In this document: one piece after another, positions 1 to 64,000 of the stretch
Layout: every line of letters begins with the position of its first letter
Position numbering within the stretch: the stretch's first letter is position 1
DNA from: an uncultured Chlorobiota bacterium
GTDB taxonomy: Bacteria; Bacteroidota; Ignavibacteria; UBA10030; UBA6906
Reading direction: 5' to 3'
Length of the DNA: 64,000 nt
Assembly (NCBI GenBank): GCA_900696645.1
Contig: CAADGV010000009.1
Span: forward strand, 62,001 to 126,000
Notes under the pieces: generated by a model
Seen by the model: the letters and a program-made list of their open reading frames with translations, nothing else
What the model was told of the DNA's origin: nothing
The model's database searches: none
Translations under genes and position numbers: made by a program

Positions 1-395
1 TCATGTGTCCTCGGAATGGCACATCAATTGCCCTCTCAAGTGTTGAATTGATATACATTTCAAAGTGGTTACTTCCATGCGTATTCAGATTTACCTTGCC
101 GCTCTTGTGTTGCCGTTTTTGTTTCTTCTTCTCGTTGCCGCTGCATTTGCGCGGTAGCGTTTGAGGCTTTTTTATCCGTTTTCCGCTGAGTGGCACGGTG
201 CATTCAGCCCTTTCTCTATTTCTCCTCCTCATTTCGCATTCTCAGTATTGAGAAAATGAACGCTTTCGAATCGCTATTCTCTTCTTCTTGTAGCGTTTTC
301 CCCCTCATTTTGCTGGCATTAGTATTGCGGTTCACATGTGTGGGGGAGAGGTTTTCCCCGCCAGGCACATGCTCGAAACGGAAGGAGTTACTACA
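1..395. other. upstream region without a clear gene
   Basis: No convincing gene is seen here. A 26-codon frame at 77-157 (+) encodes a hydrophobic peptide beginning MRIQIYLAAL and ending in AFAR. It could be a single-span membrane micropeptide, but it has no evident ribosome binding site, so it is only a possibility. The stretch from about 160 to 380 is pyrimidine-rich and probably holds the promoter and leader of the TonB gene. No promoter could be assigned with confidence. Confidence 0.3.
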
Positions 396-1160
396 ATGAG
401 AGATGAAGCAATCACCGCTACGGCTCAGGCTGGGGCACAAAAGACGACCTACGGACGTTCGGAACTGAAGAAGGTTTTTCACAAGAACTACTTCAAGGGT
501 ATGGTGATTTCTTTTGTCGTCCACACAGTATTCTTGGGCTCGTACTATCTGATCAAATACCTGAACGCGGAAGACGACATTCCCATGGTATCTGTGCGTA
601 TCATGAAGTACAGCGACCTTGGTCCGCCTCCGTCCATCTCGGCTGTGCCGCCACCGCCCGCAGTGGGTGTTGCGGCAAACGTTAAGCCGTCCATCGGCGT
701 TCCCGTACCGGTACCCGATGCGGAAGTTACCGCCGAACAAACATTCGCTACGCAAGCCGAACTGAGTGCAGCACCTTCACCTGCGCTTGAGCAAGCCGCC
801 GGAGTAGGTGAAGGGGTACAGATACAGCAGGATATTCTCATTGATGACGATCCGGAAATGGATGCGTTCATTCCGGTTGAGAAGCAACCGCAGATTGTCA
901 AGCGCGTGATTCCGAAGTATCCCGATATGGCAATCCGCGCCGGACTGGAAGGGACCGTGTGGGTGAAGATTTTGGTGGATAAGGATGGCTTGCCAAAGAA
1001 GGCAGTTGTGATAAAGTCAACCGCCGAGTTGTTCAACGATCCTGCGGTTGAAGCCGCGATGGGATTCGTGTTTACTCCGGCCGTGATGAATCAAGGTCCG
1101 GTGAGAGTATGGGTGTCGATCCCGTTCAAGTTTGCGCTGAAAGACGCAGCATCCGGGTAA
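396..1160 (+). CDS. energy transducer TonB family protein
   Basis: This 254-residue protein has the TonB layout. A short cytoplasmic N-terminus is followed by one membrane span at about residues 35-52. A proline-rich stretch (PPPSISAVPPPP) follows at about 75-92, then a linker, then a C-terminal TonB domain at about 165-254 containing YPDMAIRAGLEGTVWVKILV. TonB couples the ExbBD proton channel to outer-membrane receptors. ExbB and ExbD are not in the window. The start at 396 was chosen because GGAAGGAG lies about 10 bases upstream; an in-frame start at 336 would add 20 residues with no domain support. The family is clear, the receptor partner unknown. Confidence 0.9.
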   Translation: MRDEAITATAQAGAQKTTYGRSELKKVFHKNYFKGMVISFVVHTVFLGSYYLIKYLNAEDDIPMVSVRIMKYSDLGPPPSISAVPPPPAVGVAANVKPSIGVPVPVPDAEVTAEQTFATQAELSAAPSPALEQAAGVGEGVQIQQDILIDDDPEMDAFIPVEKQPQIVKRVIPKYPDMAIRAGLEGTVWVKILVDKDGLPKKAVVIKSTAELFNDPAVEAAMGFVFTPAVMNQGPVRVWVSIPFKFALKDAASG

Positions 1161-1206
1161 CAGGCGAAAGCGTGCCACGGCTCCGTTGAGCGAAAGGAAT
1201 GTAATC

Positions 1207-1554
1207 ATGCCGACGCGAGAAGAATACTGGGAGGCACTTCAAGCGAGGATTTGCGTGAGGTGTCTTGATGGAAGCGGGGACGGCAATTGCCGTATCGCAG
1301 GAGATGGATTCTGTGCAATGAAGGAATACTTACCCGCGATTGTGGACGCCATCAATTCAGTGTACAGCCATTCGATCGTTCCGTACGAGGAACAGTTGCG
1401 TAAGCATGTATGCGGCTCATGCACACACCAGTCGGCCAACGGAAACTGCTCGCTGCGCGATGAAGTTGACTGTGCACTCGACCGGTATTTTCCGCTGATC
1501 GTGGAGGTGATTGAAGAAACCCGGAAGCGATCACATATTGCGGCAAGCAGATAG
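1207..1554 (+). CDS. duplicated four-cysteine protein, function unknown
   Basis: This 115-residue soluble protein is a tandem duplication with a period of about 53 residues. Each half carries the same cysteine spacing, CX2CX8CX7C: Cys16, 19, 28, 36 and Cys69, 72, 81, 89. Each quartet is followed by an amphipathic segment of the type YLPAIVDAI or YFPLIVEVI. The spacing suggests two metal or iron-sulfur sites, but no named family was recognised. AAAGGAA precedes the ATG at 1207; an earlier ATG at 1186 lacks a good site. It lies 46 bp after the TonB gene and 9 bp before the next small gene, consistent with one transcript. Confidence 0.7.
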   Translation: MPTREEYWEALQARICVRCLDGSGDGNCRIAGDGFCAMKEYLPAIVDAINSVYSHSIVPYEEQLRKHVCGSCTHQSANGNCSLRDEVDCALDRYFPLIVEVIEETRKRSHIAASR

Positions 1555-1563
1555 GGTGTTCAG

Positions 1564-1836
1564 ATGATTGAGTTTCTGTTTGTCATCAGTTTTCTCATCA
1601 ACTTTGTCGCAATTTCGATTGCGATGCCCACGATAGTTGATACATACCAACGCTACAGTCGCGGCAAACTTGTCATCTGCCCTGAAAAGAAACAACAGGC
1701 AACAGTTGCAGTCTCTCCCAGGATTGCTGCCGTTTCTTCAGTTCTCATTCCCAAAGATATACGGATTGTCAAAGCCTGCTCGCTTTGGCCTGAAATGGAC
1801 TGCTGCCACCGGGCCTGTACGGCGCAAATCCGCTAA
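1564..1836 (+). CDS. small single-span membrane protein with cysteine-rich tail
   Basis: This 90-residue protein begins with a hydrophobic span at about residues 4-22. A hydrophilic tail follows with a first Cys in VICPEKK and a C-terminal cluster CSLWPEMDCCHRAC. The single span plus Cys-rich tail next to a ccmF gene suggests a membrane-anchored redox or metal-handling protein. That role is inferred from context only. It starts 9 bp after the upstream cysteine-motif gene. An overlapping frame from 1637 looks like a shadow because it lacks these features. The gap 1837-2017 shows nothing beyond the ccmF leader. Confidence 0.6.
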   Translation: MIEFLFVISFLINFVAISIAMPTIVDTYQRYSRGKLVICPEKKQQATVAVSPRIAAVSSVLIPKDIRIVKACSLWPEMDCCHRACTAQIR

Positions 1837-2017
1837 TCCGGCCTTTATCACTCCTGCAAAATCTTTCCCACGAATCGGAATTTCAACAATGTTGGAATTC
1901 TCATCACGTCAAAAAGTCGTGAATAGCGCCTGCATTCGCCGTTTGCCCGCGGTGGGCAGTGGCACACGGGTTGACCTATAGATGCCGTGTGTTCACGTAT
2001 TTAATCTGGAGGTTGTA

Positions 2018-4258
2018 ATGACTGTTCTCGGTTTCTGGGTCACCGTTTTGGCGTTGGTCACTTCATTGGTGGCGACCCTCAACTACTATCGTAATGCGAA
2101 CCATCAGCGGTTTCTGCTCTATCCTGCCCGCGTGTGGATGAAACTTAGTGTAGCAAGTATTCTTGTTGCATCGGCACTTCTTCTTGCACTCATCATCAAT
2201 CACGATTTTTCAAACGGTTACGTGTACAGCTACAGTGACCGTTCGCTGCCTGTCTTTCTTCTTGCTTCGACATTCTGGGCGGGGCAGGAAGGGAGCTTTC
2301 TGTTTTGGGCGCTCTGTTCATCGTTGATTGCTCTTTGGCTTTCCCCCTACACGGCAAAACGTAAAACGGAGCCGTATGTAATGGGCGTGTTCATGGCGCT
2401 TCAGTCGTTTCTTCTGTTATTGCTCGTAGTTAAGACTCCGTTCATGTATTTGTGGGAGATGTTTCCGGATGCTGCGGTCGGTCAGGTGCCGCCCGACGGA
2501 AGCGGGCTGAATCCGTTGTTGCAGAATTTCTGGATGGTCATCCATCCGCCCGTGCTGTTTATCGGGTTTGCAGCGATGTCGGTGCCGTTCAGCTTCGCGG
2601 TTGCCGGCTTGTGGCGAAAGGACTATCAGCAATGGATTATGCAGGCATTCCCGTGGGTATTGTTTGCATCCGTGTCACTCGGCATGGGCCTTATCATCGG
2701 AGCGTATTGGGCGTACGGTGTGTTGGGTTGGGGCGGCTACTGGGGTTGGGATCCGGTTGAGAATTCGTCCCTTGTTCCCTGGATTACATCCGTTGCGCTT
2801 ATTCATACGCTTCTCGCTCAGCGACGTTCCGAGAAGTTTGTTCGCACGAACTTTTTCCTCGCCATCATCTCCTACTTCCTTGTCGTATACAGCACGTTTC
2901 TAACACGTAGCGGAGTGTTGGGCGATTCGTCCGTTCACTCATTTGCCGATCCCGGCATGCTCGTGTATTCTCTGCTCATTCTCTATCTCGTGTTTATTGC
3001 GGCTCTCGGGCTTGGCATGATGGCAGCTCGTCGCAAAGAACTGAGGCCGGTAAACGGAGAAACGGAGTTCGTTAGCAGGGAAACAGCGCTGGGCGCGGGG
3101 ATGATCATTCTTCTCATCAGCGCGGCTGTTGTTCTGTTCGGTACGAGCCTGCCGATTGTGTCGAAAACAACCGTCGAGCCCTCCTTCTACGACCGGACTC
3201 ATTTGCCTATCGGCATTGCAATCGGCCTGTTGATCGGCTTCAGTCTTTTTGTGCAGTGGGGAATTGACGAGTGGAGGTCAATGCTGAAACGATCAATGAT
3301 GTCTCTTCTTGCGTCGGCTGTCATTACAGCAGTTCTCTGGTTTGTCGGGGTAAGGGATTGGATGTTTGCACTGTTCGCCTTCTCGGCGGCGTTTGCGTTC
3401 TTCGTCAACATAGAAACCGGCGTGCGAACAATGAACGGCAACGTGTTGCTGCTCGGCGGAAAGTTTGCCCATCTGGGGCTTGCATTGATGTTCCTCGGCA
3501 TCATTGCAACGGGGAAGTACAGCAGGTCGCAGCATCTTTCTCTCCCCCTCAATCAACCGCAGCAGGTTCTCGGTTATACAATGACATACACCGGCTATCA
3601 CCCGACCGACGACGGCAAATTTGCTTTTCATGTGATGGCTGAAAAAGATGGAAAGACATTCCGGCTCGATCCGGTCATGTTTGATGCCGGCCAGCAAGGC
3701 TTGATGCGCAACCCGGACATAGTATCCTTCCTGACGAAGGATGTGTACATCTCTCCTGTCTCCCTGCAGCAGGACGACGCCCATGCATCACATACCCACG
3801 AAACATACACAATGCCGAAGGGCGAGACTGTTGTGTGGGGCGATGTGAAGGCAACGTTCGTGAAGTTCGACATGAATGACCATTCGCAGGGAGGAATGAT
3901 GGCAAGCTCGCAAGGTATGACCATCGGCTCGGTGATTGAACTTTCCAACGGATCGGCACACGAAACCGTTGTTCCCGCAATGCACTACTCGGGCACCGGA
4001 GAACCCCGATACACCCCGACACCGTCGAAGTTGGTGAACGGTGAAATCCAGCTTGTGTCATTGAATGTAGGGACGGGTTCAGAAACCTCATCAGTGACCG
4101 TTACGTTGCACCGCGGTGACGAATCTGAATCTTCAGTTCCTGAAACACTGGTGGTTGAAGCGAGCATCAAACCGTATATCAATCTTCTCTGGGGGGGAAC
4201 GGTGATCATGACCCTCGGATTTTTCATAGCAATGGTTAAACGCTTGAAGGAGGCGTAA
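2018..4258 (+). CDS. ccmF: cytochrome c heme lyase CcmF/NrfE/CcsA family
   Basis: This 746-residue polytopic inner-membrane protein belongs to the CcmF/NrfE heme-lyase family, which attaches heme b to apocytochrome c at the outer face of the membrane. It has many hydrophobic spans. A tryptophan-rich WWD signature (WGGYWGWDPVENSSLVPW) lies at about residues 236-257. A periplasmic region of about 230 residues near the end precedes a final span, as in CcmF. The start at 2018 follows GGAGGT at a good distance. It is followed 5 bp later by a ferredoxin gene. Other Ccm genes are not in this window, although the first 395 bases end short of any upstream neighbour. Confidence 0.93.
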   Translation: MTVLGFWVTVLALVTSLVATLNYYRNANHQRFLLYPARVWMKLSVASILVASALLLALIINHDFSNGYVYSYSDRSLPVFLLASTFWAGQEGSFLFWALCSSLIALWLSPYTAKRKTEPYVMGVFMALQSFLLLLLVVKTPFMYLWEMFPDAAVGQVPPDGSGLNPLLQNFWMVIHPPVLFIGFAAMSVPFSFAVAGLWRKDYQQWIMQAFPWVLFASVSLGMGLIIGAYWAYGVLGWGGYWGWDPVENSSLVPWITSVALIHTLLAQRRSEKFVRTNFFLAIISYFLVVYSTFLTRSGVLGDSSVHSFADPGMLVYSLLILYLVFIAALGLGMMAARRKELRPVNGETEFVSRETALGAGMIILLISAAVVLFGTSLPIVSKTTVEPSFYDRTHLPIGIAIGLLIGFSLFVQWGIDEWRSMLKRSMMSLLASAVITAVLWFVGVRDWMFALFAFSAAFAFFVNIETGVRTMNGNVLLLGGKFAHLGLALMFLGIIATGKYSRSQHLSLPLNQPQQVLGYTMTYTGYHPTDDGKFAFHVMAEKDGKTFRLDPVMFDAGQQGLMRNPDIVSFLTKDVYISPVSLQQDDAHASHTHETYTMPKGETVVWGDVKATFVKFDMNDHSQGGMMASSQGMTIGSVIELSNGSAHETVVPAMHYSGTGEPRYTPTPSKLVNGEIQLVSLNVGTGSETSSVTVTLHRGDESESSVPETLVVEASIKPYINLLWGGTVIMTLGFFIAMVKRLKEA

Positions 4259-4263
4259 ACATC

Positions 4264-4542
4264 ATGAGCGAAGCGGCGAAACTACCGGAGAATGTGCCGG
4301 GCAGATATCATACAACAGAAGAATGTGACGGCTGCGCGTACTGCGCGGCAGTGGCACCCGACAATTTCGAGTTCCACAAACCGACGAATACGTACTATGT
4401 GGCCAAGCAGCCCGTTGACCGTGAAGAAGAAGAATTGGTGCTGGAGGCGAAAGAAGACTGCCCGCTTGATGCCATTCGATCGGAAGACGAAGTGGTTGAG
4501 GCGGAACTCCAGGAAGACGATCATGGCAACAATCGAGGTTGA
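4264..4542 (+). CDS. small single-cluster ferredoxin
   Basis: This 92-residue acidic ferredoxin has a cluster motif near the N-terminus (CDGCAYC, about residues 21-27) and a distant CP pair in DCPLDAI at about residue 67. This arrangement typically holds one [4Fe-4S] or [3Fe-4S] cluster. The tail is strongly acidic (EDEVVEAELQEDD). The gene lies 5 bp after ccmF, whose 3' end contains its GGAGG site, and overlaps the nitroreductase gene by 20 bp. Tight packing suggests it donates electrons to a neighbour, perhaps the FMN oxidoreductase downstream (inference). Confidence 0.85.
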   Translation: MSEAAKLPENVPGRYHTTEECDGCAYCAAVAPDNFEFHKPTNTYYVAKQPVDREEEELVLEAKEDCPLDAIRSEDEVVEAELQEDDHGNNRG

Positions 4543-5602
4543 TGACATAAAAGGTATGCAGACACCTGCGTTTGATCCGTTGAGAACTCCCTACGAAGTG
4601 GAAAATATGCCATTCCCGCGGGAGGGTTCTCTTCAGGAGCAGTTCACACATTTGGTGCGGTATGCAATACTTGCGCCTTCAAGTCACAACACACAGCCAT
4701 GGATGTTTCGTCTGTTTGAGAACGGTGTCGCCGTGTATGCGGATTACACACGGCGGCTTCCGGTTGCCGATCCGGACAACAGGGAATTGTTGATGGGTGT
4801 CGGAGCGGCGATTATGAATCTGCGCATTGCCGCAATCCATTTCGGATTTGATGTCCGGGTGGATTACAATTTCAGCGGCGACAGCGAATTGCCGATAGCC
4901 TTTGTCTCCCTTTCGCCATCTCTGCACAGCCATGGAGACGAAAAGATCGAGAAGTTGTTTGGCGCTATTTCCCGTCGGCACACCAACCGGCATCCATTTC
5001 TCGCGGCACGTGTTGCCGACGTAATGATGGAACGATATCGGGAAGCGGGAGAAGAGTCGGAGGCTTCCATCTTCATCTCTACAGATCCGAAGAGGAATGC
5101 AGCGGTGGCAGAACTGGTTGCATACGCCGGGCGTCTTCAGCAGGCCGATCCGGAGTTCAGAAAAGAACTCGGCGAATGGCTTCGCCCGAACAAAACACAG
5201 AAGCCCGACGGCATGACGGGCGCTTCCTTCGGAATCGGCGATATACCTTCGGCAGTTGTGCCGTGGGCTGTGAAGTCACTTGATATGGGGGGCATGAGAG
5301 CAAAGCACGACGAGCGGCTGTGTCGTGAGGCACCGGCGCTTCTCGTTCTTTATAGTGAAGATTCCATTCCGGCTTGGCTTGGCGTCGGAGAAACGTTGGA
5401 GGGAATCCTTCTCGGCCTGACGCGTGACGGGTTACAGTTCAGCTTCTTCAACATGCCCATCGAAATACCGGAAGCACGATTGCAGCTCAAGGAAATGCTC
5501 GGCCTGGGCATGTGGCCGCAACTTCTGCTCCGCATCGGGTATTCAATGGAACAACCGGTGCCAAGTCCGAGAAGGCCGGTGGAAGATTGCATCATTCGTT
5601 GA
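4523..5602 (+). CDS. Acg-type FMN nitroreductase-like oxidoreductase
   Basis: This 359-residue protein matches the nitroreductase-like family typified by mycobacterial Acg. The signature APSSHNTQPWMF with following Asp-Arg segments (about residues 50-100) is the expected flavin-binding start. A second nitroreductase-like half ends in LGMWPQLLLRIGY. Family members bind or sequester FMN and are often tied to stress or dormancy, but substrates are mostly unknown. The start at 4523 follows AGGAAG and overlaps the ferredoxin end, implying coupled translation. A longer frame from 4292 only reads the ferredoxin gene out of frame. Confidence 0.82.
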   Translation: MATIEVDDIKGMQTPAFDPLRTPYEVENMPFPREGSLQEQFTHLVRYAILAPSSHNTQPWMFRLFENGVAVYADYTRRLPVADPDNRELLMGVGAAIMNLRIAAIHFGFDVRVDYNFSGDSELPIAFVSLSPSLHSHGDEKIEKLFGAISRRHTNRHPFLAARVADVMMERYREAGEESEASIFISTDPKRNAAVAELVAYAGRLQQADPEFRKELGEWLRPNKTQKPDGMTGASFGIGDIPSAVVPWAVKSLDMGGMRAKHDERLCREAPALLVLYSEDSIPAWLGVGETLEGILLGLTRDGLQFSFFNMPIEIPEARLQLKEMLGLGMWPQLLLRIGYSMEQPVPSPRRPVEDCIIR

Positions 5603-5613
5603 GAGGTGACAAT

Positions 5614-6933
5614 ATGAAATCGAACAAAGAACTCAAGAAAGACAACAGCCATTCAGTCGAAGCACATTTGATTTATGGCCAGGCACAAAATCCGCGATGG
5701 GACTATAGCCACCACCTGTTGCCGCCTATTTCATCCTCGGCAACATTCCGTCTCGATTCTGCACAGCGCGGCGCAGAGGGGTTCGCGGAATTTGCGCATT
5801 CAAGCGACGAAGTCACAGTCAAAAGCAAGGCGCCCATTTACATCTACGACAGACTCGGGGAGCCGAATAAGGATATGCTGGAGGAAAATCTCGCGTATGC
5901 CGAAGGCGGAGACATTGCCGTTACATTCGCAAGCGGAATGGCGGCAATCTCGGGTATTCTGGGCATGCTGACGGGAAGCGGCAGCGAAATTATCGCCCAC
6001 AAGACTCTCTACGGTTGCACGTACTCGTTGATGACGAATTGGTATCCGCGACTCAAGATTGAAACAAAATTCGTCGATATGACGAATCCGAATATCATTC
6101 TTCGTCACGTTACGAACAACACACGCGTTGTATATCTCGAATCGCCTGTCAATCCGACACTTCATCTCATTGACTTGAAAGCCGTAGCGGATATTGTGAA
6201 AAATCTCAACACAAAACGATCCGACGAAGAAAAAATCTACACGGTTGTAGACAGCACATTCGCAACGCCATTCTGTCAACGCCCGATCTCGCTCGGCATC
6301 GACTTCGTCGTGCATTCGTTGACGAAAGCAATCGGGGGATTTGGAACAGATATCGGCGGCGTTGTTATCGGCCCGAAGTGGAGTCATGACAGGCTGATGT
6401 TGTATCGCAAAGATTTCGGGGGCGTGCTGTCATCGAAGGCGGCGTGGCCCGTGCTTGTGCAGGGATTGCCATCGCTGGCCGTCCGGATGCGACAAATGCA
6501 GGCAACCGCGCAGAAGATTGCCGAATTTCTCACAACACGCCCGGAGATTGAATGTGTTCACTATCCGGGGTTGCCGCAGTTTGGTCAAGCGGAACTGGCG
6601 CGACGCCAAATGGTCGATTACGACGGCAACTTTGCCCCCGGCGCGATGCTCTACTTTGTGATGAAGGGCGAAAATCCTGCCGATCGTTTGAAGCGCGCAG
6701 AACGTTTCATCAACCATGTGGCGAAGCATGCGTATTGCATCACGCTTGCCGTCAGCCTCGGTAACATCAGAACGCTGATCGAGCATCCCGGTTCGATGAC
6801 GCATTCGGCCATTCCACCCGAAGAACAAATGGCGGCAGGAATGAATCCCGGCGGAATTCGACTGGCGCCCGGACTCGAGAAGCCGGAGGATATCATCATG
6901 GATCTTGCAGTATCGTTGGACGAAACCCATTAG
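5614..6933 (+). CDS. Cys/Met-metabolism PLP enzyme, probably methionine gamma-lyase
   Basis: This 439-residue fold-type I PLP enzyme belongs to the trans-sulfuration family (methionine gamma-lyase, cystathionine gamma-synthase, O-acetylhomoserine sulfhydrylase). Landmarks are YDRLGEPNKDMLEE, the ASGMAAIS cofactor loop, and the Schiff-base lysine in HSLTKAIGGFG (Lys238). The start at 5614 follows GAGAGGTG. The next genes are a CoA-transferase and a 2-oxoacid:ferredoxin oxidoreductase. A gamma-lyase producing 2-oxobutyrate for oxidation to propionyl-CoA would therefore make sense. The exact reaction cannot be decided from sequence alone. Confidence 0.8.
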   Translation: MKSNKELKKDNSHSVEAHLIYGQAQNPRWDYSHHLLPPISSSATFRLDSAQRGAEGFAEFAHSSDEVTVKSKAPIYIYDRLGEPNKDMLEENLAYAEGGDIAVTFASGMAAISGILGMLTGSGSEIIAHKTLYGCTYSLMTNWYPRLKIETKFVDMTNPNIILRHVTNNTRVVYLESPVNPTLHLIDLKAVADIVKNLNTKRSDEEKIYTVVDSTFATPFCQRPISLGIDFVVHSLTKAIGGFGTDIGGVVIGPKWSHDRLMLYRKDFGGVLSSKAAWPVLVQGLPSLAVRMRQMQATAQKIAEFLTTRPEIECVHYPGLPQFGQAELARRQMVDYDGNFAPGAMLYFVMKGENPADRLKRAERFINHVAKHAYCITLAVSLGNIRTLIEHPGSMTHSAIPPEEQMAAGMNPGGIRLAPGLEKPEDIIMDLAVSLDETH

Positions 6934-6959
6934 TTGCAAGAAAGGATTCGAATAGGAGT

Positions 6960-8297
6960 ATGCACTACAGTTCAGTGTCACCGTCAATAAAGTCGAAATA
7001 CGAAAGAAAGTTCGTCAGCGCGGAAGAAGCTGTTTCCGTTATCCGCTCGGGCGACCGCGTCTACATTCATCCCGGCTGTGCTGTTCCGCAGGTGTTGGTG
7101 GATGCGATGGTCGGACGGTACAGGGAATTGTTCGATGTCGAAGTCTGCCACCTGCTTGGCGTCGGCGAAGCGGCGTATGTACGCCCCGAGATGAAGGGAC
7201 ACTTCCGGCACAATGCCTTCTTTATCGGGAAGAATGTGCGCAAGGCGGTCTGCGAGGGCCGGGCGGATTTCACACCGATTTTCCTTTCGGAAATCCCGGC
7301 GCTGATCCAAAGCAAGAACTACAGGATCGACGTTGCTCTCATCCAAGTGTCGCCGCCCGACGAACACGGATATTGCAGTTTCGGCGTCGGTGTTGAATGC
7401 ACAAAAACGGCAACGGATGTTGCAAAAGTTGTGGTTGCCCAAATCAATACCAATATGCCGCGAACCCTCGGCGACTCCTTTATTCATATCAGCAAAATCG
7501 ATTATTGCGTTGAAGTAGATACACCCCTGCGCGAGCTTCCGCAGATGGAAGGCGATGAAACACCGGAAGAATTGGAAAATTACAGAAAGATCGGCGAGAA
7601 TGTCGCGAGCCTTATTGACGACGGCTCAACGTTGCAGCTCGGCATCGGGCGTATTCCCGATGCAACGGTGAAATTCCTGGCCGACAGAAAACATCTCGGC
7701 ATTCATTCCGAAATGGTGTCGGATGGCATCATCCCGTTGATTGAGTCGGGCGTGATCACTAATCAACGAAAGACACTGTTGCCCGGCAAGACGGTGACGT
7801 CGTTCGTGCTCGGCTCCCAAGAGTTGTTCAACTACATCGACAACAATCCCTTCATGGAGTTTCGCCCGACACAGTTCACCAACGATCCGTTCACCGTTGC
7901 CCGCAACCGCAAAATGGTTGCCATCAATTCCGCAATCGAGGTCGATCTCACCGGCCAGGTGTGTGCCGACTCGATGGGCTACAAGTTCTTCAGCGGCTTC
8001 GGCGGACAAACGGATTTTATTCGAGGCGCTTCGCGTTCCGAAGGAGGCAAGCCGATCATAGCTCTTCCTTCGACCGCAAAGAATGACACCGTTTCCCGCA
8101 TCACGCCGCATTTGAAAGAGGGAGCCGGAGTGACAACAACGCGTGGCGATGTCCACTACGTTGTCACCGAATACGGTATTGTAAATCTACACGGCAAATC
8201 AGTCCGTGAACGCATTGAGCTGTTGATCAGCATTGCGCATCCGAAATTCCGGCCGGAGTTGGAGGATTTCGCAAGAGTACATTATTTCACGTGTTAG
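6960..8297 (+). CDS. acetyl-CoA hydrolase/transferase family CoA-transferase
   Basis: This 445-residue protein is a class I acyl-CoA:carboxylate CoA-transferase of the acetyl-CoA hydrolase / 4-hydroxybutyrate CoA-transferase family. It has the N-terminal GDRVYIHPGC segment, a central LQLGIGRIPDA loop and a C-terminal half with GFGGQTDFIRGA and GGKPIIALPST. The catalytic glutamate that forms the CoA thioester is probably Glu327 in NSAIEVDLTGQV. In this operon it would interconvert acyl-CoA products of the ferredoxin oxidoreductase and free acids (inference). The start at 6960 follows AAAGGATTCG loosely. Confidence 0.88.
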   Translation: MHYSSVSPSIKSKYERKFVSAEEAVSVIRSGDRVYIHPGCAVPQVLVDAMVGRYRELFDVEVCHLLGVGEAAYVRPEMKGHFRHNAFFIGKNVRKAVCEGRADFTPIFLSEIPALIQSKNYRIDVALIQVSPPDEHGYCSFGVGVECTKTATDVAKVVVAQINTNMPRTLGDSFIHISKIDYCVEVDTPLRELPQMEGDETPEELENYRKIGENVASLIDDGSTLQLGIGRIPDATVKFLADRKHLGIHSEMVSDGIIPLIESGVITNQRKTLLPGKTVTSFVLGSQELFNYIDNNPFMEFRPTQFTNDPFTVARNRKMVAINSAIEVDLTGQVCADSMGYKFFSGFGGQTDFIRGASRSEGGKPIIALPSTAKNDTVSRITPHLKEGAGVTTTRGDVHYVVTEYGIVNLHGKSVRERIELLISIAHPKFRPELEDFARVHYFTC

Positions 8298-8322
8298 ACA
8301 AGCGCAGAACCAAGGAGAACAC

Positions 8323-8601
8323 ATGGCAAAAGGAACAGTCAAATTTGAAGTTGAAACCTGCAAGGGGTGTGAGTTGTGCATCGAAGCGTGTCCGCAGGGA
8401 AGCATCGAACTATCACCCCACCTCAACAAGCAAGGCTACCACTATGCCGTGCTTGTGAAGGATAACTGCACAGGCTGCGTCAACTGCGCGCTTGTATGTC
8501 CTGATGCGGTGATCACCGTGTATCGGGAGAAGAAGAAAGGTAAAACGCCTGTTGCAACGATCAGCAATGTAAAGCAGGATATCACGGTGACAGTCTCGTA
8601 G
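8323..8601 (+). CDS. korD: 2-oxoacid:ferredoxin oxidoreductase delta subunit (2x[4Fe-4S])
   Basis: This 92-residue dicluster ferredoxin has motifs CKGCELCIEACP (about residues 12-23) and CTGCVNCALVCP (about 51-62). It matches the delta subunit of four-subunit 2-oxoglutarate or branched-chain 2-oxoacid oxidoreductases, which passes electrons from the TPP site to external ferredoxin. The start at 8323 follows CAAGGAGA. Alpha, beta and gamma subunits are at 12005, 13101 and 14720, so the operon is split by surface-protein genes. The specific substrate (2-oxoglutarate versus 2-oxoisovalerate or 2-oxobutyrate) is open. Confidence 0.88.
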   Translation: MAKGTVKFEVETCKGCELCIEACPQGSIELSPHLNKQGYHYAVLVKDNCTGCVNCALVCPDAVITVYREKKKGKTPVATISNVKQDITVTVS

Positions 8602-8637
8602 AGACGGGCCGAATCATTCCACCGAAAGGAGGAAACC

Positions 8638-8805
8638 ATGGAACTCACAGCTTTCATCAAAATCATAACGCTTGTACTTGGCTTTCTCGTGTTCGTGTAC
8701 GTGATTGCATGGGTGTTTCAGGGAACGACGGAGGAAGATGAACGGGGCCGCAGGCCGCTCTTTCCTTCAATGCGAAGGCGACGGAAGAAGACGCAGGCAC
8801 GGTAG
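8638..8805 (+). CDS. 55-residue single-span membrane protein next to korD
   Basis: A short gene, easily overlooked, starts at an ATG preceded by a near-ideal AAAGGAGG site. It encodes 55 residues: MELTAFIKI, a membrane span to about residue 27 ending at IAWVFQG, an acidic patch TEEDE and a strongly basic tail (RRRRKK). The order suggests an anchored peptide with a cytoplasmic basic tail. It lies 36 bp after the delta ferredoxin gene in the same orientation. It could tether the oxidoreductase to the membrane, but no family was recognised and this is inference. Confidence 0.6.
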   Translation: MELTAFIKIITLVLGFLVFVYVIAWVFQGTTEEDERGRRPLFPSMRRRRKKTQAR

Positions 8806-8969
8806 AAAGCCGGTATGACGGATGTTTTCTTGAGGATGATGTATCATCCTTATGTTCGAACAGCATGACGAGGCATCTTCATGCGTGACGGAGAATGTTA
8901 AGCGCAATGCCTCACAGTTCATATAACGATGGAACCATTTGCACACATCAAGACAACGAGGAAAATAAA

Positions 8970-10619
8970 ATGAAAAGGAAGTCAGTTTGGCTAATTGTTC
9001 TCACGTTCACTCTCCTGGTCTCCGTTGGAATCATCCTATCGGAAACGATGGGCCACATACCGATTACCCATGATCACTCAACCAGTGTTTGCTATGGATA
9101 TGCACAGGGACGGGCATTTGGAAAATCGGCCGCTGATCTTGAATGTGACCCCGCCAGAACCTTTGCAGAAAAAATTGATGAAATCTACTTTCCGTTTGTG
9201 GCAGATCCAACATTGGCGAGTATTAGGGTCGGAGATATTGTCGTCTTCGGGACGGTTCGAAGCTTCCCTGCCGGACACGCGGCTTTCGTCGTTGAGGTTC
9301 CTGTTCCATTAGTAATTAATAACATCAGAGTCGATCAGGTTCCGAATCAGGATAGTTCAGAACAGAGAGGTGTCCTGTTGAGCACCGTGAGGCAGGCCCA
9401 AGGTGATCCTGTTGGGTATCATCGAGGTACTGGTGGGACAGGTGTTGCCGTGTCGTTTCGCAACAGTTTTGACGGGGGCTCGGTCTACGTAGGCAAGGAC
9501 AAGTTCGGCAACTGGAGACCACGTCCATCAGGTTGGACAGGCGAGTTCTTCCAAGGAAGTCAGCTGGAGATGATGGCGATTAGTCCACAGCAGGACAACG
9601 CAGGCAACAGGCAGCGTTTTCTGACGTGGCTCAGAGGCACATTTGATCTTGGAAGCGAGAACCCTCGCACAGAGATTATCCCGGGAAGCGTAACCTACAC
9701 CGCCGATTTCTCAATCGAATGGGATGTTACGTTTCAAAATAACTTCATAGGTGCAAGCGGTGGCCAGATCAAGGTGAATGGTCAGTTGCGTCCTGCCCCT
9801 CACGTTTCTCAGGTTCTTGAAAAGGTAAACCCAAGTATCACAGCCGAAGCTATCACCAACGAGATCGATCGTGTCAGCCACACATTTGCACAATGGAACG
9901 ATGGCAGCACGGTTAACCCGCGGACATTTGCCGTTGGAAATCACGCCACCTACACTGCTCACTACAATGCGAGACCACTCCCAACTGCCAACATTGCTGC
10001 TGGTGGCCCAATTGGCTCTAATGTGTGTGTAACATGGCAGGTTCATCCCCATCCTCAGGTTACTATATACCAGATTTGGCGAAAGGTCAAGCACCAGAGG
10101 CAGGGCACGACGTCACCGCCCGTTTTGTTGACGACGCTTCCGAGAACTAGTACGCAGTTCATAGACTACGACTATGTTGTAACCGAAGGTTACACGCACG
10201 ACTTGGTCTGGTACGACGTACGCTCGTACTACTCACCGAACTCTACCTATTCGGATGAGAACTGGACTGCTGTCTATGGCGATGGTTCTATTCTTCCCAA
10301 GATCGCATCAACCCAGTTTACACCTGTCCAGTGGCACCTCGGCAACAGCCCGAATCCGTTCAATCCATCCACTCGCATTATCTACTCGCTCCCTGAAGGT
10401 GGTTCGGTGTCGCTTGTTGTTTATGACGTTCAGGGACGTGAAGTAACTTCGCTTGTTGACGGTTATCGAGAAGCAGGATACTACAGTGCAACGTGGGATG
10501 GTAGGAACGGTTTTGGATCTGCCATAGGCAGTGGAGCGTATTTTGCCCGGTTGAATGTCACCAATAGCACGGGTAAGGCTCTATACGCGAAGACGATCAA
10601 GCTCTTACTTGCGAGGTAG
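8970..10619 (+). CDS. secreted T9SS cargo with possible CHAP-like domain
   Basis: This 549-residue secreted protein has a signal peptide (KRKSVWLIVLTFTLLVSVG). The first domain contains Cys in TSVCYGYAQGRAF, then GDIVVFG and a His in AGHAAFVVEV. That Cys...His order resembles CHAP/NlpC-P60 amidases, so peptidoglycan or peptide hydrolysis is possible but unproven. A beta-rich middle follows. A type A T9SS sorting domain (about residues 460-549, SPNPFNPSTRIIYSLP and YDVQGREV) directs export to the cell surface. The start follows ACGAGGAAAA. It interrupts the oxidoreductase genes. Confidence 0.72.
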   Translation: MKRKSVWLIVLTFTLLVSVGIILSETMGHIPITHDHSTSVCYGYAQGRAFGKSAADLECDPARTFAEKIDEIYFPFVADPTLASIRVGDIVVFGTVRSFPAGHAAFVVEVPVPLVINNIRVDQVPNQDSSEQRGVLLSTVRQAQGDPVGYHRGTGGTGVAVSFRNSFDGGSVYVGKDKFGNWRPRPSGWTGEFFQGSQLEMMAISPQQDNAGNRQRFLTWLRGTFDLGSENPRTEIIPGSVTYTADFSIEWDVTFQNNFIGASGGQIKVNGQLRPAPHVSQVLEKVNPSITAEAITNEIDRVSHTFAQWNDGSTVNPRTFAVGNHATYTAHYNARPLPTANIAAGGPIGSNVCVTWQVHPHPQVTIYQIWRKVKHQRQGTTSPPVLLTTLPRTSTQFIDYDYVVTEGYTHDLVWYDVRSYYSPNSTYSDENWTAVYGDGSILPKIASTQFTPVQWHLGNSPNPFNPSTRIIYSLPEGGSVSLVVYDVQGREVTSLVDGYREAGYYSATWDGRNGFGSAIGSGAYFARLNVTNSTGKALYAKTIKLLLAR

Positions 10620-10632
10620 CGGGGAGGTGAAC

Positions 10633-11706
10633 ATGAAAGCACTTCACATGCTGGCGGTCAGCGCCGCTATGACCTTTGTCCTGTTCAGTGGAGGCTGCAA
10701 GAAAGACCCTGTCGGACCAACACTTCCGAAAAACCCACGTGAATACACCTGGACAGTAGACACGTTAGCCTATCCGGGAAGCTTTCAAACGATAATGCGT
10801 GCGATATGGGGTTCGTCAAGCAACGACATTTACGTTGCCGGGCACAACAATACCGCATTTGGCAACATGTATCACTGGAATGGTCATGTATGGACAAACG
10901 TCAGGCTTGTTATAACCGAGGGGGGGCCACTAAGCAGAATTGGGTCGTTTGCTGCGATCTTTGGCATTAGTGGACAGGACATCTATGCCGCCGGCTATAT
11001 CCCTACTAATCGTTATTCGCTGGACGGTTTCCTCATCCATTTCAATGGCACCACATGGCGAGAGATTAGCTTACCAAGCGAGTCCAGCTTGGAAACTGTT
11101 TGGGGGAGGTCACCAGACACAGTCTGGATCGGTGGGTGGGATGGCTTCCTAGCGTATTACACAGCGTCGCGTTTTGTGCGGGACACTGTGCCGTACGCCT
11201 TTGATACAACAGGTCGTGATATCGTAGTGCGACAAATTGAAGGGGACGCCAGAAGAACATTTCTTGTTCTTGGAGTTTCACCACGTGTACTCCATCGCGA
11301 GTTCTATTATTTGTACGAACGCGTGGGGTCGCAGTGGATAGTTCGTGACGGTACCTACGAATATCCTTCCATATTCATTGCACCGGGAGGAACGATGTAT
11401 CGAAGCGGTTATGGGGGAATCCAACGCAAAGCGGAGACAACTTGGACAACTGTCCTATCAGTGCCTTACGTTGGTAGAAGGGGTATGGCAGCATCAAGCG
11501 AGAGCAACATATTTGCTGCAGGCATGGGGGATCCTGTGCCCACTAGTCGGCTCTACCACTACAACGGTACCGACTGGTTTGAATATACACACCTGCGAAT
11601 GGAGGGTGTGGAATTTTCGGCGGTCTGGACTGATGGGAAAGAGGTTTTCGCCATTGGTCAAACAATTGGCTCTCCGATGAAAACCATAGTGCTTCATGGG
11701 AGATGA
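10633..11706 (+). CDS. lipoprotein with WGSSxxDIYVAG-type repeats
   Basis: This 357-residue protein begins with a lipoprotein signal (MTFVLFSGGC, lipidated Cys about residue 22). It contains repeats of the form WGSSSNDIYVAG, GISGQDIYAAG, WGRSPDTVWIGG and AASSESNIFAAG, each followed by HWNG- or HYNGT-type segments. This pattern suggests a beta-propeller-like surface lipoprotein; no enzymatic motif is visible. GGGGAGGTGA gives a strong ribosome site 14 bp after the stop of the T9SS cargo gene, so the two are probably cotranscribed. Specific function is unknown. Confidence 0.72.
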   Translation: MKALHMLAVSAAMTFVLFSGGCKKDPVGPTLPKNPREYTWTVDTLAYPGSFQTIMRAIWGSSSNDIYVAGHNNTAFGNMYHWNGHVWTNVRLVITEGGPLSRIGSFAAIFGISGQDIYAAGYIPTNRYSLDGFLIHFNGTTWREISLPSESSLETVWGRSPDTVWIGGWDGFLAYYTASRFVRDTVPYAFDTTGRDIVVRQIEGDARRTFLVLGVSPRVLHREFYYLYERVGSQWIVRDGTYEYPSIFIAPGGTMYRSGYGGIQRKAETTWTTVLSVPYVGRRGMAASSESNIFAAGMGDPVPTSRLYHYNGTDWFEYTHLRMEGVEFSAVWTDGKEVFAIGQTIGSPMKTIVLHGR

Positions 11707-12004
11707 ACCAGCTTCCCCTTGTAGTTTGACTTGTGACCAGCGTGCGGGGCACTGCGCTTAACACAACCGTAGCAACGGCGCTCGCTCATATCGTAAGGCA
11801 GCGCTCATGCCACGCACGGCGTGATTATAGAGAACATAGACAGCGGGGCTGCGTTGCTAGGTTGCTTCGGTGAACGTTATTTGTCAACCAGAACGTCGAA
11901 CGGCAGCGAACGGTACTGCCTCTTCGGCGTTTTCTTTTTGGAGAACTCTATAAACTCCATAAACTCTACAAACTATACAAACTCGAAATTCGAAAGGAAC
12001 AGAC
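11707..12004. repeat. intergenic gap with five 9-bp tandem repeats at 11942-11986
   Basis: This gap of about 300 bp holds no convincing gene. Just before the GTG start of the alpha subunit are five degenerate 9-bp units: AGAACTCTA, TAAACTCCA, TAAACTCTA, CAAACTATA, CAAACTCGA. The run is AT-rich and lies where the promoter or leader would be. Slippage could alter spacing, but no consensus promoter was identified. Confidence 0.6.
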
Positions 12005-13099
12005 GTGTCAAACGATAACATCAAGCTCATGAAAGGGAACGAAGCGTTGGCAGAGGCTGCGATCCGCGCGGGCTGCCAGGCGTACTTCGGCTATCCCATC
12101 ACACCGCAATCGGAAATCCTCGAATACCTCACCGATGAAGGACGCAAGCGCGGCATGATTGTCCTGCAGGCCGAAAGCGAAGTTGCTTCGATCAACATGG
12201 TGTACGGCGCGTCGGGCGCAGGCGCACGAGTGATGACCTCGTCCTCAAGTCCCGGCATCAGTCTGATGCAGGAAGGCTTGTCGTACATCGCGTGCGGTGA
12301 GCTGCCGTGTCTCGTGGTGAACGTGAACCGCGGCGGGCCCGGTCTCGGCACCATCCAGCCGTCGCAAGGCGATTACTTCCAGGCAACGAAAGGTGGCGGC
12401 CACGGCGATTACCGTCTCATCGTTCTCGCGCCGGCAAGCGTGCAGGAGATGGCCGATTTCGTATTCGATGGCTTCGACCTTGCGGACAAGTATCGGAACC
12501 CGGTTATGATTCTCACCGATGGCGCTCTCGGACAGATGATGGAGAAAGTAGAATTTCGTGAGTACGATCCGAAAGATCACACTCCGGTAAAACCATGGGC
12601 AACAACCGGCAAACCGGCCGATCGTCCCCGCAACATCATCACGTCGCTGCATATTCAGCCCGAAAAGATGGAGGAAATCAATCTTCACCTGCAGGCAAAA
12701 TATCGCAAGATATCGGAAACGGAAGTCCGTTATGAACTGATGGACGCGGACGATGCCGAGTTTATCATCGTGGCGTACGGACTTGTTGCGCGCATCGCGC
12801 ATCGGGCGGTTGAGTTGGCGCGTGAGCAGGGAATCCGCGTCGGGTTGTTGCGGCCGCAGACGTTGTATCCGTTCCCGTCGAAGGCTCTGACCGGTTTGGC
12901 AGAACGCATACAGGGCGTGCTCACTGTCGAGATGAATGCAGGACAAATGGTGGAAGACGTGCGTCTCGCCGTCGAAGGCCGGGTGCCGGTCGAGTTCTAC
13001 GGACGGATGGGCGGCATCATCCCTTCGCCGGAGGAGATTGTCAAGGCGTTGGATAAACTGATTCGGAAAAATGTAGCACAGACGGCGGAGGCATACTGA
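12005..13099 (+). CDS. korA: 2-oxoacid:ferredoxin oxidoreductase alpha subunit (KorA/VorB-like)
   Basis: This 364-residue subunit carries the pyrimidine-binding half of a TPP-dependent 2-oxoacid:ferredoxin oxidoreductase. It opens with KGNEALAEAAIRAGC and the GYPITPQSEI motif that contacts the thiamine, and ends with the transketolase-C-like domain (GLLRPQTLYPFP). It most resembles subunits annotated as VorB or KorA. The start is GTG at 12005, after GAAAGGAAC. It is followed 1 bp later by the beta subunit. Together with the isocitrate dehydrogenase-like gene at 16717, 2-oxoglutarate is a reasonable substrate; 2-oxobutyrate is the alternative suggested by the upstream PLP lyase. Confidence 0.9.
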   Translation: MSNDNIKLMKGNEALAEAAIRAGCQAYFGYPITPQSEILEYLTDEGRKRGMIVLQAESEVASINMVYGASGAGARVMTSSSSPGISLMQEGLSYIACGELPCLVVNVNRGGPGLGTIQPSQGDYFQATKGGGHGDYRLIVLAPASVQEMADFVFDGFDLADKYRNPVMILTDGALGQMMEKVEFREYDPKDHTPVKPWATTGKPADRPRNIITSLHIQPEKMEEINLHLQAKYRKISETEVRYELMDADDAEFIIVAYGLVARIAHRAVELAREQGIRVGLLRPQTLYPFPSKALTGLAERIQGVLTVEMNAGQMVEDVRLAVEGRVPVEFYGRMGGIIPSPEEIVKALDKLIRKNVAQTAEAY

Positions 13100-13100
13100 T

Positions 13101-13883
13101 ATGTCAACTGAAATTCTTGATTTGATTGAACCCGAAATCGCAAACATGGATTGCGTGTACGAGAAACCCGACACGCTTACGGATATGCGGCTGCATTACT
13201 GTCCCGGCTGCGGACACGGCGTCGCCCATCGTGTGTTGATGGAAGTGATTGATGAACTCGGCATTGCCGAACAAACAATCGGCGTTGCGCCGGTGGGCTG
13301 CTCGGTTTTTGCCTATCACTACATGAACATCGATATGCAGGAAGCCGCGCACGGACGAGCATCGGCGGTGGCGACGGGCATCAAGCGCATTCATCCCGAT
13401 AAATACGTCTTCTCTTATCAGGGCGACGGCGATCTTGCTGCCATCGGCACTGCGGAGACAATTCATACCGTCAACCGTGGTGAGAACATCCTCGTTGTCT
13501 TCATCAACAACGCAATCTACGGCATGACAGGGGGACAAATGGCCCCGACGACACTTCTCAATATGAAAACCACAACGTCGCCCGCCGGACGTACGGTCGA
13601 AACTGCCGGCTTCCCGATGAAGATTACCGAGATGGTCGCGACGCTTCCCGGCGCGTATTACGTGAGCAGAAATTCCGTTCACACGCCGAACGCCGTTCGC
13701 TATTTGAAGAAGGCGATAACCAAAGCGTTCCAATATCAAAAAGAAAAGAAAGGAACCTGCTTCATTGAGGTCGTCTCCAACTGCCCGAGCGGCTGGAAGA
13801 TGACGCCGTTACAGGCAAACAAGTGGATGGAAGAAAATATGTTTCCGATCTATCCGCCGGGAGAAATCAAAGTCCCGAAGTAG
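13101..13883 (+). CDS. korB: 2-oxoacid:ferredoxin oxidoreductase beta subunit (TPP)
   Basis: This 260-residue subunit binds TPP diphosphate. It shows HYCPGCGHGVAHRV near the N-terminus, and the GDGDLAAIG...NN thiamine motif with NNAIYGMTGGQMAPTT around residues 108-150. No extra C-terminal ferredoxin domain is fused, consistent with a separate delta subunit. It follows the alpha gene by 1 bp with GGAGG in the alpha 3' end, so translation is probably coupled. Substrate is not decided by sequence. Confidence 0.92.
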   Translation: MSTEILDLIEPEIANMDCVYEKPDTLTDMRLHYCPGCGHGVAHRVLMEVIDELGIAEQTIGVAPVGCSVFAYHYMNIDMQEAAHGRASAVATGIKRIHPDKYVFSYQGDGDLAAIGTAETIHTVNRGENILVVFINNAIYGMTGGQMAPTTLLNMKTTTSPAGRTVETAGFPMKITEMVATLPGAYYVSRNSVHTPNAVRYLKKAITKAFQYQKEKKGTCFIEVVSNCPSGWKMTPLQANKWMEENMFPIYPPGEIKVPK

Positions 13884-13904
13884 AGACGTTCGATTGAACG
13901 TCTC
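13883..13904. other. hairpin directly after korB
   Basis: GAGACGTTC, loop GATT, GAACGTCTC form a perfect 9-bp stem starting in the korB stop codon. No T-run follows, so it is more likely an RNA-processing or attenuation hairpin, or a REP-like element, than an intrinsic terminator. Confidence 0.5.
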
Positions 13905-13941
13905 GACGGAGACTCAAACGGAGGAAGGAGAAATTTCTATC

Positions 13942-14700
13942 ATGCTACACAAACACTACTCGCATATCATCATCGTTGTTATGCTTGCGGCTTCGTTCGG
14001 CGCAGTACGTGTTTCTGCACAGACGGAGGAGGCTAACGCAGACAACTCACTGAAGGAAGGGGCATGGGCGTTACAATTCCAGATTTCCGGTAATTTCACA
14101 CTGAGCCCATTTGAGGGATTAGCTCTGTCGGGGAAAAGGCATCTTTCGGCCACCGACGCGATTCGTCTGGGGATTACGATCGGATTGAACAATAGTGAAT
14201 CGGACAGGATAGACAAGACCATTGAGAATGATACAGTCTCTCTCTTTTCTGAAGGAACGACTGCTCAATCAGTCAACGGACAGAGCATCGACATTCATGC
14301 GCATTATCTTTTCTATACAAATCCACAAGAAGAGGTTAACCTCTTTCTGGGATCAGGGCTCTCAGTTCAATATTCGCGGGGGTATCAAGAGGCTTCAGGA
14401 ATCGAACCTCGTCCACCGGGGCTTTCAAGTCGAGCTTATCACCAGTCGGTTGAGAACAAAAAAATAGGTTTTGGGATCGTAGGACTTACGGGAGTGGAAT
14501 GGTTTGCAACGAAGAGACTTTCTCTCCATGCGGAACACAGCATCGCTATTTCCTATGAAAAATCCACATACTCGGAGACAAGAAAAACGTTGATTGGTCC
14601 TCCTATTGAATACAGCGGGAGAAGTGTGAACGAATGGACTGGCAAGGGATGGAGGGTGAGTTCACAAGGAGTGAAGTTCGGATTGAGTGTTTATATCTAA
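13942..14700 (+). CDS. predicted outer-membrane beta-barrel protein
   Basis: This 252-residue protein has a signal peptide ([19 protein letters not shown]). The mature part has alternating hydrophobic strands ([46 protein letters not shown]), ending in a terminal aromatic-hydrophobic strand [10 protein letters not shown]. This is the usual pattern of a small outer-membrane barrel. GGAGGAAGGAG lies upstream of the start. It sits between the beta and gamma subunit genes of the cytoplasmic oxidoreductase, a strange place for a surface protein. Function is unknown. Confidence 0.7.
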
Positions 14701-14719
14701 AAATGACAACAGGAAAAAG

Positions 14720-15271
14720 ATGACACACGAACTACTTATCGCAGGCTTCGGCGGACAGGGCGTCCTTTCGATGGGGATGACCCTTGGCTACGCCGCAATG
14801 ATTGAAAAGAAAGAAATCAGTTGGATGCCGTCGTATGGCCCCGAGATGCGGGGCGGAACGGCAAACTGCATCGTGATCGTATCGGACAAGCGGATCAGCT
14901 CGCCGATCATCACAACGTTTGATACCGTTATCGCGCTGAACCAGCCTTCGCTCGACAAGTTTGAGAAAGCGGTGAAGCCGGGCGGCCTGCTGATGTACGA
15001 TTCCACCAACATCATCAATCCGCCCACACGCACGGATATTGACGTGCAGCCGATTGCGGCAAGCGAAGAAGCATCGAACATGAAGAATTCCAAAATCATG
15101 AACATGATCGTGCTCGGCGCTTTCCTTGCCCGAAAGGATGTTGTTGCATTGAATTCCGTGATGGGCGGCTTGAAGAAAGTGTTGCCCGACCGTTACCATC
15201 ACTTGCTGCCGCTGAACGAGCAGGCACTGCGGCGCGGGCAGGAGTTGGTAGCTCATGTTGAGCAGATGTAA
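14720..15271 (+). CDS. korC: 2-oxoacid:ferredoxin oxidoreductase gamma subunit
   Basis: This 183-residue subunit has the gamma-domain opening [17 protein letters not shown] and the [17 protein letters not shown] segment shared by KorC/VorC/PorC proteins. It binds CoA and packs against the alpha-beta core. It completes the four-subunit enzyme with 8323, 12005 and 13101. The start at 14720 lies 19 bp after the barrel gene with AGGAAAAAG upstream. Confidence 0.9.
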
Positions 15272-15281
15272 TTGCGAATCT

Positions 15282-15325
15282 CGAATTGTGAATTGCGGAA
15301 AGAGGAATTCGCAATTGGCAATTCG
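15282..15325. repeat. AT-rich intergenic inverted repeat
   Basis: CGAATTGTGAATTGCG (15282-15297) pairs with CGCAATTGGCAATTCG (15310-15325), 14 of 16 positions complementary. Similar runs of the form AATCCGAAATCC occur at 22440-22470 and 38870-38892. This suggests a dispersed noncoding repeat family in this genome. Confidence 0.5.
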
Positions 15326-15355
15326 TAATCCGAAATCAACAAAAGAGGATTACCC

Positions 15356-15604
15356 ATGAACACAACCTGCGTTCACTCGTGCAAGGGCCTTTGCAACGCG
15401 CTGGAAGTCGCCGAGCATCGTGAGAAAGAGGCGATCAAGGAGTACAAGCGCTTTGCCGAACATTGCGACTACCCGGATGTTCGTGTCCTGCTTGAGGATT
15501 TGATCAAAGACAGAGAACACTCTATCCGGCTTCTTCAGGAAAAGCGATTAATGCTCGCAGCGAAGTTCGAAGCCATTGACCGCATTACAGACAGCTTCAC
15601 CTAA
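15356..15604 (+). CDS. small ferritin-like helical protein
   Basis: This 82-residue helical protein contains LEVAEHREKEAIKEYKRFAEHC and LLEDLIKDREHSIRLLQEKR. Glu, ExxxH and DxxxH patterns resemble half of a rubrerythrin-type di-iron bundle. Two copies, or a pairing with the next gene, would be needed to form a four-helix site. The N-terminus has three Cys (TTCVHSCKGLCN). GAGGA precedes the ATG. It forms a pair with the ferritin-like gene 14 bp downstream. Role in peroxide or iron handling is inferred. Confidence 0.65.
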   Translation: MNTTCVHSCKGLCNALEVAEHREKEAIKEYKRFAEHCDYPDVRVLLEDLIKDREHSIRLLQEKRLMLAAKFEAIDRITDSFT

Positions 15605-15618
15605 CAACGGAGGCGGGC

Positions 15619-15870
15619 ATGACGCATCAGCGACATGACGACATAGATTGGAAGGAAGCGACGTTGGAGGAGATCTTCGAATTTGCCATAGCGGATGAAG
15701 AGTACGCACGCGACTATTACAGGAACGCAGCCGAACTCGCAGGCAATCCGCACACGAGAGATGTGTTGTTGAAGCTTTCTGAAATGGAGCAGGGTCATGC
15801 AGACGTATTGCGGAAGGAATTGGAGGAACTCCGCATCGAACGGCAGGAAGAAGCCGGTATGGCGGACTGA
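15619..15870 (+). CDS. half-rubrerythrin-like ferritin protein
   Basis: This 83-residue protein shows EEIFEFAIADEEYARDYYRNAAEL and VLLKLSEMEQGHADVLRKELEEL. These are a two-helix EX(n)EXXH rubrerythrin-like half site (Glu...EMEQGH). Such mini-ferritins dimerise to build a di-iron centre used against peroxide. The GGAGG site and close spacing to the preceding helical protein suggest the two act together. No rubredoxin domain is fused. Confidence 0.72.
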   Translation: MTHQRHDDIDWKEATLEEIFEFAIADEEYARDYYRNAAELAGNPHTRDVLLKLSEMEQGHADVLRKELEELRIERQEEAGMAD

Positions 15871-16000
15871 TATTGTTTGACCGGAACTCGACCATGAACT
15901 CGCAGGGTGTTAAGTTCCATCTGACAAGCGCAACCGGAGCAGACTCCGACGGTATGCGTGCAGTACATTGGAGCAATCAACTCTTTCACAGGAGGCTGAT

Positions 16001-16576
16001 ATGAAGTTAGAATTGAAACAGATTTTCAAGCTGTTCCTGATCACATTCGCCGGAACGGCCGCAAGCGTTGCGGTAGGATTGATTTTCTACGGCGGGAAAG
16101 TCATGCAACCGACTTCCGTGGCATTCGCATTCTTTTCGTTTGGACTAAGCGGCTCGTTTATTTTTGCGTTCTATCACGTGCGTAACCTTTCGGAAACAGT
16201 TACAGCAGCAATTGTGGTCAGCGCAATCCAGTTTGTCATTGGGTCGGCATGGTTTCCGTGGGCGAACGCGTTGATCTGGTCGTTCGGCGTCAATATGCCC
16301 GTTGTGGCGTTGGCGTTCACATTTGAACGGAAGCTTGCGCATTTCCGGCAGGCGAAGTTCACCGTTGTGGCAATTGTGTACAGCATCATGTTTGTGCTGC
16401 TCACGCTGATTGTCGCGTTGTTCACCGGAGTGGAAATGCTTCCCGCAACGTTGTTTCGCGACAACTGGATTGACGGCCTGCTGATCGGTCTGGGAATCGG
16501 GCTTGGCGTTGAAGGTGCCGAGTCGCTCATTCATTCGTGGCAGGAACACAAAGCAGAAAAGGCCGCAAGGTCATAG
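16001..16576 (+). CDS. polytopic membrane protein, function unknown
   Basis: This 191-residue protein has about five or six predicted spans (for example IFKLFLITFAGTAASVAVGL, VVAIVYSIMFVLLTLIVAL, LLIGLGIGLGV) and a charged C-terminal tail (QEHKAEKAARS). No transporter or enzyme motif was recognised. The start at 16001 follows AGGAGG at ideal spacing. It stands between the mini-ferritins and the isocitrate dehydrogenase-like gene with about 130 bp on each side. Confidence 0.65.
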   Translation: MKLELKQIFKLFLITFAGTAASVAVGLIFYGGKVMQPTSVAFAFFSFGLSGSFIFAFYHVRNLSETVTAAIVVSAIQFVIGSAWFPWANALIWSFGVNMPVVALAFTFERKLAHFRQAKFTVVAIVYSIMFVLLTLIVALFTGVEMLPATLFRDNWIDGLLIGLGIGLGVEGAESLIHSWQEHKAEKAARS

Positions 16577-16716
16577 AATCAAGCAGGTATTCTGTTCTTT
16601 TTGTCCGATTTACTTATCGCCGGGGTGGCGTGAGTTCAGCTCATTGTCCGTCTTGGCGATTGTCATACTATCAAACAAGCAGAGTCTGAACAACATTGAA
16701 TTGAGAGGATTGTTAC

Positions 16717-17841
16717 ATGAGTAAATACAAAATTGCGTGGCTTCCCGGTGACGGTATCGGGCAGGATGTTATGGATGCAACGAAAATCGTGTTGGATGCG
16801 GTCAAGCTCGATGCGGACTACATTCACGGCGACATCGGATGGGAATTCTGGTGCAAGGAGGGGGACGCGTTTCCTCAACGTACCGTTGATCTGCTTAAGA
16901 GCGTTGATGCTGCCATGTTCGGTGCGATCACGTCCAAGCCGGTGAAGGCGGCGGAAGAGGAACTCGTCCCGGAACTGAAGGGCAAGGGACTGACATACCG
17001 TTCTCCGATCGTTCGCATGCGGCAGCTGTTCGATTTGTACACTTGCTTGCGTCCCTGCAAAGCGTATGGCGGCAATCCTCTCAACTTCAAAGAGGGAATT
17101 GATATTGTTGTGTTCCGCGAGAATACCGAAGATCTCTATGCAGGCGTTGAGTTCAATCCGGTGCCGCAGGAACTGGCCGACGTTCTCGCAAAAATCTCAA
17201 AACCATTTACGCCGTTCAAAGACCTGCCCTTAACCCACTATGCAATCTCCTGCAAGGTGAACACACACAAAGGTTCGGAGCGGATCGTTCGAGCGGCGTT
17301 TGAATTTGCACGAAAACACAAACGAAAAAAGGTCACCGTTGTTCACAAGGCGAACGTCGTGCGTGCAACGGACGGACTCTTCTTCGAGGCGGCAAAGAAG
17401 GTGGCGAAGGACTTCCCCGAAATCCTGATGGATGATGCCAACGTCGATGCTATCTGCATGTGGCTGCTGAAAAACCCTTACAGTTACGATGTACTCGTCG
17501 CGCCGAACCTGTACGGCGATATCATCTCCGATCTTGCTGCTCAAATGGTTGGCGGTTTGGGGTTCGGGTGTTCGGGAAATATCGGCCGGAACCTTGCGGT
17601 ATTCGAACCCTCGCACGGCTCGGCGCCGAAATATGCCGGGCAGTACAAAGTGAATCCGATTGCCACAATTCTTGCGGCTAAGATGATGCTCGATTGGTTA
17701 GGCGAGACGGAAAAGGCTGATCGTATCGAGAAGGCAACCGCATCGGTGATCAAGGAAGGGAAAGTCCGCACGTACGACATGGGCGGCACAAGCTCGACAC
17801 TCGAGATGGCGAAAGCCATTGCGCAACATTTGCCGGACTGA
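16717..17841 (+). CDS. isocitrate dehydrogenase-like beta-decarboxylating dehydrogenase
   Basis: This 374-residue enzyme belongs to the isocitrate/isopropylmalate dehydrogenase family. Several features favour isocitrate: RSPIVRMRQLFDLYTCLRP parallels the E. coli IDH substrate segment, RENTEDLYAG matches RENSEDIYAG, and HGSAPKYAGQ (Lys305, Tyr306) carries the Lys-Tyr pair linked to NADP use. IPM-type enzymes have APDIAG there. The second isocitrate contact (Asn115 in E. coli) is Ile98 here, so the substrate may differ. GAGAGGA precedes the start. Neighbours are a split aconitase-like dehydratase and a 2-oxoacid oxidoreductase. Confidence 0.82.
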   Translation: MSKYKIAWLPGDGIGQDVMDATKIVLDAVKLDADYIHGDIGWEFWCKEGDAFPQRTVDLLKSVDAAMFGAITSKPVKAAEEELVPELKGKGLTYRSPIVRMRQLFDLYTCLRPCKAYGGNPLNFKEGIDIVVFRENTEDLYAGVEFNPVPQELADVLAKISKPFTPFKDLPLTHYAISCKVNTHKGSERIVRAAFEFARKHKRKKVTVVHKANVVRATDGLFFEAAKKVAKDFPEILMDDANVDAICMWLLKNPYSYDVLVAPNLYGDIISDLAAQMVGGLGFGCSGNIGRNLAVFEPSHGSAPKYAGQYKVNPIATILAAKMMLDWLGETEKADRIEKATASVIKEGKVRTYDMGGTSSTLEMAKAIAQHLPD

Positions 17842-17848
17842 GAAATCT

Positions 17849-17905
17849 CACCGCAGAGGCGCTGAGGGCAGAGTTGAATGAAAACATCTCTGCGTCTCAG
17901 CGGTG
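17849..17905. repeat. CAGAG-type long inverted repeat
   Basis: Arms CACCGCAGAGGCGCTGAG (17849-17866) and CTCTGCGTCTCAGCGGTG (17888-17905) are complementary at 15 of 18 positions. They form an intergenic stem-loop similar in style to the larger one at 43771-43888. Confidence 0.55.
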
Positions 17906-17925
17906 AACAATCACAAGAGTTCATC

Positions 17926-18828
17926 ATGCACAACATCATCATACACGAAGTAGGAATGCGTGACGGCCTGCAGATGGAGAAGCAGGTTGTTCCGCTGGAG
18001 AAAAAGATCGAATGGATCGAGCGTCTCATCGAATCAGGCGTTGACATCATTCAGGTTGGCTCGTTTGTTCGTGCCGACAAAGTCCCGCAGATGGCGGATA
18101 CGGATAAGCTGTTCAATCACCTCCTCCAACAGAAGCCTGCTAAAACGATACTCTCGGTCCTTGTGTTGAATGAGAAAGGATTGGAAAGGGCGCTTGAATG
18201 CGGCGTTGAGATGATCTGCATGGGAGTTTCGGCAAGCGAGACGCATAGCAGGAAAAACACCGGAATGTCTGTTGCCGACGCTACACGCCGCATCATTGAA
18301 ATGGCGAAGTTGGCGGAGGCTTCGGAGAAGAGAGTGCAGGTTTCCGTACAATCCGCATTCGGTTGCGGTTACGAGGGACATGTGCCGCAAGAACGGGTGA
18401 TGAGAATCGTTGAACAATATCTCGAAGCAGGACTGCGCAACATCAGTCTTGCCGACACCGCCGGACACGCTACGCCCGAACAGGTGGAGAAGATGTTCGG
18501 GGCGATTCTGGAATTCGGCGAGAACATCGAAGCTGCCTGCCATTTTCACAATACGTACGGACTTGCCCTTGCAAACTGCTACGCAGCAATGAAAGTCGGC
18601 GTAACATCGTTTGAATCGTCGGTGGCGGGACTCGGCGGCTGTCCGTTTACCAAAATTGCAGGCGGGAATACCTGCACGGAGGATCTTGTGCACATGGTGC
18701 AGAGGATGGGGTTGCGGGAGGAGATTGATCTCCATATGCTCATTGCTACGGCCAACGACACAAGCCAGTTCTTCGGCAGGGAACTGCCGGGGATGCTCTA
18801 TCGGGTCGGGGCACTGGAGGTAGTCTGA
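17926..18828 (+). CDS. HMG-CoA lyase-like enzyme with altered active site
   Basis: This 300-residue TIM-barrel lyase has the HMG-CoA lyase signatures. RDGLQ provides metal and base residues, HFHNTYG gives the two metal His, and GLGGCPF carries the catalytic Cys239, followed by GNTCTEDL. One key position differs. The conserved Glu of EVTSFV in HMG-CoA lyases is Gln43 (IQVGSFV), which suggests another 3-hydroxy-3-carboxyacyl-CoA substrate such as citramalyl-CoA or citryl-CoA (inference). It is grouped with a class III CoA-transferase and aconitase- and IDH-like genes. The start has only a weak site; an upstream ATG at 17878 lies in the inverted repeat. Confidence 0.8.
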   Translation: MHNIIIHEVGMRDGLQMEKQVVPLEKKIEWIERLIESGVDIIQVGSFVRADKVPQMADTDKLFNHLLQQKPAKTILSVLVLNEKGLERALECGVEMICMGVSASETHSRKNTGMSVADATRRIIEMAKLAEASEKRVQVSVQSAFGCGYEGHVPQERVMRIVEQYLEAGLRNISLADTAGHATPEQVEKMFGAILEFGENIEAACHFHNTYGLALANCYAAMKVGVTSFESSVAGLGGCPFTKIAGGNTCTEDLVHMVQRMGLREEIDLHMLIATANDTSQFFGRELPGMLYRVGALEVV

Positions 18829-18883
18829 GTTTCTTGCTACCATATGCACACACAGGTCGCGGGAAACACAGGAGGGCGATACA

Positions 18884-19837
18884 ATGAAAGGCAGATTTGT
18901 ACAGATCGTTCTTGCTGCTGCGTTGTTGGTCTCCTGCAACAAGAACGAAGTCGTGATTGAGGGAGGCGAGGGTTTCAACATGCCTTCGGTTGCAAGCACG
19001 CTGAATGCGTTCAGCTATAGCGTCAATGCGCAACGACTCGGCGGCTCTCAGACAATTCCGCTGACATTTAACAAGAATCGTCTCTACATCTCCGCCGCTG
19101 TTTCGCATCTCACGCAAGGGCATGCAATCTTCGCATTGCGAGATCAAGCGAACGGCTTGATTCATGCGGACACGTTTAGACTTGCGGGCATGTATCAGGT
19201 GCTCATGGTGGTAGGCCTGCCAGCGTCAATCACTGTGTCCTTTCAGAACTTCAGCGGCAACATCCAGTACGCGCTTGCCGCGGATTCTCTCGTTTCCACA
19301 TTTTCAGTAAACGAATTTCCGAACACCCGCGGTACGTTCTGGCTTTATCTTCGTCACGACAGCGTTGCAAATCGTACCGATTCTGTGAGAGTACACGTTC
19401 ACGATCAGGTAATCCTGCCCGGCGGCATCCGGGCAACGGTTTGGCAGCGCGTTGCCTATCCGGGCCCAACAATTGACACGCTGTATGTAATGCAATCCGA
19501 GGATACAATCCGGATTCTCCGTGAACCAGAATGGGTCCGGGTCAACACGATGTATGCCTTTCCTTTTGTACAGGGTAGGGGATGGAGAGGCGAGTACGGA
19601 TTTGACTCAAGTACCGTAATGCGTGTGGGAACCGTTTCGACTTCAGGCGGGACTTTTGCCAGCGGATTCCTTCTCGTCCGTGATTTTGCGGAGCTCAACG
19701 AATACGGACATTCTGAAACGTGGTTGGTTCCGAACGTAGGAATCGTCAAACTCTACCGGAGAGAACATCTCTTCAGTTACATGACAAGGGAAACTTGGGA
19801 GTTACTACAGTTTCATATAACAGCATCAAGGGAATGA
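18884..19837 (+). CDS. putative lipoprotein, function unknown
   Basis: This 317-residue protein starts with a lipoprotein signal (VLAAALLVSC, Cys about residue 18). The rest is beta-rich with no recognised domain. AGGAGG lies just upstream of the ATG. Its stop overlaps the start of the CoA-transferase gene in an ATGA, so translation of a surface lipoprotein and a cytoplasmic CoA-transferase appears coupled. That is odd. Confidence 0.6.
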   Translation: MKGRFVQIVLAAALLVSCNKNEVVIEGGEGFNMPSVASTLNAFSYSVNAQRLGGSQTIPLTFNKNRLYISAAVSHLTQGHAIFALRDQANGLIHADTFRLAGMYQVLMVVGLPASITVSFQNFSGNIQYALAADSLVSTFSVNEFPNTRGTFWLYLRHDSVANRTDSVRVHVHDQVILPGGIRATVWQRVAYPGPTIDTLYVMQSEDTIRILREPEWVRVNTMYAFPFVQGRGWRGEYGFDSSTVMRVGTVSTSGGTFASGFLLVRDFAELNEYGHSETWLVPNVGIVKLYRREHLFSYMTRETWELLQFHITASRE

Positions 19838-21039
19838 ATATCACACAAAAACTTCTTTCAGGCATCCGCGTCCTCGACCTCACCAACGTCCTCTCCGGGC
19901 CGTTTGCGACGCTGCATCTGTCGTTGCTCGGCGCCGAAGTCATCAAGATCGAAAATCCGAAGGAAGGCGATCTTGCGCGCAAACTGGGCAATGTTCCCGA
20001 ATTGAATGAGAAGTTGATGGGGACGAGTTTCCTTGCACAGAATGCAAACAAGAAATCTCTTACTCTCAATCTCAAAGAGAAAGAGGGCAAAGAGATTTTT
20101 CTGAAACTTGTGAAGACGGCGGATGTTGTTGTTGAGAATTTCCGTCCCGATGTGATGGATCGCCTCGGTGTCGGATACGACGTGCTGAAGAAGGAGAATC
20201 CCCGCATCATCTACTGCGGCATTTCCGGCTTTGGCAAAACGGGCCCCGATGCGATGAAGCCGGCATACGATCAGATCATTCAAGGCTTGAGCGGCGAGAT
20301 GGCCATTAACGGCGACGAACGGCTGAATCCGTTGCGCGCAGGCTTTCCTGTTTGCGATACAGTCGGCGGACTGAATGCTGCGTTTGGAATCATGGCTGCG
20401 CTGTTCTATCGTGAGCGAACAGGCGAGGGACAGTTCATTGACGTAGCGCTTCTCGATTCAATTATGCCGCTGATGGGATGGGTTGCGGCCAACTGGCTCA
20501 TCGGCAAGCAGCCGCCTGTGTTGATGGGAAACGACAACTTCACGGCCGCGCCGTCGGGTGTGTTTGTCACGCAAGATGGCTACATCAACATCGCTGCAAA
20601 CAAACAGGAACAGTGGGAAGCCGTTGCAGAAGAACTCGGCGTGCCGGAGTTGAAAACCGATCCTCGATTCCAGAAGCGTGATGTTCGCAAGAAGAACAGA
20701 AAAGAGCTGACGCCACTGCTTGAAGCGAAGCTGAAAGAGCGTCCGACGAAGCATTGGGTTGAAGTGCTGAACAAACGCGGCGTGCCATCGGGAGAAATCC
20801 TGAGTTTGCAGGATGCGCTTGAGCAGCCGCAAATCAAGCATCGCGAGACGATTGCGACAATCCCCGCCGAAGGCATCGGCGAATTGAAGCTGTTCAATTT
20901 GACGGCGAAGTTTGAGAAAACGCCGGGCAGAGTCGAATGTCCGCCGCCGACACTGGGGCAACACACAGAGGAAGTGCTTACGTCTATCGGCTATTCAGAA
21001 AAGCAGATTTCGGAACTGAAAGAACGAGGCGTAGTGTAG
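19834..21039 (+). CDS. CaiB/BaiF class III CoA-transferase
   Basis: This 401-residue protein has the formyl-CoA transferase fold signatures. These are IRVLDLTNVLSGPFAT at the N-terminus, GAEVIKIENPKEGD, RPDVMDRLGVGYDVL, and GQFIDVALLDS with the candidate catalytic Asp. Class III enzymes move CoA between carboxylic acids without ATP. It is flanked by the HMG-CoA lyase-like and aconitase-like genes. It could therefore charge a tricarboxylic or dicarboxylic acid for cleavage by the lyase (inference). The ATG at 19834 overlaps the upstream stop. Confidence 0.9.
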   Translation: MNITQKLLSGIRVLDLTNVLSGPFATLHLSLLGAEVIKIENPKEGDLARKLGNVPELNEKLMGTSFLAQNANKKSLTLNLKEKEGKEIFLKLVKTADVVVENFRPDVMDRLGVGYDVLKKENPRIIYCGISGFGKTGPDAMKPAYDQIIQGLSGEMAINGDERLNPLRAGFPVCDTVGGLNAAFGIMAALFYRERTGEGQFIDVALLDSIMPLMGWVAANWLIGKQPPVLMGNDNFTAAPSGVFVTQDGYINIAANKQEQWEAVAEELGVPELKTDPRFQKRDVRKKNRKELTPLLEAKLKERPTKHWVEVLNKRGVPSGEILSLQDALEQPQIKHRETIATIPAEGIGELKLFNLTAKFEKTPGRVECPPPTLGQHTEEVLTSIGYSEKQISELKERGVV

Positions 21040-21065
21040 CAAGGTAATCTATTGATGTTTGTTCG

Positions 21066-21113
21066 AGCGTCGTTCACGACGCTTCGTTTGACCGGCGTCG
21101 TCCTTCAGGACGA
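21066..21113. repeat. pair of REP-like hairpins with TTCA loops
   Basis: Two short hairpins lie in tandem: AGCGTCG-TTCA-CGACGCT (21066-21083) and TCGTCC-TTCA-GGACGA (21098-21113). The same TTCA tetraloop recurs in the element at 34045-34062, suggesting a dispersed palindromic family. Confidence 0.6.
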
Positions 21114-21146
21114 TACGAGATAACAAGGGAAAAAGGAGAACACGCA

Positions 21147-22433
21147 ATGGGAATGACTGTAGTAGAAAAAATCCTGGCAAAGGCAACGGGCCAATCATCG
21201 CTGAAAGCCGGAGAGGTTGTCGAGCCGAAAGTTGATCTGGCGATGTCGCACGAAAATGCCGCGCTGGTCATCAACCAATTCTTGGAAATCTACAAAGGAA
21301 CTGATCTCCAACCGAAAGTCTGGGACCACGACAAGGTTGCCATCATTTTCGATCATCGTGTTCCCGCTGAATCTCCCAAAACGGCAACGAACCAGAAAAA
21401 GATACGTGACTTTGTTACATCTTACGCCATCCGCAAGTTCCACGATATCCGGGGCGATGTCGGCGGCATTTGTCATCAAATACTTCCGGAAAACGGCTAC
21501 GTTCGTCCGGGCTATGTTGTTGTCGGAACGGATTCCCACACAACAAGTCACGGCGCGCTTGGGGCCTTTGCCTTCGGCATCGGTGCGACGGAAATGGCAA
21601 GTGTGTGGGCGCTCGGCACGGTGCTGAATGTTGAAGTGCCTGCAACGATACGCGTAAACGTCACAGGGCATTTTCCCGAATTCGTCGGTCCGAAGGATCT
21701 TATTCTCCACTTGATCGGTAAGATCGGTGCAGAAGGGGCGAACTACAAAGTGATTGAGTTTGGCGGAGAGACGGTCGACGCGATGCCGACATCCGGGCGG
21801 CTGGTGTTGTGCAACATGTCTGTTGAAGCGGGGGCAACTTCGGGGATTGTACCGGGTGACGATGAAACACTGCGTTACTTGCGCCACGAAGCAGGTGTAA
21901 CAAACAATCTCGATCTCGTACAACCGGATGCCGATGCGCGCTATGAGAAAATCATCAACATTGATGTGTCGGATTTGAAACCGCAGATTGCATGCCCGCA
22001 TACGGTTGACAATGTGAAGCCCATCGATAAAATCAATCACGTGAAAGTGAATCAGATCGTGATCGGTTCGTGCACCAATGGCCGCCTCGACGATCTCGAA
22101 GTTGCAGCCAAGATCCTTCACGGCAAGAAGGTCGCAAAAAATGTTCGCATGCTTGTCTTCCCTGCCTCTGCAAAAATCTATCGTCAAGCGCTCGGCAAAG
22201 GCTACATTGCAGAGTTCATGAATGCAGGGGCTGTTGTGATGAATCCGGGCTGCGGACCATGTCTCGGCGTGCATGAAGGCGCATTGGGTGACAATGAGAT
22301 CGCACTTTCTACAACAAACAGAAATTTCAAGGGTAGAATGGGGAATCCGACAGGTGAGGTGTATCTCTGTTCGCCGGCGGTTGCGGCAGCATCGGCGATT
22401 ACAGGAACAATCACTGATCCGCGGTCCGTTTGA
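21147..22433 (+). CDS. aconitase/IPM-isomerase family large subunit
   Basis: This 428-residue protein is the LeuC-like catalytic subunit of a split aconitase-superfamily dehydratase. Cluster cysteines occur in GSCTNG and in MNPGCGPCLG. The DSHTTSHGALGAFAFGIG segment holds substrate-contact residues. Family members act on isopropylmalate, homoaconitate, citraconate, 2,3-dimethylmalate or citrate. Together with the IDH-like enzyme at 16717, an aconitase role is attractive but not proven. AAAAGGAG precedes the start. The small subunit is at 22589. Confidence 0.88.
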   Translation: MGMTVVEKILAKATGQSSLKAGEVVEPKVDLAMSHENAALVINQFLEIYKGTDLQPKVWDHDKVAIIFDHRVPAESPKTATNQKKIRDFVTSYAIRKFHDIRGDVGGICHQILPENGYVRPGYVVVGTDSHTTSHGALGAFAFGIGATEMASVWALGTVLNVEVPATIRVNVTGHFPEFVGPKDLILHLIGKIGAEGANYKVIEFGGETVDAMPTSGRLVLCNMSVEAGATSGIVPGDDETLRYLRHEAGVTNNLDLVQPDADARYEKIINIDVSDLKPQIACPHTVDNVKPIDKINHVKVNQIVIGSCTNGRLDDLEVAAKILHGKKVAKNVRMLVFPASAKIYRQALGKGYIAEFMNAGAVVMNPGCGPCLGVHEGALGDNEIALSTTNRNFKGRMGNPTGEVYLCSPAVAAASAITGTITDPRSV

Positions 22434-22588
22434 AGGTGAAATCCGAAGCACGAATACCGAAATCCGAAACAAATACAAATGGCGAAAAATGGGACCAGGG
22501 ATTTGATATTTTGAACTTCGATATTGTTTAGGGTGTAGAAATTAGTATGTCGCATTTGATACAGGGATTTTCCAAAGGAGAACACATT

Positions 22589-23083
22589 ATGCCACATGTT
22601 GTGTTGAAACTTGGCGCTGATATTTCTACTGACGTCATCTATCCGGGCCGCCACATGGCGACCGTGTTACCTACTGAGACGCCGCAGTTTGCTTTTTCGG
22701 ACATGACGGAGTTCAATGCAAAGTTGAAAGCAAAACAGATTCCGCCGGGCAGTGTGATTGTTGCGGACAAAAACTTCGGCTGCGGCTCGTCACGTGAGCA
22801 AGCCGTCTCGACGTTGAAAGGTCACGAGCTTATCATTGTGGCGAAGAGTTTTGCCCGTATCTTCCTGCAGAACTCGGTGAATCTCGGTCTTCGCTTGGTT
22901 GAAGTCCCCGACATCGAAGCGAACGAGGGCGATGAGTTGAACATCGGGCACGACTTCGTTTTGAACAAAACGACGGGAAAGACATTCAAGATCACGCCTC
23001 TGCCCAAATCCCGTCAGGCGATCATTGATGCGGGAGGATTGATTGCGTACACGAGAATACGGCTCGTCGAGCAGCCAACCTGA
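22589..23083 (+). CDS. aconitase/IPM-isomerase family small subunit
   Basis: This 164-residue LeuD-like swivel domain contains LGADISTDVIYPGR and NFGCGSSREQA. The substrate-selecting loop after the conserved Arg reads GRHMATV. This differs from the YLRT-type loop of isopropylmalate isomerases, so the substrate is probably not isopropylmalate (inference). AAAGGAG lies upstream of the ATG. It pairs with the large subunit; the 155-bp gap between them holds AT-rich repeats. Confidence 0.86.
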   Translation: MPHVVLKLGADISTDVIYPGRHMATVLPTETPQFAFSDMTEFNAKLKAKQIPPGSVIVADKNFGCGSSREQAVSTLKGHELIIVAKSFARIFLQNSVNLGLRLVEVPDIEANEGDELNIGHDFVLNKTTGKTFKITPLPKSRQAIIDAGGLIAYTRIRLVEQPT

Positions 23084-23255
23084 TCGCATTTCCCAAAGCT
23101 GGGAAAAAGGTGACAGATCTTCTCACATTTTGCAGGGAGCATCTCCTTCCGACCAAGAATCGCTGAGTTTCAGCCGGAAATGGCTATATTGAAAGCAGTT
23201 CCTTGGCATCGGGTTTGCAAAAACCTGTGCGTAACCAATGAAGGAGTTCTGTTCG

Positions 23256-24647
23256 ATGCAAGCCCTGTTCTCTCAAGTTGATCTCGGATTACTCAAGAAG
23301 TACGACACCCCCGGTCCGCGCTATACCAGTTACCCTACCGCGCCGTTGTTCAGCACGGCATTTACCGCAGAAGATTACAAACAGGAAATACTCGACACCA
23401 ACGCTGCCGATGCGACATCTGATCTCTCGTTGTATTTCCATTTTCCCTTTTGCGATACGCTTTGTTACTTCTGCGGCTGCACGATGATGGTGACGCGGGA
23501 TCGGAACCGCATTGCCGAGTATCTTCGCTATCTCAAAAAAGAAATCGATATGATTGCGCCGCTGCTTGGCCGCAACAGGAAAGTGACGCAAATCCATTGG
23601 GGCGGCGGCACTCCGACACATCTATCGCCGGAAGAACTTCTTGACATCGGGGAGTATATCAAGTCGAAATTCAACGTAGATCCCGAAGTAGAGATGAGTG
23701 TTGAGATTGATCCGCGGGAGCTGACACAAAAGCATCTTGGTACGTTGCGCCATGTCGGCTTCAACCGGATGAGTATGGGGATTCAGGATTTTGATGAGCG
23801 GGTGCAGAAGGCCGTCAACCGGATACAGCCCGAAGAACTCTCGTTGCAGGTTCTGAAATGGGCTGAAGCGTTGGATTTCCACTCGATTAATCTAGACTTG
23901 ATCTACGGACTTCCGTTTCAAACGGTCGAATCGTTTGAGAAGACGGTGAGGAAGGTTCTGCACTTCTCGCCTGAACGGATTGCCGTGTTCAATTATGCTC
24001 ATGTTCCGTGGATGAAGAAACATCAGCAGCTCATTCATCCTGAAGATTTACCGACGCCGGAGCAGAAGCTGGATATTCTCAAAATGACTATCGAGTTGCT
24101 TGCGTCGCACGGCTACGAGTATATCGGGATGGATCATTTCGCTAAACCGACGGACGAGCTGGCAATTTCGCAGAAGGAGAAGACTCTCTACAGAAACTTC
24201 CAAGGCTACTCGACGAAATCAGGAGCCGACCTGTACGGTTTCGGCATGTCGTCGATCAGTCATTTTCAGAACGTCTACGCGCAAAACGAAAAGAACCTGC
24301 AGGATTACTATAAAGCCATCGACGCCGGCCGGCTCGCTACACACGTCGGTTACAGGATGACGGAGGATGACCACATCCGCAAGTACGTCATCATGCGGCT
24401 GATGTGTGACCTTGAATTGGATCTCGCAACGGTAAACGAACGGTTTGGCATTGACTTCAAACGGTATTTCGAATCATCATTGCATCAACTGCAGCGGTTC
24501 GTCGACGATGGTCTTGTCGAAATTTCTCCTGACAAAATCTCCATCATCGGAGCGGGACGGCTGTTGCTGCGGAACATCGCCATGTGCTTCGATGCGTACA
24601 TTGACACAATAGGCAAGACGAAGCCTGTTTTCTCGCGTACCGTGTGA
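23256..24647 (+). CDS. hemN: oxygen-independent coproporphyrinogen III oxidase
   Basis: This 463-residue radical SAM enzyme converts coproporphyrinogen III to protoporphyrinogen IX in anaerobic heme synthesis. PGPRYTSYPTA near the N-terminus and YFHFPFCDTLCYFCGC (CX3CX2C cluster plus the extra Cys) are diagnostic of true HemN rather than the HemW chaperone. GGGTPTHLS and the HemN C-terminal domain follow. The start at 23256 was preferred because AAGGAG lies at ideal distance; an ATG at 23238 would put the site inside the gene. Confidence 0.93.
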   Translation: MQALFSQVDLGLLKKYDTPGPRYTSYPTAPLFSTAFTAEDYKQEILDTNAADATSDLSLYFHFPFCDTLCYFCGCTMMVTRDRNRIAEYLRYLKKEIDMIAPLLGRNRKVTQIHWGGGTPTHLSPEELLDIGEYIKSKFNVDPEVEMSVEIDPRELTQKHLGTLRHVGFNRMSMGIQDFDERVQKAVNRIQPEELSLQVLKWAEALDFHSINLDLIYGLPFQTVESFEKTVRKVLHFSPERIAVFNYAHVPWMKKHQQLIHPEDLPTPEQKLDILKMTIELLASHGYEYIGMDHFAKPTDELAISQKEKTLYRNFQGYSTKSGADLYGFGMSSISHFQNVYAQNEKNLQDYYKAIDAGRLATHVGYRMTEDDHIRKYVIMRLMCDLELDLATVNERFGIDFKRYFESSLHQLQRFVDDGLVEISPDKISIIGAGRLLLRNIAMCFDAYIDTIGKTKPVFSRTV

Positions 24648-24793
24648 CTATTCACCGGTAACGATCCGGAAATATTTTTCCGAAATGTGACGCGGGCCTT
24701 GTTTTCTGAAGTCCCGCGCTATATATTTGTATCAGCAACACATCTCACCCTCTGCTTTTTCACAGTTCAACAACAACATTTCTTAACAATGTC

Positions 24794-25024
24794 ATGCGAT
24801 TCATTCGCGTGCATATGTCTTCACGCAAGACGGTGATCTACCATCCGTCATTCGGAGATATCTGGAAGCGGCTCCGCTGTGTTTTCGGCGTCCATTCTTA
24901 CGAGACTGTTCTCGAATACCCGAGTGCCGGAGCGAAGGAAGAAATGTGCGTTCATTGCCTCAAAGAACGCTATACCGTCAATCTTCAAGCCGCCGCTTCG
25001 TACAAAGCTTCCCACGCCGCATAG
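24794..25024 (+). CDS. small CxxC protein, function unknown
   Basis: This 76-residue basic protein contains WKRLRCVFGVHSYE and a CVHC pair followed by basic residues, which suggests a small metal-binding or nucleic-acid-binding protein. No named family was recognised. Upstream, TATATTTG at 24722-24729 with CTTG 20 bases earlier fits the Bacteroidota promoter form (TTTG, about 20 bases, TAnnTTTG). This mildly supports a real transcript. Ribosome-site support is weak. Confidence 0.45.
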   Translation: MRFIRVHMSSRKTVIYHPSFGDIWKRLRCVFGVHSYETVLEYPSAGAKEEMCVHCLKERYTVNLQAAASYKASHAA

Positions 25025-25095
25025 TTTTCTTGCTTTCCTGACGTATTTCTCCTATTCTTAACAAGAACTTTCCCAACAATTTCCCTTTTGAGGTT

Positions 25096-26430
25096 ATGAG
25101 AACATTGATTGTTCTTCTTTTTGTATTGCTCGCAGCAATGCCGGCTTATACACAGGATACGTTTTCCATTGTTGCTGTTGATACGGCAACGGGAGAGATC
25201 GGAAGCGCCGGGGCGTCGTGTGTCGGGGCGATTAATGGAGTCGGCGCATTTATTTTGAGCGACGTACTGGAGGGGATCGGCGCAATCCACACGCAAGCAT
25301 CCTACCTTGAAACAAACCAGTTAGCGGCCCGTCAGCGCATGTTGGCAGGCGATTCACCGCAGCAGATCGTCAACTACATGGTGGCGAACGACGCGCAGGG
25401 AAATCCTACCATCCGACAATACGGAGTTGTTGACCTTCGCAGGCGAGGGGAAAGCGCTGCATATACCGGCGTGAATTGCACGAACTACAAAAATCACGCA
25501 ACGGGACCCGGTTATGCTGTTCAGGGGAATATCCTCTCCGGCCAGGTCATCATCGATACGATGAGGAACACGTTTCTGCGTACGCCGGGCTCTCTTGCAG
25601 ACCGGTTGATGGCAACGCTGGAAGCGGCGAAAATTATCGGGGCTGATACACGATGCGCAGTCCGTAACACGTCGTCACAGTCGGGATTCATCAAAGTTGT
25701 CCGCATTGGCGACGGTAGCGTTCCGTATTTGCAGAAGGTCGTTCCGACCACGTCCATCGGCGTCGATCCCATCAATCTGCTTCGTACTCAATTCAACCAG
25801 TGGAAAGATTCGTTGCGGATGAAGGTTGATCCTTTTCTCTCTCAACTTACCATTAGCCCTGAGACATTGATTGCCAACGGCACATCAACGGCATCAATAA
25901 CAATCATTCCTAAAAATAACTCCGATACGTTGCTGTCCGGCGGAAAGATAATTCTTCTCCGCCAAACAGGAATCGGCGCGTTGAGTGCGGTGACCGACCT
26001 TGGTAATGGAACGTACTCTGCAATAATTACAGCACCGTTGACTGTCGGCACTGACACGATTTCTGCCCGCGTTGTCTCCGGTACAGATTCCGTGGACATC
26101 TTCTGGAAACGTGTGGTTCACTATTTGAGTCCGACGTCAGTTGCGAATGAAAACCATCTGGTACCCGGCGAGATTATCTTGCTGCAGAACTATCCCAATC
26201 CCTTCAATCCGACAACAATCATTGAATACGGCCTGCCTCGCGATATGAACGTGAGGCTGATAATATATGATGTTCTCGGCCGGACGATTCAGAACATTGT
26301 GAACGGACACCAGCAGTCTGGTTTTCACCGCGTTGCAGTTGACATGACGGGGATTTCCGCCGGAATCTATGTCTATCGCCTCGAAGCGGAAGGTGTTTCC
26401 CGCAGCCGGAAGCTCGTCGTGCTGCAATAG
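25096..26430 (+). CDS. secreted DUF1028 protein with T9SS sorting domain
   Basis: This 444-residue protein begins with a signal peptide (MRTLIVLLFVLLAAMPAYTQ). A DUF1028 domain at about residues 22-230 (DTFSIVAVDTATGEIGSAGASC) resembles Ntn-hydrolases. A bacterial Ig/invasin-like segment follows at about 250-345. A type A T9SS sorting domain (about 355-444, QNYPNPFNPTTIIEYGLP) targets it to the surface. DUF1028 function is unknown, although an amidohydrolase-like role is suspected from the fold. It stands just upstream of the pyrimidine locus. Confidence 0.85.
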   Translation: MRTLIVLLFVLLAAMPAYTQDTFSIVAVDTATGEIGSAGASCVGAINGVGAFILSDVLEGIGAIHTQASYLETNQLAARQRMLAGDSPQQIVNYMVANDAQGNPTIRQYGVVDLRRRGESAAYTGVNCTNYKNHATGPGYAVQGNILSGQVIIDTMRNTFLRTPGSLADRLMATLEAAKIIGADTRCAVRNTSSQSGFIKVVRIGDGSVPYLQKVVPTTSIGVDPINLLRTQFNQWKDSLRMKVDPFLSQLTISPETLIANGTSTASITIIPKNNSDTLLSGGKIILLRQTGIGALSAVTDLGNGTYSAIITAPLTVGTDTISARVVSGTDSVDIFWKRVVHYLSPTSVANENHLVPGEIILLQNYPNPFNPTTIIEYGLPRDMNVRLIIYDVLGRTIQNIVNGHQQSGFHRVAVDMTGISAGIYVYRLEAEGVSRSRKLVVLQ

Positions 26431-26433
26431 CTA

Positions 26434-26462
26434 TTGACATAAATGAGAATTGTGCCTACTAT
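26434..26462 (+). promoter_or_regulatory. candidate sigma70-type promoter of the pyrimidine locus
   Basis: TTGACA (26434-26439), a 17-base spacer and TACTAT (26457-26462) lie about 60 bp before the beta-ureidopropionase start. Spacing is ideal; the -10 box matches TATAAT at four positions. The prediction rests on sequence only. Confidence 0.45.
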
Positions 26463-26520
26463 TTTCAGCACGCATACGCCTTCTTCCCACTGAACTCAAC
26501 AACTATTAGCAGGAGCAGTA

Positions 26521-27390
26521 ATGTCGCGCATCGTGAAATGCGGTCTCATTCAATGTTCCATCGCAACCTCTAACGACCAGCCGCTTGATGTTATCAAGAA
26601 GACGATGATTGACAAGCATATTCCGTTCATTGAAGATGCTGGCAAGAAGGGTGTGCAGATTCTTTGCCTGCAGGAAATATTCTACGGTCCCTATTTCTGC
26701 GCCGAGCAGAAAACAAAATGGTACAACTCCACCGAACACATTCCCGACGGCCCGACCGTAAAGCTGATGCAGGAATTTGCAAAGAAGTATCAGATGGTGA
26801 TGATCGTCCCGATTTATGAAGAAGAGATGGCGGGCGTGTACTACAATACCGCCGCTGTGATTGATGCTGACGGTTCGTATCTCGGCAAGTATCGCAAGAC
26901 GCATATTCCGCAGGTAGACCCGGGATTCTGGGAGAAATTCTATTTCCGGCCCGGCAATCTTGGCTACCCCGTATTCAACACGCGCTACGCAAAAGTTGGT
27001 GTTTACATTTGTTATGACAGGCATTTCCCCGAAGGGGCACGATGTCTCGGATTGAACGGCGCGGAGATAGTCTTCAACCCGTCGGCGACGGTTGCTGGAC
27101 TTTCGGAGTACTTATGGGAACTCGAGCAGCCTGCGCATGCAGTTGCGAATGGCTATTTCGTTGGCGCAATCAATCGTGTAGGCGTCGAAGCACCGTGGAA
27201 CATCGGCGAGTTTTACGGCAAGAGTTATTTTTGCACTCCTCGCGGCAAGATTATTGCGCAGGCAAGCCGGGACAAGTCCGAGCTTGTTGTTGCCGATTTG
27301 GATCTGGATATGATAAAGGAAGTGCGCGAAACGTGGCAGTTCTTCCGCGACCGGCGGCCTGATGCGTACAAGCCTCTCGTGGAAGGATAA
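26521..27390 (+). CDS. beta-ureidopropionase-like carbon-nitrogen hydrolase
   Basis: This 289-residue nitrilase-superfamily enzyme has the Glu-Lys-Cys triad: Glu52 in CLQEIFYG, Lys126 in YRKTHIP, and Cys164 in YICYDRHFPEGAR. The sequence style matches N-carbamoyl-beta-alanine amidohydrolase, the third step of reductive uracil/thymine breakdown. It releases beta-alanine or 3-aminoisobutyrate, CO2 and ammonia. The neighbouring PreT, PreA and dihydropyrimidinase genes support this strongly. AGGAG precedes the start. Confidence 0.9.
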   Translation: MSRIVKCGLIQCSIATSNDQPLDVIKKTMIDKHIPFIEDAGKKGVQILCLQEIFYGPYFCAEQKTKWYNSTEHIPDGPTVKLMQEFAKKYQMVMIVPIYEEEMAGVYYNTAAVIDADGSYLGKYRKTHIPQVDPGFWEKFYFRPGNLGYPVFNTRYAKVGVYICYDRHFPEGARCLGLNGAEIVFNPSATVAGLSEYLWELEQPAHAVANGYFVGAINRVGVEAPWNIGEFYGKSYFCTPRGKIIAQASRDKSELVVADLDLDMIKEVRETWQFFRDRRPDAYKPLVEG

Positions 27391-27405
27391 CGGAGCAACG
27401 GGTTG

Positions 27406-27418
27406 TCACAATTTGTGA
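27406..27418. promoter_or_regulatory. palindrome upstream of first ORF6N gene
   Basis: TCACAA-T-TTGTGA lies 34-46 bp before the start of the ORF6N gene at 27452. It matches a palindrome inside that gene (27649-27665, GGTCACAAATTGTGACC). It is a candidate binding site for the encoded protein (inference). Confidence 0.5.
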
Positions 27419-27451
27419 TTACCCCACGAGCATATTCCTGACCAGACCATC

Positions 27452-27985
27452 ATGGCAAACATAGTTCCGACGGAAATCATTGAGCAACGCATCTTTCTCA
27501 TTCGGGGTGAGAAAGTGATGGTTGACCGTGACCTTGCTGAATTGTATCAGGTACAAACCAAGGTTCTCAATCAGAGCGTGAAGCGAAACCTTGATCGTTT
27601 TCCCCCCAACTTCATGTTTCAATTGTCCGAGAAAGAGCGGGATGAACTGGTCACAAATTGTGACCGGTTCGAGCGGTTGAAGCATTCAACTTCGTTGCCG
27701 TTTGTGTTTACAGAACAGGGCGACAGCGTTTTGCGCAGCAAGCGCGCCATTCAGGTCAACATTCAGATCATGAATACATTTGTGCAGTTGCGCCGTATGC
27801 TGGCGGACAACAAAGCGCTTGCCCAGCGGCTCGACGAACTTGAGCGAAAGTATGACGCCCAGTTCAAAGTCGTTTTTGATGCGTTACGAAAGCTCATTTC
27901 GCCGCCGGATCCGCCGAAACGACGCATCGGCTTTGGTGTTCGCGAAGGGAAAGCCCCGTACATAGTCATCAAAAGGAAATCATGA
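27452..27985 (+). CDS. ORF6N-domain DNA-binding protein
   Basis: This 177-residue protein has an ORF6N domain at about residues 8-95 (IRGEKVMVDRDLAELYQV, LNQSVKRNLDRFPPNFMFQLS). A coiled region and a basic proline-rich tail (PPDPPKRRIGFG) follow. The second ORF6N gene at 35542 reads LTEHGALQLASVLNS, whereas here it is FTEQGDSVLRS. About four residues are therefore missing. ORF6N domains occur in phage and bacterial regulators related to KilA-N, with largely unknown roles. The gene sits inside the uracil catabolism locus and overlaps the aminotransferase start by 4 bp. Codons for VTNCD coincide with the internal palindrome at 27649-27665. Confidence 0.85.
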   Translation: MANIVPTEIIEQRIFLIRGEKVMVDRDLAELYQVQTKVLNQSVKRNLDRFPPNFMFQLSEKERDELVTNCDRFERLKHSTSLPFVFTEQGDSVLRSKRAIQVNIQIMNTFVQLRRMLADNKALAQRLDELERKYDAQFKVVFDALRKLISPPDPPKRRIGFGVREGKAPYIVIKRKS

Positions 27986-29325
27986 GCACGAATCTCACAT
28001 CGCAAAAAATCACCGAACTCACCGCCCGCTACACGTACGGCACATGGCGCTTTCAGAAAGGGTGGAAGCCGCTGCATGTTGCAGACGCAGAAGGTTGCTA
28101 CTTCACGGATGGCAGCGGAAAGAAGTATCTCGACTTCTCTTCACAACTCATGTGTTCGAACCTCGGACACAAGAATCCCGCCGTGATCAAAGCGATTGAA
28201 GAACAAGCGCGTCATCTTCCGTTTATTGCTCCGGGCTTTGCCACGGATGTGCGGGCCGAGTTGAGCAAGATGCTGCTGGAGGTGTTGCCGGAAGGACTGG
28301 AGAAGTTCTTCTTCACGACATCAGGAACAGAAGCGAACGAGGCGGCGTTCAAGATTGCACGGATGTACACGGGAAAGACCAAAATCATTGCGCGCTATCG
28401 AAGCTATCACGGTTCAACAATGGGATCGATTGCGGCAACGAGTGACCCGCGCCGTTGGGCAATGGAGCCCGCGGGCAAAATTCCCGGCGTCATTTTTGCG
28501 CCCGAAGTGAATTGCTACAAATGTCCAATGATGCACACCTATCCCGGTTGCGGCATTGCGTGCGTCGAGTACATTGAACACATGATAGAGAATGAAAGCG
28601 ATGTTGCCGCAGTACTCGTAGAGCCGGTAGTCGGAACCAACGGCGTTCTCATTCCCCCCAAAGAGTATCTCCCGCGTCTTCGCCAGATTTGCGACAAGTA
28701 CAACGTGATGCTGATTGCCGATGAAGTAATGAGCGGATGGGGACGAACGGGCGAATGGTTTGCTGTGGATCATTGGGGAGTGAAGCCCGACATTCTTACA
28801 ACGGCAAAAGGAATTACCGCCGCCTACGTTCCGCTCGGACTCTGTGCAACCACGAAGAAGATTGCCGACTACTTCGACGATCATTACTTCTCTCATGGAC
28901 ATACATACGAAGCGCATCCGATCACGCTAGCGCCCGCAATTACCGCCATCAACGAGATGAAGCGGCTGAATACCAATCAGCGGGCAAGGGAACTTGGCAT
29001 GTATCTCGGCGAGAAGTTGCATGCCTTGAAACCGAAGCACCCCTCAATCGGTGAGGTCCGCGGCATGGGGCTCTTCTGGGCAGTCGAACTCGTGAAGAAT
29101 CAAGAGTCGAAAGAGCCGTTCAACACGAAATCAGACAAAGTCTCAGGCAAGCCGCTGGTCGTCGACAAGGTCGCCGCAGAAATGATGAAGAACGGTGTGT
29201 TCGTTCAGGCGTGGATCAGTCATTTTGTTGTCGCGCCGCCGTTGATTGTGTCGAAGGATGAAATTGATGAAGGGGTGAAAGCTCTGGACGAGGCGTTGAG
29301 AATCGCGGATGCGGAGGTACAATGA
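27982..29325 (+). CDS. class III omega-aminotransferase (beta-alanine/3-aminoisobutyrate candidate)
   Basis: This 447-residue PLP enzyme has SGTEANEAAFKIAR, YRSYHGSTMGS, the Asp-containing LIADEVMSGWGRTG and the Schiff-base lysine Lys276 in TTAKGITAAYVPLG. Class III aminotransferases use omega-amino donors. In this locus the donor should be beta-alanine or 3-aminoisobutyrate, giving malonate or methylmalonate semialdehyde for the dehydrogenase at 36174. It overlaps both neighbours by 4 bp (ATGA), implying coupled translation. Donor and acceptor identity are inferred. Confidence 0.88.
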   Translation: MSTNLTSQKITELTARYTYGTWRFQKGWKPLHVADAEGCYFTDGSGKKYLDFSSQLMCSNLGHKNPAVIKAIEEQARHLPFIAPGFATDVRAELSKMLLEVLPEGLEKFFFTTSGTEANEAAFKIARMYTGKTKIIARYRSYHGSTMGSIAATSDPRRWAMEPAGKIPGVIFAPEVNCYKCPMMHTYPGCGIACVEYIEHMIENESDVAAVLVEPVVGTNGVLIPPKEYLPRLRQICDKYNVMLIADEVMSGWGRTGEWFAVDHWGVKPDILTTAKGITAAYVPLGLCATTKKIADYFDDHYFSHGHTYEAHPITLAPAITAINEMKRLNTNQRARELGMYLGEKLHALKPKHPSIGEVRGMGLFWAVELVKNQESKEPFNTKSDKVSGKPLVVDKVAAEMMKNGVFVQAWISHFVVAPPLIVSKDEIDEGVKALDEALRIADAEVQ

Positions 29326-30668
29326 AAAACCTCGCTCCAAAACTGACGCACGAGCAATACGAAGCCAATTTTGCCGAACTTCATCCGCCGTTCACGCCTA
29401 ACTCCGCCGTTGCAGAAGCCAACAGATGCCTCTATTGCTATGACTCGCCCTGTATGAAAGCGTGTCCCACGCACATTGACATCTCAACCTTTATTAAAAA
29501 GATTGCAACGGGAAATATCAAAGGTTCAGCGAAGACGATTCTCAAATCGAACTGGGTCGCGCTTACGTGCGCAAAGGCGTGTCCGGTGGATGTGCTGTGT
29601 GAAGGTGCATGCGTGTACAACGAGCGCGGCGAAGAGCCGATTCAGATAGGCAGGCTGCAACGCTATGCAATTGATTGGTACTTTGAGCACGGGATGCCGC
29701 CGTTGTTTGCACCGGCACCGAAGAACGGCAAAAGTGTCGGCGTGATTGGTGCGGGGGCTGCGGGACTTTCATGCGCAGCCGAGGCGGCGTTGCTCGGCTT
29801 CGATGTGACAATCTATGATGCCAACGAGAAACCGGGCGGGCTCAACACATGGGGCATCGCTCCCTACAAGATGATGCAGGAAGATGCCTTCAAGGAAGTG
29901 AGGCTCGTGCAGAGTTTCGGCGTGAAGATTCAATCGGGCGTGTGCGCGGGGAAGGATATTGCGCTTGGCGATCTCGAAAAGAAACATGACGCGATCTTTC
30001 TCGGTGTCGGCCTCGGTTCGGCATCACGGCTTAACATTCCAGGCGAGAATCTGCCGGGCGTTGTGGATGCGCTTGATTTCATCGGGAAGGTTACGACGCG
30101 CAATTGGCATTCAGTTGATGTCGGCAAACGCGTTGCTGTTATCGGAGCGGGGAATACGGCAATTGATGCAGTGACGGAAGCGCGACGCCTCGGCGCCGAA
30201 CAGGTGATGATCATTTACCGGCGAAGCCGTGAAGAAATGCCCGCGTACGACTTCGAGTACGAACTTGCCAAAAGCGAAGGCGTGCAGTTTCAGTTCCTTA
30301 CCGCTCCGAGTCGCATTATCGGCAATGCGCATGTGGAGGCACTCGAGTGCATTCAGATGCAACTCGGCGAGCCTGATGAAGAAGGGCGGCGGCGACCGAT
30401 TCCTGTACCGCATTCCGAATTCCGGATTCCTGTTGATATGATCATCAAGTCTGTCGGACAAAACATTGAACAGACATTTCTCGCTCAGATTCCGAATCTC
30501 AAAATTGAAGGAGGAAAAGTCTGGGTTAATCCCTACACGTTGCAAACATCCAACCCGAAGTACTTTGCCGGCGGCGATTGCATCAACGGCGGAAAGGAAG
30601 TAGTGAACGCCGCGGCGGATGGGAAGAGGGCGGCGCATGGAATTCACGAGTTCTGTTTTGGCAAATAG
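29322..30668 (+). CDS. preT: NAD-dependent dihydropyrimidine dehydrogenase subunit PreT
   Basis: This 448-residue flavoprotein oxidises NADH and passes electrons to PreA. An N-terminal Fe-S domain (CLYCYDSPCMKACPTHID and CAKACPVDVLCEGAC) leads into an FAD site (GVIGAGAAGLSCA), an NAD site (VIGAGNTAIDAVTEARRLG) and a C-terminal GGDCINGGKEVVNA segment. The same layout forms the N-terminal half of eukaryotic dihydropyrimidine dehydrogenase. GGAGG precedes the ATG, which overlaps the aminotransferase stop. Confidence 0.92.
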   Translation: MKNLAPKLTHEQYEANFAELHPPFTPNSAVAEANRCLYCYDSPCMKACPTHIDISTFIKKIATGNIKGSAKTILKSNWVALTCAKACPVDVLCEGACVYNERGEEPIQIGRLQRYAIDWYFEHGMPPLFAPAPKNGKSVGVIGAGAAGLSCAAEAALLGFDVTIYDANEKPGGLNTWGIAPYKMMQEDAFKEVRLVQSFGVKIQSGVCAGKDIALGDLEKKHDAIFLGVGLGSASRLNIPGENLPGVVDALDFIGKVTTRNWHSVDVGKRVAVIGAGNTAIDAVTEARRLGAEQVMIIYRRSREEMPAYDFEYELAKSEGVQFQFLTAPSRIIGNAHVEALECIQMQLGEPDEEGRRRPIPVPHSEFRIPVDMIIKSVGQNIEQTFLAQIPNLKIEGGKVWVNPYTLQTSNPKYFAGGDCINGGKEVVNAAADGKRAAHGIHEFCFGK

Positions 30669-30678
30669 CGGAGATCCT

Positions 30679-32013
30679 ATGGCTGATTTATCGATCAATT
30701 GCGGTGGCATCAAGTCGCCGAATCCCTTCTGGCTCGCGTCGGCACCTCCGACGAACTCCGGTTACCAAGTCTGTAAAGCCTTCGAAGTAGGGTGGGGCGG
30801 TGCCGTCTGGAAAACCATCGGCGAGCCGGTGATGAATGTCTGCAACCGCTATGGCGCGGTTGACTACAACGGACAGAAAATTCTCGGCCTCAACAACATC
30901 GAGCTTATCAGCGACAGGCCGATTGAAACAAACCTGCGTGAGATTGCCGAAACGAAAAAGCTCTGGCCCGATCGTGCCGTGGTTGTTTCGTTGATGGTGG
31001 AATCGAAAAGGGAAACGTGGCACGATATCGTGAAGCGAACGATTGATACAGGGGCGGACGGCATCGAACTGAACTACGGTTGTCCGCACGGCATGAGCGA
31101 GCGGGGGATGGGCTCCGCCGTCGGACAAGTGCCGGAGTATTGCCAGATGATCACCGAATGGGTAATGGAAGCTTCGACAATTCCGGTGCTCGTCAAACTC
31201 ACCCCCAACGTGACGGATGTACGTTTTCCCGGCAGAGCAGCGAAGCGAGCAGGCGCCAACGGCATCTCCCTCATTAATACTATCAACACCATCATGGGCG
31301 TCGATCTTGATACATTCGAGTTGCAGCCCTCCGTTGGAGGAAAAGGAGGTCACGGCGGATATGCCGGACCCGCGGTCAAGCCGATCGCCCTCAACATGGT
31401 CTCGCAAATTGCACTCGATCCTGAAATCGACCTTCCTATCTCCGGCATCGGCGGTATTTCGACGTGGCGCGATGCACTTGAGTTTATCCTGCTGGGAGCT
31501 TCAAGCGTTCAGGTATGTACCGCGGCAATGCACTATGGCTTCCGCATCGTAGAAGACATGATTGAGGGGATGGAGAATTGGATGGAGGAGAAAGGCTACA
31601 CATCGCTTGACCAAGTTCGCGGCAAAGCATTGCAGCGCATTGACGATTTCGGCAATCTGAATCTATTGTTCAAAGCTGTTGCACGGATTGACGAATCGAA
31701 GTGTATTCAATGCAATCTCTGTTATATTGCATGTGAAGACACTGCTCATCAGTGCATTGATCTTGTTGACAAGGTCGTAGGATCGAACGGCTCGACGGAA
31801 ATCAGGAAACAGCCGAAAGTCCGCGAAAGCGATTGCGTCGGATGCAGGCTCTGCTACATCGTGTGCCCGGTAGAGAAGTGCATTTCCATGGTTCGTTTCG
31901 ACGATGGCACACAATCGAAAACATGGAACGAGTTGGTGAAAGAACTGCCGCAACCAATGACCTGGGAGGATTTGCGGGCGTTTCAGAAAAAACACGGAAT
32001 TGAAATTCATTAG
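30679..32013 (+). CDS. preA: NAD-dependent dihydropyrimidine dehydrogenase subunit PreA
   Basis: This 444-residue protein has an FMN-dependent dihydroorotate-dehydrogenase-like barrel (SINCGGIKSPNPFWLASAPP, ELNYGCPHG, GIGGISTWRDALEF). A dicluster [4Fe-4S] domain follows with CIQCNLCYIAC and CVGCRLCYIVCP. It reduces uracil or thymine to the dihydro form. It starts 10 bp after preT. The longer frame from 30619 overlaps preT coding sequence and has no better ribosome site. Confidence 0.93.
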   Translation: MADLSINCGGIKSPNPFWLASAPPTNSGYQVCKAFEVGWGGAVWKTIGEPVMNVCNRYGAVDYNGQKILGLNNIELISDRPIETNLREIAETKKLWPDRAVVVSLMVESKRETWHDIVKRTIDTGADGIELNYGCPHGMSERGMGSAVGQVPEYCQMITEWVMEASTIPVLVKLTPNVTDVRFPGRAAKRAGANGISLINTINTIMGVDLDTFELQPSVGGKGGHGGYAGPAVKPIALNMVSQIALDPEIDLPISGIGGISTWRDALEFILLGASSVQVCTAAMHYGFRIVEDMIEGMENWMEEKGYTSLDQVRGKALQRIDDFGNLNLLFKAVARIDESKCIQCNLCYIACEDTAHQCIDLVDKVVGSNGSTEIRKQPKVRESDCVGCRLCYIVCPVEKCISMVRFDDGTQSKTWNELVKELPQPMTWEDLRAFQKKHGIEIH

Positions 32014-32071
32014 CCGCAGCCTCCGCGGCATCACATCCCCCAATCATTTTTTTGTTGAAAGGAGTTGTTCA

Positions 32072-32560
32072 ATGAGCGAGCGAGATCAATTCATACAGAC
32101 GTGGGAACGCGAGTTCCAGACAACACTGAAAGTGTTGAAGGCGTATCCTGCTGACAAGCTCGATTTGAAGCCTGCGGAAAAGTCTAAGTCTGCGCGTGAT
32201 TTGTTGTTTGTGTTCGCCGCGGAACAACATTTCTTCTCTCAAATTCTCGATGGCGCGCTCGACTTCACCTCGTCTGCTCCCAAGCCACCCGCCACTCTCG
32301 ATGAGATTGTCAGTGCAACGGAGAAAGGCAATGCTGCTCTCGTGGCAAAAATCAAAGCAATGCCCGATGCAAGCTTCGACGAAAAGGTCGTATTCCCAGT
32401 GGCGCCAAAAACAATGCAGCCGGTTCGGAAGATGGATCTTTCCTGGATGATGTTGATGGATTCGATTCATCATCGCGGGCAGCTTTCTGTTTACATCAGA
32501 CTCGCCGGAGGCAAAGTGCCGTCCATCTACGGCCCGACGGCGGATGAGCCGTGGATGTAG
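32072..32560 (+). CDS. DinB-family protein
   Basis: This 162-residue four-helix-bundle protein belongs to the DinB/YfiT-like superfamily. Candidate metal His are at EQHFF and DSIHHRGQLSVY, followed by the GKVPSIYGPTADEP tail common in the group. Some members are thiol-dependent metal transferases; most are uncharacterised. AAAGGAG precedes the start. It lies between preA and dihydropyrimidinase genes, so it may be expressed with the locus, but no role in pyrimidine breakdown is known. Confidence 0.82.
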   Translation: MSERDQFIQTWEREFQTTLKVLKAYPADKLDLKPAEKSKSARDLLFVFAAEQHFFSQILDGALDFTSSAPKPPATLDEIVSATEKGNAALVAKIKAMPDASFDEKVVFPVAPKTMQPVRKMDLSWMMLMDSIHHRGQLSVYIRLAGGKVPSIYGPTADEPWM

Positions 32561-32589
32561 GATGTAAAGCTCACTACAAGGAGAAACAG

Positions 32590-33978
32590 ATGTCAATCCT
32601 CATCAAAAACGGCCGCATCATTACTGCTGAGCAAGACTATTCGGCCGATATTTATTGCGAAGATGAACATATCACGCGTATCGGCAAACAACTGGATGCT
32701 CCGCCGAACGCCACAGTCGTAGATGCTACGGGAAAGTATGTGTTTCCCGGCTTCATTGATCCGCACGTCCACATCTATCTCCCCTTCATGGGCACGTTCG
32801 CCAAAGACACACATGAATCGGCGAGCAAAGCGGCGCTCGTCGGTGGCACGACGACGTTCATCGAAATGATTTGCCAGTCGTGTTCAGAGCAGCCGCTCGC
32901 AGACGGATTCGAATTGTGGCGGGGCAAAGCTGAAGGCAACAGTGCATGTGATTTTACATTCCATCAGGCCGTGACTCGTCTCGACAAAGAGACGGAAGGC
33001 CAGCTGACGGAAATCGTCCGGAGCGGCATTACCAGTTTCAAAGTATTTCTTGCGTACAAAGGCGCGTTCGGCATTTCTGACGAGGAGTTGTATCATACGA
33101 TGCGTTTGGCGAAGAAGCTTGGGGTGATCGTTACAGCGCATTGCGAGAATGCAGACGCGGTACTCGCGTTACAGCAGAAGCTTCTTGCCGAAGGAAAGAC
33201 GGGCCCTGAATGGCATTATTGGAGTCGTCCCCCCCGCGTCGAAGCAGAAGGTGTGCATCACCTCCTGACGTTTGCAGAAATACATGGCACGCACTGTTAC
33301 CTCGTCCACACGAGCTGCGAGGAAGCGTTGCAGGAAGCATTGCTTGCGATGCAACGCGGTGTCAATGTGCGGGTCGAGACGCTGATTCAGTATTTGCTGC
33401 TGGATAAGAGTCACGCCGAACTTCCGAATTTTGAAGGGTCAAAGTATGTCATGTCGCCGCCGTTGCGCGACAAGCGGAATCAAGAGATTTTCTGGAACGC
33501 GTTGCGGCAAGGGTTCGTCTCGACGGTGGCTACCGATCACGCACCGTTTGATTTCAAGGGACAGAAAGAAATGGGACGCGGCGATTTTACGAAAATCCCC
33601 AACGGCATCCCGTCACTCGAAGATCGCATCAACCTGTTGTACACTCACGGCGTCTGCGAAGGCCGTCTCGATTTGAATACGTTCGTTGATTGCGCCAGCA
33701 CGCAAGCGGCGAAGTTGTTCGGTTTGTATCCGCGCAAAGGTACGATCGCTATTGGCAGCGATGCCGATCTGGTCGTGTACGATCCGACGTATCGCGGAAC
33801 GATTTCAGCCCGTACACATCACCTCAATCTTGACTATAGCGCCTTTGAAGGTTGGGAGATCAAAGGAAGGCCGCATGTCGTGACCGTGCGCGGCGAAGTT
33901 GCGGCACGTGACGGAAAGTTTGTCGGTACGGTCGGGCGCGGCAAGTTGCTCAAACGGGACACTCATGCCAGCAGATAG
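32590..33978 (+). CDS. dihydropyrimidinase
   Basis: This 462-residue cyclic amidohydrolase opens dihydrouracil or dihydrothymine to the N-carbamoyl amino acid. The binuclear metal site is visible: HVH (His59, His61), the carboxylated lysine Lys151 in FKVFLAYKG, His in TAHCEN and VHTS, and Asp in ATDHAPF. Hydantoinases share the fold, but the PreTA and ureidopropionase neighbours favour dihydropyrimidinase. AAGGAG precedes the ATG at 32590. Confidence 0.93.
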   Translation: MSILIKNGRIITAEQDYSADIYCEDEHITRIGKQLDAPPNATVVDATGKYVFPGFIDPHVHIYLPFMGTFAKDTHESASKAALVGGTTTFIEMICQSCSEQPLADGFELWRGKAEGNSACDFTFHQAVTRLDKETEGQLTEIVRSGITSFKVFLAYKGAFGISDEELYHTMRLAKKLGVIVTAHCENADAVLALQQKLLAEGKTGPEWHYWSRPPRVEAEGVHHLLTFAEIHGTHCYLVHTSCEEALQEALLAMQRGVNVRVETLIQYLLLDKSHAELPNFEGSKYVMSPPLRDKRNQEIFWNALRQGFVSTVATDHAPFDFKGQKEMGRGDFTKIPNGIPSLEDRINLLYTHGVCEGRLDLNTFVDCASTQAAKLFGLYPRKGTIAIGSDADLVVYDPTYRGTISARTHHLNLDYSAFEGWEIKGRPHVVTVRGEVAARDGKFVGTVGRGKLLKRDTHASR

Positions 33979-33995
33979 AATGACATTCTATTTTT
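33976..33995 (+). terminator. weak intrinsic terminator after dihydropyrimidinase
   Basis: TAGAATG-A-CATTCTA begins in the stop codon and is followed directly by TTTTT. The stem is short and AT-rich, so termination may be partial. Confidence 0.45.
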
Positions 33996-34000
33996 GCCAG

Positions 34001-34062
34001 CCCACGACTTAAGTCGTGGGATCAAAAAGCACCTTGACGTTTGCAAGTCGTTTCAACGACTT
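34001..34062. repeat. REP-like double palindrome
   Basis: A perfect 20-base palindrome CCCACGACTTAAGTCGTGGG (34001-34020) is followed by AAGTCGT-TTCA-ACGACTT (34045-34062), sharing the AAGTCGT core. The TTCA loop matches the hairpins at 21066-21113. Such units are typical of REP elements mobilised by Y1 transposases; no transposase gene is present here. Confidence 0.65.
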
Positions 34063-34120
34063 CCTCTAAAGCGGCTACACCGAGTAAGTAAGATCATAAT
34101 ATCATCAACCGCTCCTGATT

Positions 34121-35545
34121 ATGACATCGCTTATGAATTCCGAACTGGTCGAAGTCGACCTCTCCTCCGTCAAACACAGTCCCCTCATCAACGACGACAT
34201 CGCCCCGACAAAACTCTCCCAACGCACGTGGAGTACGTACAACATTGCTGCATTGTGGATCGGCATGAGCGTCTGCATTCCCACCTACATGCTTGCCAGT
34301 GGATTGATTGCGAGCGGCATGAATTGGTGGCAAGCCTTGATGACCGTGACGCTCGGGAATGTGATCGTCCTGATTCCGATGATCCTCAATGCACACGCCG
34401 GAACGAAATATGGCATTCCTTTTCCGGTGCTCGCCCGTGCGTCGTTCGGTACGCTCGGCTCGAATGTGCCGGCACTGCTGCGCGCTGTCGTTGCATGCGG
34501 CTGGTTCGGCATTCAAACGTGGATCGGCGGACAGGCATTTAACTCGATGATTATTCTTCTCTTGCCGCAGTGGGCAATCTTCGAGTGGGGGCCGGCAATC
34601 GGATTTCTCATTTTCTGGTCGATGAATGTGTACTTCATCGTGAAGGGAACGGAATCCATCAAATGGCTGGAGTCGTATGCCGCGCCGTTTCTGATTGCAA
34701 TGGGATTGGGCTTGCTTGCATGGGCATATTTTGCTATTGGCAGCTTCGGGCCGATGTTCTCACAGCCGAGCCAGTTCGAGACTGTCGGCGAGTTCTGGAA
34801 GGTGTTTGTTCCATCGCTGACCGGAATGGTGGGATTCTGGGCGACATTGTCTCTGAACATTCCCGACTTTACGCGCTACGCTCGAAGTCAGCGTGATCAG
34901 ATGATAGGACAGGCGATCGGACTTCCGCCAACGATGGCGTTATTCTCATTTATTGGAGTTGCTGTAACATCTGCAACGGTTGTGATTTTCGGAGAGGCGA
35001 TTTGGGATCCGGTTGTTCTTCTTTCGAAGTTCGAGAGTCCCGTTGTTATTTTGCTCGCACTCTTCTCACTTTCTGTCGCCACACTCACAACGAACATTGC
35101 AGCGAACGTCGTCTCGCCGGCAAACGACTTTGCCAATCTTTTCCCGAAAAAAATCAGCTTCAAAACCGGCGGCTTGATTACAGCCGTTCTCGGCATTGTG
35201 ATGATGCCATGGAAATTGCTTGCCGACTACGGCACGTACATTTTCGGGTGGCTTGTCGGCTATTCGAGTTTCCTCGGTCCGATTGCGGGCGTGTTGATTG
35301 CAGATTACTTTATTGTGCGAAAGCAGAGACTCAACGTCGCTGATTTGTATGTGCGGGGAGGCGAATACGAGTTTACCGGCGGGTTCAACATGAAAGCAGT
35401 GTACGCGCTTCTTGCCGGCGTTGTTCTTGCCCTCATCGGCTTGGTTGTGCCGGAGGTGCGCTTCTTGTATGATTACGCGTGGTTTGTCGGGTTTGCTGTT
35501 GCGTTTGGTATGTACGTGCTTTTGATGAAGCGCCGAACGCCTTAG
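34121..35545 (+). CDS. NCS1-family nucleobase:cation symporter
   Basis: This 474-residue transporter has about 12 predicted spans and NCS1 landmarks. These include the N-terminal TWSTYNIAALWIGMSVCIPTY, GIPFPVLARASFG, and a late segment with NVVSPANDFANLFPKKISF. NCS1 carriers import uracil, thymine, allantoin, hydantoins or cytosine. Placement beside the reductive pyrimidine genes points to uracil or thymine. A second ATG lies at 34133; ribosome-site evidence does not separate the two. Its last 4 bp overlap the convergent ORF6N gene. Confidence 0.9.
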   Translation: MTSLMNSELVEVDLSSVKHSPLINDDIAPTKLSQRTWSTYNIAALWIGMSVCIPTYMLASGLIASGMNWWQALMTVTLGNVIVLIPMILNAHAGTKYGIPFPVLARASFGTLGSNVPALLRAVVACGWFGIQTWIGGQAFNSMIILLLPQWAIFEWGPAIGFLIFWSMNVYFIVKGTESIKWLESYAAPFLIAMGLGLLAWAYFAIGSFGPMFSQPSQFETVGEFWKVFVPSLTGMVGFWATLSLNIPDFTRYARSQRDQMIGQAIGLPPTMALFSFIGVAVTSATVVIFGEAIWDPVVLLSKFESPVVILLALFSLSVATLTTNIAANVVSPANDFANLFPKKISFKTGGLITAVLGIVMMPWKLLADYGTYIFGWLVGYSSFLGPIAGVLIADYFIVRKQRLNVADLYVRGGEYEFTGGFNMKAVYALLAGVVLALIGLVVPEVRFLYDYAWFVGFAVAFGMYVLLMKRRTP

Positions 35546-36102
35546 CGATCATTTGCTTCCGGTGGCCGGAACCCGATGGGTCGCCGCTTCGGCGGCTCGG
35601 GAGGTTCCATCAGTTGGCGTATTGCCTGAATGATTGAGGTGATGGTTTCGTCGTGCGTTGCAATTTTGCGTTCAAGCTCTTCCAACTTATGGGCAATTTG
35701 TGTGTGAGAGGAGAGAACCTCGCGTAATTGCACAAAGGCTCGCACAATAAGGATGCTCACCTCTGTTGCTATCGGGCTGTTGAGGACGCTGGCAAGTTGC
35801 AGAGCCCCATGTTCAGTAAGGACGTATGGCGGTCTTCGCAAGCCCATTTTTGCCGACGGTTTGGTGGTCGCAAAATGCGACCTCCAATTCTCCAACTCCG
35901 CTTTGTTCAGGCGGAACATAAAATCCCCCGGAAACCGCTCCTTATTGCGCTTCACTTGTTCGTTAAGGCGTTTCGTACTCACGCCATAAAGACGGGCAAG
36001 GTCCGAGTCGAACATTACGCGCTTCCCGCGAATCAGCATAATTGAACTTTGGACACGCTCAAGCGGGACAATGGAAGATGATTTCAATTGCGAAGTCTTC
36101 AT
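35542..36102 (-). CDS. ORF6N-domain DNA-binding protein (second copy)
   Basis: This 186-residue protein is a paralogue of the one at 27452. It has an ORF6N domain (IRGKRVMFDSDLARLYGV, LNEQVKRNKERFPGDFMFRL), the LTEHGALQLASVLNS segment, a coiled region and a PPEPPKRRPIGF tail. Codons for RSHFAT coincide with palindrome GGTCGCAAAATGCGACC (35866-35882). A related palindrome lies upstream at 36149-36165. In the first ORF6N protein the palindrome falls at the same aligned position but is read in a different codon phase. This suggests the DNA, not the peptide, is conserved. It is transcribed downstream of the semialdehyde dehydrogenase gene. No Shine-Dalgarno is visible. Confidence 0.85.
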   Translation of the reverse strand: MKTSQLKSSSIVPLERVQSSIMLIRGKRVMFDSDLARLYGVSTKRLNEQVKRNKERFPGDFMFRLNKAELENWRSHFATTKPSAKMGLRRPPYVLTEHGALQLASVLNSPIATEVSILIVRAFVQLREVLSSHTQIAHKLEELERKIATHDETITSIIQAIRQLMEPPEPPKRRPIGFRPPEANDR

Positions 36103-36148
36103 TCAGGATCGTGTTCTTGATTTTCCGTGTTTCACCGTCAACGTAGTA

Positions 36149-36165
36149 GGTCGCAACTTGCGACC
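36149..36165. promoter_or_regulatory. palindrome upstream of second ORF6N gene
   Basis: GGTCGCAA-C-TTGCGACC is perfect. It lies 47-63 bp before the ORF6N start and just after the stop of the dehydrogenase gene. It matches the palindrome inside the ORF6N coding region, and the likeness extends through the next four bases (TCCA). Confidence 0.55.
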
Positions 36166-36173
36166 TCCATTTT

Positions 36174-37682
36174 TCAGCTCATCCAATTCACCTTCGATTC
36201 CGGATTCCACTTTATTGTCGTCTTTTTCGGTTTGGTGAGGAACTCAATGGAGCTTTTTCCAGTAATATCTCCCGCGCCAAACTTTGAGTCATTCCATCCT
36301 CCAAACGAAAACGGCTCACGCGGAACAGGCACGCCGATATTCACGCCGATCATTCCCGCGCTTGCATGCTCGATCACGTGGCGCGCAGCGCCGCCGCTTT
36401 GCGTAAAGACGCTTGCCGCGTTGCCGTACGGATTGGCATTTTCGATCTTCAACGCATCATCGACTGTATCTGCGCGCATGATGGCGAGGACGGGGCCGAA
36501 CACTTCTTCCCGCGCAATACGCATTTCCGGTTTGACAAAATCGATGACCGTCGGTCCGACGTAAAAGCCCTCTTCCTTTCCCTCAACAACACAATTGCGC
36601 CCGTCGACAAGCACCTTTGCTCCCTGTTTCTCCGCCTCGGTGATGTATCCCTCGATACGTTCCTTTGCCTTCTTCGAAATGACGGCGCCGAGATTCTTAC
36701 CGGGTATGATCTTGCGGGACTCGTCACATAACTTTTTGATGATATGATCGACGTTGCCGACCGCGACCATTGCCGACGCGGCCATGCAGCGTTGTCCCGC
36801 GCAGCCGCTCATGCTTGCGGCAACGTTCGATGCCGTCATGTCCTCGTGTGCATCGGGGAGAACGATAAGATGGTTCTTCGCTCCGCCGAGACACAACGCC
36901 CGTTTGAGATTTGCTGTTGAGCGTTGGTAGACAAGCTTTGCAACTTTGGTCGAGCCGACGAACGTCACAGCATCAATGCCGGGATGATCGCAAATCGCCT
37001 CGACAGCTTCCTGTCCGCCGTGAACGATGTTGAAAACGCCGTCAGGAAGCCCCGCCTCCTTCAATAATTCCGCGATGCGAATGGAACTCAACGGCACAAG
37101 TTCCGACGGCTTCAGAATCATCGTGTTGCCGAGAACAAGCGCGTTCGGTATTGTCCAGTTCGGCACCATGTTCGGGAAGTTGAACGGCGTAATTGAGGCG
37201 ACAACTCCGACAGGGTAACGGTCGATTCTGCATTCGACGCCCTTGCTTACTTCAAGAACTTCGCCGCTCAGGAGTTGCGGCATCGAGCAGGCGAACTCGG
37301 TGACTTCAATTGCTTTCTCCACTTCGGCAATCGATTCGCCGATCGTCTTGCCGTTTTCTTCATGCACCAGCGCCGCAAGTTCCTGCATGTGTTTTTCCAT
37401 TAATGCTTTATATCGGAAGAAGACCTGCACGCGTTCCTTAACGGGTGTGTTCGACCACACCGGAAACGTCTTCCGTGCCGAGGCAACCGCATCGTCAACA
37501 TCTTGCGGTACGGAAAGTGGAACCTTTGCAATTGTCTGTCCCACTGAAGGGTTCATGACAGGTTGGAGATTCGTGCTGCGGGAATCAATCCATCTTCCGT
37601 TCACGTAGTTCATCAGTACGCGAATGCCGTTGGAGGGTTTTGTTGCGGATACAATTGAAGGTACTTCAGCCACGAGGGACAT
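36174..37682 (-). CDS. mmsA: CoA-acylating methylmalonate/malonate-semialdehyde dehydrogenase
   Basis: This 502-residue aldehyde dehydrogenase has the MmsA/IolA hallmark GCAGQRCMA with catalytic Cys299, plus SITPFNFPNMVPNW, FVGSTKVAKLVY and a C-terminal GVPVPREPFSFGGWNDSKFG. These enzymes oxidise malonate or methylmalonate semialdehyde with CoA and NAD to acetyl- or propionyl-CoA and CO2. That is the last step after the aminotransferase at 27982, completing the locus. AAGGAGG precedes the start. It is on the opposite strand from the other pathway genes. Confidence 0.93.
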   Translation of the reverse strand: MSLVAEVPSIVSATKPSNGIRVLMNYVNGRWIDSRSTNLQPVMNPSVGQTIAKVPLSVPQDVDDAVASARKTFPVWSNTPVKERVQVFFRYKALMEKHMQELAALVHEENGKTIGESIAEVEKAIEVTEFACSMPQLLSGEVLEVSKGVECRIDRYPVGVVASITPFNFPNMVPNWTIPNALVLGNTMILKPSELVPLSSIRIAELLKEAGLPDGVFNIVHGGQEAVEAICDHPGIDAVTFVGSTKVAKLVYQRSTANLKRALCLGGAKNHLIVLPDAHEDMTASNVAASMSGCAGQRCMAASAMVAVGNVDHIIKKLCDESRKIIPGKNLGAVISKKAKERIEGYITEAEKQGAKVLVDGRNCVVEGKEEGFYVGPTVIDFVKPEMRIAREEVFGPVLAIMRADTVDDALKIENANPYGNAASVFTQSGGAARHVIEHASAGMIGVNIGVPVPREPFSFGGWNDSKFGAGDITGKSSIEFLTKPKKTTIKWNPESKVNWMS

Positions 37683-37714
37683 GACTCTGCCTCCTTGCTT
37701 GATGAGAGAATGGA

Positions 37715-38269
37715 TTACTCGAATTCGAAAACAATGTCGGTGGGAAATGAGAGCCCGGTGAGCAACGCTGAGCGGACAAGATCGGTAGTAGTAAATCGTA
37801 TCCCTTGAACATAACGAACTTCCTCAAGGACAACGACTTCTATTGATCGGTCAAACGGATTGACAATCCAGTATTCCGTCACTCCGTATTTCTCATACAG
37901 CGTCTTTTTTGTTGTGCGGTCTGTTTTCTCGGTTCCTTCAGAGAGGATTGCAACAATGAAATCGGGTGCCGCAATGCTGTTCTTCTTCGTGATAATGTGG
38001 TCGCGGGTCCTGGAGATAAGCATCAAGTCCGGCTGCGCAACATCCGTCATGGAGAAGACTACATCCGTTGGGGCGAGAAGGAGTTTCCCCCATTTGTTCT
38101 CATGAATGAAAGGGGTGAAGATGTTGGTGAGTTGCCAGAGAATAAGTTGATGTTCGGGAATCGGCGAGGGTGACATGTGCAGGTCTCCGTCAATGATCTC
38201 GTACCTCTTCCCGTCGTTGGGAAGAGTCAGGTAGTCGTCGTATGTAAAGATGATGCCTTGTGCTTGCAT
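37715..38269 (-). CDS. Uma2-family (DUF820) endonuclease-like protein
   Basis: This 184-residue protein has the Uma2/DUF820 pattern: TYDDYLTLPNDGKRYEIIDGDLHM, a PDLMLISR strand, PDFIVAILSEGTEKTDRTTKKTLYEKYGVTEYWIVNP. Asp and Glu in these segments form a PD-(D/E)XK-like site. Members are abundant in some bacteria, and their biological targets are unclear. AAGGAGC precedes the ATG at 38269. No toxin-antitoxin partner is visible next to it. Confidence 0.85.
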   Translation of the reverse strand: MQAQGIIFTYDDYLTLPNDGKRYEIIDGDLHMSPSPIPEHQLILWQLTNIFTPFIHENKWGKLLLAPTDVVFSMTDVAQPDLMLISRTRDHIITKKNSIAAPDFIVAILSEGTEKTDRTTKKTLYEKYGVTEYWIVNPFDRSIEVVVLEEVRYVQGIRFTTTDLVRSALLTGLSFPTDIVFEFE

Positions 38270-38387
38270 GGTGCTCCTTGTGCCGAACTGCAAGCATAAT
38301 CTCACTGAATCGCGCAAGAAAGTCAAGGCCTTCTTGACTAAGCAAGTCTCCTGTTGGATGTTGATTCAGTTTATCACAATCACGAGA

Positions 38388-38820
38388 ATGAAATCTCTTT
38401 CTCCAGCAATCACCACCATTGGCGAGGTGTTGGTTGATCTTGTGGCTACTGCGGCGGGACCGTTAGCCGGTGTGCTGGGATTTGTCAAAGCTCTCGGCGT
38501 TGAAGGGGCAAACGGAAGAGGGAGAGCGGGATTTTGAGTTTTGGGAGGAGACGTCCGCCGGCGAATGGATTTGTTCGGGGTTTCACAACAACGCCTGTCG
38601 ATACGACCGGTTGCGGCATGCTTTCTTCGCGGCGCTTCTACATCGGCTTGCGCACACCAACATCCCGGTTGGTGATTTATCCGCGGAAGAGTTAACTTCA
38701 ATATGTCGGTTTGCGAATGCCGTGGGCGCGTTGACCTCGCTCAAACGGGGCGGGGCTGCGGCGATTCCCTTTCCAGCCGATGTCGTAAGATTGTTGAAGA
38801 GGAAGAATCGGGATAACTGA
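38388..38820 (+). pseudogene. internally deleted, frameshifted PfkB carbohydrate kinase
   Basis: The start reads like a PfkB-family sugar kinase (ITTIGEVLVDLVAT, LGFVKALG). The end in another frame is the family C-terminus (HAFFAALLHRL, LSAEELTSICRFANAVGAL). Around 38579-38620 the bases encode GFTTTPVDTTG, then lose the frame where GAGDAF with the catalytic Asp should be. About 180 central residues are absent. It is a decayed remnant of a roughly 310-residue kinase, not a functional enzyme. Confidence 0.75.
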
Positions 38821-38913
38821 TTGTAGATTGCGGTTATGTTAGTATTCTCCCCTGCAATCTCGAATCGACAGTCCGTAATCCGTAATCCGTAAATTACCAA
38901 CCAACGAACACTC

Positions 38914-40401
38914 TTGACCATTTCTCAGCCAATCAACTTCGAACCCCGGCTCCGGTTTCTCGAGGACAAGCCTCTCGCTATTGTTGATGTCGAGACAACG
39001 GGCGGGAATGCTATGTATGGCCGGATCATCGACGTGGCGGTCATTCGTATCGAGAAGGGGAGAGTTGTCAAGGAATTTCAATCGCTTGTCAATCCCGACC
39101 GGTTCGTGCCGCATGAAATTGAGTTGCTTACCGGTATCTCCTCGGAAAGTCTGTCACATGCTCCGATGTTTTATTCGATTGCACGGGAATTGTTCAAGAT
39201 GCTCGATGGCGTAATCTTCGTCGCACACAACGCCCGGTTCGATTACGGGTTTATTAAGAACGAGTTCAGACGGCTTGGACGGGAATTCAGCGCGAAATGT
39301 TTGTGCACGGTGAAGCTCTCACGCAAACTTTTCCCGATGCATCGCAACCACAATCTTGACAGCGTCATGACGCGTCACGGGATTGAATGCCCGGCACGCC
39401 ATCGCGCTATGGGAGATGCCCGTGTCGTGATGGATTTTCTCTGCAAAGTGCAGGACGAAGTAACGCCCGAACTGTTGACACGTGCCGTCAATGCAATTCT
39501 GAAAACAAGCAGTCTCCCACCACAACTTGACAAAGAGACAATTGACGCAGTGCCCGAAACGCCCGGCGTGTATTTGTTCTACGGGAAGAACGGCGAATTG
39601 CTCTATGTCGGGAAAAGCGTCTCTCTCCGCGATCGCGTGATGTCGCATTTCTCCGGCGATCATCGTTCTGCAAAAGAGATGGAGGTGGCACATCAGGTGG
39701 CACGCATCGAGACGAGGCAGACGACGGGTGAACTTGGCGCGTTGCTGCTTGAATCGCAGCTCATCAAAGAACTCCGCCCGATGTACAACGTTGCCTCGCG
39801 CCGCCATCGCGATCTCGTTCTCGCCCGGCGTGTCACGACGTCGACCGGGTATTCGAGCATTGTTCTTGAAAAGACTCATGAAATAGAAATTGACCTTGAA
39901 GCGCCGATCATGGGCATCTTCAAGAACATGCCGCAGGCAAAGGAATATCTCGCGCAGATCACACGGGAATTCCGTCTCTGTCAGAGACTTCTCGGCATTC
40001 ATCAAACCAACTCCTATTGCTTTGCATATCACTTGCATCAATGCGATGGCGCTTGCATGGGTGAAGAACCGGCCGAAGCCTACAACGCCCGCGTGGAAGA
40101 AGCGTTTGCCGAAAGACGCGTGAAGGCGTGGCCGTTCAACGGAGGCATTGTTATCGAAGAGCGGAATCCTGTGACGAACGAAGGCGAGGCATTTCTGATT
40201 GACAACTGGTGTTTGCTGTCGTGTTTCAGGTTTACCGAATTCGGTCAGACGGAATTGTTCAAGAGCGTGAGCAGGTTCGATTTTGACGCATACAAGATTC
40301 TTGCGCGCTACATCCTTAATCCGCACAACCTCCGGAACATCAAGCACGTGAACATAAACGAGCTGTATAGAGCTTCGGACGATTTTACGAGATTAGATTA
40401 G
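38914..40401 (+). CDS. DnaQ-like exonuclease fused to UvrC-like GIY-YIG nuclease
   Basis: This 495-residue protein has a DEDDh 3'-5' exonuclease domain (about residues 20-180). Asp and Glu are in IVDVETTG, Asp in AHNARFDYGF, and His and Asp in HRAMGDARVVMDF. A GIY-YIG domain (about 212-300) follows, with PGVYLFYGKNGELLYVGKS. The C-terminal region includes CFAYHLHQCDGAC, as in UvrC/Cho relatives. A repair or nucleotide-excision role is likely. The start appears to be TTG at 38914; no ATG lies early enough to keep the exonuclease motif. Confidence 0.85.
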   Translation: MTISQPINFEPRLRFLEDKPLAIVDVETTGGNAMYGRIIDVAVIRIEKGRVVKEFQSLVNPDRFVPHEIELLTGISSESLSHAPMFYSIARELFKMLDGVIFVAHNARFDYGFIKNEFRRLGREFSAKCLCTVKLSRKLFPMHRNHNLDSVMTRHGIECPARHRAMGDARVVMDFLCKVQDEVTPELLTRAVNAILKTSSLPPQLDKETIDAVPETPGVYLFYGKNGELLYVGKSVSLRDRVMSHFSGDHRSAKEMEVAHQVARIETRQTTGELGALLLESQLIKELRPMYNVASRRHRDLVLARRVTTSTGYSSIVLEKTHEIEIDLEAPIMGIFKNMPQAKEYLAQITREFRLCQRLLGIHQTNSYCFAYHLHQCDGACMGEEPAEAYNARVEEAFAERRVKAWPFNGGIVIEERNPVTNEGEAFLIDNWCLLSCFRFTEFGQTELFKSVSRFDFDAYKILARYILNPHNLRNIKHVNINELYRASDDFTRLD

Positions 40402-40409
40402 AGGGAAGG

Positions 40410-40670
40410 TTGGAGAACAGAAACGAGGAACTGAAGATCATCTATCCCCATCAATGGACGTACGTTGTGATCGGATTGAACGAGCACGACGTACGAACTG
40501 CTATCGGGGAAGTGTTGCATGAGCGGGCCTATGAGATTGTGTTTTCCAAATCAAGCGCGCAGGGGAAGTATGTATCGCTTCGAGTGACCATGATCGTGAG
40601 CGACGAAGATGATCGCGGGCGGATCTATCAATCGTTGAACGATCACCCCTCTACCAAAATCGTTATTTGA
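40410..40670 (+). CDS. DUF493 (YbeD-like) family protein
   Basis: This 86-residue ferredoxin-fold protein has the DUF493 pattern FSKSSAQGKYVSLRVTMIVSDEDDRGRIYQSLNDHP. E. coli YbeD is a structural relative with an unclear, possibly ACT-like regulatory, role. It starts at TTG 8 bp after the exonuclease fusion gene, with GAGGGA nearby, so the two are probably cotranscribed. Confidence 0.8.
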   Translation: MENRNEELKIIYPHQWTYVVIGLNEHDVRTAIGEVLHERAYEIVFSKSSAQGKYVSLRVTMIVSDEDDRGRIYQSLNDHPSTKIVI

Positions 40671-40712
40671 TATTCCCGGAACGCACACACTATTTAGTTC
40701 AGGAGGTACCTT

Positions 40713-41474
40713 GTGATACTACCTATCGGCGATGACAATTCCGACCGCCGGATACTTCCGGTCGTCAATATTGCTTTCATTGTTGTGAACATTGTTGTCT
40801 TTGTTTTCCTGCAGGGATTGGGTGGGAACGAAGAATTTACAATGGCCTATGCCGCAGTTCCGGCTGAAATCATTTCCGGGCAAGATATTACAACACAGAA
40901 CAGTGCCGTTCAGGATCCAAGTACGGGTGAAACGGTCAGGGTCCTGGGCTTGCAACTGACGCCTATACCCGTCTACCTCACGCTGCTGACGTCGATGTTC
41001 ATGCACGGCGGGTTCATGCACATTGCGGGCAACATGCTGTACCTCTGGATTTTCGGCGACAATATCGAGGATCGTCTCGGGCATGCACGATATTTCCTGT
41101 TTTACATTGTCGTCGGCGTGCTCGCTGCTCTTGCGCATGTTTTCTCGACTGTTGCTTTCGGCGGCAATCCCTATATTCCGATGGTTGGAGCATCAGGGGC
41201 TATATCGGGCGTGTTGGGCGGGTATCTCCTTTTGTTTCCGCGTAAGCGTGTTCGCGTTCTCATGTTCAACATGCTGACGGAGGTTCCGGCTATTGCAGCG
41301 ATCGGCCTTTGGTTTGTGCTTCAGCTTCTCAGCGGGGCGGGCTCTATCGGGTCGGAGGGGGGCGGCGTTGCGTATGCGGCACATATCGGCGGTTTCATCG
41401 CGGGATTGATTCTCGTAAAAATGTTTGCAGCAAGCCGCCGCGAGCCGGATGTATTTGTGGGAAGAATCAGATAA
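40713..41474 (+). CDS. rhomboid-family intramembrane serine protease
   Basis: This 253-residue polytopic protein has rhomboid signatures: HGGFMHIAGNMLYLWIFG, catalytic Ser161 in GASGAISGVLGG and His224 in YAAHIGGF. It cleaves membrane segments of client proteins; clients are unknown. A loop of about 45 residues after the first span is typical of bacterial rhomboids. AGGAGGT gives a strong site before the GTG start at 40713. Confidence 0.92.
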   Translation: MILPIGDDNSDRRILPVVNIAFIVVNIVVFVFLQGLGGNEEFTMAYAAVPAEIISGQDITTQNSAVQDPSTGETVRVLGLQLTPIPVYLTLLTSMFMHGGFMHIAGNMLYLWIFGDNIEDRLGHARYFLFYIVVGVLAALAHVFSTVAFGGNPYIPMVGASGAISGVLGGYLLLFPRKRVRVLMFNMLTEVPAIAAIGLWFVLQLLSGAGSIGSEGGGVAYAAHIGGFIAGLILVKMFAASRREPDVFVGRIR

Positions 41475-41526
41475 GCGTGAACGATTTGTGATGTTTGTTT
41501 GTTAGATTGTGGCGGAAGGAGGATGT

Positions 41527-42102
41527 ATGCATACATTGTTGATTGCGTTGATGCTTCTCGGAGGAGGAGGTCAGAAAGGAAAGGAGTCACGTCATTTGGA
41601 AAAGGCAACGTTGGGTGCCGGATGTTTCTGGTGTGTTGAGGCAGTGTTTCAACGAATCGACGGGGTGACGTCCGTTCTGCCCGGATATGCGGGCGGGCAG
41701 AAGGAAAACCCGACGTACAAGGAAGTCACAACCGGCAAAACCGGCCACGCTGAAGTTGCGCAGATTACGTTCGATCCTGCCAAAGTGGGTTACGAAAGAA
41801 TTCTCGATATCTTCTGGCAGGCTCACGATCCTACAACACTGAACCGGCAGGGCGCCGATGTCGGCACGCAGTACCGTTCTGTCATCTTCTATCACGATGA
41901 AAAACAGAAGGCGGCGGCGGAGAAATCAAAGAAGGAAGCGCAGAAGGATTTCAACGATCCCATTGTGACGGAGATCCAGCCGCTGACAAAATTCTACGAG
42001 GCGGAAGATTATCACAAGAACTACTACAACGACAACAAGTTCCAGCCGTATTGCCAGTTTGTGATCAAGCCCAAGCTCAAGAAACTGAAGCTGTCGGATT
42101 GA
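41527..42102 (+). CDS. msrA: peptide-methionine (S)-S-oxide reductase MsrA
   Basis: This 191-residue MsrA has the active-site GCFWCVEAVF, YAGGQKENPTYKEVTTGKTGHAE and GTQYRSVIFYH. A hydrophobic N-terminal stretch (MHTLLIALMLLGGGG) suggests export, so the enzyme may repair oxidised methionine in the periplasm. No lipobox Cys is present. The start at 41527 follows GGAAGGAGG; an earlier GTG at 41509 is less likely. Confidence 0.93.
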   Translation: MHTLLIALMLLGGGGQKGKESRHLEKATLGAGCFWCVEAVFQRIDGVTSVLPGYAGGQKENPTYKEVTTGKTGHAEVAQITFDPAKVGYERILDIFWQAHDPTTLNRQGADVGTQYRSVIFYHDEKQKAAAEKSKKEAQKDFNDPIVTEIQPLTKFYEAEDYHKNYYNDNKFQPYCQFVIKPKLKKLKLSD

Positions 42103-42124
42103 AGTTCATCTCTCGAGTTCAGGA

Positions 42125-42147
42125 AAGCTCCCTATCCGGGAGCTTTT
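42125..42147. terminator. bidirectional intrinsic terminator
   Basis: AAGCTCCC-TATCC-GGGAGCTT is followed by TT on the plus strand and flanked by AAA on the other side, giving U-rich tails in both directions. It lies between msrA and the convergent lipoprotein gene. Confidence 0.7.
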
Positions 42148-42171
42148 CCATTTCAACGAAAGTTCTCCGCT

Positions 42172-42804
42172 TCACCGGATCGTCGTCTTCAACAGATTCT
42201 GCTCGAACCGCTTATAGATGACGTACCGTTCGCCGATCCGGATCGGTTTGGTAAAATCATGCACGCGCAGTTTGCGTACCTCGTCCCTCACTTTTCGGGG
42301 GAACTGTGCAATGTTTACCGGCACCGGCTCAACGGGTTTCCCCGTTCCCTCCGCGTTCCGTGCAAGAGTTTCGAACGGAGTTCCTTGTTCCAGAAGGGCA
42401 TACAACGAATCAGCTTCCCGTTCACTCTGCACAGTCAGTCCGGCAAGCGCCATCACAATCTGTTCTTCAGCCTGAACTACAATAGCATTGCGAACCCAGA
42501 TGCCGTCGGGCGGGCACTCTCCTGCAAGATGATTGAATCGCCAATGCCTCATCGAATCAATGGCGACGGCGTCCCATTGCGGATCACCGCTCGAGCCAAG
42601 CATTCTCACTTCCGCAATCGTTCCATCCTCAAGTACACGGAACAGCACACTCAGCGTGATCTTATCCTTGCGTGTAAACGATGAGAAAGACGGAAGGGAA
42701 GATATGCGTACAAGTTCAGGGTGCGGCATTTCAGGAGGGCGTGTGTGTGTGCATCCCCACAACATCCCCGCACACACAAGTACTGCATATTCGAGGCGTT
42801 TCAT
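42172..42804 (-). CDS. lipoprotein with TonB-C and parvulin-like segments
   Basis: This 210-residue protein has a lipoprotein signal (VLVCAGMLWGC). A TonB C-terminal-like domain (about residues 45-110, KITLSVLFRVLEDGTIAEVRMLGSSG) is followed by a segment resembling a degenerate PpiC/parvulin rotamase (LLEQGTPFETLARNAEGTG, FTKPIRIGERYVIYKR). No transmembrane transducer helix is present, so it is not a normal TonB. The combination suggests an envelope assembly or sensing factor (inference). GGAGG precedes the ATG at 42804. Confidence 0.65.
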   Translation of the reverse strand: MKRLEYAVLVCAGMLWGCTHTRPPEMPHPELVRISSLPSFSSFTRKDKITLSVLFRVLEDGTIAEVRMLGSSGDPQWDAVAIDSMRHWRFNHLAGECPPDGIWVRNAIVVQAEEQIVMALAGLTVQSEREADSLYALLEQGTPFETLARNAEGTGKPVEPVPVNIAQFPRKVRDEVRKLRVHDFTKPIRIGERYVIYKRFEQNLLKTTIR

Positions 42805-43053
42805 AATAAGCCTCCATTCACATGTCACTCTAAATATACCATACTTCCTTGAGGTCTGTCAACAAAGAACATTCAACAGCATATCTCTTCAGCGGCAGTA
42901 TTCTTTCCCCCCCCATTTCCATGTAGGAATCTTTTTGCCGCCGGATACGTATGAATACGAGACTTTGCTGTTTTCGTTTCGATTGTGTTGAGCTGCGATA
43001 TTTCCAGCGAGTGTTTTTATTTTTTCCCATTCACTAATTTGAGGATTGAGTTT

Positions 43054-43761
43054 ATGAAGAGAGTACTTCTTTCAGTCAGTTTGTTTTTGTTGTTCGGGAT
43101 AGCGGCGCGGCCCGGGGCGTACGCACAAAATGCGCTCGGTGGGCTGAATTTTCTCGTCGGCGTTCCGATGGGCGATTTCAAATCGAATGTTGACAAAAAC
43201 GGCTACGGAATCTCGGCGAGCATTGGCTTTGCGCCCGTCAGCTCGATTTTCATGGTGGGCGTCGAAGCTGGATTTATGCGATACGGTACCGAACGCCGGC
43301 GGGAACCGTTCAGCACAACTATTCCGGATGTGATGGTTGATGTGGAAACGTCGAATAATTTCGCACTCTTTCACGGCGTGTTCAGACTTCAACCGAATCA
43401 GGGAAGCATCCGTCCGTACCTCGAAGGCCTTGCCGGCATCAACTATCTGTACACGCAAACCGAAATCCAGAATCGCGGACGGGGCGGCGAAGAAGTCGCC
43501 AGCTCCAACAACAAGGATGATATAGCGTTCAGCTACGGCGGCGGCGGAGGCTTGATGATCCAGCTGTATTCGTCAGAGGTTGAAGGTTCGGGACTTAACG
43601 AAGTGCTGCTCGATATTCGCGGGCGCTACATCAAGGGAGGCGAGGCCGAGTACTTGAAGCAGGGTTCCATCCGGCGTGAAAACGGCCAGGTCAAGTACGA
43701 TGTTCTGAAATCCAATACTGATATCATGACGATTCAGGTAGGGGTTGCGCTCCGGTTCTAG
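43054..43761 (+). CDS. predicted outer-membrane beta-barrel protein
   Basis: This 235-residue protein has a signal peptide (MKRVLLSVSLFLLFGIAARPGAYAQ). It has alternating amphipathic strands (NALGGLNFLVGVPMGDF, GISASIGFAP, IFMVGVEAGFMRYG, VLLDIRGRYIKGG) and a final strand IMTIQVGVALRF ending in Phe, the usual outer-membrane insertion signal. GAGGATTG precedes the start. Function is unknown. Confidence 0.75.
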   Translation: MKRVLLSVSLFLLFGIAARPGAYAQNALGGLNFLVGVPMGDFKSNVDKNGYGISASIGFAPVSSIFMVGVEAGFMRYGTERRREPFSTTIPDVMVDVETSNNFALFHGVFRLQPNQGSIRPYLEGLAGINYLYTQTEIQNRGRGGEEVASSNNKDDIAFSYGGGGGLMIQLYSSEVEGSGLNEVLLDIRGRYIKGGEAEYLKQGSIRRENGQVKYDVLKSNTDIMTIQVGVALRF

Positions 43762-44097
43762 CATTTGATAGCCACAGAGACACAAAGACACAGAGTTTTA
43801 TTCAGAGAACTACGGCAAAGGACGTGATTACAGAGGAGTGGTTACCTCTCTCGCCCCAAAAATCTCTGTATCTCCGTGCCTCTGTGGCGAGCCATTCTAG
43901 GTTTTTACCAGCGGCTTGTTTTTCCATCCGATATTTCCGTTTTTGTTTTCCATCTCTGTTGCACAAGATAATAAGCATCCGCCTGACATGCGCAAGCACA
44001 TTTCCTCCATTCCCTTCTTACTGTGTGTACTCTTCCCTCCAAGGTGTTCCTGGAGAATCTGCACTACGCGTGTGACAGAGGGAGTGAGGGTTGAGTG
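43762..44097. repeat. CACAGAG-type long stem-loop (43771-43888) in gene-free gap
   Basis: Arms 43771-43798 (starts GCCACAGAGACACAAAG) and 43861-43888 (ends CCTCTGTGGC) are complementary at 23 of 28 positions. They enclose about 60 bases. The rest of the gap to 44097 shows no gene. GAGGGAGTGAGGG near 44079 is the ribosome site of the sigma factor. Confidence 0.6.
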
Positions 44098-45372
44098 ATG
44101 AATGATGCCGCTGACATCAAAGTTCGCGAAACCATTGACGGACTCTATCGAACCGAATCGCGCCGCATTCTCTCAACGCTGATTCGCCTTCTCGGCGATT
44201 TTGATCTTGCCGAGGAGGCAATGCATGATGCCTTCGCCGCTGCAATGGAGAAATGGGCCGAAGAAGGCATACCCGCGAACCCATGGGCGTGGCTTGTTTC
44301 CGCAGGGCGTTTCAAAGGAATTGACGTCATGCGGCGGCAGTCGCGGAAAGACGAATCGAGCGCGGATACGATTGAACAGCTCGAAGCCGAAAGCAACGAT
44401 CCCGCAGAGATTGCCGATCGCGCCGTCAAAGACGACGAGTTGCGATTGATCTTCACATGCTGCCATCCCGCCCTTGCGCCGGATGCCCGCATTGCATTGA
44501 CGCTTCGCGAAGTGTGCGGACTTACCACGGAAGAGATTGCCCGGGCGTTTCTTACAACTCCATCAACTCTTGCACAACGCATTGTCCGCGCAAAGGCGAA
44601 AATCCGTGATGCGGGTATTCCGTACAAAGTTCCTTCACAGGAAGATCTCCCCGAACGTCTCGAAGCCGTTCTGCATGTTATCTACCTTGTGTTCAATGAA
44701 GGCTATTCGGCATCATCGGGCGACTCGCTGACGCGGGCTGATTTGTCGGGCGAGGCGATCAGGCTTGGCAGGCTGCTGCTGGAGTTACTGCCTGCGAATC
44801 CGCAAGCGGCCGCGTTCGAGCCGGAAGTGACAGGACTTGTCGCATTGATGCTGTTGCAGGAGTCGCGAAGAGCCGCCCGTTCGTCTGCCGAAGGCGATCT
44901 TGTTTTGCTGGAGGATCAGAATCGTTCCCTCTGGAATCAGGAGACGATTCGGGAGGGAACGCAGCTTGTGCGTCGAGCCCTTGCCTCGCAGAGGTTCGGA
45001 ACGTACACACTGCAGGCGGCAATTGCCGCCGTTCATGCGGAGGCGCCCACCGCCGCAGCAACGGATTGGGCACAGATTGTTGCATTGTACGATGTGTTGC
45101 TGCAAATGGCCCCTTCGCCCGTTGTCGAGTTGAACCGCGCCGTTGCCGTGGCGCTGAGCAGCAGTCCCGAAGCCGGGTTGCAGATTATTGACGGCATCCT
45201 TGCCCGCGGCGATCTATCCGACTACCATCTTGCACACTCCGCCCGCGCAGATTTGTGCCGAAGATTGGGCAGACACGCTGAGGCGAGGGAGTCATATAAG
45301 CGTGCGCTTGCGCTCACACGTCTCGAGCCGGAGCGGAGGTTCTTGGAGAGAAGGCTGAATGAAGTGGTGTAG
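44098..45372 (+). CDS. ECF42-type sigma factor with C-terminal helical domain
   Basis: This 424-residue protein has sigma region 2 (about residues 8-75, LLGDFDLAEEAMHDAFAAA, WAWLVSAGRFKGIDVMRR) and region 4 (about 115-175, REVCGLTTEEIARAFLTT, LAQRIVRAKAKIRDAG). A TPR-like C-terminal extension of about 230 residues (NEGYSASSGD, LNRAVAVALSSSPEAG) follows. This is the ECF42 group, known to be linked with DGPF/YCII proteins and to use the extension in place of a classical anti-sigma. Five such proteins lie 2-5 kb downstream. A GTG at 44095 is an alternative start. Confidence 0.9.
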   Translation: MNDAADIKVRETIDGLYRTESRRILSTLIRLLGDFDLAEEAMHDAFAAAMEKWAEEGIPANPWAWLVSAGRFKGIDVMRRQSRKDESSADTIEQLEAESNDPAEIADRAVKDDELRLIFTCCHPALAPDARIALTLREVCGLTTEEIARAFLTTPSTLAQRIVRAKAKIRDAGIPYKVPSQEDLPERLEAVLHVIYLVFNEGYSASSGDSLTRADLSGEAIRLGRLLLELLPANPQAAAFEPEVTGLVALMLLQESRRAARSSAEGDLVLLEDQNRSLWNQETIREGTQLVRRALASQRFGTYTLQAAIAAVHAEAPTAAATDWAQIVALYDVLLQMAPSPVVELNRAVAVALSSSPEAGLQIIDGILARGDLSDYHLAHSARADLCRRLGRHAEARESYKRALALTRLEPERRFLERRLNEVV

Positions 45373-45401
45373 AAGATGTCGGAAATTCCCTGTATCCGGC
45401 T

Positions 45402-45459
45402 GAAAATCGTCCATCAGGTGGATGAAAATCGTCCACTTAATGGTTGATTATCATCCACC
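45402..45459. promoter_or_regulatory. direct and inverted repeats before AAA gene
   Basis: GAAAATCGTCCA occurs at 45402-45413 and 45424-45435, a 22-base period or two helical turns. GGTGGATGAAAATC (45417-45430) pairs with GATTATCATCCACC (45446-45459), 13 of 14. The position 20-75 bp before the AAA gene start suggests an operator, or a mobile-element end. Confidence 0.5.
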
Positions 45460-45478
45460 GAATTGCTATTATCTTGTC

Positions 45479-46714
45479 ATGATTCACCGCCTCGTCACTC
45501 CCAAAATCCTTGCTGCGCTTCAAGACACTCCGGTTGTTACGTTGGTCGGCGCACGGCAGACAGGAAAGAGCACGCTGACAAAATGGTTGGCTTCAGAGAA
45601 GTATTCCGCCCGCTATCTCACACTTGACGATGCAGCCGTACTTGCAGCGGCCACCTCAAATCCGCACGGGTTTGTAGATGCCTTGGAAGGCCCTGTCATT
45701 CTCGATGAAGTACAGCGCGCACCTGATCTTTTTCTTGCAATCAAATCGTCGGTGGACAGAAACCGCAAGCCGGGCAGGTTTCTCCTGACAGGATCGGCAA
45801 ACGTCCTGCTGCTTCCCCGCATCGCTGATTCGCTGGCTGGCAGGATGGAGATTCTCACGCTTTGGCCTTTTTCGCAGAGGGAGTTGGAGGGAAAAGACGG
45901 GTCAGTCATTGACATGCTCTTTGCAAACCGGCTTGAACTTCGGAGCCCCGCCGACAAAACCGGAAAGGTAAAACTGGTTGAGAGAATTATTGCCGGTGGA
46001 TTTCCTGAAGCTGTACAACGAACAGAGCATGGACGTCGAGCATCGTGGTTCGGCTCGTTTGTTACGACAATACTTCAGCGTGACATTCGTGAGTTGGCCA
46101 ACATCGAAGGCTTGACGACATTGCCCCGCCTTCTCAATTTGCTTGCCACCCGCATCGGTTCGTTGCTGAACTTCGCAGAGCTTTCGAACACAGCTTCGAT
46201 TCCCCAGACCACGCTGAAGCGCTACATGACATTGCTTGAAACAACATACCTGACACGACTTCTTCCGGCTTGGTCGTCCCATTTTGGGAAACGTCTGGTC
46301 AAGACTCCCAAGCTCTATCTTGCAGACACAGGCCTTGGCGCATACCTGCTGGGAATGAATAGCTCGCAACTGCAAGCCAATCCAACAGTGTTCGGACATC
46401 TCCTTGAGGCGTTCGTTCTTGCAGAACTTGTAAAACAATCCGGCTGGTCTGACACAGGTTGTCGACTGTATCATTTCCGTACCCACAACGGCCAGGAAGT
46501 GGACTTTGTGCTGGAACGGGATGATGGTGCTGTTGTCGGCGTAGAAGTGAAATCATCCGCAAGTGTGGATAGCGGGACATTTTCCGGACTCAAAATTCTC
46601 TCAGAAGCTTGCGGGGCCAAATTCAAGCGGGGTATCGTACTCTACACCGGACGTGAAGTCGTTGGATTTGAAAAGAACATGCATGCAGTTCCCGTGGAAA
46701 CACTTTGGGGCTGA
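45479..46714 (+). CDS. AAA ATPase with DUF4143 domain
   Basis: This 411-residue protein has an N-terminal AAA_14-type ATPase: Walker A GARQTGKST with Lys30, Walker B ILDEVQ, and LTGSANVLLLPRI. The C-terminal DUF4143 portion resembles a restriction-endonuclease fold (GQEVDFVLERDD, GVEVKSS). The family is widespread and often mobile or defence-associated, but its function is undefined. It sits between the ECF42 gene and its likely regulon. No Shine-Dalgarno is visible. Confidence 0.85.
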   Translation: MIHRLVTPKILAALQDTPVVTLVGARQTGKSTLTKWLASEKYSARYLTLDDAAVLAAATSNPHGFVDALEGPVILDEVQRAPDLFLAIKSSVDRNRKPGRFLLTGSANVLLLPRIADSLAGRMEILTLWPFSQRELEGKDGSVIDMLFANRLELRSPADKTGKVKLVERIIAGGFPEAVQRTEHGRRASWFGSFVTTILQRDIRELANIEGLTTLPRLLNLLATRIGSLLNFAELSNTASIPQTTLKRYMTLLETTYLTRLLPAWSSHFGKRLVKTPKLYLADTGLGAYLLGMNSSQLQANPTVFGHLLEAFVLAELVKQSGWSDTGCRLYHFRTHNGQEVDFVLERDDGAVVGVEVKSSASVDSGTFSGLKILSEACGAKFKRGIVLYTGREVVGFEKNMHAVPVETLWG

Positions 46715-46859
46715 GCATTGTTAGTCGCTTATCTATTTGGTCCGAGCCTTCCTGTCATATGCGCAAAACCATTCTCATATACGGCGTTGCTCTTCAGGTT
46801 CTTCCAGCCCTGTTCAAGTTTATCGAAGTTCTTCCTGCCTAACTTTGAAAGAGACGCAA

Positions 46860-47234
46860 ATGAAAGCCACAACATTGAAAGAAAAAGCCGCAGACTGCCT
46901 GCGGCTTGTTGCCTCGGGAAACATCAGCGACGCGTACACATACGTCGGCCCCGGGTTTCTTCATCACAATCCTTACTTCCGAGGCGACGCCGCGTCGTTG
47001 CGAACCGCAATGGAGGAGAATGCCGCGGAACACCCCGACAAAATCCTGGACATCAAGCTGACGCTGCAGGAGGGCGAGTACGTTGCCGTCTTCTCGCATA
47101 TCAGGCAAAATCGTGAAGACAGGGGAGCGGCCGTTGTTCACATCTTCCGGTTCAAGGATGGCCTCATTGCCGAGATGTGGGATATAGGCCAGGCTGTTCC
47201 CGAGCAATCTCCAAACGAAAACGGGATGTTTTGA
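46860..47234 (+). CDS. SnoaL/NTF2-like small protein
   Basis: This 124-residue protein has the NTF2-like cone-fold pattern: repeats of acidic helices, then YVGPGFLHHNPYFRGD, VAVFSHIRQ and VHIFRFKDGLIAEMWDIGQ. SnoaL-like proteins are small-molecule isomerases, hydrolases or orphan binding proteins. It is the first of the small-protein genes after the AAA gene and could be part of the sigma-factor regulon (inference). The start at 46860 follows AAAGAGACG. Confidence 0.78.
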   Translation: MKATTLKEKAADCLRLVASGNISDAYTYVGPGFLHHNPYFRGDAASLRTAMEENAAEHPDKILDIKLTLQEGEYVAVFSHIRQNREDRGAAVVHIFRFKDGLIAEMWDIGQAVPEQSPNENGMF

Positions 47235-47356
47235 GGCGGACATTGTATAGGGAATTCTGTAACCAGATTTACTGTCTTCCCCCTGTCGATTTCAGCCTTC
47301 GCCAATCGACTACAAGGTGGAAGGTCGAATCAATAACAAGACACACGGGAGTAGAC

Positions 47357-47773
47357 ATGCGGTTCATGATTATAGTCAAAGCAAACAAGGACTCCGAAAA
47401 GGGAGTTATGCCCGAGCCGGAACGGATGGGTGAAATGGCCACTTATCACGAGCAATTGGCAAAAGCCGGTGTGCTGGTCGATGCCTCAGGACTTCAGGCA
47501 AGCTCGAAGGGCTGGCGCATCAGGTACTCGGGCGGCAACCGCATCGTCACCGACGGCCCGTTCGCTGAGACGAAGGAACTGATTGCCGGCTACACCATCA
47601 TCAAAGTCAGATCCAGGGACGAGGCGTTGGATTGGGCTAAACGCTTCCCCAACCTCGCCGGGTCGGGTAAAGAATGTGAGATTGAAGTGAGGCAGATGTT
47701 CGAACTGGAAGATTTCGAGCCGAATCCGGCGATTGAACGCTTTCGTGAGATTGGTGTGGGTACACAGGAGTAA
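47357..47773 (+). CDS. YCII-related DGPF protein 1
   Basis: This 138-residue dimeric alpha/beta-barrel protein carries the DGPF motif ([19 protein letters not shown]) and an N-terminal MRFMIIVKANKDSE strand. DGPF proteins are typical ECF42 partners; their biochemical role is unknown. GGGAG precedes the start at 47357. It is the first of five paralogues. Its C-terminal tail (FELEDFEPNPAIERF) resembles that of the fourth copy. Confidence 0.85.
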   Translation: MRFMIIVKANKDSEKGVMPEPERMGEMATYHEQLAKAGVLVDASGLQASSKGWRIRYSGGNRIVTDGPFAETKELIAGYTIIKVRSRDEALDWAKRFPNLAGSGKECEIEVRQMFELEDFEPNPAIERFREIGVGTQE

Positions 47774-47814
47774 ACTCATTTGAATTTTCGCTTTGAATAG
47801 CTAAGGGCTCTGCG

Positions 47815-48177
47815 ATGAAATACATGCTGCTGGTCTATTACAACGAAAAGGAAATGAGCGACGCCGAGCGGGATCGATGCTATGTTGATTCCGCCCGGCT
47901 CTCGCGTGACCTTGCAGCCGAAGGCAAGTTCGTTGATGCGAGTCCGCTGCAATTGATTGACACGGCAACAAGTGTCCGGGTACGCAACGGCAAAAAGCTT
48001 GTAACCGATGGCCCGTTTGCGGAAACGCACGAACAACTCGGCGGCTATTATCTCGTAGATGCCAACGACTTGGACGAGGCAATCGGGATTGCAACGCGAA
48101 TTCCTGTGGCAACTCTCGGCACTATCGAAATTCGCCCTGTTTTGGAGATTCCGGGCTTGCCCACTGGAGGGACGTAG
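47815..48177 (+). CDS. YCII-related DGPF protein 2
   Basis: This 120-residue copy has [36 protein letters not shown] and a shorter tail than copy 1. AGGG lies just upstream. It is more like copies 3 and 5 than 1 and 4, suggesting two sublines within the array. Function is unknown; sigma-factor regulation is inferred from context. Confidence 0.87.
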   Translation: MKYMLLVYYNEKEMSDAERDRCYVDSARLSRDLAAEGKFVDASPLQLIDTATSVRVRNGKKLVTDGPFAETHEQLGGYYLVDANDLDEAIGIATRIPVATLGTIEIRPVLEIPGLPTGGT

Positions 48178-48318
48178 TTTGTCCCGCAGGTGGGCTTGCC
48201 CCACCGTAGTTAGTGACGCCACTGTTTTTCATTCAGGAGTATTCCCCCTGAAGGTCGATTCCGCCCTCCGCAAATCGGCTAACTGATGCAAGCGGTTTTC
48301 AATTCTGTAGGAGAATAC

Positions 48319-48690
48319 ATGAAATACCTCTGTCTCGCATACGAAGAGGAAAGCATTCTCAACTCCCTCACCAAAAGTGAGTGGGAGGTATTGAGAAAGG
48401 AAACGCTCGACTACGTGAACGATCTGAAGAACAACGGCCGTCTTATCGCCGCCGAACCGCTGCAAAGTGTGAAGCTTGCCTCGACGGTTCGAGTCCGTGG
48501 CGGCAAGGTCTCGATTACCGACGGCCCCTTCGCCGAAACGAAAGAGACCCTCGGGGGATTTTTTCTGATTAATGCGAGGGATTTGAATGAGGCGATCCAG
48601 GTTGCATCGAAATGGCCCTCGGCCCGGTTGGGGAGTATCGAGGTGAGGCCAATCGAAGAGAGGTTGCCCGAAGAACGGCGGTACAGTTGA
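48319..48690 (+). CDS. YCII-related DGPF protein 3
   Basis: This 123-residue copy has [35 protein letters not shown] and ASKWPSARLGSIEVRPI. AGGAG precedes the ATG at 48319; an in-frame ATG at 48286 is farther from a good site. Function is unknown. Confidence 0.86.
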   Translation: MKYLCLAYEEESILNSLTKSEWEVLRKETLDYVNDLKNNGRLIAAEPLQSVKLASTVRVRGGKVSITDGPFAETKETLGGFFLINARDLNEAIQVASKWPSARLGSIEVRPIEERLPEERRYS

Positions 48691-48788
48691 GTAAGCGGGT
48701 GTCGAATCCCAGCCTTATCAATCGACCATTTAATGAACTGAACAAGAAATTTCACACTTCAACATAAGACGGTAAAGGAGATACGCTA

Positions 48789-49241
48789 ATGCGCTTCATG
48801 ATGATGATGATTCCGAGAATTTATCAACCCGGTATTCCGGATTCGGAGAAGCCTGGACCGGGATTTGCCCCTCCTGCAGATGCCGTTGAACGCATGATGA
48901 AGTATAATGAGGCACTGGCAAAAGCCGGAGTGTTGCTTGCTCTCGATGGACTTCACCCGGTAGCCAACGGTTTCCGCGTTTCGTTTGCCGACGGAAAGCC
49001 GAAGGTAACCGACGGCCCCTTCATTGAAACAAAGGAAGTGGTCGGCGGCTACTGGCTTATTGACGTGAAATCGAAAGAAGAGGCAATCGAATGGGCGAAG
49101 CAGATTCCTGCCGACCGCGGCGACGTCATCGAAGTCCGGCAGATTTTTGAGATGGAGGATTTCCCGGAAGATGTGCAGCAAGCGGCCAACAATCCAACAG
49201 TCGAAGCTCAGCTCGAAAAACAGAAGGAGAAGAAATTATGA
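48789..49241 (+). CDS. YCII-related DGPF protein 4
   Basis: This 150-residue copy, the longest, has [15 protein letters not shown], a [15 protein letters not shown] helix, [19 protein letters not shown] and an acidic C-terminal tail. AAAGGAG precedes the ATG. Its stop overlaps the start of copy 5 (ATGA), so these two are translationally coupled. Confidence 0.87.
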
Positions 49242-49630
49242 AATTCATTTACCTCGGCTACATCGACCAGCATGGCTGGGAAGCAACTTCGCGATCGGAA
49301 CAACACAGCATGATGGATGAATGTTTTGCCTACGACGATATCCTTAGGAGTAAGGGCCATTTTGCCGGCGGAGAAGCGCTTGACAATGCCTGCAAAGCCA
49401 AAACGCTGCGGTTCCGGAATGGCAAGGTCTCTGTTACGGACGGCCCGTTCGCCGAGACGAAAGAACAGTTGGGCGGTATCCTGATTCTCGAAGCGAGAGA
49501 CATGAATCACGCCGTCGAACTTATGTCGAAGCATCCGGGCGTGAAGGCGGGTCCGTTCGAGATTCGGCCTGCTGTTGATCTGTCCGAAATGGTGGCCGGG
49601 AGCGAGCGCCGCCGATCAACGTCGAAGTAA
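49238..49630 (+). CDS. YCII-related DGPF protein 5
   Basis: This 130-residue copy has [36 protein letters not shown] and [11 protein letters not shown]. Coupled to copy 4 by a 4-bp overlap, it probably forms hetero- or homodimers with it (inference). Confidence 0.87.
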
Positions 49631-49700
49631 CGTAACCAATGGAAACAGTGAGCGCATGTTGTCGTAGATTCCACTTACAGAATCCAGGAGTATGAAAAAC

Positions 49701-50258
<558 letters not shown>

Positions 50259-50348
50259 GTGAGTGTGCCGGAATGTGAAACAACGTTGAACGAGTGTTCG
50301 AGAGGAAGAAATTGCGTATTCATAGATCAATCATAAGGAGTTCCAGCC

Positions 50349-50783
50349 ATGCCTTCACTCAACCCCTATCTCAATTTTGCCGGAAACACCGAAGAGGCTT
50401 TCAATTTCTACAAGTCGGTATTCGGCGGTGAGTTTCAATCCCTGCAGCGTTTCAGAGATGTGCCGCCTGAGGGAGGTAACATCCCTGAAAATGAAAAAGA
50501 CAAAATCATGCATATAGCGCTACCGATCGGCAAGGGCAATATGTTGATGGCCACAGATGCACTGGAGTGCATGGGACAGAAATTGACTGTCGGCGACAAT
50601 TTCTATATCACTATACAGCCAGACAGCAGGGAGGAAGCGGATAAGCTTTTCAACGGACTCTCGGCCGGAGGCAAAGTCGAAATGCCGATGCAGGATATGT
50701 TCTGGGGAGCTTACTATGGCTCGTTACGGGACAAGTTCGGCATCCAGTGGATGATTAATTACGATACCAACCAGAAGAAGTAG
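50349..50783 (+). CDS. PhnB-like VOC-family protein
   Basis: This 144-residue glyoxalase/VOC-fold protein has the PhnB/YjdN pattern NPYLNFAGNTEEAFNFYKSVFGGEF and DKFGIQWMINYD. PhnB-like proteins lack a known reaction. AAGGAG precedes the ATG. It is one of several small-fold genes in the sigma-factor island. Confidence 0.86.
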   Translation: MPSLNPYLNFAGNTEEAFNFYKSVFGGEFQSLQRFRDVPPEGGNIPENEKDKIMHIALPIGKGNMLMATDALECMGQKLTVGDNFYITIQPDSREEADKLFNGLSAGGKVEMPMQDMFWGAYYGSLRDKFGIQWMINYDTNQKK

Positions 50784-50792
50784 GAGGATATA

Positions 50793-51257
50793 ATGGACAC
50801 GCTGAATTTCTCAATCACCATCAACGCCCCGAAAGAAAAAGTCTGGAACACATTGCTCGGCGATGAATCGTACAGGGCGTGGACGGAGGTATTCTCGCCC
50901 GGTTCCCACTACGTCGGTAACTGGGACAAGGGAAGCAAAATTCTCTTTCTTGCTCCCGTCCAAAACGGCGGCATGTCCGGCATGGTCAGCAGAATCAAAG
51001 AAAACCGTCTCCACGAATTCATCTCCATCGAACATCTTGGAATGGTTGAGAACGGAAAAGAAGATACCTCGAGCGAGGCTGTAAAAGTTTGGGCAGGCGT
51101 CCATGAGAACTATACGTTCAAGGAGTCGGGAGGGACAACGGAAGTGTCTGTGGAAATGGATTCAGTGAAGGAATATGAGGAGATGTTCATGAATATGTGG
51201 CCGCAAGCCTTGCAGAAACTTAAGACGATAGCGGAAAAGCAATCGGGAAACAGGTGA
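50793..51257 (+). CDS. SRPBCC/AHSA1-like protein
   Basis: This 154-residue START-like protein has ITINAPKEKVWNTLLGDESYRAWTEVF and a C-terminal MWPQALQKLKTIAE helix, as in AHSA1-domain proteins. These bind hydrophobic ligands or Hsp90 in eukaryotes; bacterial members often lie beside PhnB-like and DGPF genes. GGAGG precedes the start. Its stop overlaps the next gene's GTG. Confidence 0.85.
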   Translation: MDTLNFSITINAPKEKVWNTLLGDESYRAWTEVFSPGSHYVGNWDKGSKILFLAPVQNGGMSGMVSRIKENRLHEFISIEHLGMVENGKEDTSSEAVKVWAGVHENYTFKESGGTTEVSVEMDSVKEYEEMFMNMWPQALQKLKTIAEKQSGNR

Positions 51258-51664
51258 AGAAAGACAACACGAGTATGCAAAGAGACATTCAAACGTACAA
51301 CAGGTCTTTGGCTCCCGCGGACAGGGAGATCTGCGAAACGCTAGCCGGAAAAATCGATCGAGGCTTGCCCGAAGCGGAGAGCAAAATCTGGCACGCACAT
51401 CCGGTATGGTTCCTGGACGGGAACCCCATCGTTGGGTACAGCAAGCTGAAAGATGCTGTGCGTCTCCTTTTCTGGAGCGGGCAATCGTTTGATGAGAAAG
51501 GCCTGAACCCCGAAGGAAGTTTCAAAGCAGCCGAAGCCCGCTACACTTCCTCCGCCGAAATCCGAATGAAAGACTTGCGTCGCTGGCTCAAGAAAGCGAA
51601 AGCAATCCAATGGGACTATAAAAACATCGTCAAACGGAAAGGGAAATTGGTCAGGTTGAAGTAG
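51254..51664 (+). CDS. DUF1801-family protein
   Basis: This 136-residue protein has the DUF1801 pattern ADREICETLAGKIDRGLPEAESKIWHAHPVWFLDGNPIVGYSK, split over the early core, and GLNPEGSFKAAEARYTS. Function is unknown. GTG at 51254 overlaps the upstream stop; ATG at 51275 is an equally possible start. Small-protein island member. Confidence 0.8.
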   Translation: MKKDNTSMQRDIQTYNRSLAPADREICETLAGKIDRGLPEAESKIWHAHPVWFLDGNPIVGYSKLKDAVRLLFWSGQSFDEKGLNPEGSFKAAEARYTSSAEIRMKDLRRWLKKAKAIQWDYKNIVKRKGKLVRLK

Positions 51665-51703
51665 CGACGGGGGGGACAACTTTGTTGAGGTGATGAGAAC
51701 GAT

Positions 51704-52282
51704 ATGTCCGAGACCAAATACCTTGCCCTGCTCCGCGGCATAAATGTCGGCGGCCACAATATCATCAAAATGGCGGACTTGAAATCATGCTTTGAGGAGA
51801 TGGAGTTCGCCGATGTAGTGACGTACATTCAAAGCGGCAACGTGATATTCGGTTCGAGCGAGAAGAACGAGACAACACTGACAAGCAAGATCGAACGAGG
51901 CTTGTCCGCCAGATTGCGGTACAACTCCCGCGTCCTGATCGTGTCGCATAAACAACTCCGTAGCGCTGTACAGGATGCTCCGACCGGATTCGGCAGTGAT
52001 CCCGCCCGGTACAGGTATGATGTGATCTTTCTGATGAAGCCGTTAGCGGCAAACAAGGCGATGGAGAGCATTACCGTTAAAGAAGGAGTTGACAAGGCGT
52101 ATGAAGGCCGGGGGCATTCTCTATTTCTCACGACTCATAGCAAAGGCATCACAAAGCCGGTTGACAAGAGTGATCTCACTTCCAATCTATCAAAACATGA
52201 CGATTCGAAATTGGAACACAACGACGAAACTGTTTGTCTTGATGGAAAACCGAACGGCAAAGTGAAGGCGTTCCATTTCTAA
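51704..52282 (+). CDS. DUF1697 protein with C-terminal frameshift
   Basis: Residues 1 to about 138 are a normal DUF1697 protein (TKYLALLRGINVGGHNIIKMADLK, SGNVIFGSSEKN). After GRG the open frame turns to unlike sequence. Reading one frame over from the G-run at 52110-52114 restores the expected end: ILYFSRLIAKASQSRL, then LPIYQNMTIRNWNTTTKL, ending at a stop at 52263-52265. Four G instead of five would repair the gene. It is either a frameshift mutation or a sequencing error. Function of DUF1697 is unknown. Confidence 0.8.
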   Translation: MSETKYLALLRGINVGGHNIIKMADLKSCFEEMEFADVVTYIQSGNVIFGSSEKNETTLTSKIERGLSARLRYNSRVLIVSHKQLRSAVQDAPTGFGSDPARYRYDVIFLMKPLAANKAMESITVKEGVDKAYEGRGHSLFLTTHSKGITKPVDKSDLTSNLSKHDDSKLEHNDETVCLDGKPNGKVKAFHF

Positions 52283-52303
52283 AAAGTAGAAGGAGCCACA
52301 CAA

Positions 52304-53308
52304 ATGAAAACATCGCTTTTGCTGACAGCAGTAGTCCTCTTCCTCGGCACATCAGCAACATCTACAAGGTCGCAAACATCAACGTTGAAAGGAGATTCCA
52401 TGACAAGAATTACTCCGTTCTTGTGGTTTGACACGCAGGCGGAAGAGGCCGCGACGTTCTACACATCCATCTTCAAGAATTCCAAACTCGGCAAGATTTC
52501 CCGCTATGGCAAGGAAGGCTATGAAATACACAAAAGGCCTGAAGGTTCGGCAATGACCGTGGAGTTTCAGCTTGAGGGACAATCATTCACCGCGCTGAAC
52601 GGCGGACCGCATTTCAAAATCAATCCTTCGATCTCCTTCTTTGTGATTCACGAATCAGAAGCAGAACTTGAAATCTTGTGGAAGAACCTTGCAGAGGGCG
52701 GAACTGTGTTGATGGAACTTCAGAAGTATGATTGGAGCGAGAAATACGGATGGGTGCAGGACAGGTTCGGAGTATCATGGCAGGTAAGTCTGGGAAAGAA
52801 AGCGGATGTCGGTCAGACGATCACGCCGTCGCTGTTGTTCGTCGGCACACAGCACGGCTGTGCTGAGGAAGCGGTGAAGCTGTACTCTTCCATCTTCAAG
52901 AATTCGAGCATTGCGGGGATGCTTCGCTACGGAGCGAGCGAGGGGGAAAAAGAGGGCACAGTCAAACACGCACAGTTCACGCTCGACGGCAACGTCTTTA
53001 TGGCGATGGAGAGCGGATTGGAACATGCATTTGCATTCAATGAGGCGATTTCGTTTGTTGTGCATTGTGAATCGCAGGAGCAGGTGGATTACTTCTGGGA
53101 GAACCTTTCCAGAGGCGGGGATGAAAAAGCCCAACAATGCGGTTGGTTGAAGGACAGGTTTGGCGTATCATGGCAGATTGTGCCAACGATTCTTCAAAAG
53201 ATGTTGCAGGATCCGGACAAATCAAAAGTCGGTCGAGTAACCAATGCGTTTCTTCAGATGAAGAAATTCGATATTGCAGCCCTTCAGAAAGCGTTCGAAG
53301 GGAAATAG
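52304..53308 (+). CDS. two-domain PhnB-like VOC protein with signal-like N-terminus
   Basis: This 334-residue protein has two tandem PhnB/3-demethylubiquinone methyltransferase-like VOC domains (about residues 36-165 and 172-310). The repeated cores are ITPFLWFDTQAEEAATFYTSIF and ITPSLLFVGTQHGCAEEAVKLYSSIF. Each ends in DRFGVSWQ. The first 25 residues look like a signal peptide, unusual for the family. A second start at 52400 (MTRITPF) has its own AAAGGAGA site, so a cytoplasmic form could be made. Both starts are well supported. Confidence 0.83.
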   Translation: MKTSLLLTAVVLFLGTSATSTRSQTSTLKGDSMTRITPFLWFDTQAEEAATFYTSIFKNSKLGKISRYGKEGYEIHKRPEGSAMTVEFQLEGQSFTALNGGPHFKINPSISFFVIHESEAELEILWKNLAEGGTVLMELQKYDWSEKYGWVQDRFGVSWQVSLGKKADVGQTITPSLLFVGTQHGCAEEAVKLYSSIFKNSSIAGMLRYGASEGEKEGTVKHAQFTLDGNVFMAMESGLEHAFAFNEAISFVVHCESQEQVDYFWENLSRGGDEKAQQCGWLKDRFGVSWQIVPTILQKMLQDPDKSKVGRVTNAFLQMKKFDIAALQKAFEGK

Positions 53309-53335
53309 TTCATCATAACAGAAGGAGGTTGACAT

Positions 53336-53638
53336 ATGCTTATCATTCGTGAAGTGTTCACCGCAAAGCCCGGACAGGCATCGAAACTGGCGAAGTTGTT
53401 CAAGAAGGCATTCGCTGCCGACTCTAACATACGGGTCATGACAGACATGATTGGAGACTACAACACAGTCGTGATGGAAATGCAGGTGAAGAGTCTTGCC
53501 GACTTCGAAAAGATGATGGAAGAGTACAAGTCCGGCAAGCCCGACCCGAACATGGATCCCAAAGTGGCGGAAGAACTGTCGAAGTACACAGAATTGTACT
53601 TGACCGGACGTCGGGAGATTTTTCAGCTCGTAGAATGA
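53336..53638 (+). CDS. NIPSNAP-like dimeric alpha/beta-barrel protein
   Basis: This 100-residue protein with MLIIREVFTAKPGQASKLAKLFKKAF and LYLTGRREIFQLVE fits the NIPSNAP/ABM dimeric barrel fold. Some relatives are monooxygenases, but no catalytic residue can be assigned. GAAGGAGGT gives a strong ribosome site. It overlaps the next gene by 4 bp. Confidence 0.75.
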   Translation: MLIIREVFTAKPGQASKLAKLFKKAFAADSNIRVMTDMIGDYNTVVMEMQVKSLADFEKMMEEYKSGKPDPNMDPKVAEELSKYTELYLTGRREIFQLVE

Positions 53639-53943
53639 GCCAAACCCGTTTGACTCTGAAATTCAGATCCATGCTTTGGCGGTATCACGGGCCGGGGGCG
53701 TGGCATTTCATCACGCTTCCGGCCAGGCACGCGAAAGCAATAAAGCTCTCATCACAAGCAACGAGGCGGGGATGGGGTTCGTTGCGGGTGGTGGCGACTA
53801 TCGGTCAGACGATATGGAAAACGTCCATTTTTCCCGACCGAAAGTCAAACTCCTACGTTCTGCCTGTTAAGGCCGATATTCGAAACAAAGAAGACATAGA
53901 GGATGGTGATATGGTGATGTTGACTCTTGAGGTCACATTATGA
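53635..53943 (+). CDS. DUF1905-family protein
   Basis: This 102-residue beta-rich protein contains FRSMLWRYHGPGAWHFITLP, GWGSLRVVATIGQTIWKTSIFP and VKADIRNKEDIEDGDMVMLTLEV, the DUF1905 pattern. Function is unknown. It closes the small-protein island; a strong hairpin follows 42 bp later. Confidence 0.82.
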   Translation: MSQTRLTLKFRSMLWRYHGPGAWHFITLPARHAKAIKLSSQATRRGWGSLRVVATIGQTIWKTSIFPDRKSNSYVLPVKADIRNKEDIEDGDMVMLTLEVTL

Positions 53944-53984
53944 AGAAAAGACCCTCTCTTTGTTGATGAACGAAGTCTGACCGA

Positions 53985-54013
53985 CGAGGCCGAGCCGTCT
54001 GCGCTCGGCCTCG
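53985..54013 (+). terminator. strong hairpin closing the small-protein island
   Basis: CGAGGCCGAGC and GCTCGGCCTCG form a perfect 11-bp GC-rich stem with a 7-base loop, followed by ATTTATT. It is a probable intrinsic terminator, although the T-run is interrupted. The remainder of the gap to 54194 shows no gene. Confidence 0.6.
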
Positions 54014-54194
54014 ATTTATTGATGTCTGCATCCAATCTGCTCTGCTCCACAAATCTTCCTTTCCGCACCGAAAATGGGGTATTCCTCGCTTGACACTCAC
54101 AACAAACTTTCGTAGCATTGCGGCGGTTGCTGCCCGGCAATCGGGCGAGGGGACAGCCAGTCCACTTCATTTTTAACTACCTTTGGAGGTTGTT

Positions 54195-54617
54195 ATGAAC
54201 AAAAAAGTCCTTACAGGATTTGCGGTGGTATTTGTGCTGTCGGAGATTATGATGTTTCTCATTCACGGTGTGCTTCTTGCATCCACGTATGAAGCGGCAA
54301 AGGCGGCGTTCCGTCCGGACATGCAATCCCTCATGTGGATTTACCACGTACTTGCCGTCGTTGGCGCCTTCTTCTTCACGTTTGTCTTCTCGAAGGGGTA
54401 TGAAGGGAAGGGGATTGCGGAAGGTGTTCGCTACGGACTCTATATCGGTATTTGGATGGGTACAGGAATGGCATACGGTTCCTATTCCATGATTGACATT
54501 CCGTACTCGCTTGCGCTGCAATGGTTCTTCTATAGCATTGTTGAGTGCGTCGTTTATGGAATTGCCGTTGCGATGGTATTCGGCAAGCAGGCAATGGTCA
54601 CAAAAGTCGCGTCGTAG
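54195..54617 (+). CDS. four-span membrane protein, function unknown
   Basis: This 140-residue protein has about four predicted spans (LTGFAVVFVLSEIMMFLIHG, YHVLAVVGAFFFTFVFS, YIGIWMGTGMAYGSYS, FFYSIVECVVYGIAVAMVF). No named domain was recognised. GGAGGT precedes the ATG at 54195. It stands alone between two terminator or promoter regions. Confidence 0.65.
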   Translation: MNKKVLTGFAVVFVLSEIMMFLIHGVLLASTYEAAKAAFRPDMQSLMWIYHVLAVVGAFFFTFVFSKGYEGKGIAEGVRYGLYIGIWMGTGMAYGSYSMIDIPYSLALQWFFYSIVECVVYGIAVAMVFGKQAMVTKVAS

Positions 54618-54821
54618 CGAATCGGATTGTGGAGGTCGTATCAGAGCCCGTTCTCGCCTTAATTGGAGGAGACGGGCTTCTGATTTAGCGCTATTGTTTC
54701 AGACGGCCGCAGGCGGAATACAATCCCGCTTGCTGAATCTTACCGATTGGTTGAACGCTGCCGCACCTTCATTCGATGTCAACTCCCCTATGACGCCCGC
54801 GTTTAAGTTTAAAAGCATAAC

Positions 54822-54850
54822 TTGACAGTACGACAAATATGTCGTATGTT
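54822..54850 (+). promoter_or_regulatory. promoter with operator palindrome in its spacer
   Basis: TTGACA (54822-54827), 17 bases, TATGTT (54845-54850) make a near-consensus promoter 50 bp before the cupin start. The palindrome TACGACA-AATA-TGTCGTA (54829-54846) fills the spacer and overlaps the -10 box. Its TACnACA/TGTnGTA form resembles BlaI/CopY-type operators (inference); no such repressor gene is in the window. No gene is seen in 54618-54821. Confidence 0.6.
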
Positions 54851-54900
54851 GCTTTGCGCATAGGCAACAATTCCGACTCACTTTGAGGTAATCAGCCGCA

Positions 54901-55242
54901 ATGAGCAAGCAAATCACGAACACCGCTAAACTGGAATGGTCGCCGTTGACTGAAGCAGGCGTAAAGACGGACGGTATCTACGTGAAGCCGCTTCGTTATG
55001 ACGACGCGACACAGCGGTCGTCAACCTTTCTGCTGAAATTTGAGGCGGGAGCCTCTTACCCGAATCACAACCATCCTGCAGGTGAAGAGGTATACGTTCT
55101 TGAAGGTGACGTACGCTTTGGCCCGGATCATCTTGTTGCGGGCGACTATCTCTACACGCCTCCCGGCGCGACACATTCCGTCTTCTCAAGAACCGGATGC
55201 GTAATGTTGTTTGTGGTACCTCAGGAAGTTGAAATTCTGTAA
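54901..55242 (+). CDS. cupin-domain protein (ChrR-like)
   Basis: This 113-residue single cupin has the metal-ligand motif NHNHPAGEEVYVLEGDVRFG and the second cupin strand GDYLYTPPGATHSVFSRTG (His). It resembles the ChrR cupin of anti-sigma factors, but without the zinc anti-sigma N-terminal domain. The ligand is unknown. Control by the palindrome-bearing promoter at 54822 is likely. Confidence 0.85.
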   Translation: MSKQITNTAKLEWSPLTEAGVKTDGIYVKPLRYDDATQRSSTFLLKFEAGASYPNHNHPAGEEVYVLEGDVRFGPDHLVAGDYLYTPPGATHSVFSRTGCVMLFVVPQEVEIL

Positions 55243-55261
55243 CACATTATTTTGTACAGGC

Positions 55262-55462
55262 ATGTTTCACGCACCATATGGCGGGCACGCTCCGCGCCAA
55301 TCGAAGGTGTTGCAATACTGGGCGGTGTTTCTCGAAGACGGGAAGAAGCCAGTTGCTTTCTTCGAAAAGTATGATGTTGCTGTTATGTTCAAGGAGACGA
55401 TGGTCGGAGGGGAATGCACAATAAAGCCCTATGCCTTCAGGCCCGAAGATGTTCGTTCGTGA
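55262..55462 (+). CDS. small hypothetical protein
   Basis: This 66-residue protein (MFHAPYGGHAP, YWAVFLEDGKKPVAFFEKYDVAVMFKE) lies 19 bp after the cupin gene in the same orientation. No family was recognised. Support is limited to position and plausible composition; no clear ribosome site is present, and the frame could start at 55211. Confidence 0.4.
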   Translation: MFHAPYGGHAPRQSKVLQYWAVFLEDGKKPVAFFEKYDVAVMFKETMVGGECTIKPYAFRPEDVRS

Positions 55463-55513
55463 GAATCATGACGTAAGGGAAAGGGTTCCACGCGCAAGTT
55501 GCTCTCACGGGCT

Positions 55514-57163
55514 CTACGATCCCGACAGGTTCCGTGTAATTACCCCGATGAAATCCGGATTCCGGTTGATGTCGATGTAGTCGATACCATTGTATGCCTC
55601 AGGCACTGCCTTGAAGGAGAAGGCAAGGGCCTGTATCGACAGCAACTTTTCCACCCAGCGTTTCATGGCACAGTCCAGTTCATTCCGGCAGTGATTTTTT
55701 GCGTAATAATCCTCCGAGATAACCGGAACGAAGCACTTTGTATCGACAATGGCCCACATATACTTGGCCGTGAACGCCTCACCGATACCGATGCTTTTCT
55801 GATCAAAGAAGATGCTCAGCTTGTCGCCATTCGGTTTCCGGAATGCAGCCAATGGTTCATACACATTCTTCTTCACCCATTCGGTTTGTGAATGGGAATA
55901 GCTGATAAAGACGTCGTATTTCTGCGAACCCTCTGCCACTCCGGTTACGAGAAACTTGTGTGTGAATTTCGAGGAGAGTAGTACCGCCACCAACATGGCG
56001 GCAAGGGTTTGTCCAACGGGAATGACGTTGCCTGAACCCAACAAGATGAATCCGAACAGCGCCAACAATACAACACCGGCAGTGAACGCGAGGATCGAAA
56101 TTGCAGCCGGTTTGGTTTGCAGAGCTTTGACATACCTGAACAGCAGGGCAAAAATCAGCACGCTGAAAAGAGAGAAGAACAGCAATTGCCCGACTATCCC
56201 GTAGCGGTTCTCTATCGGCAGTTTCAGCCGCGTACTTCCTTCCAGGTTGTCGCTTAGCGCCCACGTCACAATGTACGGGCCCGGCACTTTCCGGTTACCA
56301 ACTTTGATAATATCGTGTACTACATCTCCGACGACAATGATCTTATTCGAGAGATTCACCCGGCCGTTGGTTTCTTGAGTACGATGAAGGCGACCTGCCT
56401 CCGGCGAGTCGGGAACGAATGTGTAGGTGATTCTTTCCATCTCTTCCACTGAACCAAATGGAATGATCGAACCTTCCCGTTTAGGTTCATGTCTCAGGTG
56501 TCTTGAATCCCCAAGATCCATGGCAACCCTTCGGGCAAGTGATTCAATCCATACAGTATCAAACATGGCCGACTGAAGGTAGATGTCATTCTCATACGTG
56601 GCCATATTTCCTTCGTTGCTCGGATAGATATAGGTATGATACCGTCCGCTGCCGGGTTGTTGCCCGTCTGATCCTGCGAGGTAGGCGTTGTAGATGTCGA
56701 TAGCGTGCTGCTCTTCAATCTCACCAAAATCAATCTGTGTCAGATCCGCTTCCTCGTGCTCTGCCCGGATATTGTACGATGCGTACACGGGGATATTCAG
56801 GTCTTTCAGTTCGTGCAGAGCAGACTTGAGGTTTTCAAGTTCGGTAGTGTCCCTGCTGAACCAGATATCCAGCACCACGCCTGCGGGATTGTTGTTCGAA
56901 CGGCTTTCCCGCGCAACAGTGTTCAGTAATTGCACAACACGTTGCCGGAAAAGCCGGAACGACTCTCCTTCGCTGCCGGTTGCAGGCTTTTCCAGATTGA
57001 CGAACACCAGTTTGTTGTTGACGACCTCTCCTGATTCACCCGCCGTATTGGCTTTGTGTACCAGCCATGTATCCACCCATTTCCAGTTGATCAGCCCGAT
57101 TACAACAACAACGGTCAGCAGGTAGGTGATCAGGTAAACTGCAAGGCGTTTGAGCGTAAACAT
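55514..57163 (-). CDS. CHASE2-like sensor fused to cytoplasmic TIR domain
   Basis: This 549-residue protein has one N-terminal span (LAVYLITYLLTVVVVIGLI). A periplasmic region of about 290 residues in CHASE2 style follows (LVFVNLEKPA near its start, VVLDIWFS, then KIIVVGDVVHD). Three close spans lie at about 330-400 and a C-terminal TIR domain at 415-549. The TIR has KYDVFISYSHSQTEWV, a DQKSIGIGEAF loop and the putative catalytic Glu495 in HCRNELD, the position of the NADase glutamate in SARM1-type TIRs. One span, CHASE2, then three spans is the known CHASE2 layout, usually joined to cyclases or kinases. ATG at 57163 lies 8 bp after the upstream stop; TTG at 57181 is an alternative. Confidence 0.82.
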   Translation of the reverse strand: MFTLKRLAVYLITYLLTVVVVIGLINWKWVDTWLVHKANTAGESGEVVNNKLVFVNLEKPATGSEGESFRLFRQRVVQLLNTVARESRSNNNPAGVVLDIWFSRDTTELENLKSALHELKDLNIPVYASYNIRAEHEEADLTQIDFGEIEEQHAIDIYNAYLAGSDGQQPGSGRYHTYIYPSNEGNMATYENDIYLQSAMFDTVWIESLARRVAMDLGDSRHLRHEPKREGSIIPFGSVEEMERITYTFVPDSPEAGRLHRTQETNGRVNLSNKIIVVGDVVHDIIKVGNRKVPGPYIVTWALSDNLEGSTRLKLPIENRYGIVGQLLFFSLFSVLIFALLFRYVKALQTKPAAISILAFTAGVVLLALFGFILLGSGNVIPVGQTLAAMLVAVLLSSKFTHKFLVTGVAEGSQKYDVFISYSHSQTEWVKKNVYEPLAAFRKPNGDKLSIFFDQKSIGIGEAFTAKYMWAIVDTKCFVPVISEDYYAKNHCRNELDCAMKRWVEKLLSIQALAFSFKAVPEAYNGIDYIDINRNPDFIGVITRNLSGS

Positions 57164-57171
57164 ACGGGTAA

Positions 57172-58335
57172 CTACCGGCAATCTTTTTCAGACTTTGCGT
57201 AATACATCTCGCTTCTGCCTTCATCGCCGGCCATATCGTACGCCCATCCCAGAAATGCATAGACTTTCTCCAGGTCTTCGCAAAGCAGACTCACGGTTTC
57301 GCGGTCACCCTCCTGACGGGCAAAGGCAAGGTCGCCTTCTTGCATCTCCAGTTCTTCCAAAAGAATCTGAATCGAGTTCGCCAACAGAGTTTTCCCTTCC
57401 TGTTCATCGTTCGCCTTCTCAGTACTCAGCAAAGCCCTGGCAAGTGACAAAGCGGATTCGAGGGTGTTCAGATCGTCGGAACCATATTCATTCTCAAAAT
57501 ACTGCATAGCGGCGCGGAAGGCCGGTACCGCGTCAACAGGCATGTCCATTTCCATGAACAATTCTCCCAATCCCATATAATCCTCCGCCAATTCATCCGG
57601 CGCAGATTCATCGGCGAGTTCCTGCTGCAACGCAGCAATCGCTTCCTGGTAATTGTCATATTCAACGGCAGCATTGCTGGAGGTGAATGCCCCTTGACCG
57701 GCTGACTGCACTACGGAATTGGATTTGGACAACTCGTCCCCATGTCGTTTGGGTTTCAGCGTTACTCCCTGAATGTGGATAGGAACCTTGTCGATGATCT
57801 GTATGCTTCCTTCTTCGGTGCTGATAACAGCTTTCCCGGATTTTCCTTCAGACAAGTCGGTGAACGTGAACCTGGTTCCCTTGCTGGCAGCCGTTGTTCC
57901 TTTTTCGTTCGTGTTTCTGTAGTTGTAGCCGACTGCTTTGTGAACGGTATTAGCTATTTGCGCGCCGAGGCCTTTGGTAACGTGGTTTTCACTTTTCGCG
58001 GTGAACTCGACGGTGTATTGCATTGCATTCCCCGGCGTTGTCGACTTCACCACCTGCGTTCCTCCGGGACTCTTCAATTGAATGATGGTGCTGGGAGGAA
58101 TGGTTAACCGTGTGCCAGAAACGTAGCGATCACCAACGGCGGCTTCTGTTTTGTTGCCTGTATTCCCCGGTGGCAAAACGGTCACTCGGGCGCTGCGGAC
58201 TGTTTTGCCTTGAAAGGCCAGTCCGGTTACCTCGCTGTATTTCTGGGCCATGAGAGGCTGGAGCCCGGAAGCAACCTGAAGAAACACGGCTCCAACAAAA
58301 ATGGATGTAATTCGGTACGAACTGAGCGTTTTCAT
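57172..58335 (-). CDS. secreted FecR-domain/TPR protein
   Basis: This 387-residue protein has a signal peptide ending near LMAQ (about residue 30). A FecR-like beta domain follows at about 35-190 (VGDRYVSGTRLTIPPSTIIQLKSPGG, KGTRFTFT, VISTEEGSIQI). TPR-like helices follow at about 225-380 (YQEAIAALQQELADE, AFRAAMQYFENEYG). FecR domains sense or transmit envelope signals, and FecR/CHASE2 neighbours are recurrent in bacteria. It is directly upstream of the CHASE2-TIR gene on the same transcript. It is therefore the likely periplasmic partner of that receptor (inference). Confidence 0.8.
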   Translation of the reverse strand: MKTLSSYRITSIFVGAVFLQVASGLQPLMAQKYSEVTGLAFQGKTVRSARVTVLPPGNTGNKTEAAVGDRYVSGTRLTIPPSTIIQLKSPGGTQVVKSTTPGNAMQYTVEFTAKSENHVTKGLGAQIANTVHKAVGYNYRNTNEKGTTAASKGTRFTFTDLSEGKSGKAVISTEEGSIQIIDKVPIHIQGVTLKPKRHGDELSKSNSVVQSAGQGAFTSSNAAVEYDNYQEAIAALQQELADESAPDELAEDYMGLGELFMEMDMPVDAVPAFRAAMQYFENEYGSDDLNTLESALSLARALLSTEKANDEQEGKTLLANSIQILLEELEMQEGDLAFARQEGDRETVSLLCEDLEKVYAFLGWAYDMAGDEGRSEMYYAKSEKDCR

Positions 58336-58578
58336 GGGGGATGCACATTTTGTGATGAAGAATAGTTTCGGCAATGTACTTGATTGCATGCTGAAATCCA
58401 AACAGGTGGGCGAAGAAACACTTCTGGCTATTCATTCGACGTCGCTGTAACTGAGAGAGACCTTGCAAGTCAGCGACCCTTTTCCTACTCTCTATGCAAA
58501 CGAACTTCATAGTTCCTCTATCATGTTTGCGCCAATGACAAAGCCCTCTGTGTATTCTCCCACTCGAAGCAACTATTC

Positions 58579-60027
58579 ATGAACGGACGATCCACTGTTG
58601 CAGACTTGCGTTTCACGACCATCGTTGCGGCCGCGATTGCAATTGCCGGCATAACGGGCATTCTGTATTGGCGGACCGTGTCGCAGCCCTTCGTGTACGA
58701 CGACTGGCTCTTTCTCTACCCGATTCACACCGGCGGCGCAACCGGAGCTATCCGTGATGCGTTCCTCCGATTCGACGGGCTAACATACCGGCCGCTGGCA
58801 ATGATGTACTATACATTTGTTTACAAGACATTCGGAGTCGACGCGACCGGCTCCCATATCATAGCCCTCATCCTTCACGCCTGCAACGGATGCCTTGTTA
58901 TGTATATTGTTGCGAATGTTACAGCAATGAAACCTTTGGCCGTTACCGTGGGGATGATCTACACGGCGTCGGCGTCCATTCATCTTGATCCGCTTCTTTG
59001 GCTGGTTGGCTTTTATGATGTGGGAGGGATGCTTTTTGTTCTGGCTTCGCTCGCATTCTTTCTTGCGAAAAGAAACAGCATGTCGGTTGCGTTCTTTGTG
59101 TTGGCCTTGCTGACGAAGGAGGCGACTGTGTTCCTTGTTATTGTTCTCGCCTCTTATGTCTTGTTGTTCGATACATCGTTGTTGAAACGATTGCGGCCTT
59201 TCGCTATTGTGATCTTTCTCTACATCATTGTGAAACTGTCAGGGATGTCTCCCTTTCAGGTCGATCCGTCACATCCACACAGAATGGACATTGCGGGCAG
59301 TCATGTTCTCTTCAACCTTAGTTCCTACTCTCGCTGGCTTGCGGAATCACTCTTCCCGTCCCTGCGGATTCCGGGTGTTGCACTTGCCGGCATGATCACA
59401 ATGCTTGTTCTCGGCGCGGTTCTGCAAGGTGTGAGACTCAGAGAGCCTCTGACTTCGGCGGAGAAGAAGCAGATTGTCTTTTTCGGCGTATGGATGATGG
59501 CCGGGATTCTTTCAGTGATCTTGTTGCGGAACCAGGCGGCACGATACTACGCGACCTACTCGCTTGTGCCGTTCCTGATCTTGCTCGTTATGATGATCGG
59601 GAGAATAGTGCCGCCCAGCCGGACTGTCTATCGGACAATTCTGTTTTCAACTATGGTGATTGCAGTTATTCTCTCGAACGTGATCTACGTTGAGCGCCTC
59701 TTTACGCAAGAGCGACGGGGTGCTGCGACAACGGACGGGACATTCCATCTCATTCAGAAAGCCGGGGAGTTGAATAGATTCCACGGCGCGCTCCTTGTCC
59801 GCCACCCGACGCTTCCCCCGCACACAACCATTGTCCTGTCGGGGATGTCGTTGATTCCGTCCGGCAACGGCATTGCGGCAAGACTCTGGTACAACGATAC
59901 AACATTGAACGTGATTACCCTTACAGAGTATTGCCGGCTGAAAGAAGCACTCCCGCCCGATTCCACATTGGCGGGCGAGTTCGTTTTTGTTGATTGTGAG
60001 GAGAACGAAGATCTTCTTGTTCCGTAG
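58579..60027 (+). CDS. polytopic GT-C-like membrane glycosyltransferase candidate
   Basis: This 482-residue protein has roughly ten spans and an early acidic motif PFVYDDW (Asp41, Asp42) in the first periplasmic loop, followed by FDGLTYRPLAMMYYTF. This is the layout of GT-C glycosyltransferases that use lipid-linked sugars. The soluble C-terminal 110 residues are periplasmic. Acceptor and donor are unknown. It diverges from the FecR/CHASE2-TIR operon across a 243-bp gap. Ribosome-site support is weak. Confidence 0.65.
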   Translation: MNGRSTVADLRFTTIVAAAIAIAGITGILYWRTVSQPFVYDDWLFLYPIHTGGATGAIRDAFLRFDGLTYRPLAMMYYTFVYKTFGVDATGSHIIALILHACNGCLVMYIVANVTAMKPLAVTVGMIYTASASIHLDPLLWLVGFYDVGGMLFVLASLAFFLAKRNSMSVAFFVLALLTKEATVFLVIVLASYVLLFDTSLLKRLRPFAIVIFLYIIVKLSGMSPFQVDPSHPHRMDIAGSHVLFNLSSYSRWLAESLFPSLRIPGVALAGMITMLVLGAVLQGVRLREPLTSAEKKQIVFFGVWMMAGILSVILLRNQAARYYATYSLVPFLILLVMMIGRIVPPSRTVYRTILFSTMVIAVILSNVIYVERLFTQERRGAATTDGTFHLIQKAGELNRFHGALLVRHPTLPPHTTIVLSGMSLIPSGNGIAARLWYNDTTLNVITLTEYCRLKEALPPDSTLAGEFVFVDCEENEDLLVP

Positions 60028-60789
60028 TCATGTTGCGATGGCCCTGTCGCGTCATGCCTCACAAGTGCAAACGAATTGCCCGATTCGTTCGTCTCTGTAT
60101 AACATGAACAATACAATGCAAAGAACAAAATGAAATGCTCCGCTGACGTGCGGGGCGTTGCTGTTTCATCACGTAAAGCGAATCTCTGATTCGTTATCCG
60201 TTGCCGGCAGGTTGCACACGGTGACGGCTGAGCTTGTCGAAGCCGATCGAGTTCCACAAGCCGGCCGGCCCGATTAGCTCACTTATGTTTGTCGGAAGCA
60301 CAAAAGTGCCGCTTGGTCTCGCAGGGGGAACCGTCTCGGAAGCAAAAAGCCTTGGCAAACACGTGATGGTAAGGAATAGTCTGACCGTCTCGCTGGACCC
60401 GCATCCGTTGAGTGCATAAAATATAGAATATTTTCCGTGGTGAAGTGATCCCGCACATTCTCGTCCGTAACGCGATTGTCCCCATTGTTTGCTTTTCCTG
60501 CGGGGGATTGTGAAAGCCGTGAGTCTCCGGTGACAATCTCGTGATAGATGATTGGTATCATGAAACAGCGTGTTTACGTTTCCCTGTGTGATTCATTCGG
60601 TAATTCATTGTGATTTGTTCTGATGCCATTTCTGAAACAATGCGTTAAGGAAACCCTCTTCTCCCATCAGCGGGTTGCCCGGCTTCTTGTTAGCGCCATA
60701 TTCGTGACCAATCTATGCAGTGCCCGGCACGATCCGTCACATGCGCTGTTCACCGAAGTCCTCAAGGATCATGTTACAAACGGAGAAGT
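60028..60789. other. gene-poor stretch before transposase remnant
   Basis: About 760 bp show no convincing gene on either strand. Near 60222-60243 the segment GACGGCTGAGCTTGTCGAAG resembles a short intergenic repeat seen in many bacteria. Short frames at 60234-60419 (+) and 60283-60561 (-) have no domain, signal or ribosome-site support. The stretch next to the transposase remnant may be its decayed N-terminal half, but no motif could be recovered. Confidence 0.4.
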
Positions 60790-61251
60790 GATGTCATTGA
60801 TTACTTTTCCAAATACACCCTTGTGACGCTCTGGTCAGACCGACACAATGCACAGACACTCATCGATGCCTGCAACGCAGCGCTGCGGGAAGCGCAGAAC
60901 CTCGGCATCACCATTCCCGATCGCATCAAGCTCTTGACCGATAACGGCCCGGCGATGATCTCGCAACGCTTTGCCCGGTACATCAAAAGTTCGCCGTTCA
61001 TTCATCTGCGCACCGGCAATCATCATCCCGAGACGAATGGCTGTATTGAGCGCTTTCACCACACCTTGAAATACGAAGAAGTCTGGGGTGCCATGTACGA
61101 GAATCCTCTCGTTGCCAAAGAACGTATCGAGAAGTTCAGAACCTTTTACAACACTGAGCGCATTCATCAAGCGCTCCACTACAAAACGCCCATGGAAGTC
61201 ATCAATGACCATAAGCAGCAATCACAAATCACCTACTCAAATGTCGCTTAG
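60790..61251 (+). pseudogene. truncated DDE (rve) transposase remnant
   Basis: About 154 codons from DVIDYFSKYTL to the stop match the integrase core of IS3-like transposases. The first Asp is in IDYFSKY, the second in LLTDNGPAM, and Glu in NGCIERFHHTLK, with a final IHQALHYKTPMEVI. The N-terminal helix-turn-helix region and OrfA are missing, so it should be inactive. Clear inverted repeat ends were not found. It lies about 110 bp from a tRNA-Leu gene. Confidence 0.75.
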
Positions 61252-61293
61252 ACTGTTCCTAAGGAACCAAACATCACAGTTCTACGTAAGAAA

Positions 61294-61345
61294 AATCCCG
61301 CTCGTGAATACTTCTGTTGAAGGATTGTACACGTTCGAGCGGGAT
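61294..61345 (-). terminator. intrinsic terminator of tRNA-Leu
   Basis: On the minus strand ATCCCGCTCG and CGAGCGGGAT form a 10-bp stem with a large loop, followed by TTTTCTT. It lies 18 bp after the 3' end of the tRNA. Confidence 0.6.
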
Positions 61346-61362
61346 GTTATCAGTTTATATTG

Positions 61363-61446
61363 TGCCCGGAACAGGACTTGAACCTGCACGACCTTGCGGC
61401 CACTAGCTCCTGAAGCTAGCGCGTCTGCCAGTTTCGCCATCCGGGC
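61363..61446 (-). tRNA. tRNA-Leu(CAG)
   Basis: The minus strand folds as a class II tRNA of about 84 nt. Acceptor GCCCGGA pairs with TCCGGGC. The anticodon stem CTAGC/GCTAG encloses TTCAGGA with anticodon CAG. A long variable arm is present, and the T-arm is CAGG-TTCAAGT-CCTG. Discriminator A is at 61363; CCA is not encoded. Confidence 0.95.
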
Positions 61447-61830
61447 CAACCAGCACAAGAATGTTAAGGAAAAGGGAGGTCATCTTCAAGGTGATTTATT
61501 GCTCTTGATTGTGCTACACAGGTCTAATGGTTGGCTATGATCATGAGAACACTCTAAGAGGTCGAATCCGAAGGAGGCTGATCGAACTGGAAAGCGGTTG
61601 GGCGGACTTCCCGATGTGCAACGGTGGAATCCGAAACCGGTCCGCTTGATTCGCTTCCCCAGAAGGATGTGGACGTGACTATCAGAATGCTGAAAGACAT
61701 GAATATTCAAGTGATAGCGTCGGGGGTCAAGACAGCAGCGATGAGATTATCGAGCTATTGAATGAACGAATTCGGTGACACACACAGATTATGTGAAGGT
61801 CGGGATGCGGATTGATATTTGAAAAGAAGA
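61447..61830. other. intergenic region
   Basis: No gene is supported. A frame near 61650-61760 (+) reads LPQKDVDVTIRMLKDMNIQ and could be a gene fragment, but it has no recognisable family or start. Confidence 0.35.
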
Positions 61831-61855
61831 AGGGTCGGAAGATTCTTCCGACCCT
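61831..61855 (-). terminator. intrinsic terminator after T9SS cargo gene
   Basis: AGGGTCGGAAGA and TCTTCCGACCCT form a perfect 12-bp stem with a 1-base centre. On the minus strand TCTTCTTTTC follows. It lies 23 bp after the stop of the gene at 61879. Confidence 0.8.
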
Positions 61856-61878
61856 CAACTTCAGCTCTTTACGGCAGG

Positions 61879-63936
61879 TTATCTTACAAGCACAAGCCTC
61901 TTCGAATCGACAAACCCCCCGGTGCTTAGTCTGTACACATACACGCCACTTGCCAGTGAACCGGCATCAAATGTGACCTCATGGTATCCTGCCCCGCGGC
62001 TTCCGTTTACCAGCGAAGCAACCCGCTGGCCGAGAGCGTTAAACACTTCAAGACGAACATGAGTCTGCTCAGGCAGACCATATCGTATTACAGTTTCAGG
62101 ATTAAACGGATTGGGATAGTTCTGCTGAAGCACATATTCTGCCGGCGCGAATCCGCCGCTAACACGTGTCACGATTGACACAAACACGGGCTCGAAATAA
62201 TGGATCGTTCCATCCAAATCAATCTGCTTGAGTCGATAATAAGGAAGGCGACGGCTCGGCGTCATATCCGTCCACGTGTAATGCCGCGGTTCCAGCGTTG
62301 TGCCGTGGCCCGGGACGAAACTGCCGGCGATTGTCTCGAACGGCCCGCCATGATGTTCTCCCCGCTGAACCTCAAAGCCGTAGTTGTTGATTTCGCTCAA
62401 TGTCATCCACTCCAGTTGCACGGTGCCGGAGGTTGTCAGTGTTCCTGTGAAACTTGCAAGTTGGACGGGAACGGGGCTCAGCGCAACGTTGCCCCACCAC
62501 GTACTCCAGTTGTGCGATGCCGTTGTCTTGGCCCATTCGTGTGTCAGCCAAAACGTGTTATCAACCGGGTCCGCTGTTACCGACGCATAATCTCCCCATC
62601 TGTCGCTGTTTGAAAACCCCGGGCTTGCTTTCAGCAGTTGGGGTGCATCAAAGCTCGATGCAGAGTTCAATCGGGTTGTGAACATGATAGTGGGAAATGT
62701 TGATGAAGAGGACTGTGTATAGACCAGTGCAACGTCGCCGTTCACATTTCCGCCGATCGATCCCTGATATGTCCAAACCCCGGTTCCTCCGTTGATGAAT
62801 CCGGATTCTGTAAGCGTGGGAGTTCCGCCGGGAAAGTTGTTCGTTGCCACTTTGTAGTAGTATACGCTCGACTTGCCCGATCCACCCCCGGCCGTATGGC
62901 AGAACCAAAGCGAACCATTGTGCCAAAACGCGTTCCCCTGAGTCCGGGGAGTGAGCGTAGCGATTGTTGTTGATGTCCCCGATTGCGGAGCGCTGAATAC
63001 TCCGGTGCTTCCGCCATGATTGGGCACCGTCACTGTGGAGAACGACAGGGAAGGAGTGCCAAGCGGATCGCTGACCGCCCAGACTCTAACCGAGGTTGTG
63101 TTGGCGAACGAAATATCTCCGAAATACACCTTGTTTCCCGGCGTGGTCGGGCTGAGAACCGTTGCGGGCTGTAGCGTGAACGCATTGGTAAAATCGTCCG
63201 GTGTGTACAGTAGAGAGTACGTGCCCGTTCCTGCAATAATATCCGCCTTCTTCAGAATGATGATCTGGCAATTTTTGAACACTCCTGTTGAAAAAGGAAG
63301 ACTGTACATGTTGAACGTGACATATACCGCCTGGCTGTCGATTCCCATCCCGGGATAGTCGGCGCCGTAGTTCGTCGCACCGACAGTCTGTGTGATATTC
63401 AATCTGTAGAAATGCCAGTTGCTTGTATCGCTCGTTGTAGGGTGGGAGTTTTTGGAGACGGCAAGATTAAGAAACGCTTGGTTGAGAGACGTATTCTCCT
63501 GCATGATAACAAAGAACCTGCCCGTTGCAGGATCGTACAGCGCCCGCGGATCGGAATTGCCGCTGCCCGTGTTGCCAACTCCGCCCCAGAATCCGCCCGC
63601 TCCGGAAAGACTAAAGGGGCCCCAAACAATCGAACCGGTTTTTGTATGGTATGTAATTCTCAAGTTTACTGTAGCGATGACGCCGCTCGGTCCTGCAGCT
63701 CCATGAGGGTCAGGAGGACGGATAGTACCGACCTGAGCCATTCCCTCCCACGACTGAACAATGTCGGCAGCGGGGGAGAAAGGTGAAAACAACGCTTGTG
63801 CCGATTGATCGGCAGGCTCGATGCTTCTCGGGTGGGGAGGCTCCGGAGGCCGGATGATCTCCTGCGCCAATACTGCTGATCCCAAAAATAGGATCGAAAC
63901 AGGAATGAGCGTGTGCAACAACAATACTCTTAGCAC
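61879..63936 (-). CDS. large secreted T9SS cargo protein
   Basis: This 685-residue protein has a signal peptide (LLLHTLIPVSILFLGSAVLAQ). A beta-rich, possibly propeller-like body carries GAAGPSGVIATVNLRITYHTK, DPRALYDPATGRFFVIMQE and FWHNGSLWFCHTAGG. A fibronectin-like segment precedes a type A T9SS sorting domain (about residues 600-685, QNYPNPFNPETVIRYGLPE, ASGVYVYRL). No catalytic motif was recognised. The start is GTG at 63936 with AAGGGGG upstream. Confidence 0.85.
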   Translation of the reverse strand: MLRVLLLHTLIPVSILFLGSAVLAQEIIRPPEPPHPRSIEPADQSAQALFSPFSPAADIVQSWEGMAQVGTIRPPDPHGAAGPSGVIATVNLRITYHTKTGSIVWGPFSLSGAGGFWGGVGNTGSGNSDPRALYDPATGRFFVIMQENTSLNQAFLNLAVSKNSHPTTSDTSNWHFYRLNITQTVGATNYGADYPGMGIDSQAVYVTFNMYSLPFSTGVFKNCQIIILKKADIIAGTGTYSLLYTPDDFTNAFTLQPATVLSPTTPGNKVYFGDISFANTTSVRVWAVSDPLGTPSLSFSTVTVPNHGGSTGVFSAPQSGTSTTIATLTPRTQGNAFWHNGSLWFCHTAGGGSGKSSVYYYKVATNNFPGGTPTLTESGFINGGTGVWTYQGSIGGNVNGDVALVYTQSSSSTFPTIMFTTRLNSASSFDAPQLLKASPGFSNSDRWGDYASVTADPVDNTFWLTHEWAKTTASHNWSTWWGNVALSPVPVQLASFTGTLTTSGTVQLEWMTLSEINNYGFEVQRGEHHGGPFETIAGSFVPGHGTTLEPRHYTWTDMTPSRRLPYYRLKQIDLDGTIHYFEPVFVSIVTRVSGGFAPAEYVLQQNYPNPFNPETVIRYGLPEQTHVRLEVFNALGQRVASLVNGSRGAGYHEVTFDAGSLASGVYVYRLSTGGFVDSKRLVLVR

Positions 63937-64000
63937 GGTTCTACCCCCTTTGGAAATTAGTGATGGTGTCTTGAATTGTTTTTCGCGAGCGGATGCAACG

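Follow-up and report, generated by a model that had tools for sequence, protein, structure and literature searches.

Why do the two ORF6N genes of the window (the whole stretch of 64,000 nucleotides that was analysed) each carry a palindrome inside the reading frame and a second one upstream of it? PMC10111431 names ORF6N in a list, and PMC6591296 lists a phage relative as an antirepressor; the window genes belong to the same sequence family as the phage proteins but are instead chromosomal, with products of 177 and 186 aa. All four palindromes claimed in the preliminary description were found where it had placed them, at positions 27406-27418 and 27649-27665 for gene 1 and at 36149-36165 and 35866-35882 for gene 2, and the features of the two loci are as follows:

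27399..27425, no strand: imperfect palindrome upstream of gene 1 (core 27406-27418, centre 27412)
27452..27985, plus strand: ORF6N gene 1, 177 aa, from the ORF list (PF10543 at 96.0 bits against a cut-off of 27.8)
27557..27586, plus strand: predicted recognition-helix codons of gene 1 (residues 36-45, from the AF2 helix and the columns of highest mutual information)
27644-27670, no strand: internal 27-bp palindrome of gene 1, GAACTGGTCACAAATTGTGACCGGTTC, of class CA, fitting the pairing of V..Q with CA
27677..27694, plus strand: putative wing codons of gene 1 (alignment columns 73-78, covarying with outer arm positions d10-d12)
35542..36102, minus strand: ORF6N gene 2, 186 aa (PF10543 at 107.6 bits against a cut-off of 27.8)
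35861-35887, no strand: internal 27-bp palindrome of gene 2, TTGGTGGTCGCAAAATGCGACCTCCAA, of class CG, fitting the pairing of R..E with CG
35947..35976, minus strand: recognition-helix segment codons of gene 2 (TKRLNEQVKR, with R45 and E48), placed by alignment to gene 1
36144..36170, no strand: upstream palindrome of gene 2, GGTCGCAACTTGCGACC (centre 36157), between the start of gene 2 and the stop of the next gene

The extended upstream palindromes of both genes are less perfect than the internal ones. From reading, we take the neighbours of gene 1 to be a nitrilase-like gene on one side and an aminotransferase-like gene on the other, and the gene whose stop adjoins the upstream palindrome of gene 2 is presumably dehydrogenase-like. 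As had been described, the half-sites differ between the two genes, gene 1 being of class CA (GGTCACA) and gene 2 of class CG (GGTCGCA), and so does the reading phase of the internal site. The AF2 model of the gene 1 protein (mean pLDDT 82.5) has helices at residues 25-32 and 36-45, the predicted specificity residues (K37, V38, Q41 and S42) lie on the second of these, and the C-terminus is also helical. Fold searches with this model returned weak matches only, the best at Z 6.4, and a family missing from these matches is not thereby excluded.

When ORF6N genes were collected and scored, as the preliminary description had proposed, a palindrome with a score of at least 6 occupied one aligned place of the ORF in 177 of 186 distinct genes, a set that includes tandem genes sharing a locus. 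The palindrome is 25-27 bases long and is present in nearly all ORF6N genes examined, from bacterial and phage contigs; the nine genes without a palindrome of score 6 comprise eight partial matches and one full-length gene (L013). It was found again in 67/72 viral genes (kept by profile coverage from 76 loci) and in 27/27 further genes (kept from 28 new loci taken from the best-scoring places), and five weak or fragmentary ORF6N places were left out of the collection. The Pfam profile spans the palindrome stretch as peptide, whereas the viral search patterns do not; some genes were collected by peptide patterns, and since the palindrome itself codes for one of these patterns (DELVTNCD), the genes so collected were analysed apart from the profile-sampled genes. 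In an earlier 157-gene set, which lacks tandem genes that share a locus, the arms measure 12-17 bp around a centre of 1-3 bases, and arm positions d2-d13 are complementary in 83-100% of 152 genes, with a drop to 41% at d14.

The claim that selection acts on the DNA palindrome rather than on the peptide is borne out by codon shuffles and by the two reading phases. A score of at least 9 at the canonical place was reached by 64 of 75 full-length genes sampled with the Pfam profile versus 1.7% of 3000 synonymous-codon shuffles, and the median score was 12 in real genes versus 4 in the shuffles. A conserved peptide (LRSQxVTS, VTNCD) combined with codon habit could give rise to a palindrome as a by-product, and this peptide does fall within the conserved Pfam domain; however, synonymous shuffling destroys the palindrome, one DNA site yields unrelated peptides in its two reading phases, and in the 157-gene set many half-site classes encode different peptides with compensated arms. 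Peptide constraint is scarcely credible in the face of the shuffles and the two phases, and it was rejected on these grounds. An mRNA hairpin, serving in attenuation, as an RNase III site or as a thermometer, is very unlikely as well. Arms and centres of the lengths given above are foldable as RNA, but mismatches between the arms display no G-U preference (G.T 39, A.C 41 and other 63, among 2124 cells), and the near equality of G.T and A.C indicates DNA rather than RNA. The hairpin was rejected on these mismatch types; furthermore, it leaves the covariation of the site with helix residues in both phases without a reason.

This covariation upholds, for the internal sites, the suggested co-evolution of the proteins with private DNA sites. 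It links the half-site to residues of the recognition helix, and these residues lie outside the stretch encoded by the palindrome. The columns of highest mutual information outside the palindrome are 34, 35, 38 and 39, and the excess mutual information of half-site positions d4/d5 is 1.62 bits for column 38 and 1.30 for column 35 (149 genes); columns outside 60-80 have their 95th percentile at 0.21. The putative wing (columns 73-78), in turn, covaries with outer arm positions d10-d12. Residues and half-sites are paired as x..Q with CA (75/76), R..E with CG (37/38), x..K with TC (16/16) and Y..R with GA (7/7), and within the 96 profile-sampled genes alone as R..E with CG (24/25), V..Q with CA (21/22), A..Q with CA (8/8) and Y..R with GA (6/6). 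Both window genes obey this code; an exception is the R..E gene L025, which carries a TC site. A map learned in one reading phase predicted the other in 28/31 and 78/83 cases (shuffled means 15.7 and 39.8), and thus the code is tied to the DNA, not to the encoded amino acids. The half-site was also predicted in 25/25 held-out genes and in 52/68 viral genes, with 14 of the 16 viral failures in the x..R or R..Q classes. Among pairs of close relatives, the same helix was accompanied by the same site in 31/31 and a different helix by a different site in 32/42, the remaining 10 being residue pairs that have one common code word. Faster evolution of the specificity residues was considered and rejected: in 48 close pairs, picked by likeness of the C-terminal part, the rate of difference is 0.39 in columns 34, 35, 38 and 39 and 0.14 in columns 85-150, but as high as 0.75 in others. 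Diversifying selection is not established because of these other columns and of the way in which the pairs were picked.

The distribution of the site in whole genomes bears on whether it belongs to the ORF6N gene at all. A search with GGTCRCAANTTGYGACC, allowing up to 2 mismatches, found three places in the whole 4.2 Mb of the own genome, namely the internal sites of genes 1 and 2 and the upstream site of gene 2; the upstream copy of gene 1 is too degenerate for detection in this search, and a control pattern matched twice forward and twice in reverse. In 31 genomes the exact pattern occurred at 12 places, 11 of them within or just upstream of an ORF6N gene, and the control at none. Because genome-wide matches are few and nearly all at ORF6N genes, and in view of the shuffle null, the window palindromes are not due to chance. 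A dispersed palindromic repeat of the REP or RPE kind, inserted into ORF6N genes, would be in keeping with the full-length copies that stand outside the gene, which account for 25 of the 180 family palindromes in the loci collected (all raw loci); 21 of these copies lie within 170 nt of ORF6N homology, a nearness that is partly built in because the loci were centred on ORF6N genes. However, the palindrome is not scattered, it keeps a single aligned position in the ORF, and its sequence follows the helix code; such a repeat is highly improbable and was rejected on the genome searches. At the stringency used in the own genome and the 31 genomes, no copies were found far from genes of the Bro network (ORF6N, Bro-N including DinD, and KilA-N) except one on contig 223 of genome G028, an orphan site at which no ORF6N homology was found by relaxed profile or by eye.

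The upstream copies behave differently from the internal ones. The agreement of half-sites within each gene holds for genes 1 and 2 as the preliminary description stated, but not in general, the class match being weak (13/22 upstream sites, against a mean of 9.0 for shuffled pairings; p=0.027) and 9/22 upstream sites belonging to a class other than the internal one. Nor did a matching upstream copy prove to be a general feature: an upstream match of at least 12/16 letters to the gene's own site was found in 21 of 177 genes, compared with a mean of 15.7 and a maximum of 21 with the sites of other genes and 1.5 with shuffled flanks. Since the own-site count is near the other-site count and far above that of shuffled flanks, the upstream palindromes are real, but they are not clearly private, and privacy of the upstream copy is not supported as a general claim. 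The 157-gene set had given 20 upstream matches, three chance-like ones being left out of closer inspection. Across 22 sites, the distance from the upstream to the internal palindrome gave no sign of helical phasing at a period of 10.5 (p about 0.27), and DNA looping, which such phasing would have suggested, was rejected. As a separate observation, the stretch of genome G001 that corresponds to the upstream palindrome of gene 1 resembles, by eye, a leftover ORF6N internal site.

Upstream copies could also be the scars of older gene copies, if the bound protein promoted gene conversion or movement of its gene, although we regard recombination or homing of this kind as distinctly unlikely. The ORF6N gene is a scattered single-gene unit that lies near the aminotransferase gene in genomes G000 and G002, is left as a remnant in G001, and did not turn up between those neighbours in G006, G009 or G014; furthermore, the upstream site of locus L049 sits within a decayed ORF6N copy. 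However, the empty junctions of G006, G009 and G014 contain no palindrome above score 4, and no nuclease or recombinase domain was found in genes 1 and 2 with Pfam.

Autoregulation through an operator inside the gene itself, one of the readings offered in the preliminary description, is the best explanation and, as far as sequence can tell, a likely one: the symmetric site conserved as DNA and the specificity that follows the DNA-binding residues were both found, and repression is what we infer from them. The ORF6N gene would encode a winged-helix DNA-binding protein, and the 25-27 bp palindrome between its recognition-helix and wing codons would be the putative site for that protein. In each half-site, the variable inner positions d4/d5 and d7/d8 are the predicted contacts of helix residues (columns 34, 35, 38 and 39), and the outer positions d10-d12 those of the wing (columns 73-78). 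The protein may occupy its internal site as a dimer and, once bound, would halt transcription elongation of its own gene, such that the role of the internal operator is probably autorepression; additional sites near the promoter may assist in those genes, a minority, that have them. With helix, site and wing adjacent, specificity could be changed or exchanged as one cassette, with protein and site staying matched. The directly supported parts of this explanation are the palindrome, its conservation at the DNA level, the helix/half-site code and its independence of phase, whereas the lack of a promoter-proximal copy in most genes, all but the 21 of 177, counts against it. So do the unphased spacing and the 9/22 upstream sites of another class, the exceptions L025 and L013, the 16 failed viral predictions and the weakly related HK022 roi gene, which lacks a long internal palindrome.

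The same observations can be read as immunity or incompatibility, in which the protein silences the same reading frame in an incoming phage, plasmid or mobile copy, resident and phage copies use one code, and autoregulation is a by-product. Viral and cellular ORF6N genes do have the palindrome and code in common, no further target turned up in the own genome when up to 2 mismatches to the pattern of genes 1 and 2 were allowed, some close relatives differ jointly in helix and site, and E. coli dinD occurs with two N-terminal cassettes, of which one was matched in 1881 and the other in 2787 of 5426 genomes. However, gene pairs within one genome share a class in 12/144 cases versus 351/4416 between genomes (permutation mean 11.5), and close pairs do not single out the specificity residues as the fastest-changing positions. 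The incompatibility variant of the preliminary description thus gained no positive evidence, no avoidance of equal classes within genomes being apparent in the 157-gene set either (7/81 versus 251/2922), and we consider immunity unlikely.

Autoregulation from an internal operator has partial parallels. The repressor operators lac O2 in lacZ and gal OI in galE lie within genes, in each case a gene other than that of the repressor, and are single cases. ORF6N sites resemble them in being palindromic operators, here putative, within a transcribed coding region, but stand within the very stretch that codes for the DNA-binding domain, family-wide, and covary with that domain. Toxin-antitoxin and plasmid autoregulators are alike in binding their own inverted repeats and in autorepression. 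Their sites generally precede the genes, in the promoter or operator. HK022 Roi, a DNA-binding regulator (Phage_pRha and ANT), has an N-terminal family weakly related to gene 2, on which PF09669 (Phage_pRha) scored 18.2 bits, below the cut-off of 29.9 (E 0.0039); within the roi gene, palindromic arms do not exceed 6 bp. Binding of Roi to a palindrome in its own gene was thus not confirmed, and roi was rejected as a precedent. No description of the internal palindrome or of a self-recognition code of ORF6N was found in the literature searched, in which subscription journals are thinly covered.

Among the Bro-N and KilA-N genes tested (parsed loci 20/30 and 24/30, a few carrying an identical palindrome), about half also had a long internal palindrome, as did E. 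coli K-12 dinD. These palindromes too lie within the segment coding for the DNA-binding domain; unlike those of ORF6N, they are of other sequence families, and in the second cassette of E. coli dinD the palindromic signal falls short of significance (10/15 pairs, p=0.09). It is conceivable, if doubtful, that the whole Bro network is self-addressed, the domain-coding DNA being the main target of the domain, with a swappable cassette of helix, site and wing, and that private "gene addresses" in bacteria and phages let a resident copy silence incoming kin independently of promoters.

Because each ORF6N gene carries its own site, the family offers a natural protein-DNA recognition code that is readable from sequence alone, and ORF6N specificity becomes predictable and open to testing together. 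The coding sequence is doubly constrained, as a peptide and as the likely binding site for that peptide. This gives a handle on the widespread single ORF6N genes and possibly on dinD in E. coli K-12. A protein whose sole recognisable target is its own gene is without evident benefit to the host, and if that gene is its sole target, the purpose of such a gene becomes a sharp question.

Two ORF6N genes lie in the window, and both were recognized by the PF10543 (ORF6N) profile (96.0 bits for gene 1 and 107.6 bits for gene 2; cut-off 27.8).

27452-27985, plus strand: gene 1, ORF6N gene, 177 amino acids
35542-36102, minus strand: gene 2, ORF6N gene, 186 amino acids

The preliminary description had placed one palindrome inside and another upstream of each gene, and all four (4/4) were found where it had put them. 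A third ORF6N gene of the same genome sits on a different contig, and its palindrome, GAACTGGTGACAAATTGGCACCGGTTC, is imperfect and of a different class; the closest relative of gene 1 among named genomes (76% identity) belongs to an Ignavibacteriae genome. The Pfam profile was then used to gather ORF6N genes in 60 related genomes, and peptide patterns served for the named genomes, leaving 186 distinct genes once duplicates were taken out, and palindromes were scored at +1 for each complementary pair and -2 for each mismatch. The excess of internal palindromes expected in other ORF6N genes was borne out: an odd-length palindrome scoring at least 6 was present at the canonical place in 177 of the 186 genes, far over synonymous-codon shuffles, and a score of at least 9 was reached by 64 of 75 full-length profile-sampled genes and 71 of 75 pattern-found genes, compared to 1.7% of 3000 such shuffles. 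Counting positions outward from the centre (d1, d2 and so on), complementarity among the 152 genes of the first set was 83-100% at d2-d13 and 41% at d14, a drop indicating an element of 25-27 bp with a sharp edge. The variable positions in these genes are d4, d5 and d7-d13, where both arms mostly change together, and 65 different half-sites were counted over d12-d2. Two site-like stretches in frame, arising via a short in-frame insertion, were seen in the ORF6N genes of L058 and L018/L120, and tandem arrays of two or three ORF6N genes occur at L145, L141, L128, L138 and L144.

The proposal that the palindrome is selected as DNA rather than as peptide held up, because the element is read in one phase in 137 genes, in another in 39 and in the third in 1, the peptides from the two main phases are unrelated (e.g., LRSQFVTS and VTNCD), and synonymous shuffles rarely reach the score. 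An RNA stem was rejected as a reading: the arm mismatches among 2124 cells comprised 39 G.T, 41 A.C and 63 others, so that G-U was not tolerated over A.C, and this is the pattern expected of a symmetric DNA site.

Mutual information with d4/d5 across 149 genes peaked at alignment column 38 (1.62 bits above shuffled), followed by column 35 (1.30); the 95th percentile for columns outside 60-80 was 0.21, and the next-best columns, 68 and 65, are both encoded by the palindrome. Columns 34, 35, 38 and 39, which are not encoded by the palindrome, correspond to K37, V38, Q41 and S42 of gene 1 on the predicted recognition helix (residues 36-45; AlphaFold2 model, mean pLDDT 82.5). Named by the residues at columns 35 and 38, x..Q (x = V, A, T, I, M or E) goes with CA at d4/d5 in 75/76 genes, R..E with CG in 37/38, x..K with TC in 16/16, Y..R with GA in 7/7, R..Q with TG in 3/3 and S..L with TT in 4/6, while the x..R pairs other than Y..R showed a looser relation. 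The d7/d8 letters go with column 34 (K was paired with G at d7 in 103/104 genes), and d10-d12 covary with columns 73-78, the putative wing. Genes 1 and 2 both fit this code, with V..Q and TCACA in the former and R..E and TCGCA in the latter; the half-site difference remarked on in the preliminary description is thus the code itself. The sole R..E gene with a TC site, L025, departs from the code and is perhaps a recent recombinant.

A map built from phase-0 genes was right for 28 of the 31 covered genes among the 39 of phase 1 (shuffled mean 15.7), and the reverse map for 78 of 83 covered among 137 (shuffled mean 39.8), indicating that the helix tracks the DNA and not the amino acids encoded at the site. 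Relatedness was controlled with 73 non-overlapping near-relative pairs, likeness being judged on the C-terminal part: identical helices had identical sites in 31/31 pairs and differing helices had differing sites in 32/42, and the remaining 10 pairs have a common code word (e.g., V..Q/A..Q, N..K/D..K). All 27 further ORF6N genes of the phylum scored at least 7 (null 4.1%), and the half-site was predicted correctly in 25/25, 2 not being covered (shuffled mean 9.4, maximum 19). Among viral ORF6N genes, 67/72 scored at least 7 (null 4.9%) and 52/68 predictions were correct (shuffled mean 19.5, maximum 31); 14 of the 16 wrong ones belong to the x..R or R..Q classes.

In the window's own genome, GGTCRCAANTTGYGACC with at most two mismatches has three occurrences, each at gene 1 or gene 2, and no such site was found elsewhere in that genome. 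Of 12 exact sites across 31 genomes, 11 fell within an ORF6N gene or directly ahead of one. Family palindromes in the 626 kb of fetched loci, which are mostly ORF6N-centred, numbered 155 within ORF6N homology and 25 beyond it; 21 of those 25 were at most 170 nt away from such homology. Among these loci were the following.

L041:1464-2880: two tandem ORF6N genes surrounded by six free-standing palindromes that differ in class
L175:1152 (G028 contig 223): full-length family palindrome, no ORF6N gene recognized nearby

An upstream copy of a gene's own site (at least 12/16 letters) was present in 21 of 177 genes, compared to a mean of 15.7 (maximum 21) using other genes' sites and 1.5 in shuffled flanks, and the class agreed between upstream and internal sites in 13/22 cases (permutation mean 9.0, p = 0.027). 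Across ORF6N genes, the matching upstream copy remarked on for both window genes is therefore a weak trend and not a general rule. Upstream sites occur at viral ORF6N loci as well.

Nitrilase-like and aminotransferase-like genes adjoin without an ORF6N gene between them in the related genomes G006, G009 and G014, where the palindrome score at the junction never exceeded 4. In G002 an ORF6N gene precedes the aminotransferase gene, and in G001 (L187, contig 4) the interval holds an apparent decayed ORF6N remnant with its start and end legible and its middle mostly gone; upstream of the remnant, a stretch resembling another ORF6N internal site contains a palindrome of score 9 whose arms measure 15 bp. 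This pattern of presence, absence and remnant indicates that a single-gene unit has been gained and has decayed. Likeness between the close relatives L066 and L105 is 83-96% in the first 90 nt and 93-100% over nt 330-480, but only 43-56% at nt 120-150 and 180-270, the helix-site-wing segment; L011 and L132, also close relatives, likewise have similar flanks, with likeness down to 40% in parts of that segment. Such divergence between like ends fits a putative specificity cassette.

A palindrome scoring at least 9 was present in 11/20 parsed Bro-N genes (null 7%) and 15/24 parsed KilA-N genes (null 6.7%), about half of those parsed (L321-L350, L352-L381), and these palindromes form sequence families other than that of ORF6N. 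In a second tabulation at the same score, 13/15 Bro-N palindromes lay 106-147 nt and 12/15 KilA-N palindromes 152-194 nt into the domain match, with GAATTC at the centre of 9/15 of the KilA-N palindromes; those scoring below 9 resemble chance.

L351:7761-8585: E. coli K-12 dinD (Bro-N), 32-bp near-palindrome, TGACCATTTCGAGGAGATCCTCGATATGGTCA, at nt 173-205

The score of the dinD palindrome was reached by 0 of 500 shuffles, and 13 of 15 pairs of its inner 30 bp are complementary (p = 0.0005). Two N-terminal Bro-N cassettes of E. coli dinD (L390-L393), with matches in 1881 and 2787 genomes out of 5426, are 43-60% alike over nt 30-240, while the 200 nt upstream are 96-100% alike and the part beyond nt 270 is 83-100% alike; palindromy in the second cassette was not significant (10/15 pairs, p = 0.09). 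No internal palindrome with arms longer than 6 bp was found in HK022 roi. Extension of the self-site reading to Bro-N and KilA-N is, from these sequences, a lead.

The internal ORF6N palindrome was undescribed in the literature searched, a body without most subscription papers. Operators lying inside genes are known from lac O2 and gal OI. In ORF6N genes, the covariation between helix and half-site suggests that a winged-helix protein, probably as a dimer, recognizes a palindrome within its own gene. Negative autoregulation through a roadblock to RNA polymerase would be the likeliest use of such a site, the protein acting as a putative repressor, and in some genes promoter sites may have been added to the internal operator.

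Follow-up and report, generated by a model that had tools for sequence, protein, structure and literature searches.

TIR domains are modules of animal, plant and bacterial immunity that transmit signals or destroy NAD+. The locus described here raises the question of what such a domain does when it is the apparent output of a CHASE2-type membrane receptor, and when the gene of that receptor directly follows one for a secreted protein. We analyzed this gene pair within the window, a 64,000-nt stretch of DNA to whose positions all coordinates refer.

Anatomy of the receptor and its secreted partner

Both genes lie on the minus strand. The upstream one (57172..58335) codes for the secreted partner, of 387 amino acids, and its stop codon is separated by 8 bp from the ATG of the receptor gene (55514..57163, stop codon at 55514-55516), which encodes 549 amino acids. 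Promoter and terminator scans of the pair gave scores no better than those of shuffled sequences. Hydropathy analysis of the receptor identified hydrophobic segments at residues 7-25, 323-341, 357-375 and 380-398. The first of these is TM helix 1 (57089..57145, minus strand), modeled by AF2 as a helix at residues 2-24, and the positively charged N-terminus that precedes it indicates an N-in orientation. It is followed by an extracytoplasmic CHASE2-like domain (residues 27-322, 56198..57085, minus strand), supported by hhalign with a 13-sequence profile, and by TM helices 2-4 (residues 323-398, 55970..56197, minus strand), which hydropathy and the AF2 model agree in placing as the three-helix exit typical of CHASE2 receptors. 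The resulting four-TM topology predicts that the C-terminal TIR domain (residues 415-540, 55544..55921, minus strand) is cytoplasmic. The receptor therefore has every element of the CHASE2 layout, namely an N-terminal TM, an extracytoplasmic domain of ~250-300 amino acids, three TMs and a cytoplasmic output. The quality of the AF2 model depended on the alignment, as two sequences gave a pLDDT of 35 and 13 sequences a pLDDT of 77 with a pTM of 0.61; in the latter the ectodomain was mostly at pLDDT 60-95. When the full model was searched against known structures, TIRs took up the lists, so that the lack of ectodomain matches there is uninformative.

Pfam CHASE2 (PF05226) did not match the window receptor even at E 1, and in two relatives it reached 24.0 and 19.9 bits, below the cut-off of 26.3. 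As single-sequence scores fall short of the curated Pfam cut-off, we refer to the domain as CHASE2-like. We then compared the profile of the 13 homologues with 30 Pfam-recognized CHASE2 proteins of related genomes using hhalign. With the TM helices included, the match was 98.9% in global mode (P 1.9e-16) and 97.5% in local mode, and with the ectodomain alone 91% and 69%, respectively. Reversed controls stayed at 0.1-1.3%, and column-shuffled controls scored at most 22, vs 42 for the real ectodomain. The match spans the whole domain and includes a common C-terminal motif, KIIVVGD...PGPYIVTWALSDNL (KIIVVGD...PG...A..L). These comparisons strongly suggest that the ectodomain is homologous to CHASE2, and thus recover a label that a preliminary description had given from the letters alone.

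The partner begins with a signal peptide (residues 1-31, 58243..58335, minus strand) that looks like type I, ending in ...PLMA-Q with no lipobox Cys, and its homologues carry a peptide of the same type. Next comes a FecR-like beta domain placed by hhalign (about residues 31-200, 57736..58245, minus strand), with the motifs KGTRFTF and STEEGSI, and then a TPR region (about residues 225-387, 57175..57663, minus strand) recognized by TPR_12 and by PDB TPRs, among which it resembles those of the kinesin-light-chain type. The TPR_12 match of the window protein has an E-value of 6.4e-7, 0.2 bits below the cut-off, and that of the best family member 9.1e-12. TPR repeats were found in the C-terminal half of all 9 partners of the Pfam scan; Pfam detected none in the partners that have diverged most (L128 and L129). 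Pfam FecR (PF04773) matched neither the window partner, even at E 1, nor the other partner proteins scanned. The hhalign comparison of the N-terminal domain with 28 FecR proteins gave 74% (P 2.8e-5), in register at the GT and EG motifs, while the reversed control gave 2.7% and shuffled controls scored at most 16, vs 37 for the real domain. We consider FecR-like a fair label on this moderate support. The first reading of this locus, which gave the pair its coordinates, strand and anatomy and placed a signal-peptide FecR/TPR protein upstream, was correct in all of these respects except that its FecR assignment holds only moderately and without a Pfam match.

Conservation of the pair across genomes

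The receptor occurs in 2 of the 98 genomes of its order, the source genome and one of its two congeners. A scan of genome contigs with the ectodomain alone, as a single protein, found nothing, and a scan with a TIR profile returned seven loci with a TIR identity of 62-79%, from Chitinophagaceae, Flavobacteriaceae (Winogradskyella, Pricia, Kriegella and Pareuzebyella) and Saprospiraceae. All seven encode the same receptor architecture, with the same secreted partner directly upstream. In a profile search of individual families, whose samples include the seed genomes, full-length matches were present in 5 of 299 genomes of the Kriegella family, in 2 of 246 of the Chitinophagaceae family (L097) and in 1 of 150 of the Saprospiraceae family (L103). 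No copy was found in searches of plasmids, phages and IMG/VR viral contigs. The distribution of the pair is rare and patchy. Weaker TIR matches from Saprospiraceae were rejected as receptors, for they are soluble TIR proteins; three soluble proteins with a related C-terminal TIR (L131, L132 and L133) lie beside a patatin-like phospholipase and TIR/TPR-type genes, in a recurring cluster.

The architecture search that had been proposed for CHASE2-TIR and FecR/TPR co-occurrence bore it out: the partner is adjacent and upstream at every one of the 13 distinct loci whose flanks could be read, mostly at a gap of 0-33 bp and once of 155 bp. A search of five seed genomes found no member of the partner family outside the pair locus, save for one marginal TPR match. 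Between the two congeners, dN/dS (NG86) was ~0.10 for the receptor, 0.06 for its TIR domain and 0.13 for the partner, which indicates that both genes are under purifying selection. The recurrence of architecture and pairing at 13 conserved loci rules out a chance architecture and, together with this selection, argues that the pair is not accidental. We are nearly certain of its anatomy and conservation. In the congener (L059 4508-11153, corresponding to 55251-58403 of the window) the neighborhood is the same and the pair is inverted, and sensor-type and response-regulator-type genes that are missing in the window adjoin it. An empty-site comparison with the third member of the genus found the region too diverged or absent at the DNA level. 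The two longest receptors (L128 698-2767 and L129 164-2428) carry an extremely lysine-rich C-terminal tail of ~130-190 amino acids past the TIR domain.

The two halves of the receptor are not equally conserved, as the mean identity among homologues is 66% in the TIR domain vs 35% in the ectodomain, and the partner follows the more variable half. Its distances correlated with those of the ectodomain after removal of the TIR component (partial Mantel r 0.79, p 2e-4, rising to 0.85 when the two most diverged members were dropped) and less with those of the TIR domain after removal of the ectodomain component (0.49, and 0.33 without the same two members). This covariation fits a physical contact between partner and ectodomain; it is not proof of one, since both are exposed to the periplasm and could just be evolving faster. 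The contact suggested in the preliminary description thus gains two indirect arguments, obligate pairing and ectodomain-specific covariation. The same observations could also fit a partner that inhibits the receptor, a guard that envelope damage or an attack would remove or titrate away, freeing a toxic TIR in the manner of a toxin-antitoxin system, as the pairing is obligate and the partner gene comes first. However, neither covariation nor gene order separates an activator from an inhibitor, and we found no earlier case that shows whether a FecR-type partner activates or inhibits; we consider such a guard quite improbable.

The TIR domain and its genomic neighbors

The assignment of the receptor C-terminus to the TIR family is certain from Pfam and from the fold. 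TIR_2 (E 2.2e-11, 44.8 bits vs a cut-off of 28) and TIR (E 2.4e-5) both score above their cut-offs, and the domain, at residues 412-549 of the AF2 model, matches TIR structures in the PDB, with Z-scores of 14.3 for the TRR-2 TIR, 13.6 for the NADase AbTIR and ~13 for SPARTA and RUN1, besides Cat1 and SARM1. Searches for known anti-phage systems with PADLOC and NCBIfam gave no whole-protein match, only partial TIR matches, with NCBIfam scores far below cut-off. Glu495 (codon at 55679-55681, minus strand, within KNHCRNELD), which had been singled out as a likely NADase residue, was correctly numbered: it occupies the catalytic position and is invariant in all 13 homologues. By counting back from the ends of the structure alignments, it pairs with about residue 208 of AbTIR if the last nine columns are taken as gap-free. 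TIR NADases of the WCxxE/WxxxE type have a Trp four residues ahead of this Glu, whereas the receptor family has His491 in 12 members and a Tyr in the one whose motif has diverged most (YCKKE). Moreover, a Glu at the catalytic position is not proof of NADase activity, as TLR2 also has one there. On the sequence, NADase activity is plausible.

These features bear on the possibility that the TIR domain is a non-catalytic assembly module, which would be clustered by periplasmic activation and recruit cytoplasmic TIR proteins as TLRs recruit MyD88. The replacement of the WxxxE Trp by His agrees with it, as does the closest PDB neighbor, the TIR of a Hydra Toll-related receptor, and other TIR proteins are encoded beside members of the family at several loci. 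Nevertheless, Glu495 is kept in 13 of 13 homologues, even in the YCKKE member, and several loci, the window included, have no TIR partner nearby, so that we think this role unlikely.

Conflict-type genes adjoin the pair at four loci, by raw count. These neighbors are SIR2-TIR and nSTAND1 at one locus; CHAT-TPR-S and a patatin at another; CHAT-TPR-S-LCAT with TIR, pYEATS-TIR and a patatin at the third; and LRR-TIR at the fourth. About two thirds of the loci have no conflict gene nearby, and ordinary genes surround the pair in the window and at the loci other than these four. A fragment of an integrase core (rve; 60715-61251), likely a remnant of a mobile element, lies ~2.4 kb from the pair in the window. 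The rare, patchy distribution and the conflict-gene neighbors at four loci fit a role in defense.

Known CHASE2 systems and a possible outside-in route to TIR signaling

The pairing of FecR and CHASE2 genes is already known, from the FecR/LysM and CHASE2-kinase operon BiofilmReg of Burkholderia (PMC5192318) and from a FecR, TPR and CHASE2-cyclase cluster of Campylobacterota (PMC9239204). The source genome has such an operon of its own (G000:C21, L057 3555-8988), in which a FecR protein (239 amino acids), a probable outer-membrane protein (815 amino acids) and a CHASE2-nucleotide cyclase (729 amino acids) follow one another, the last two labels coming from reading the sequence and not from Pfam. 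Elsewhere in the order, too, FecR genes are found near CHASE2 genes. These operons share with the window pair a secreted FecR-type protein and a receptor with N-terminal TM, CHASE2 and three TMs, and often include a TPR protein. They differ from it in that the pair has a TIR output in place of a kinase or cyclase, fuses the FecR-like and TPR regions in one protein, has no outer-membrane protein, and has diverged in both domains below Pfam detection. Therefore, of the new receptor-to-TIR wiring proposed from the preliminary reading, the TIR output is new and the FecR-CHASE2 input is not. Searches of the open-access literature turned up neither a CHASE2-TIR receptor nor a FecR plus TIR anti-phage system.

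Other systems share single features with the pair. In magnetotactic bacteria, mtxA precedes a CHASE2-adenylate cyclase gene (PMC4439547). The order, accessory gene first and CHASE2 receptor gene second, is that of the pair, but the output is a cyclase and the accessory protein a different one. The known link between CHASE2 and immunity is a caspase fusion, in the TRADD-N/EACC2 conflict systems, which also joins CHASE2 to an immune or cell-death effector; it differs in having a caspase instead of TIR, CHASE2 at the C-terminus and other partner genes (PMC8195603). The membrane two-gene System 4 of Kaur et al. (PMC7159879) was rejected as a match, being made of EACC1 and a caspase. Thoeris ThsB, SPARTA, Cat1, AbTIR and retron-TIR have the TIR fold and the Glu at the catalytic position, as the receptor does, but unlike it they reside in the cytoplasm and have nucleic acids, messengers or phage proteins as their triggers, and the whole-protein scores obtained here fall far below their cut-offs. 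Animal Toll-like receptors are alike only in how they would work, through an extracytoplasmic sensor, a transmembrane segment and a cytoplasmic TIR; they have an LRR ectodomain, a single TM and a sensor without common descent.

The known operons also lend weight to a non-immune reading, in which the pair would be a physiological sensor of the envelope or of nutrients, with a TIR domain that makes a second messenger, as a variation on the FecR-CHASE2-cyclase operon. FecR-CHASE2 operons whose output is a cyclase or a kinase are common and have regulatory roles (PMC5192318, PMC9239204), and ordinary genes surround most loci of the pair. Yet the pair is rare and patchy, while ordinary CHASE2 receptors are present in 111 of 296 genomes; conflict genes adjoin it at four loci; and no obvious messenger receptor is encoded next to it. 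We consider this reading unlikely, as we do the assembly module.

We consider it likely that the TIR domain is gated from the periplasm. An outside-in route has a precedent in the CHASE2 cyclases of Sinorhizobium meliloti, which answer an external plant protein via an outer-membrane protein (PMC13001267). In the mechanism that we propose, the partner would bind the CHASE2-like domain in the periplasm and report an envelope event, and the three-helix exit and the highly conserved juxtamembrane linker would transmit a change in conformation or clustering to the cytoplasmic side. There the TIR domains would come together and cleave NAD+ by means of Glu495, and the outcome, NAD+ depletion or an ADP-ribose-type signal, would amount to an on-demand stress or immune switch. 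The topology would be that of a Toll-like receptor and the signal route that of a CHASE2 cyclase, with TIR replacing the cyclase. That the pair is a periplasm-gated unit acting as an NAD+-consuming stress or immune switch is our preferred reading, though an evenly balanced proposition, against which stand His491 in place of the Trp, the ordinary neighbors in the window and the lack of copies in the phage, plasmid and viral searches. Its more specific version, in which the secreted partner detects phage adsorption, an envelope breach or the attack of a rival and the CHASE2-like domain activates a cytoplasmic TIR NADase, is tentative. An antiviral role is possible but less likely than not.

To our knowledge, most bacterial TIR proteins that have been characterized sense intracellular cues from within the cytoplasm. 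A TIR domain behind a periplasmic sensor with a dedicated secreted partner would mean an outside-in route to TIR signaling, by which attack would be sensed at the envelope instead of through phage nucleic acid or protein within the cell. FecR-CHASE2 would then be a general input module for cyclases, kinases, AAA+ activators or TIR, and the pair, being compact and self-contained, can be tested directly in laboratory strains.

Further CHASE2 arrangements were observed in the course of this analysis. In the source genome, CHASE2 is fused to an apparent AAA+ sigma54-type activator of 895 amino acids (G000:C14, L058 4339-7026), a further output for the shared input module. A CHASE2-only protein of 390 amino acids (L083 2923-5031) adjoins a secreted, FecR-like-looking gene without a Pfam match, and another, of 414 amino acids and likewise free of an output domain (L085 3451-6704), adjoins a secreted protein that combines a caspase domain with an outer-membrane beta-barrel.
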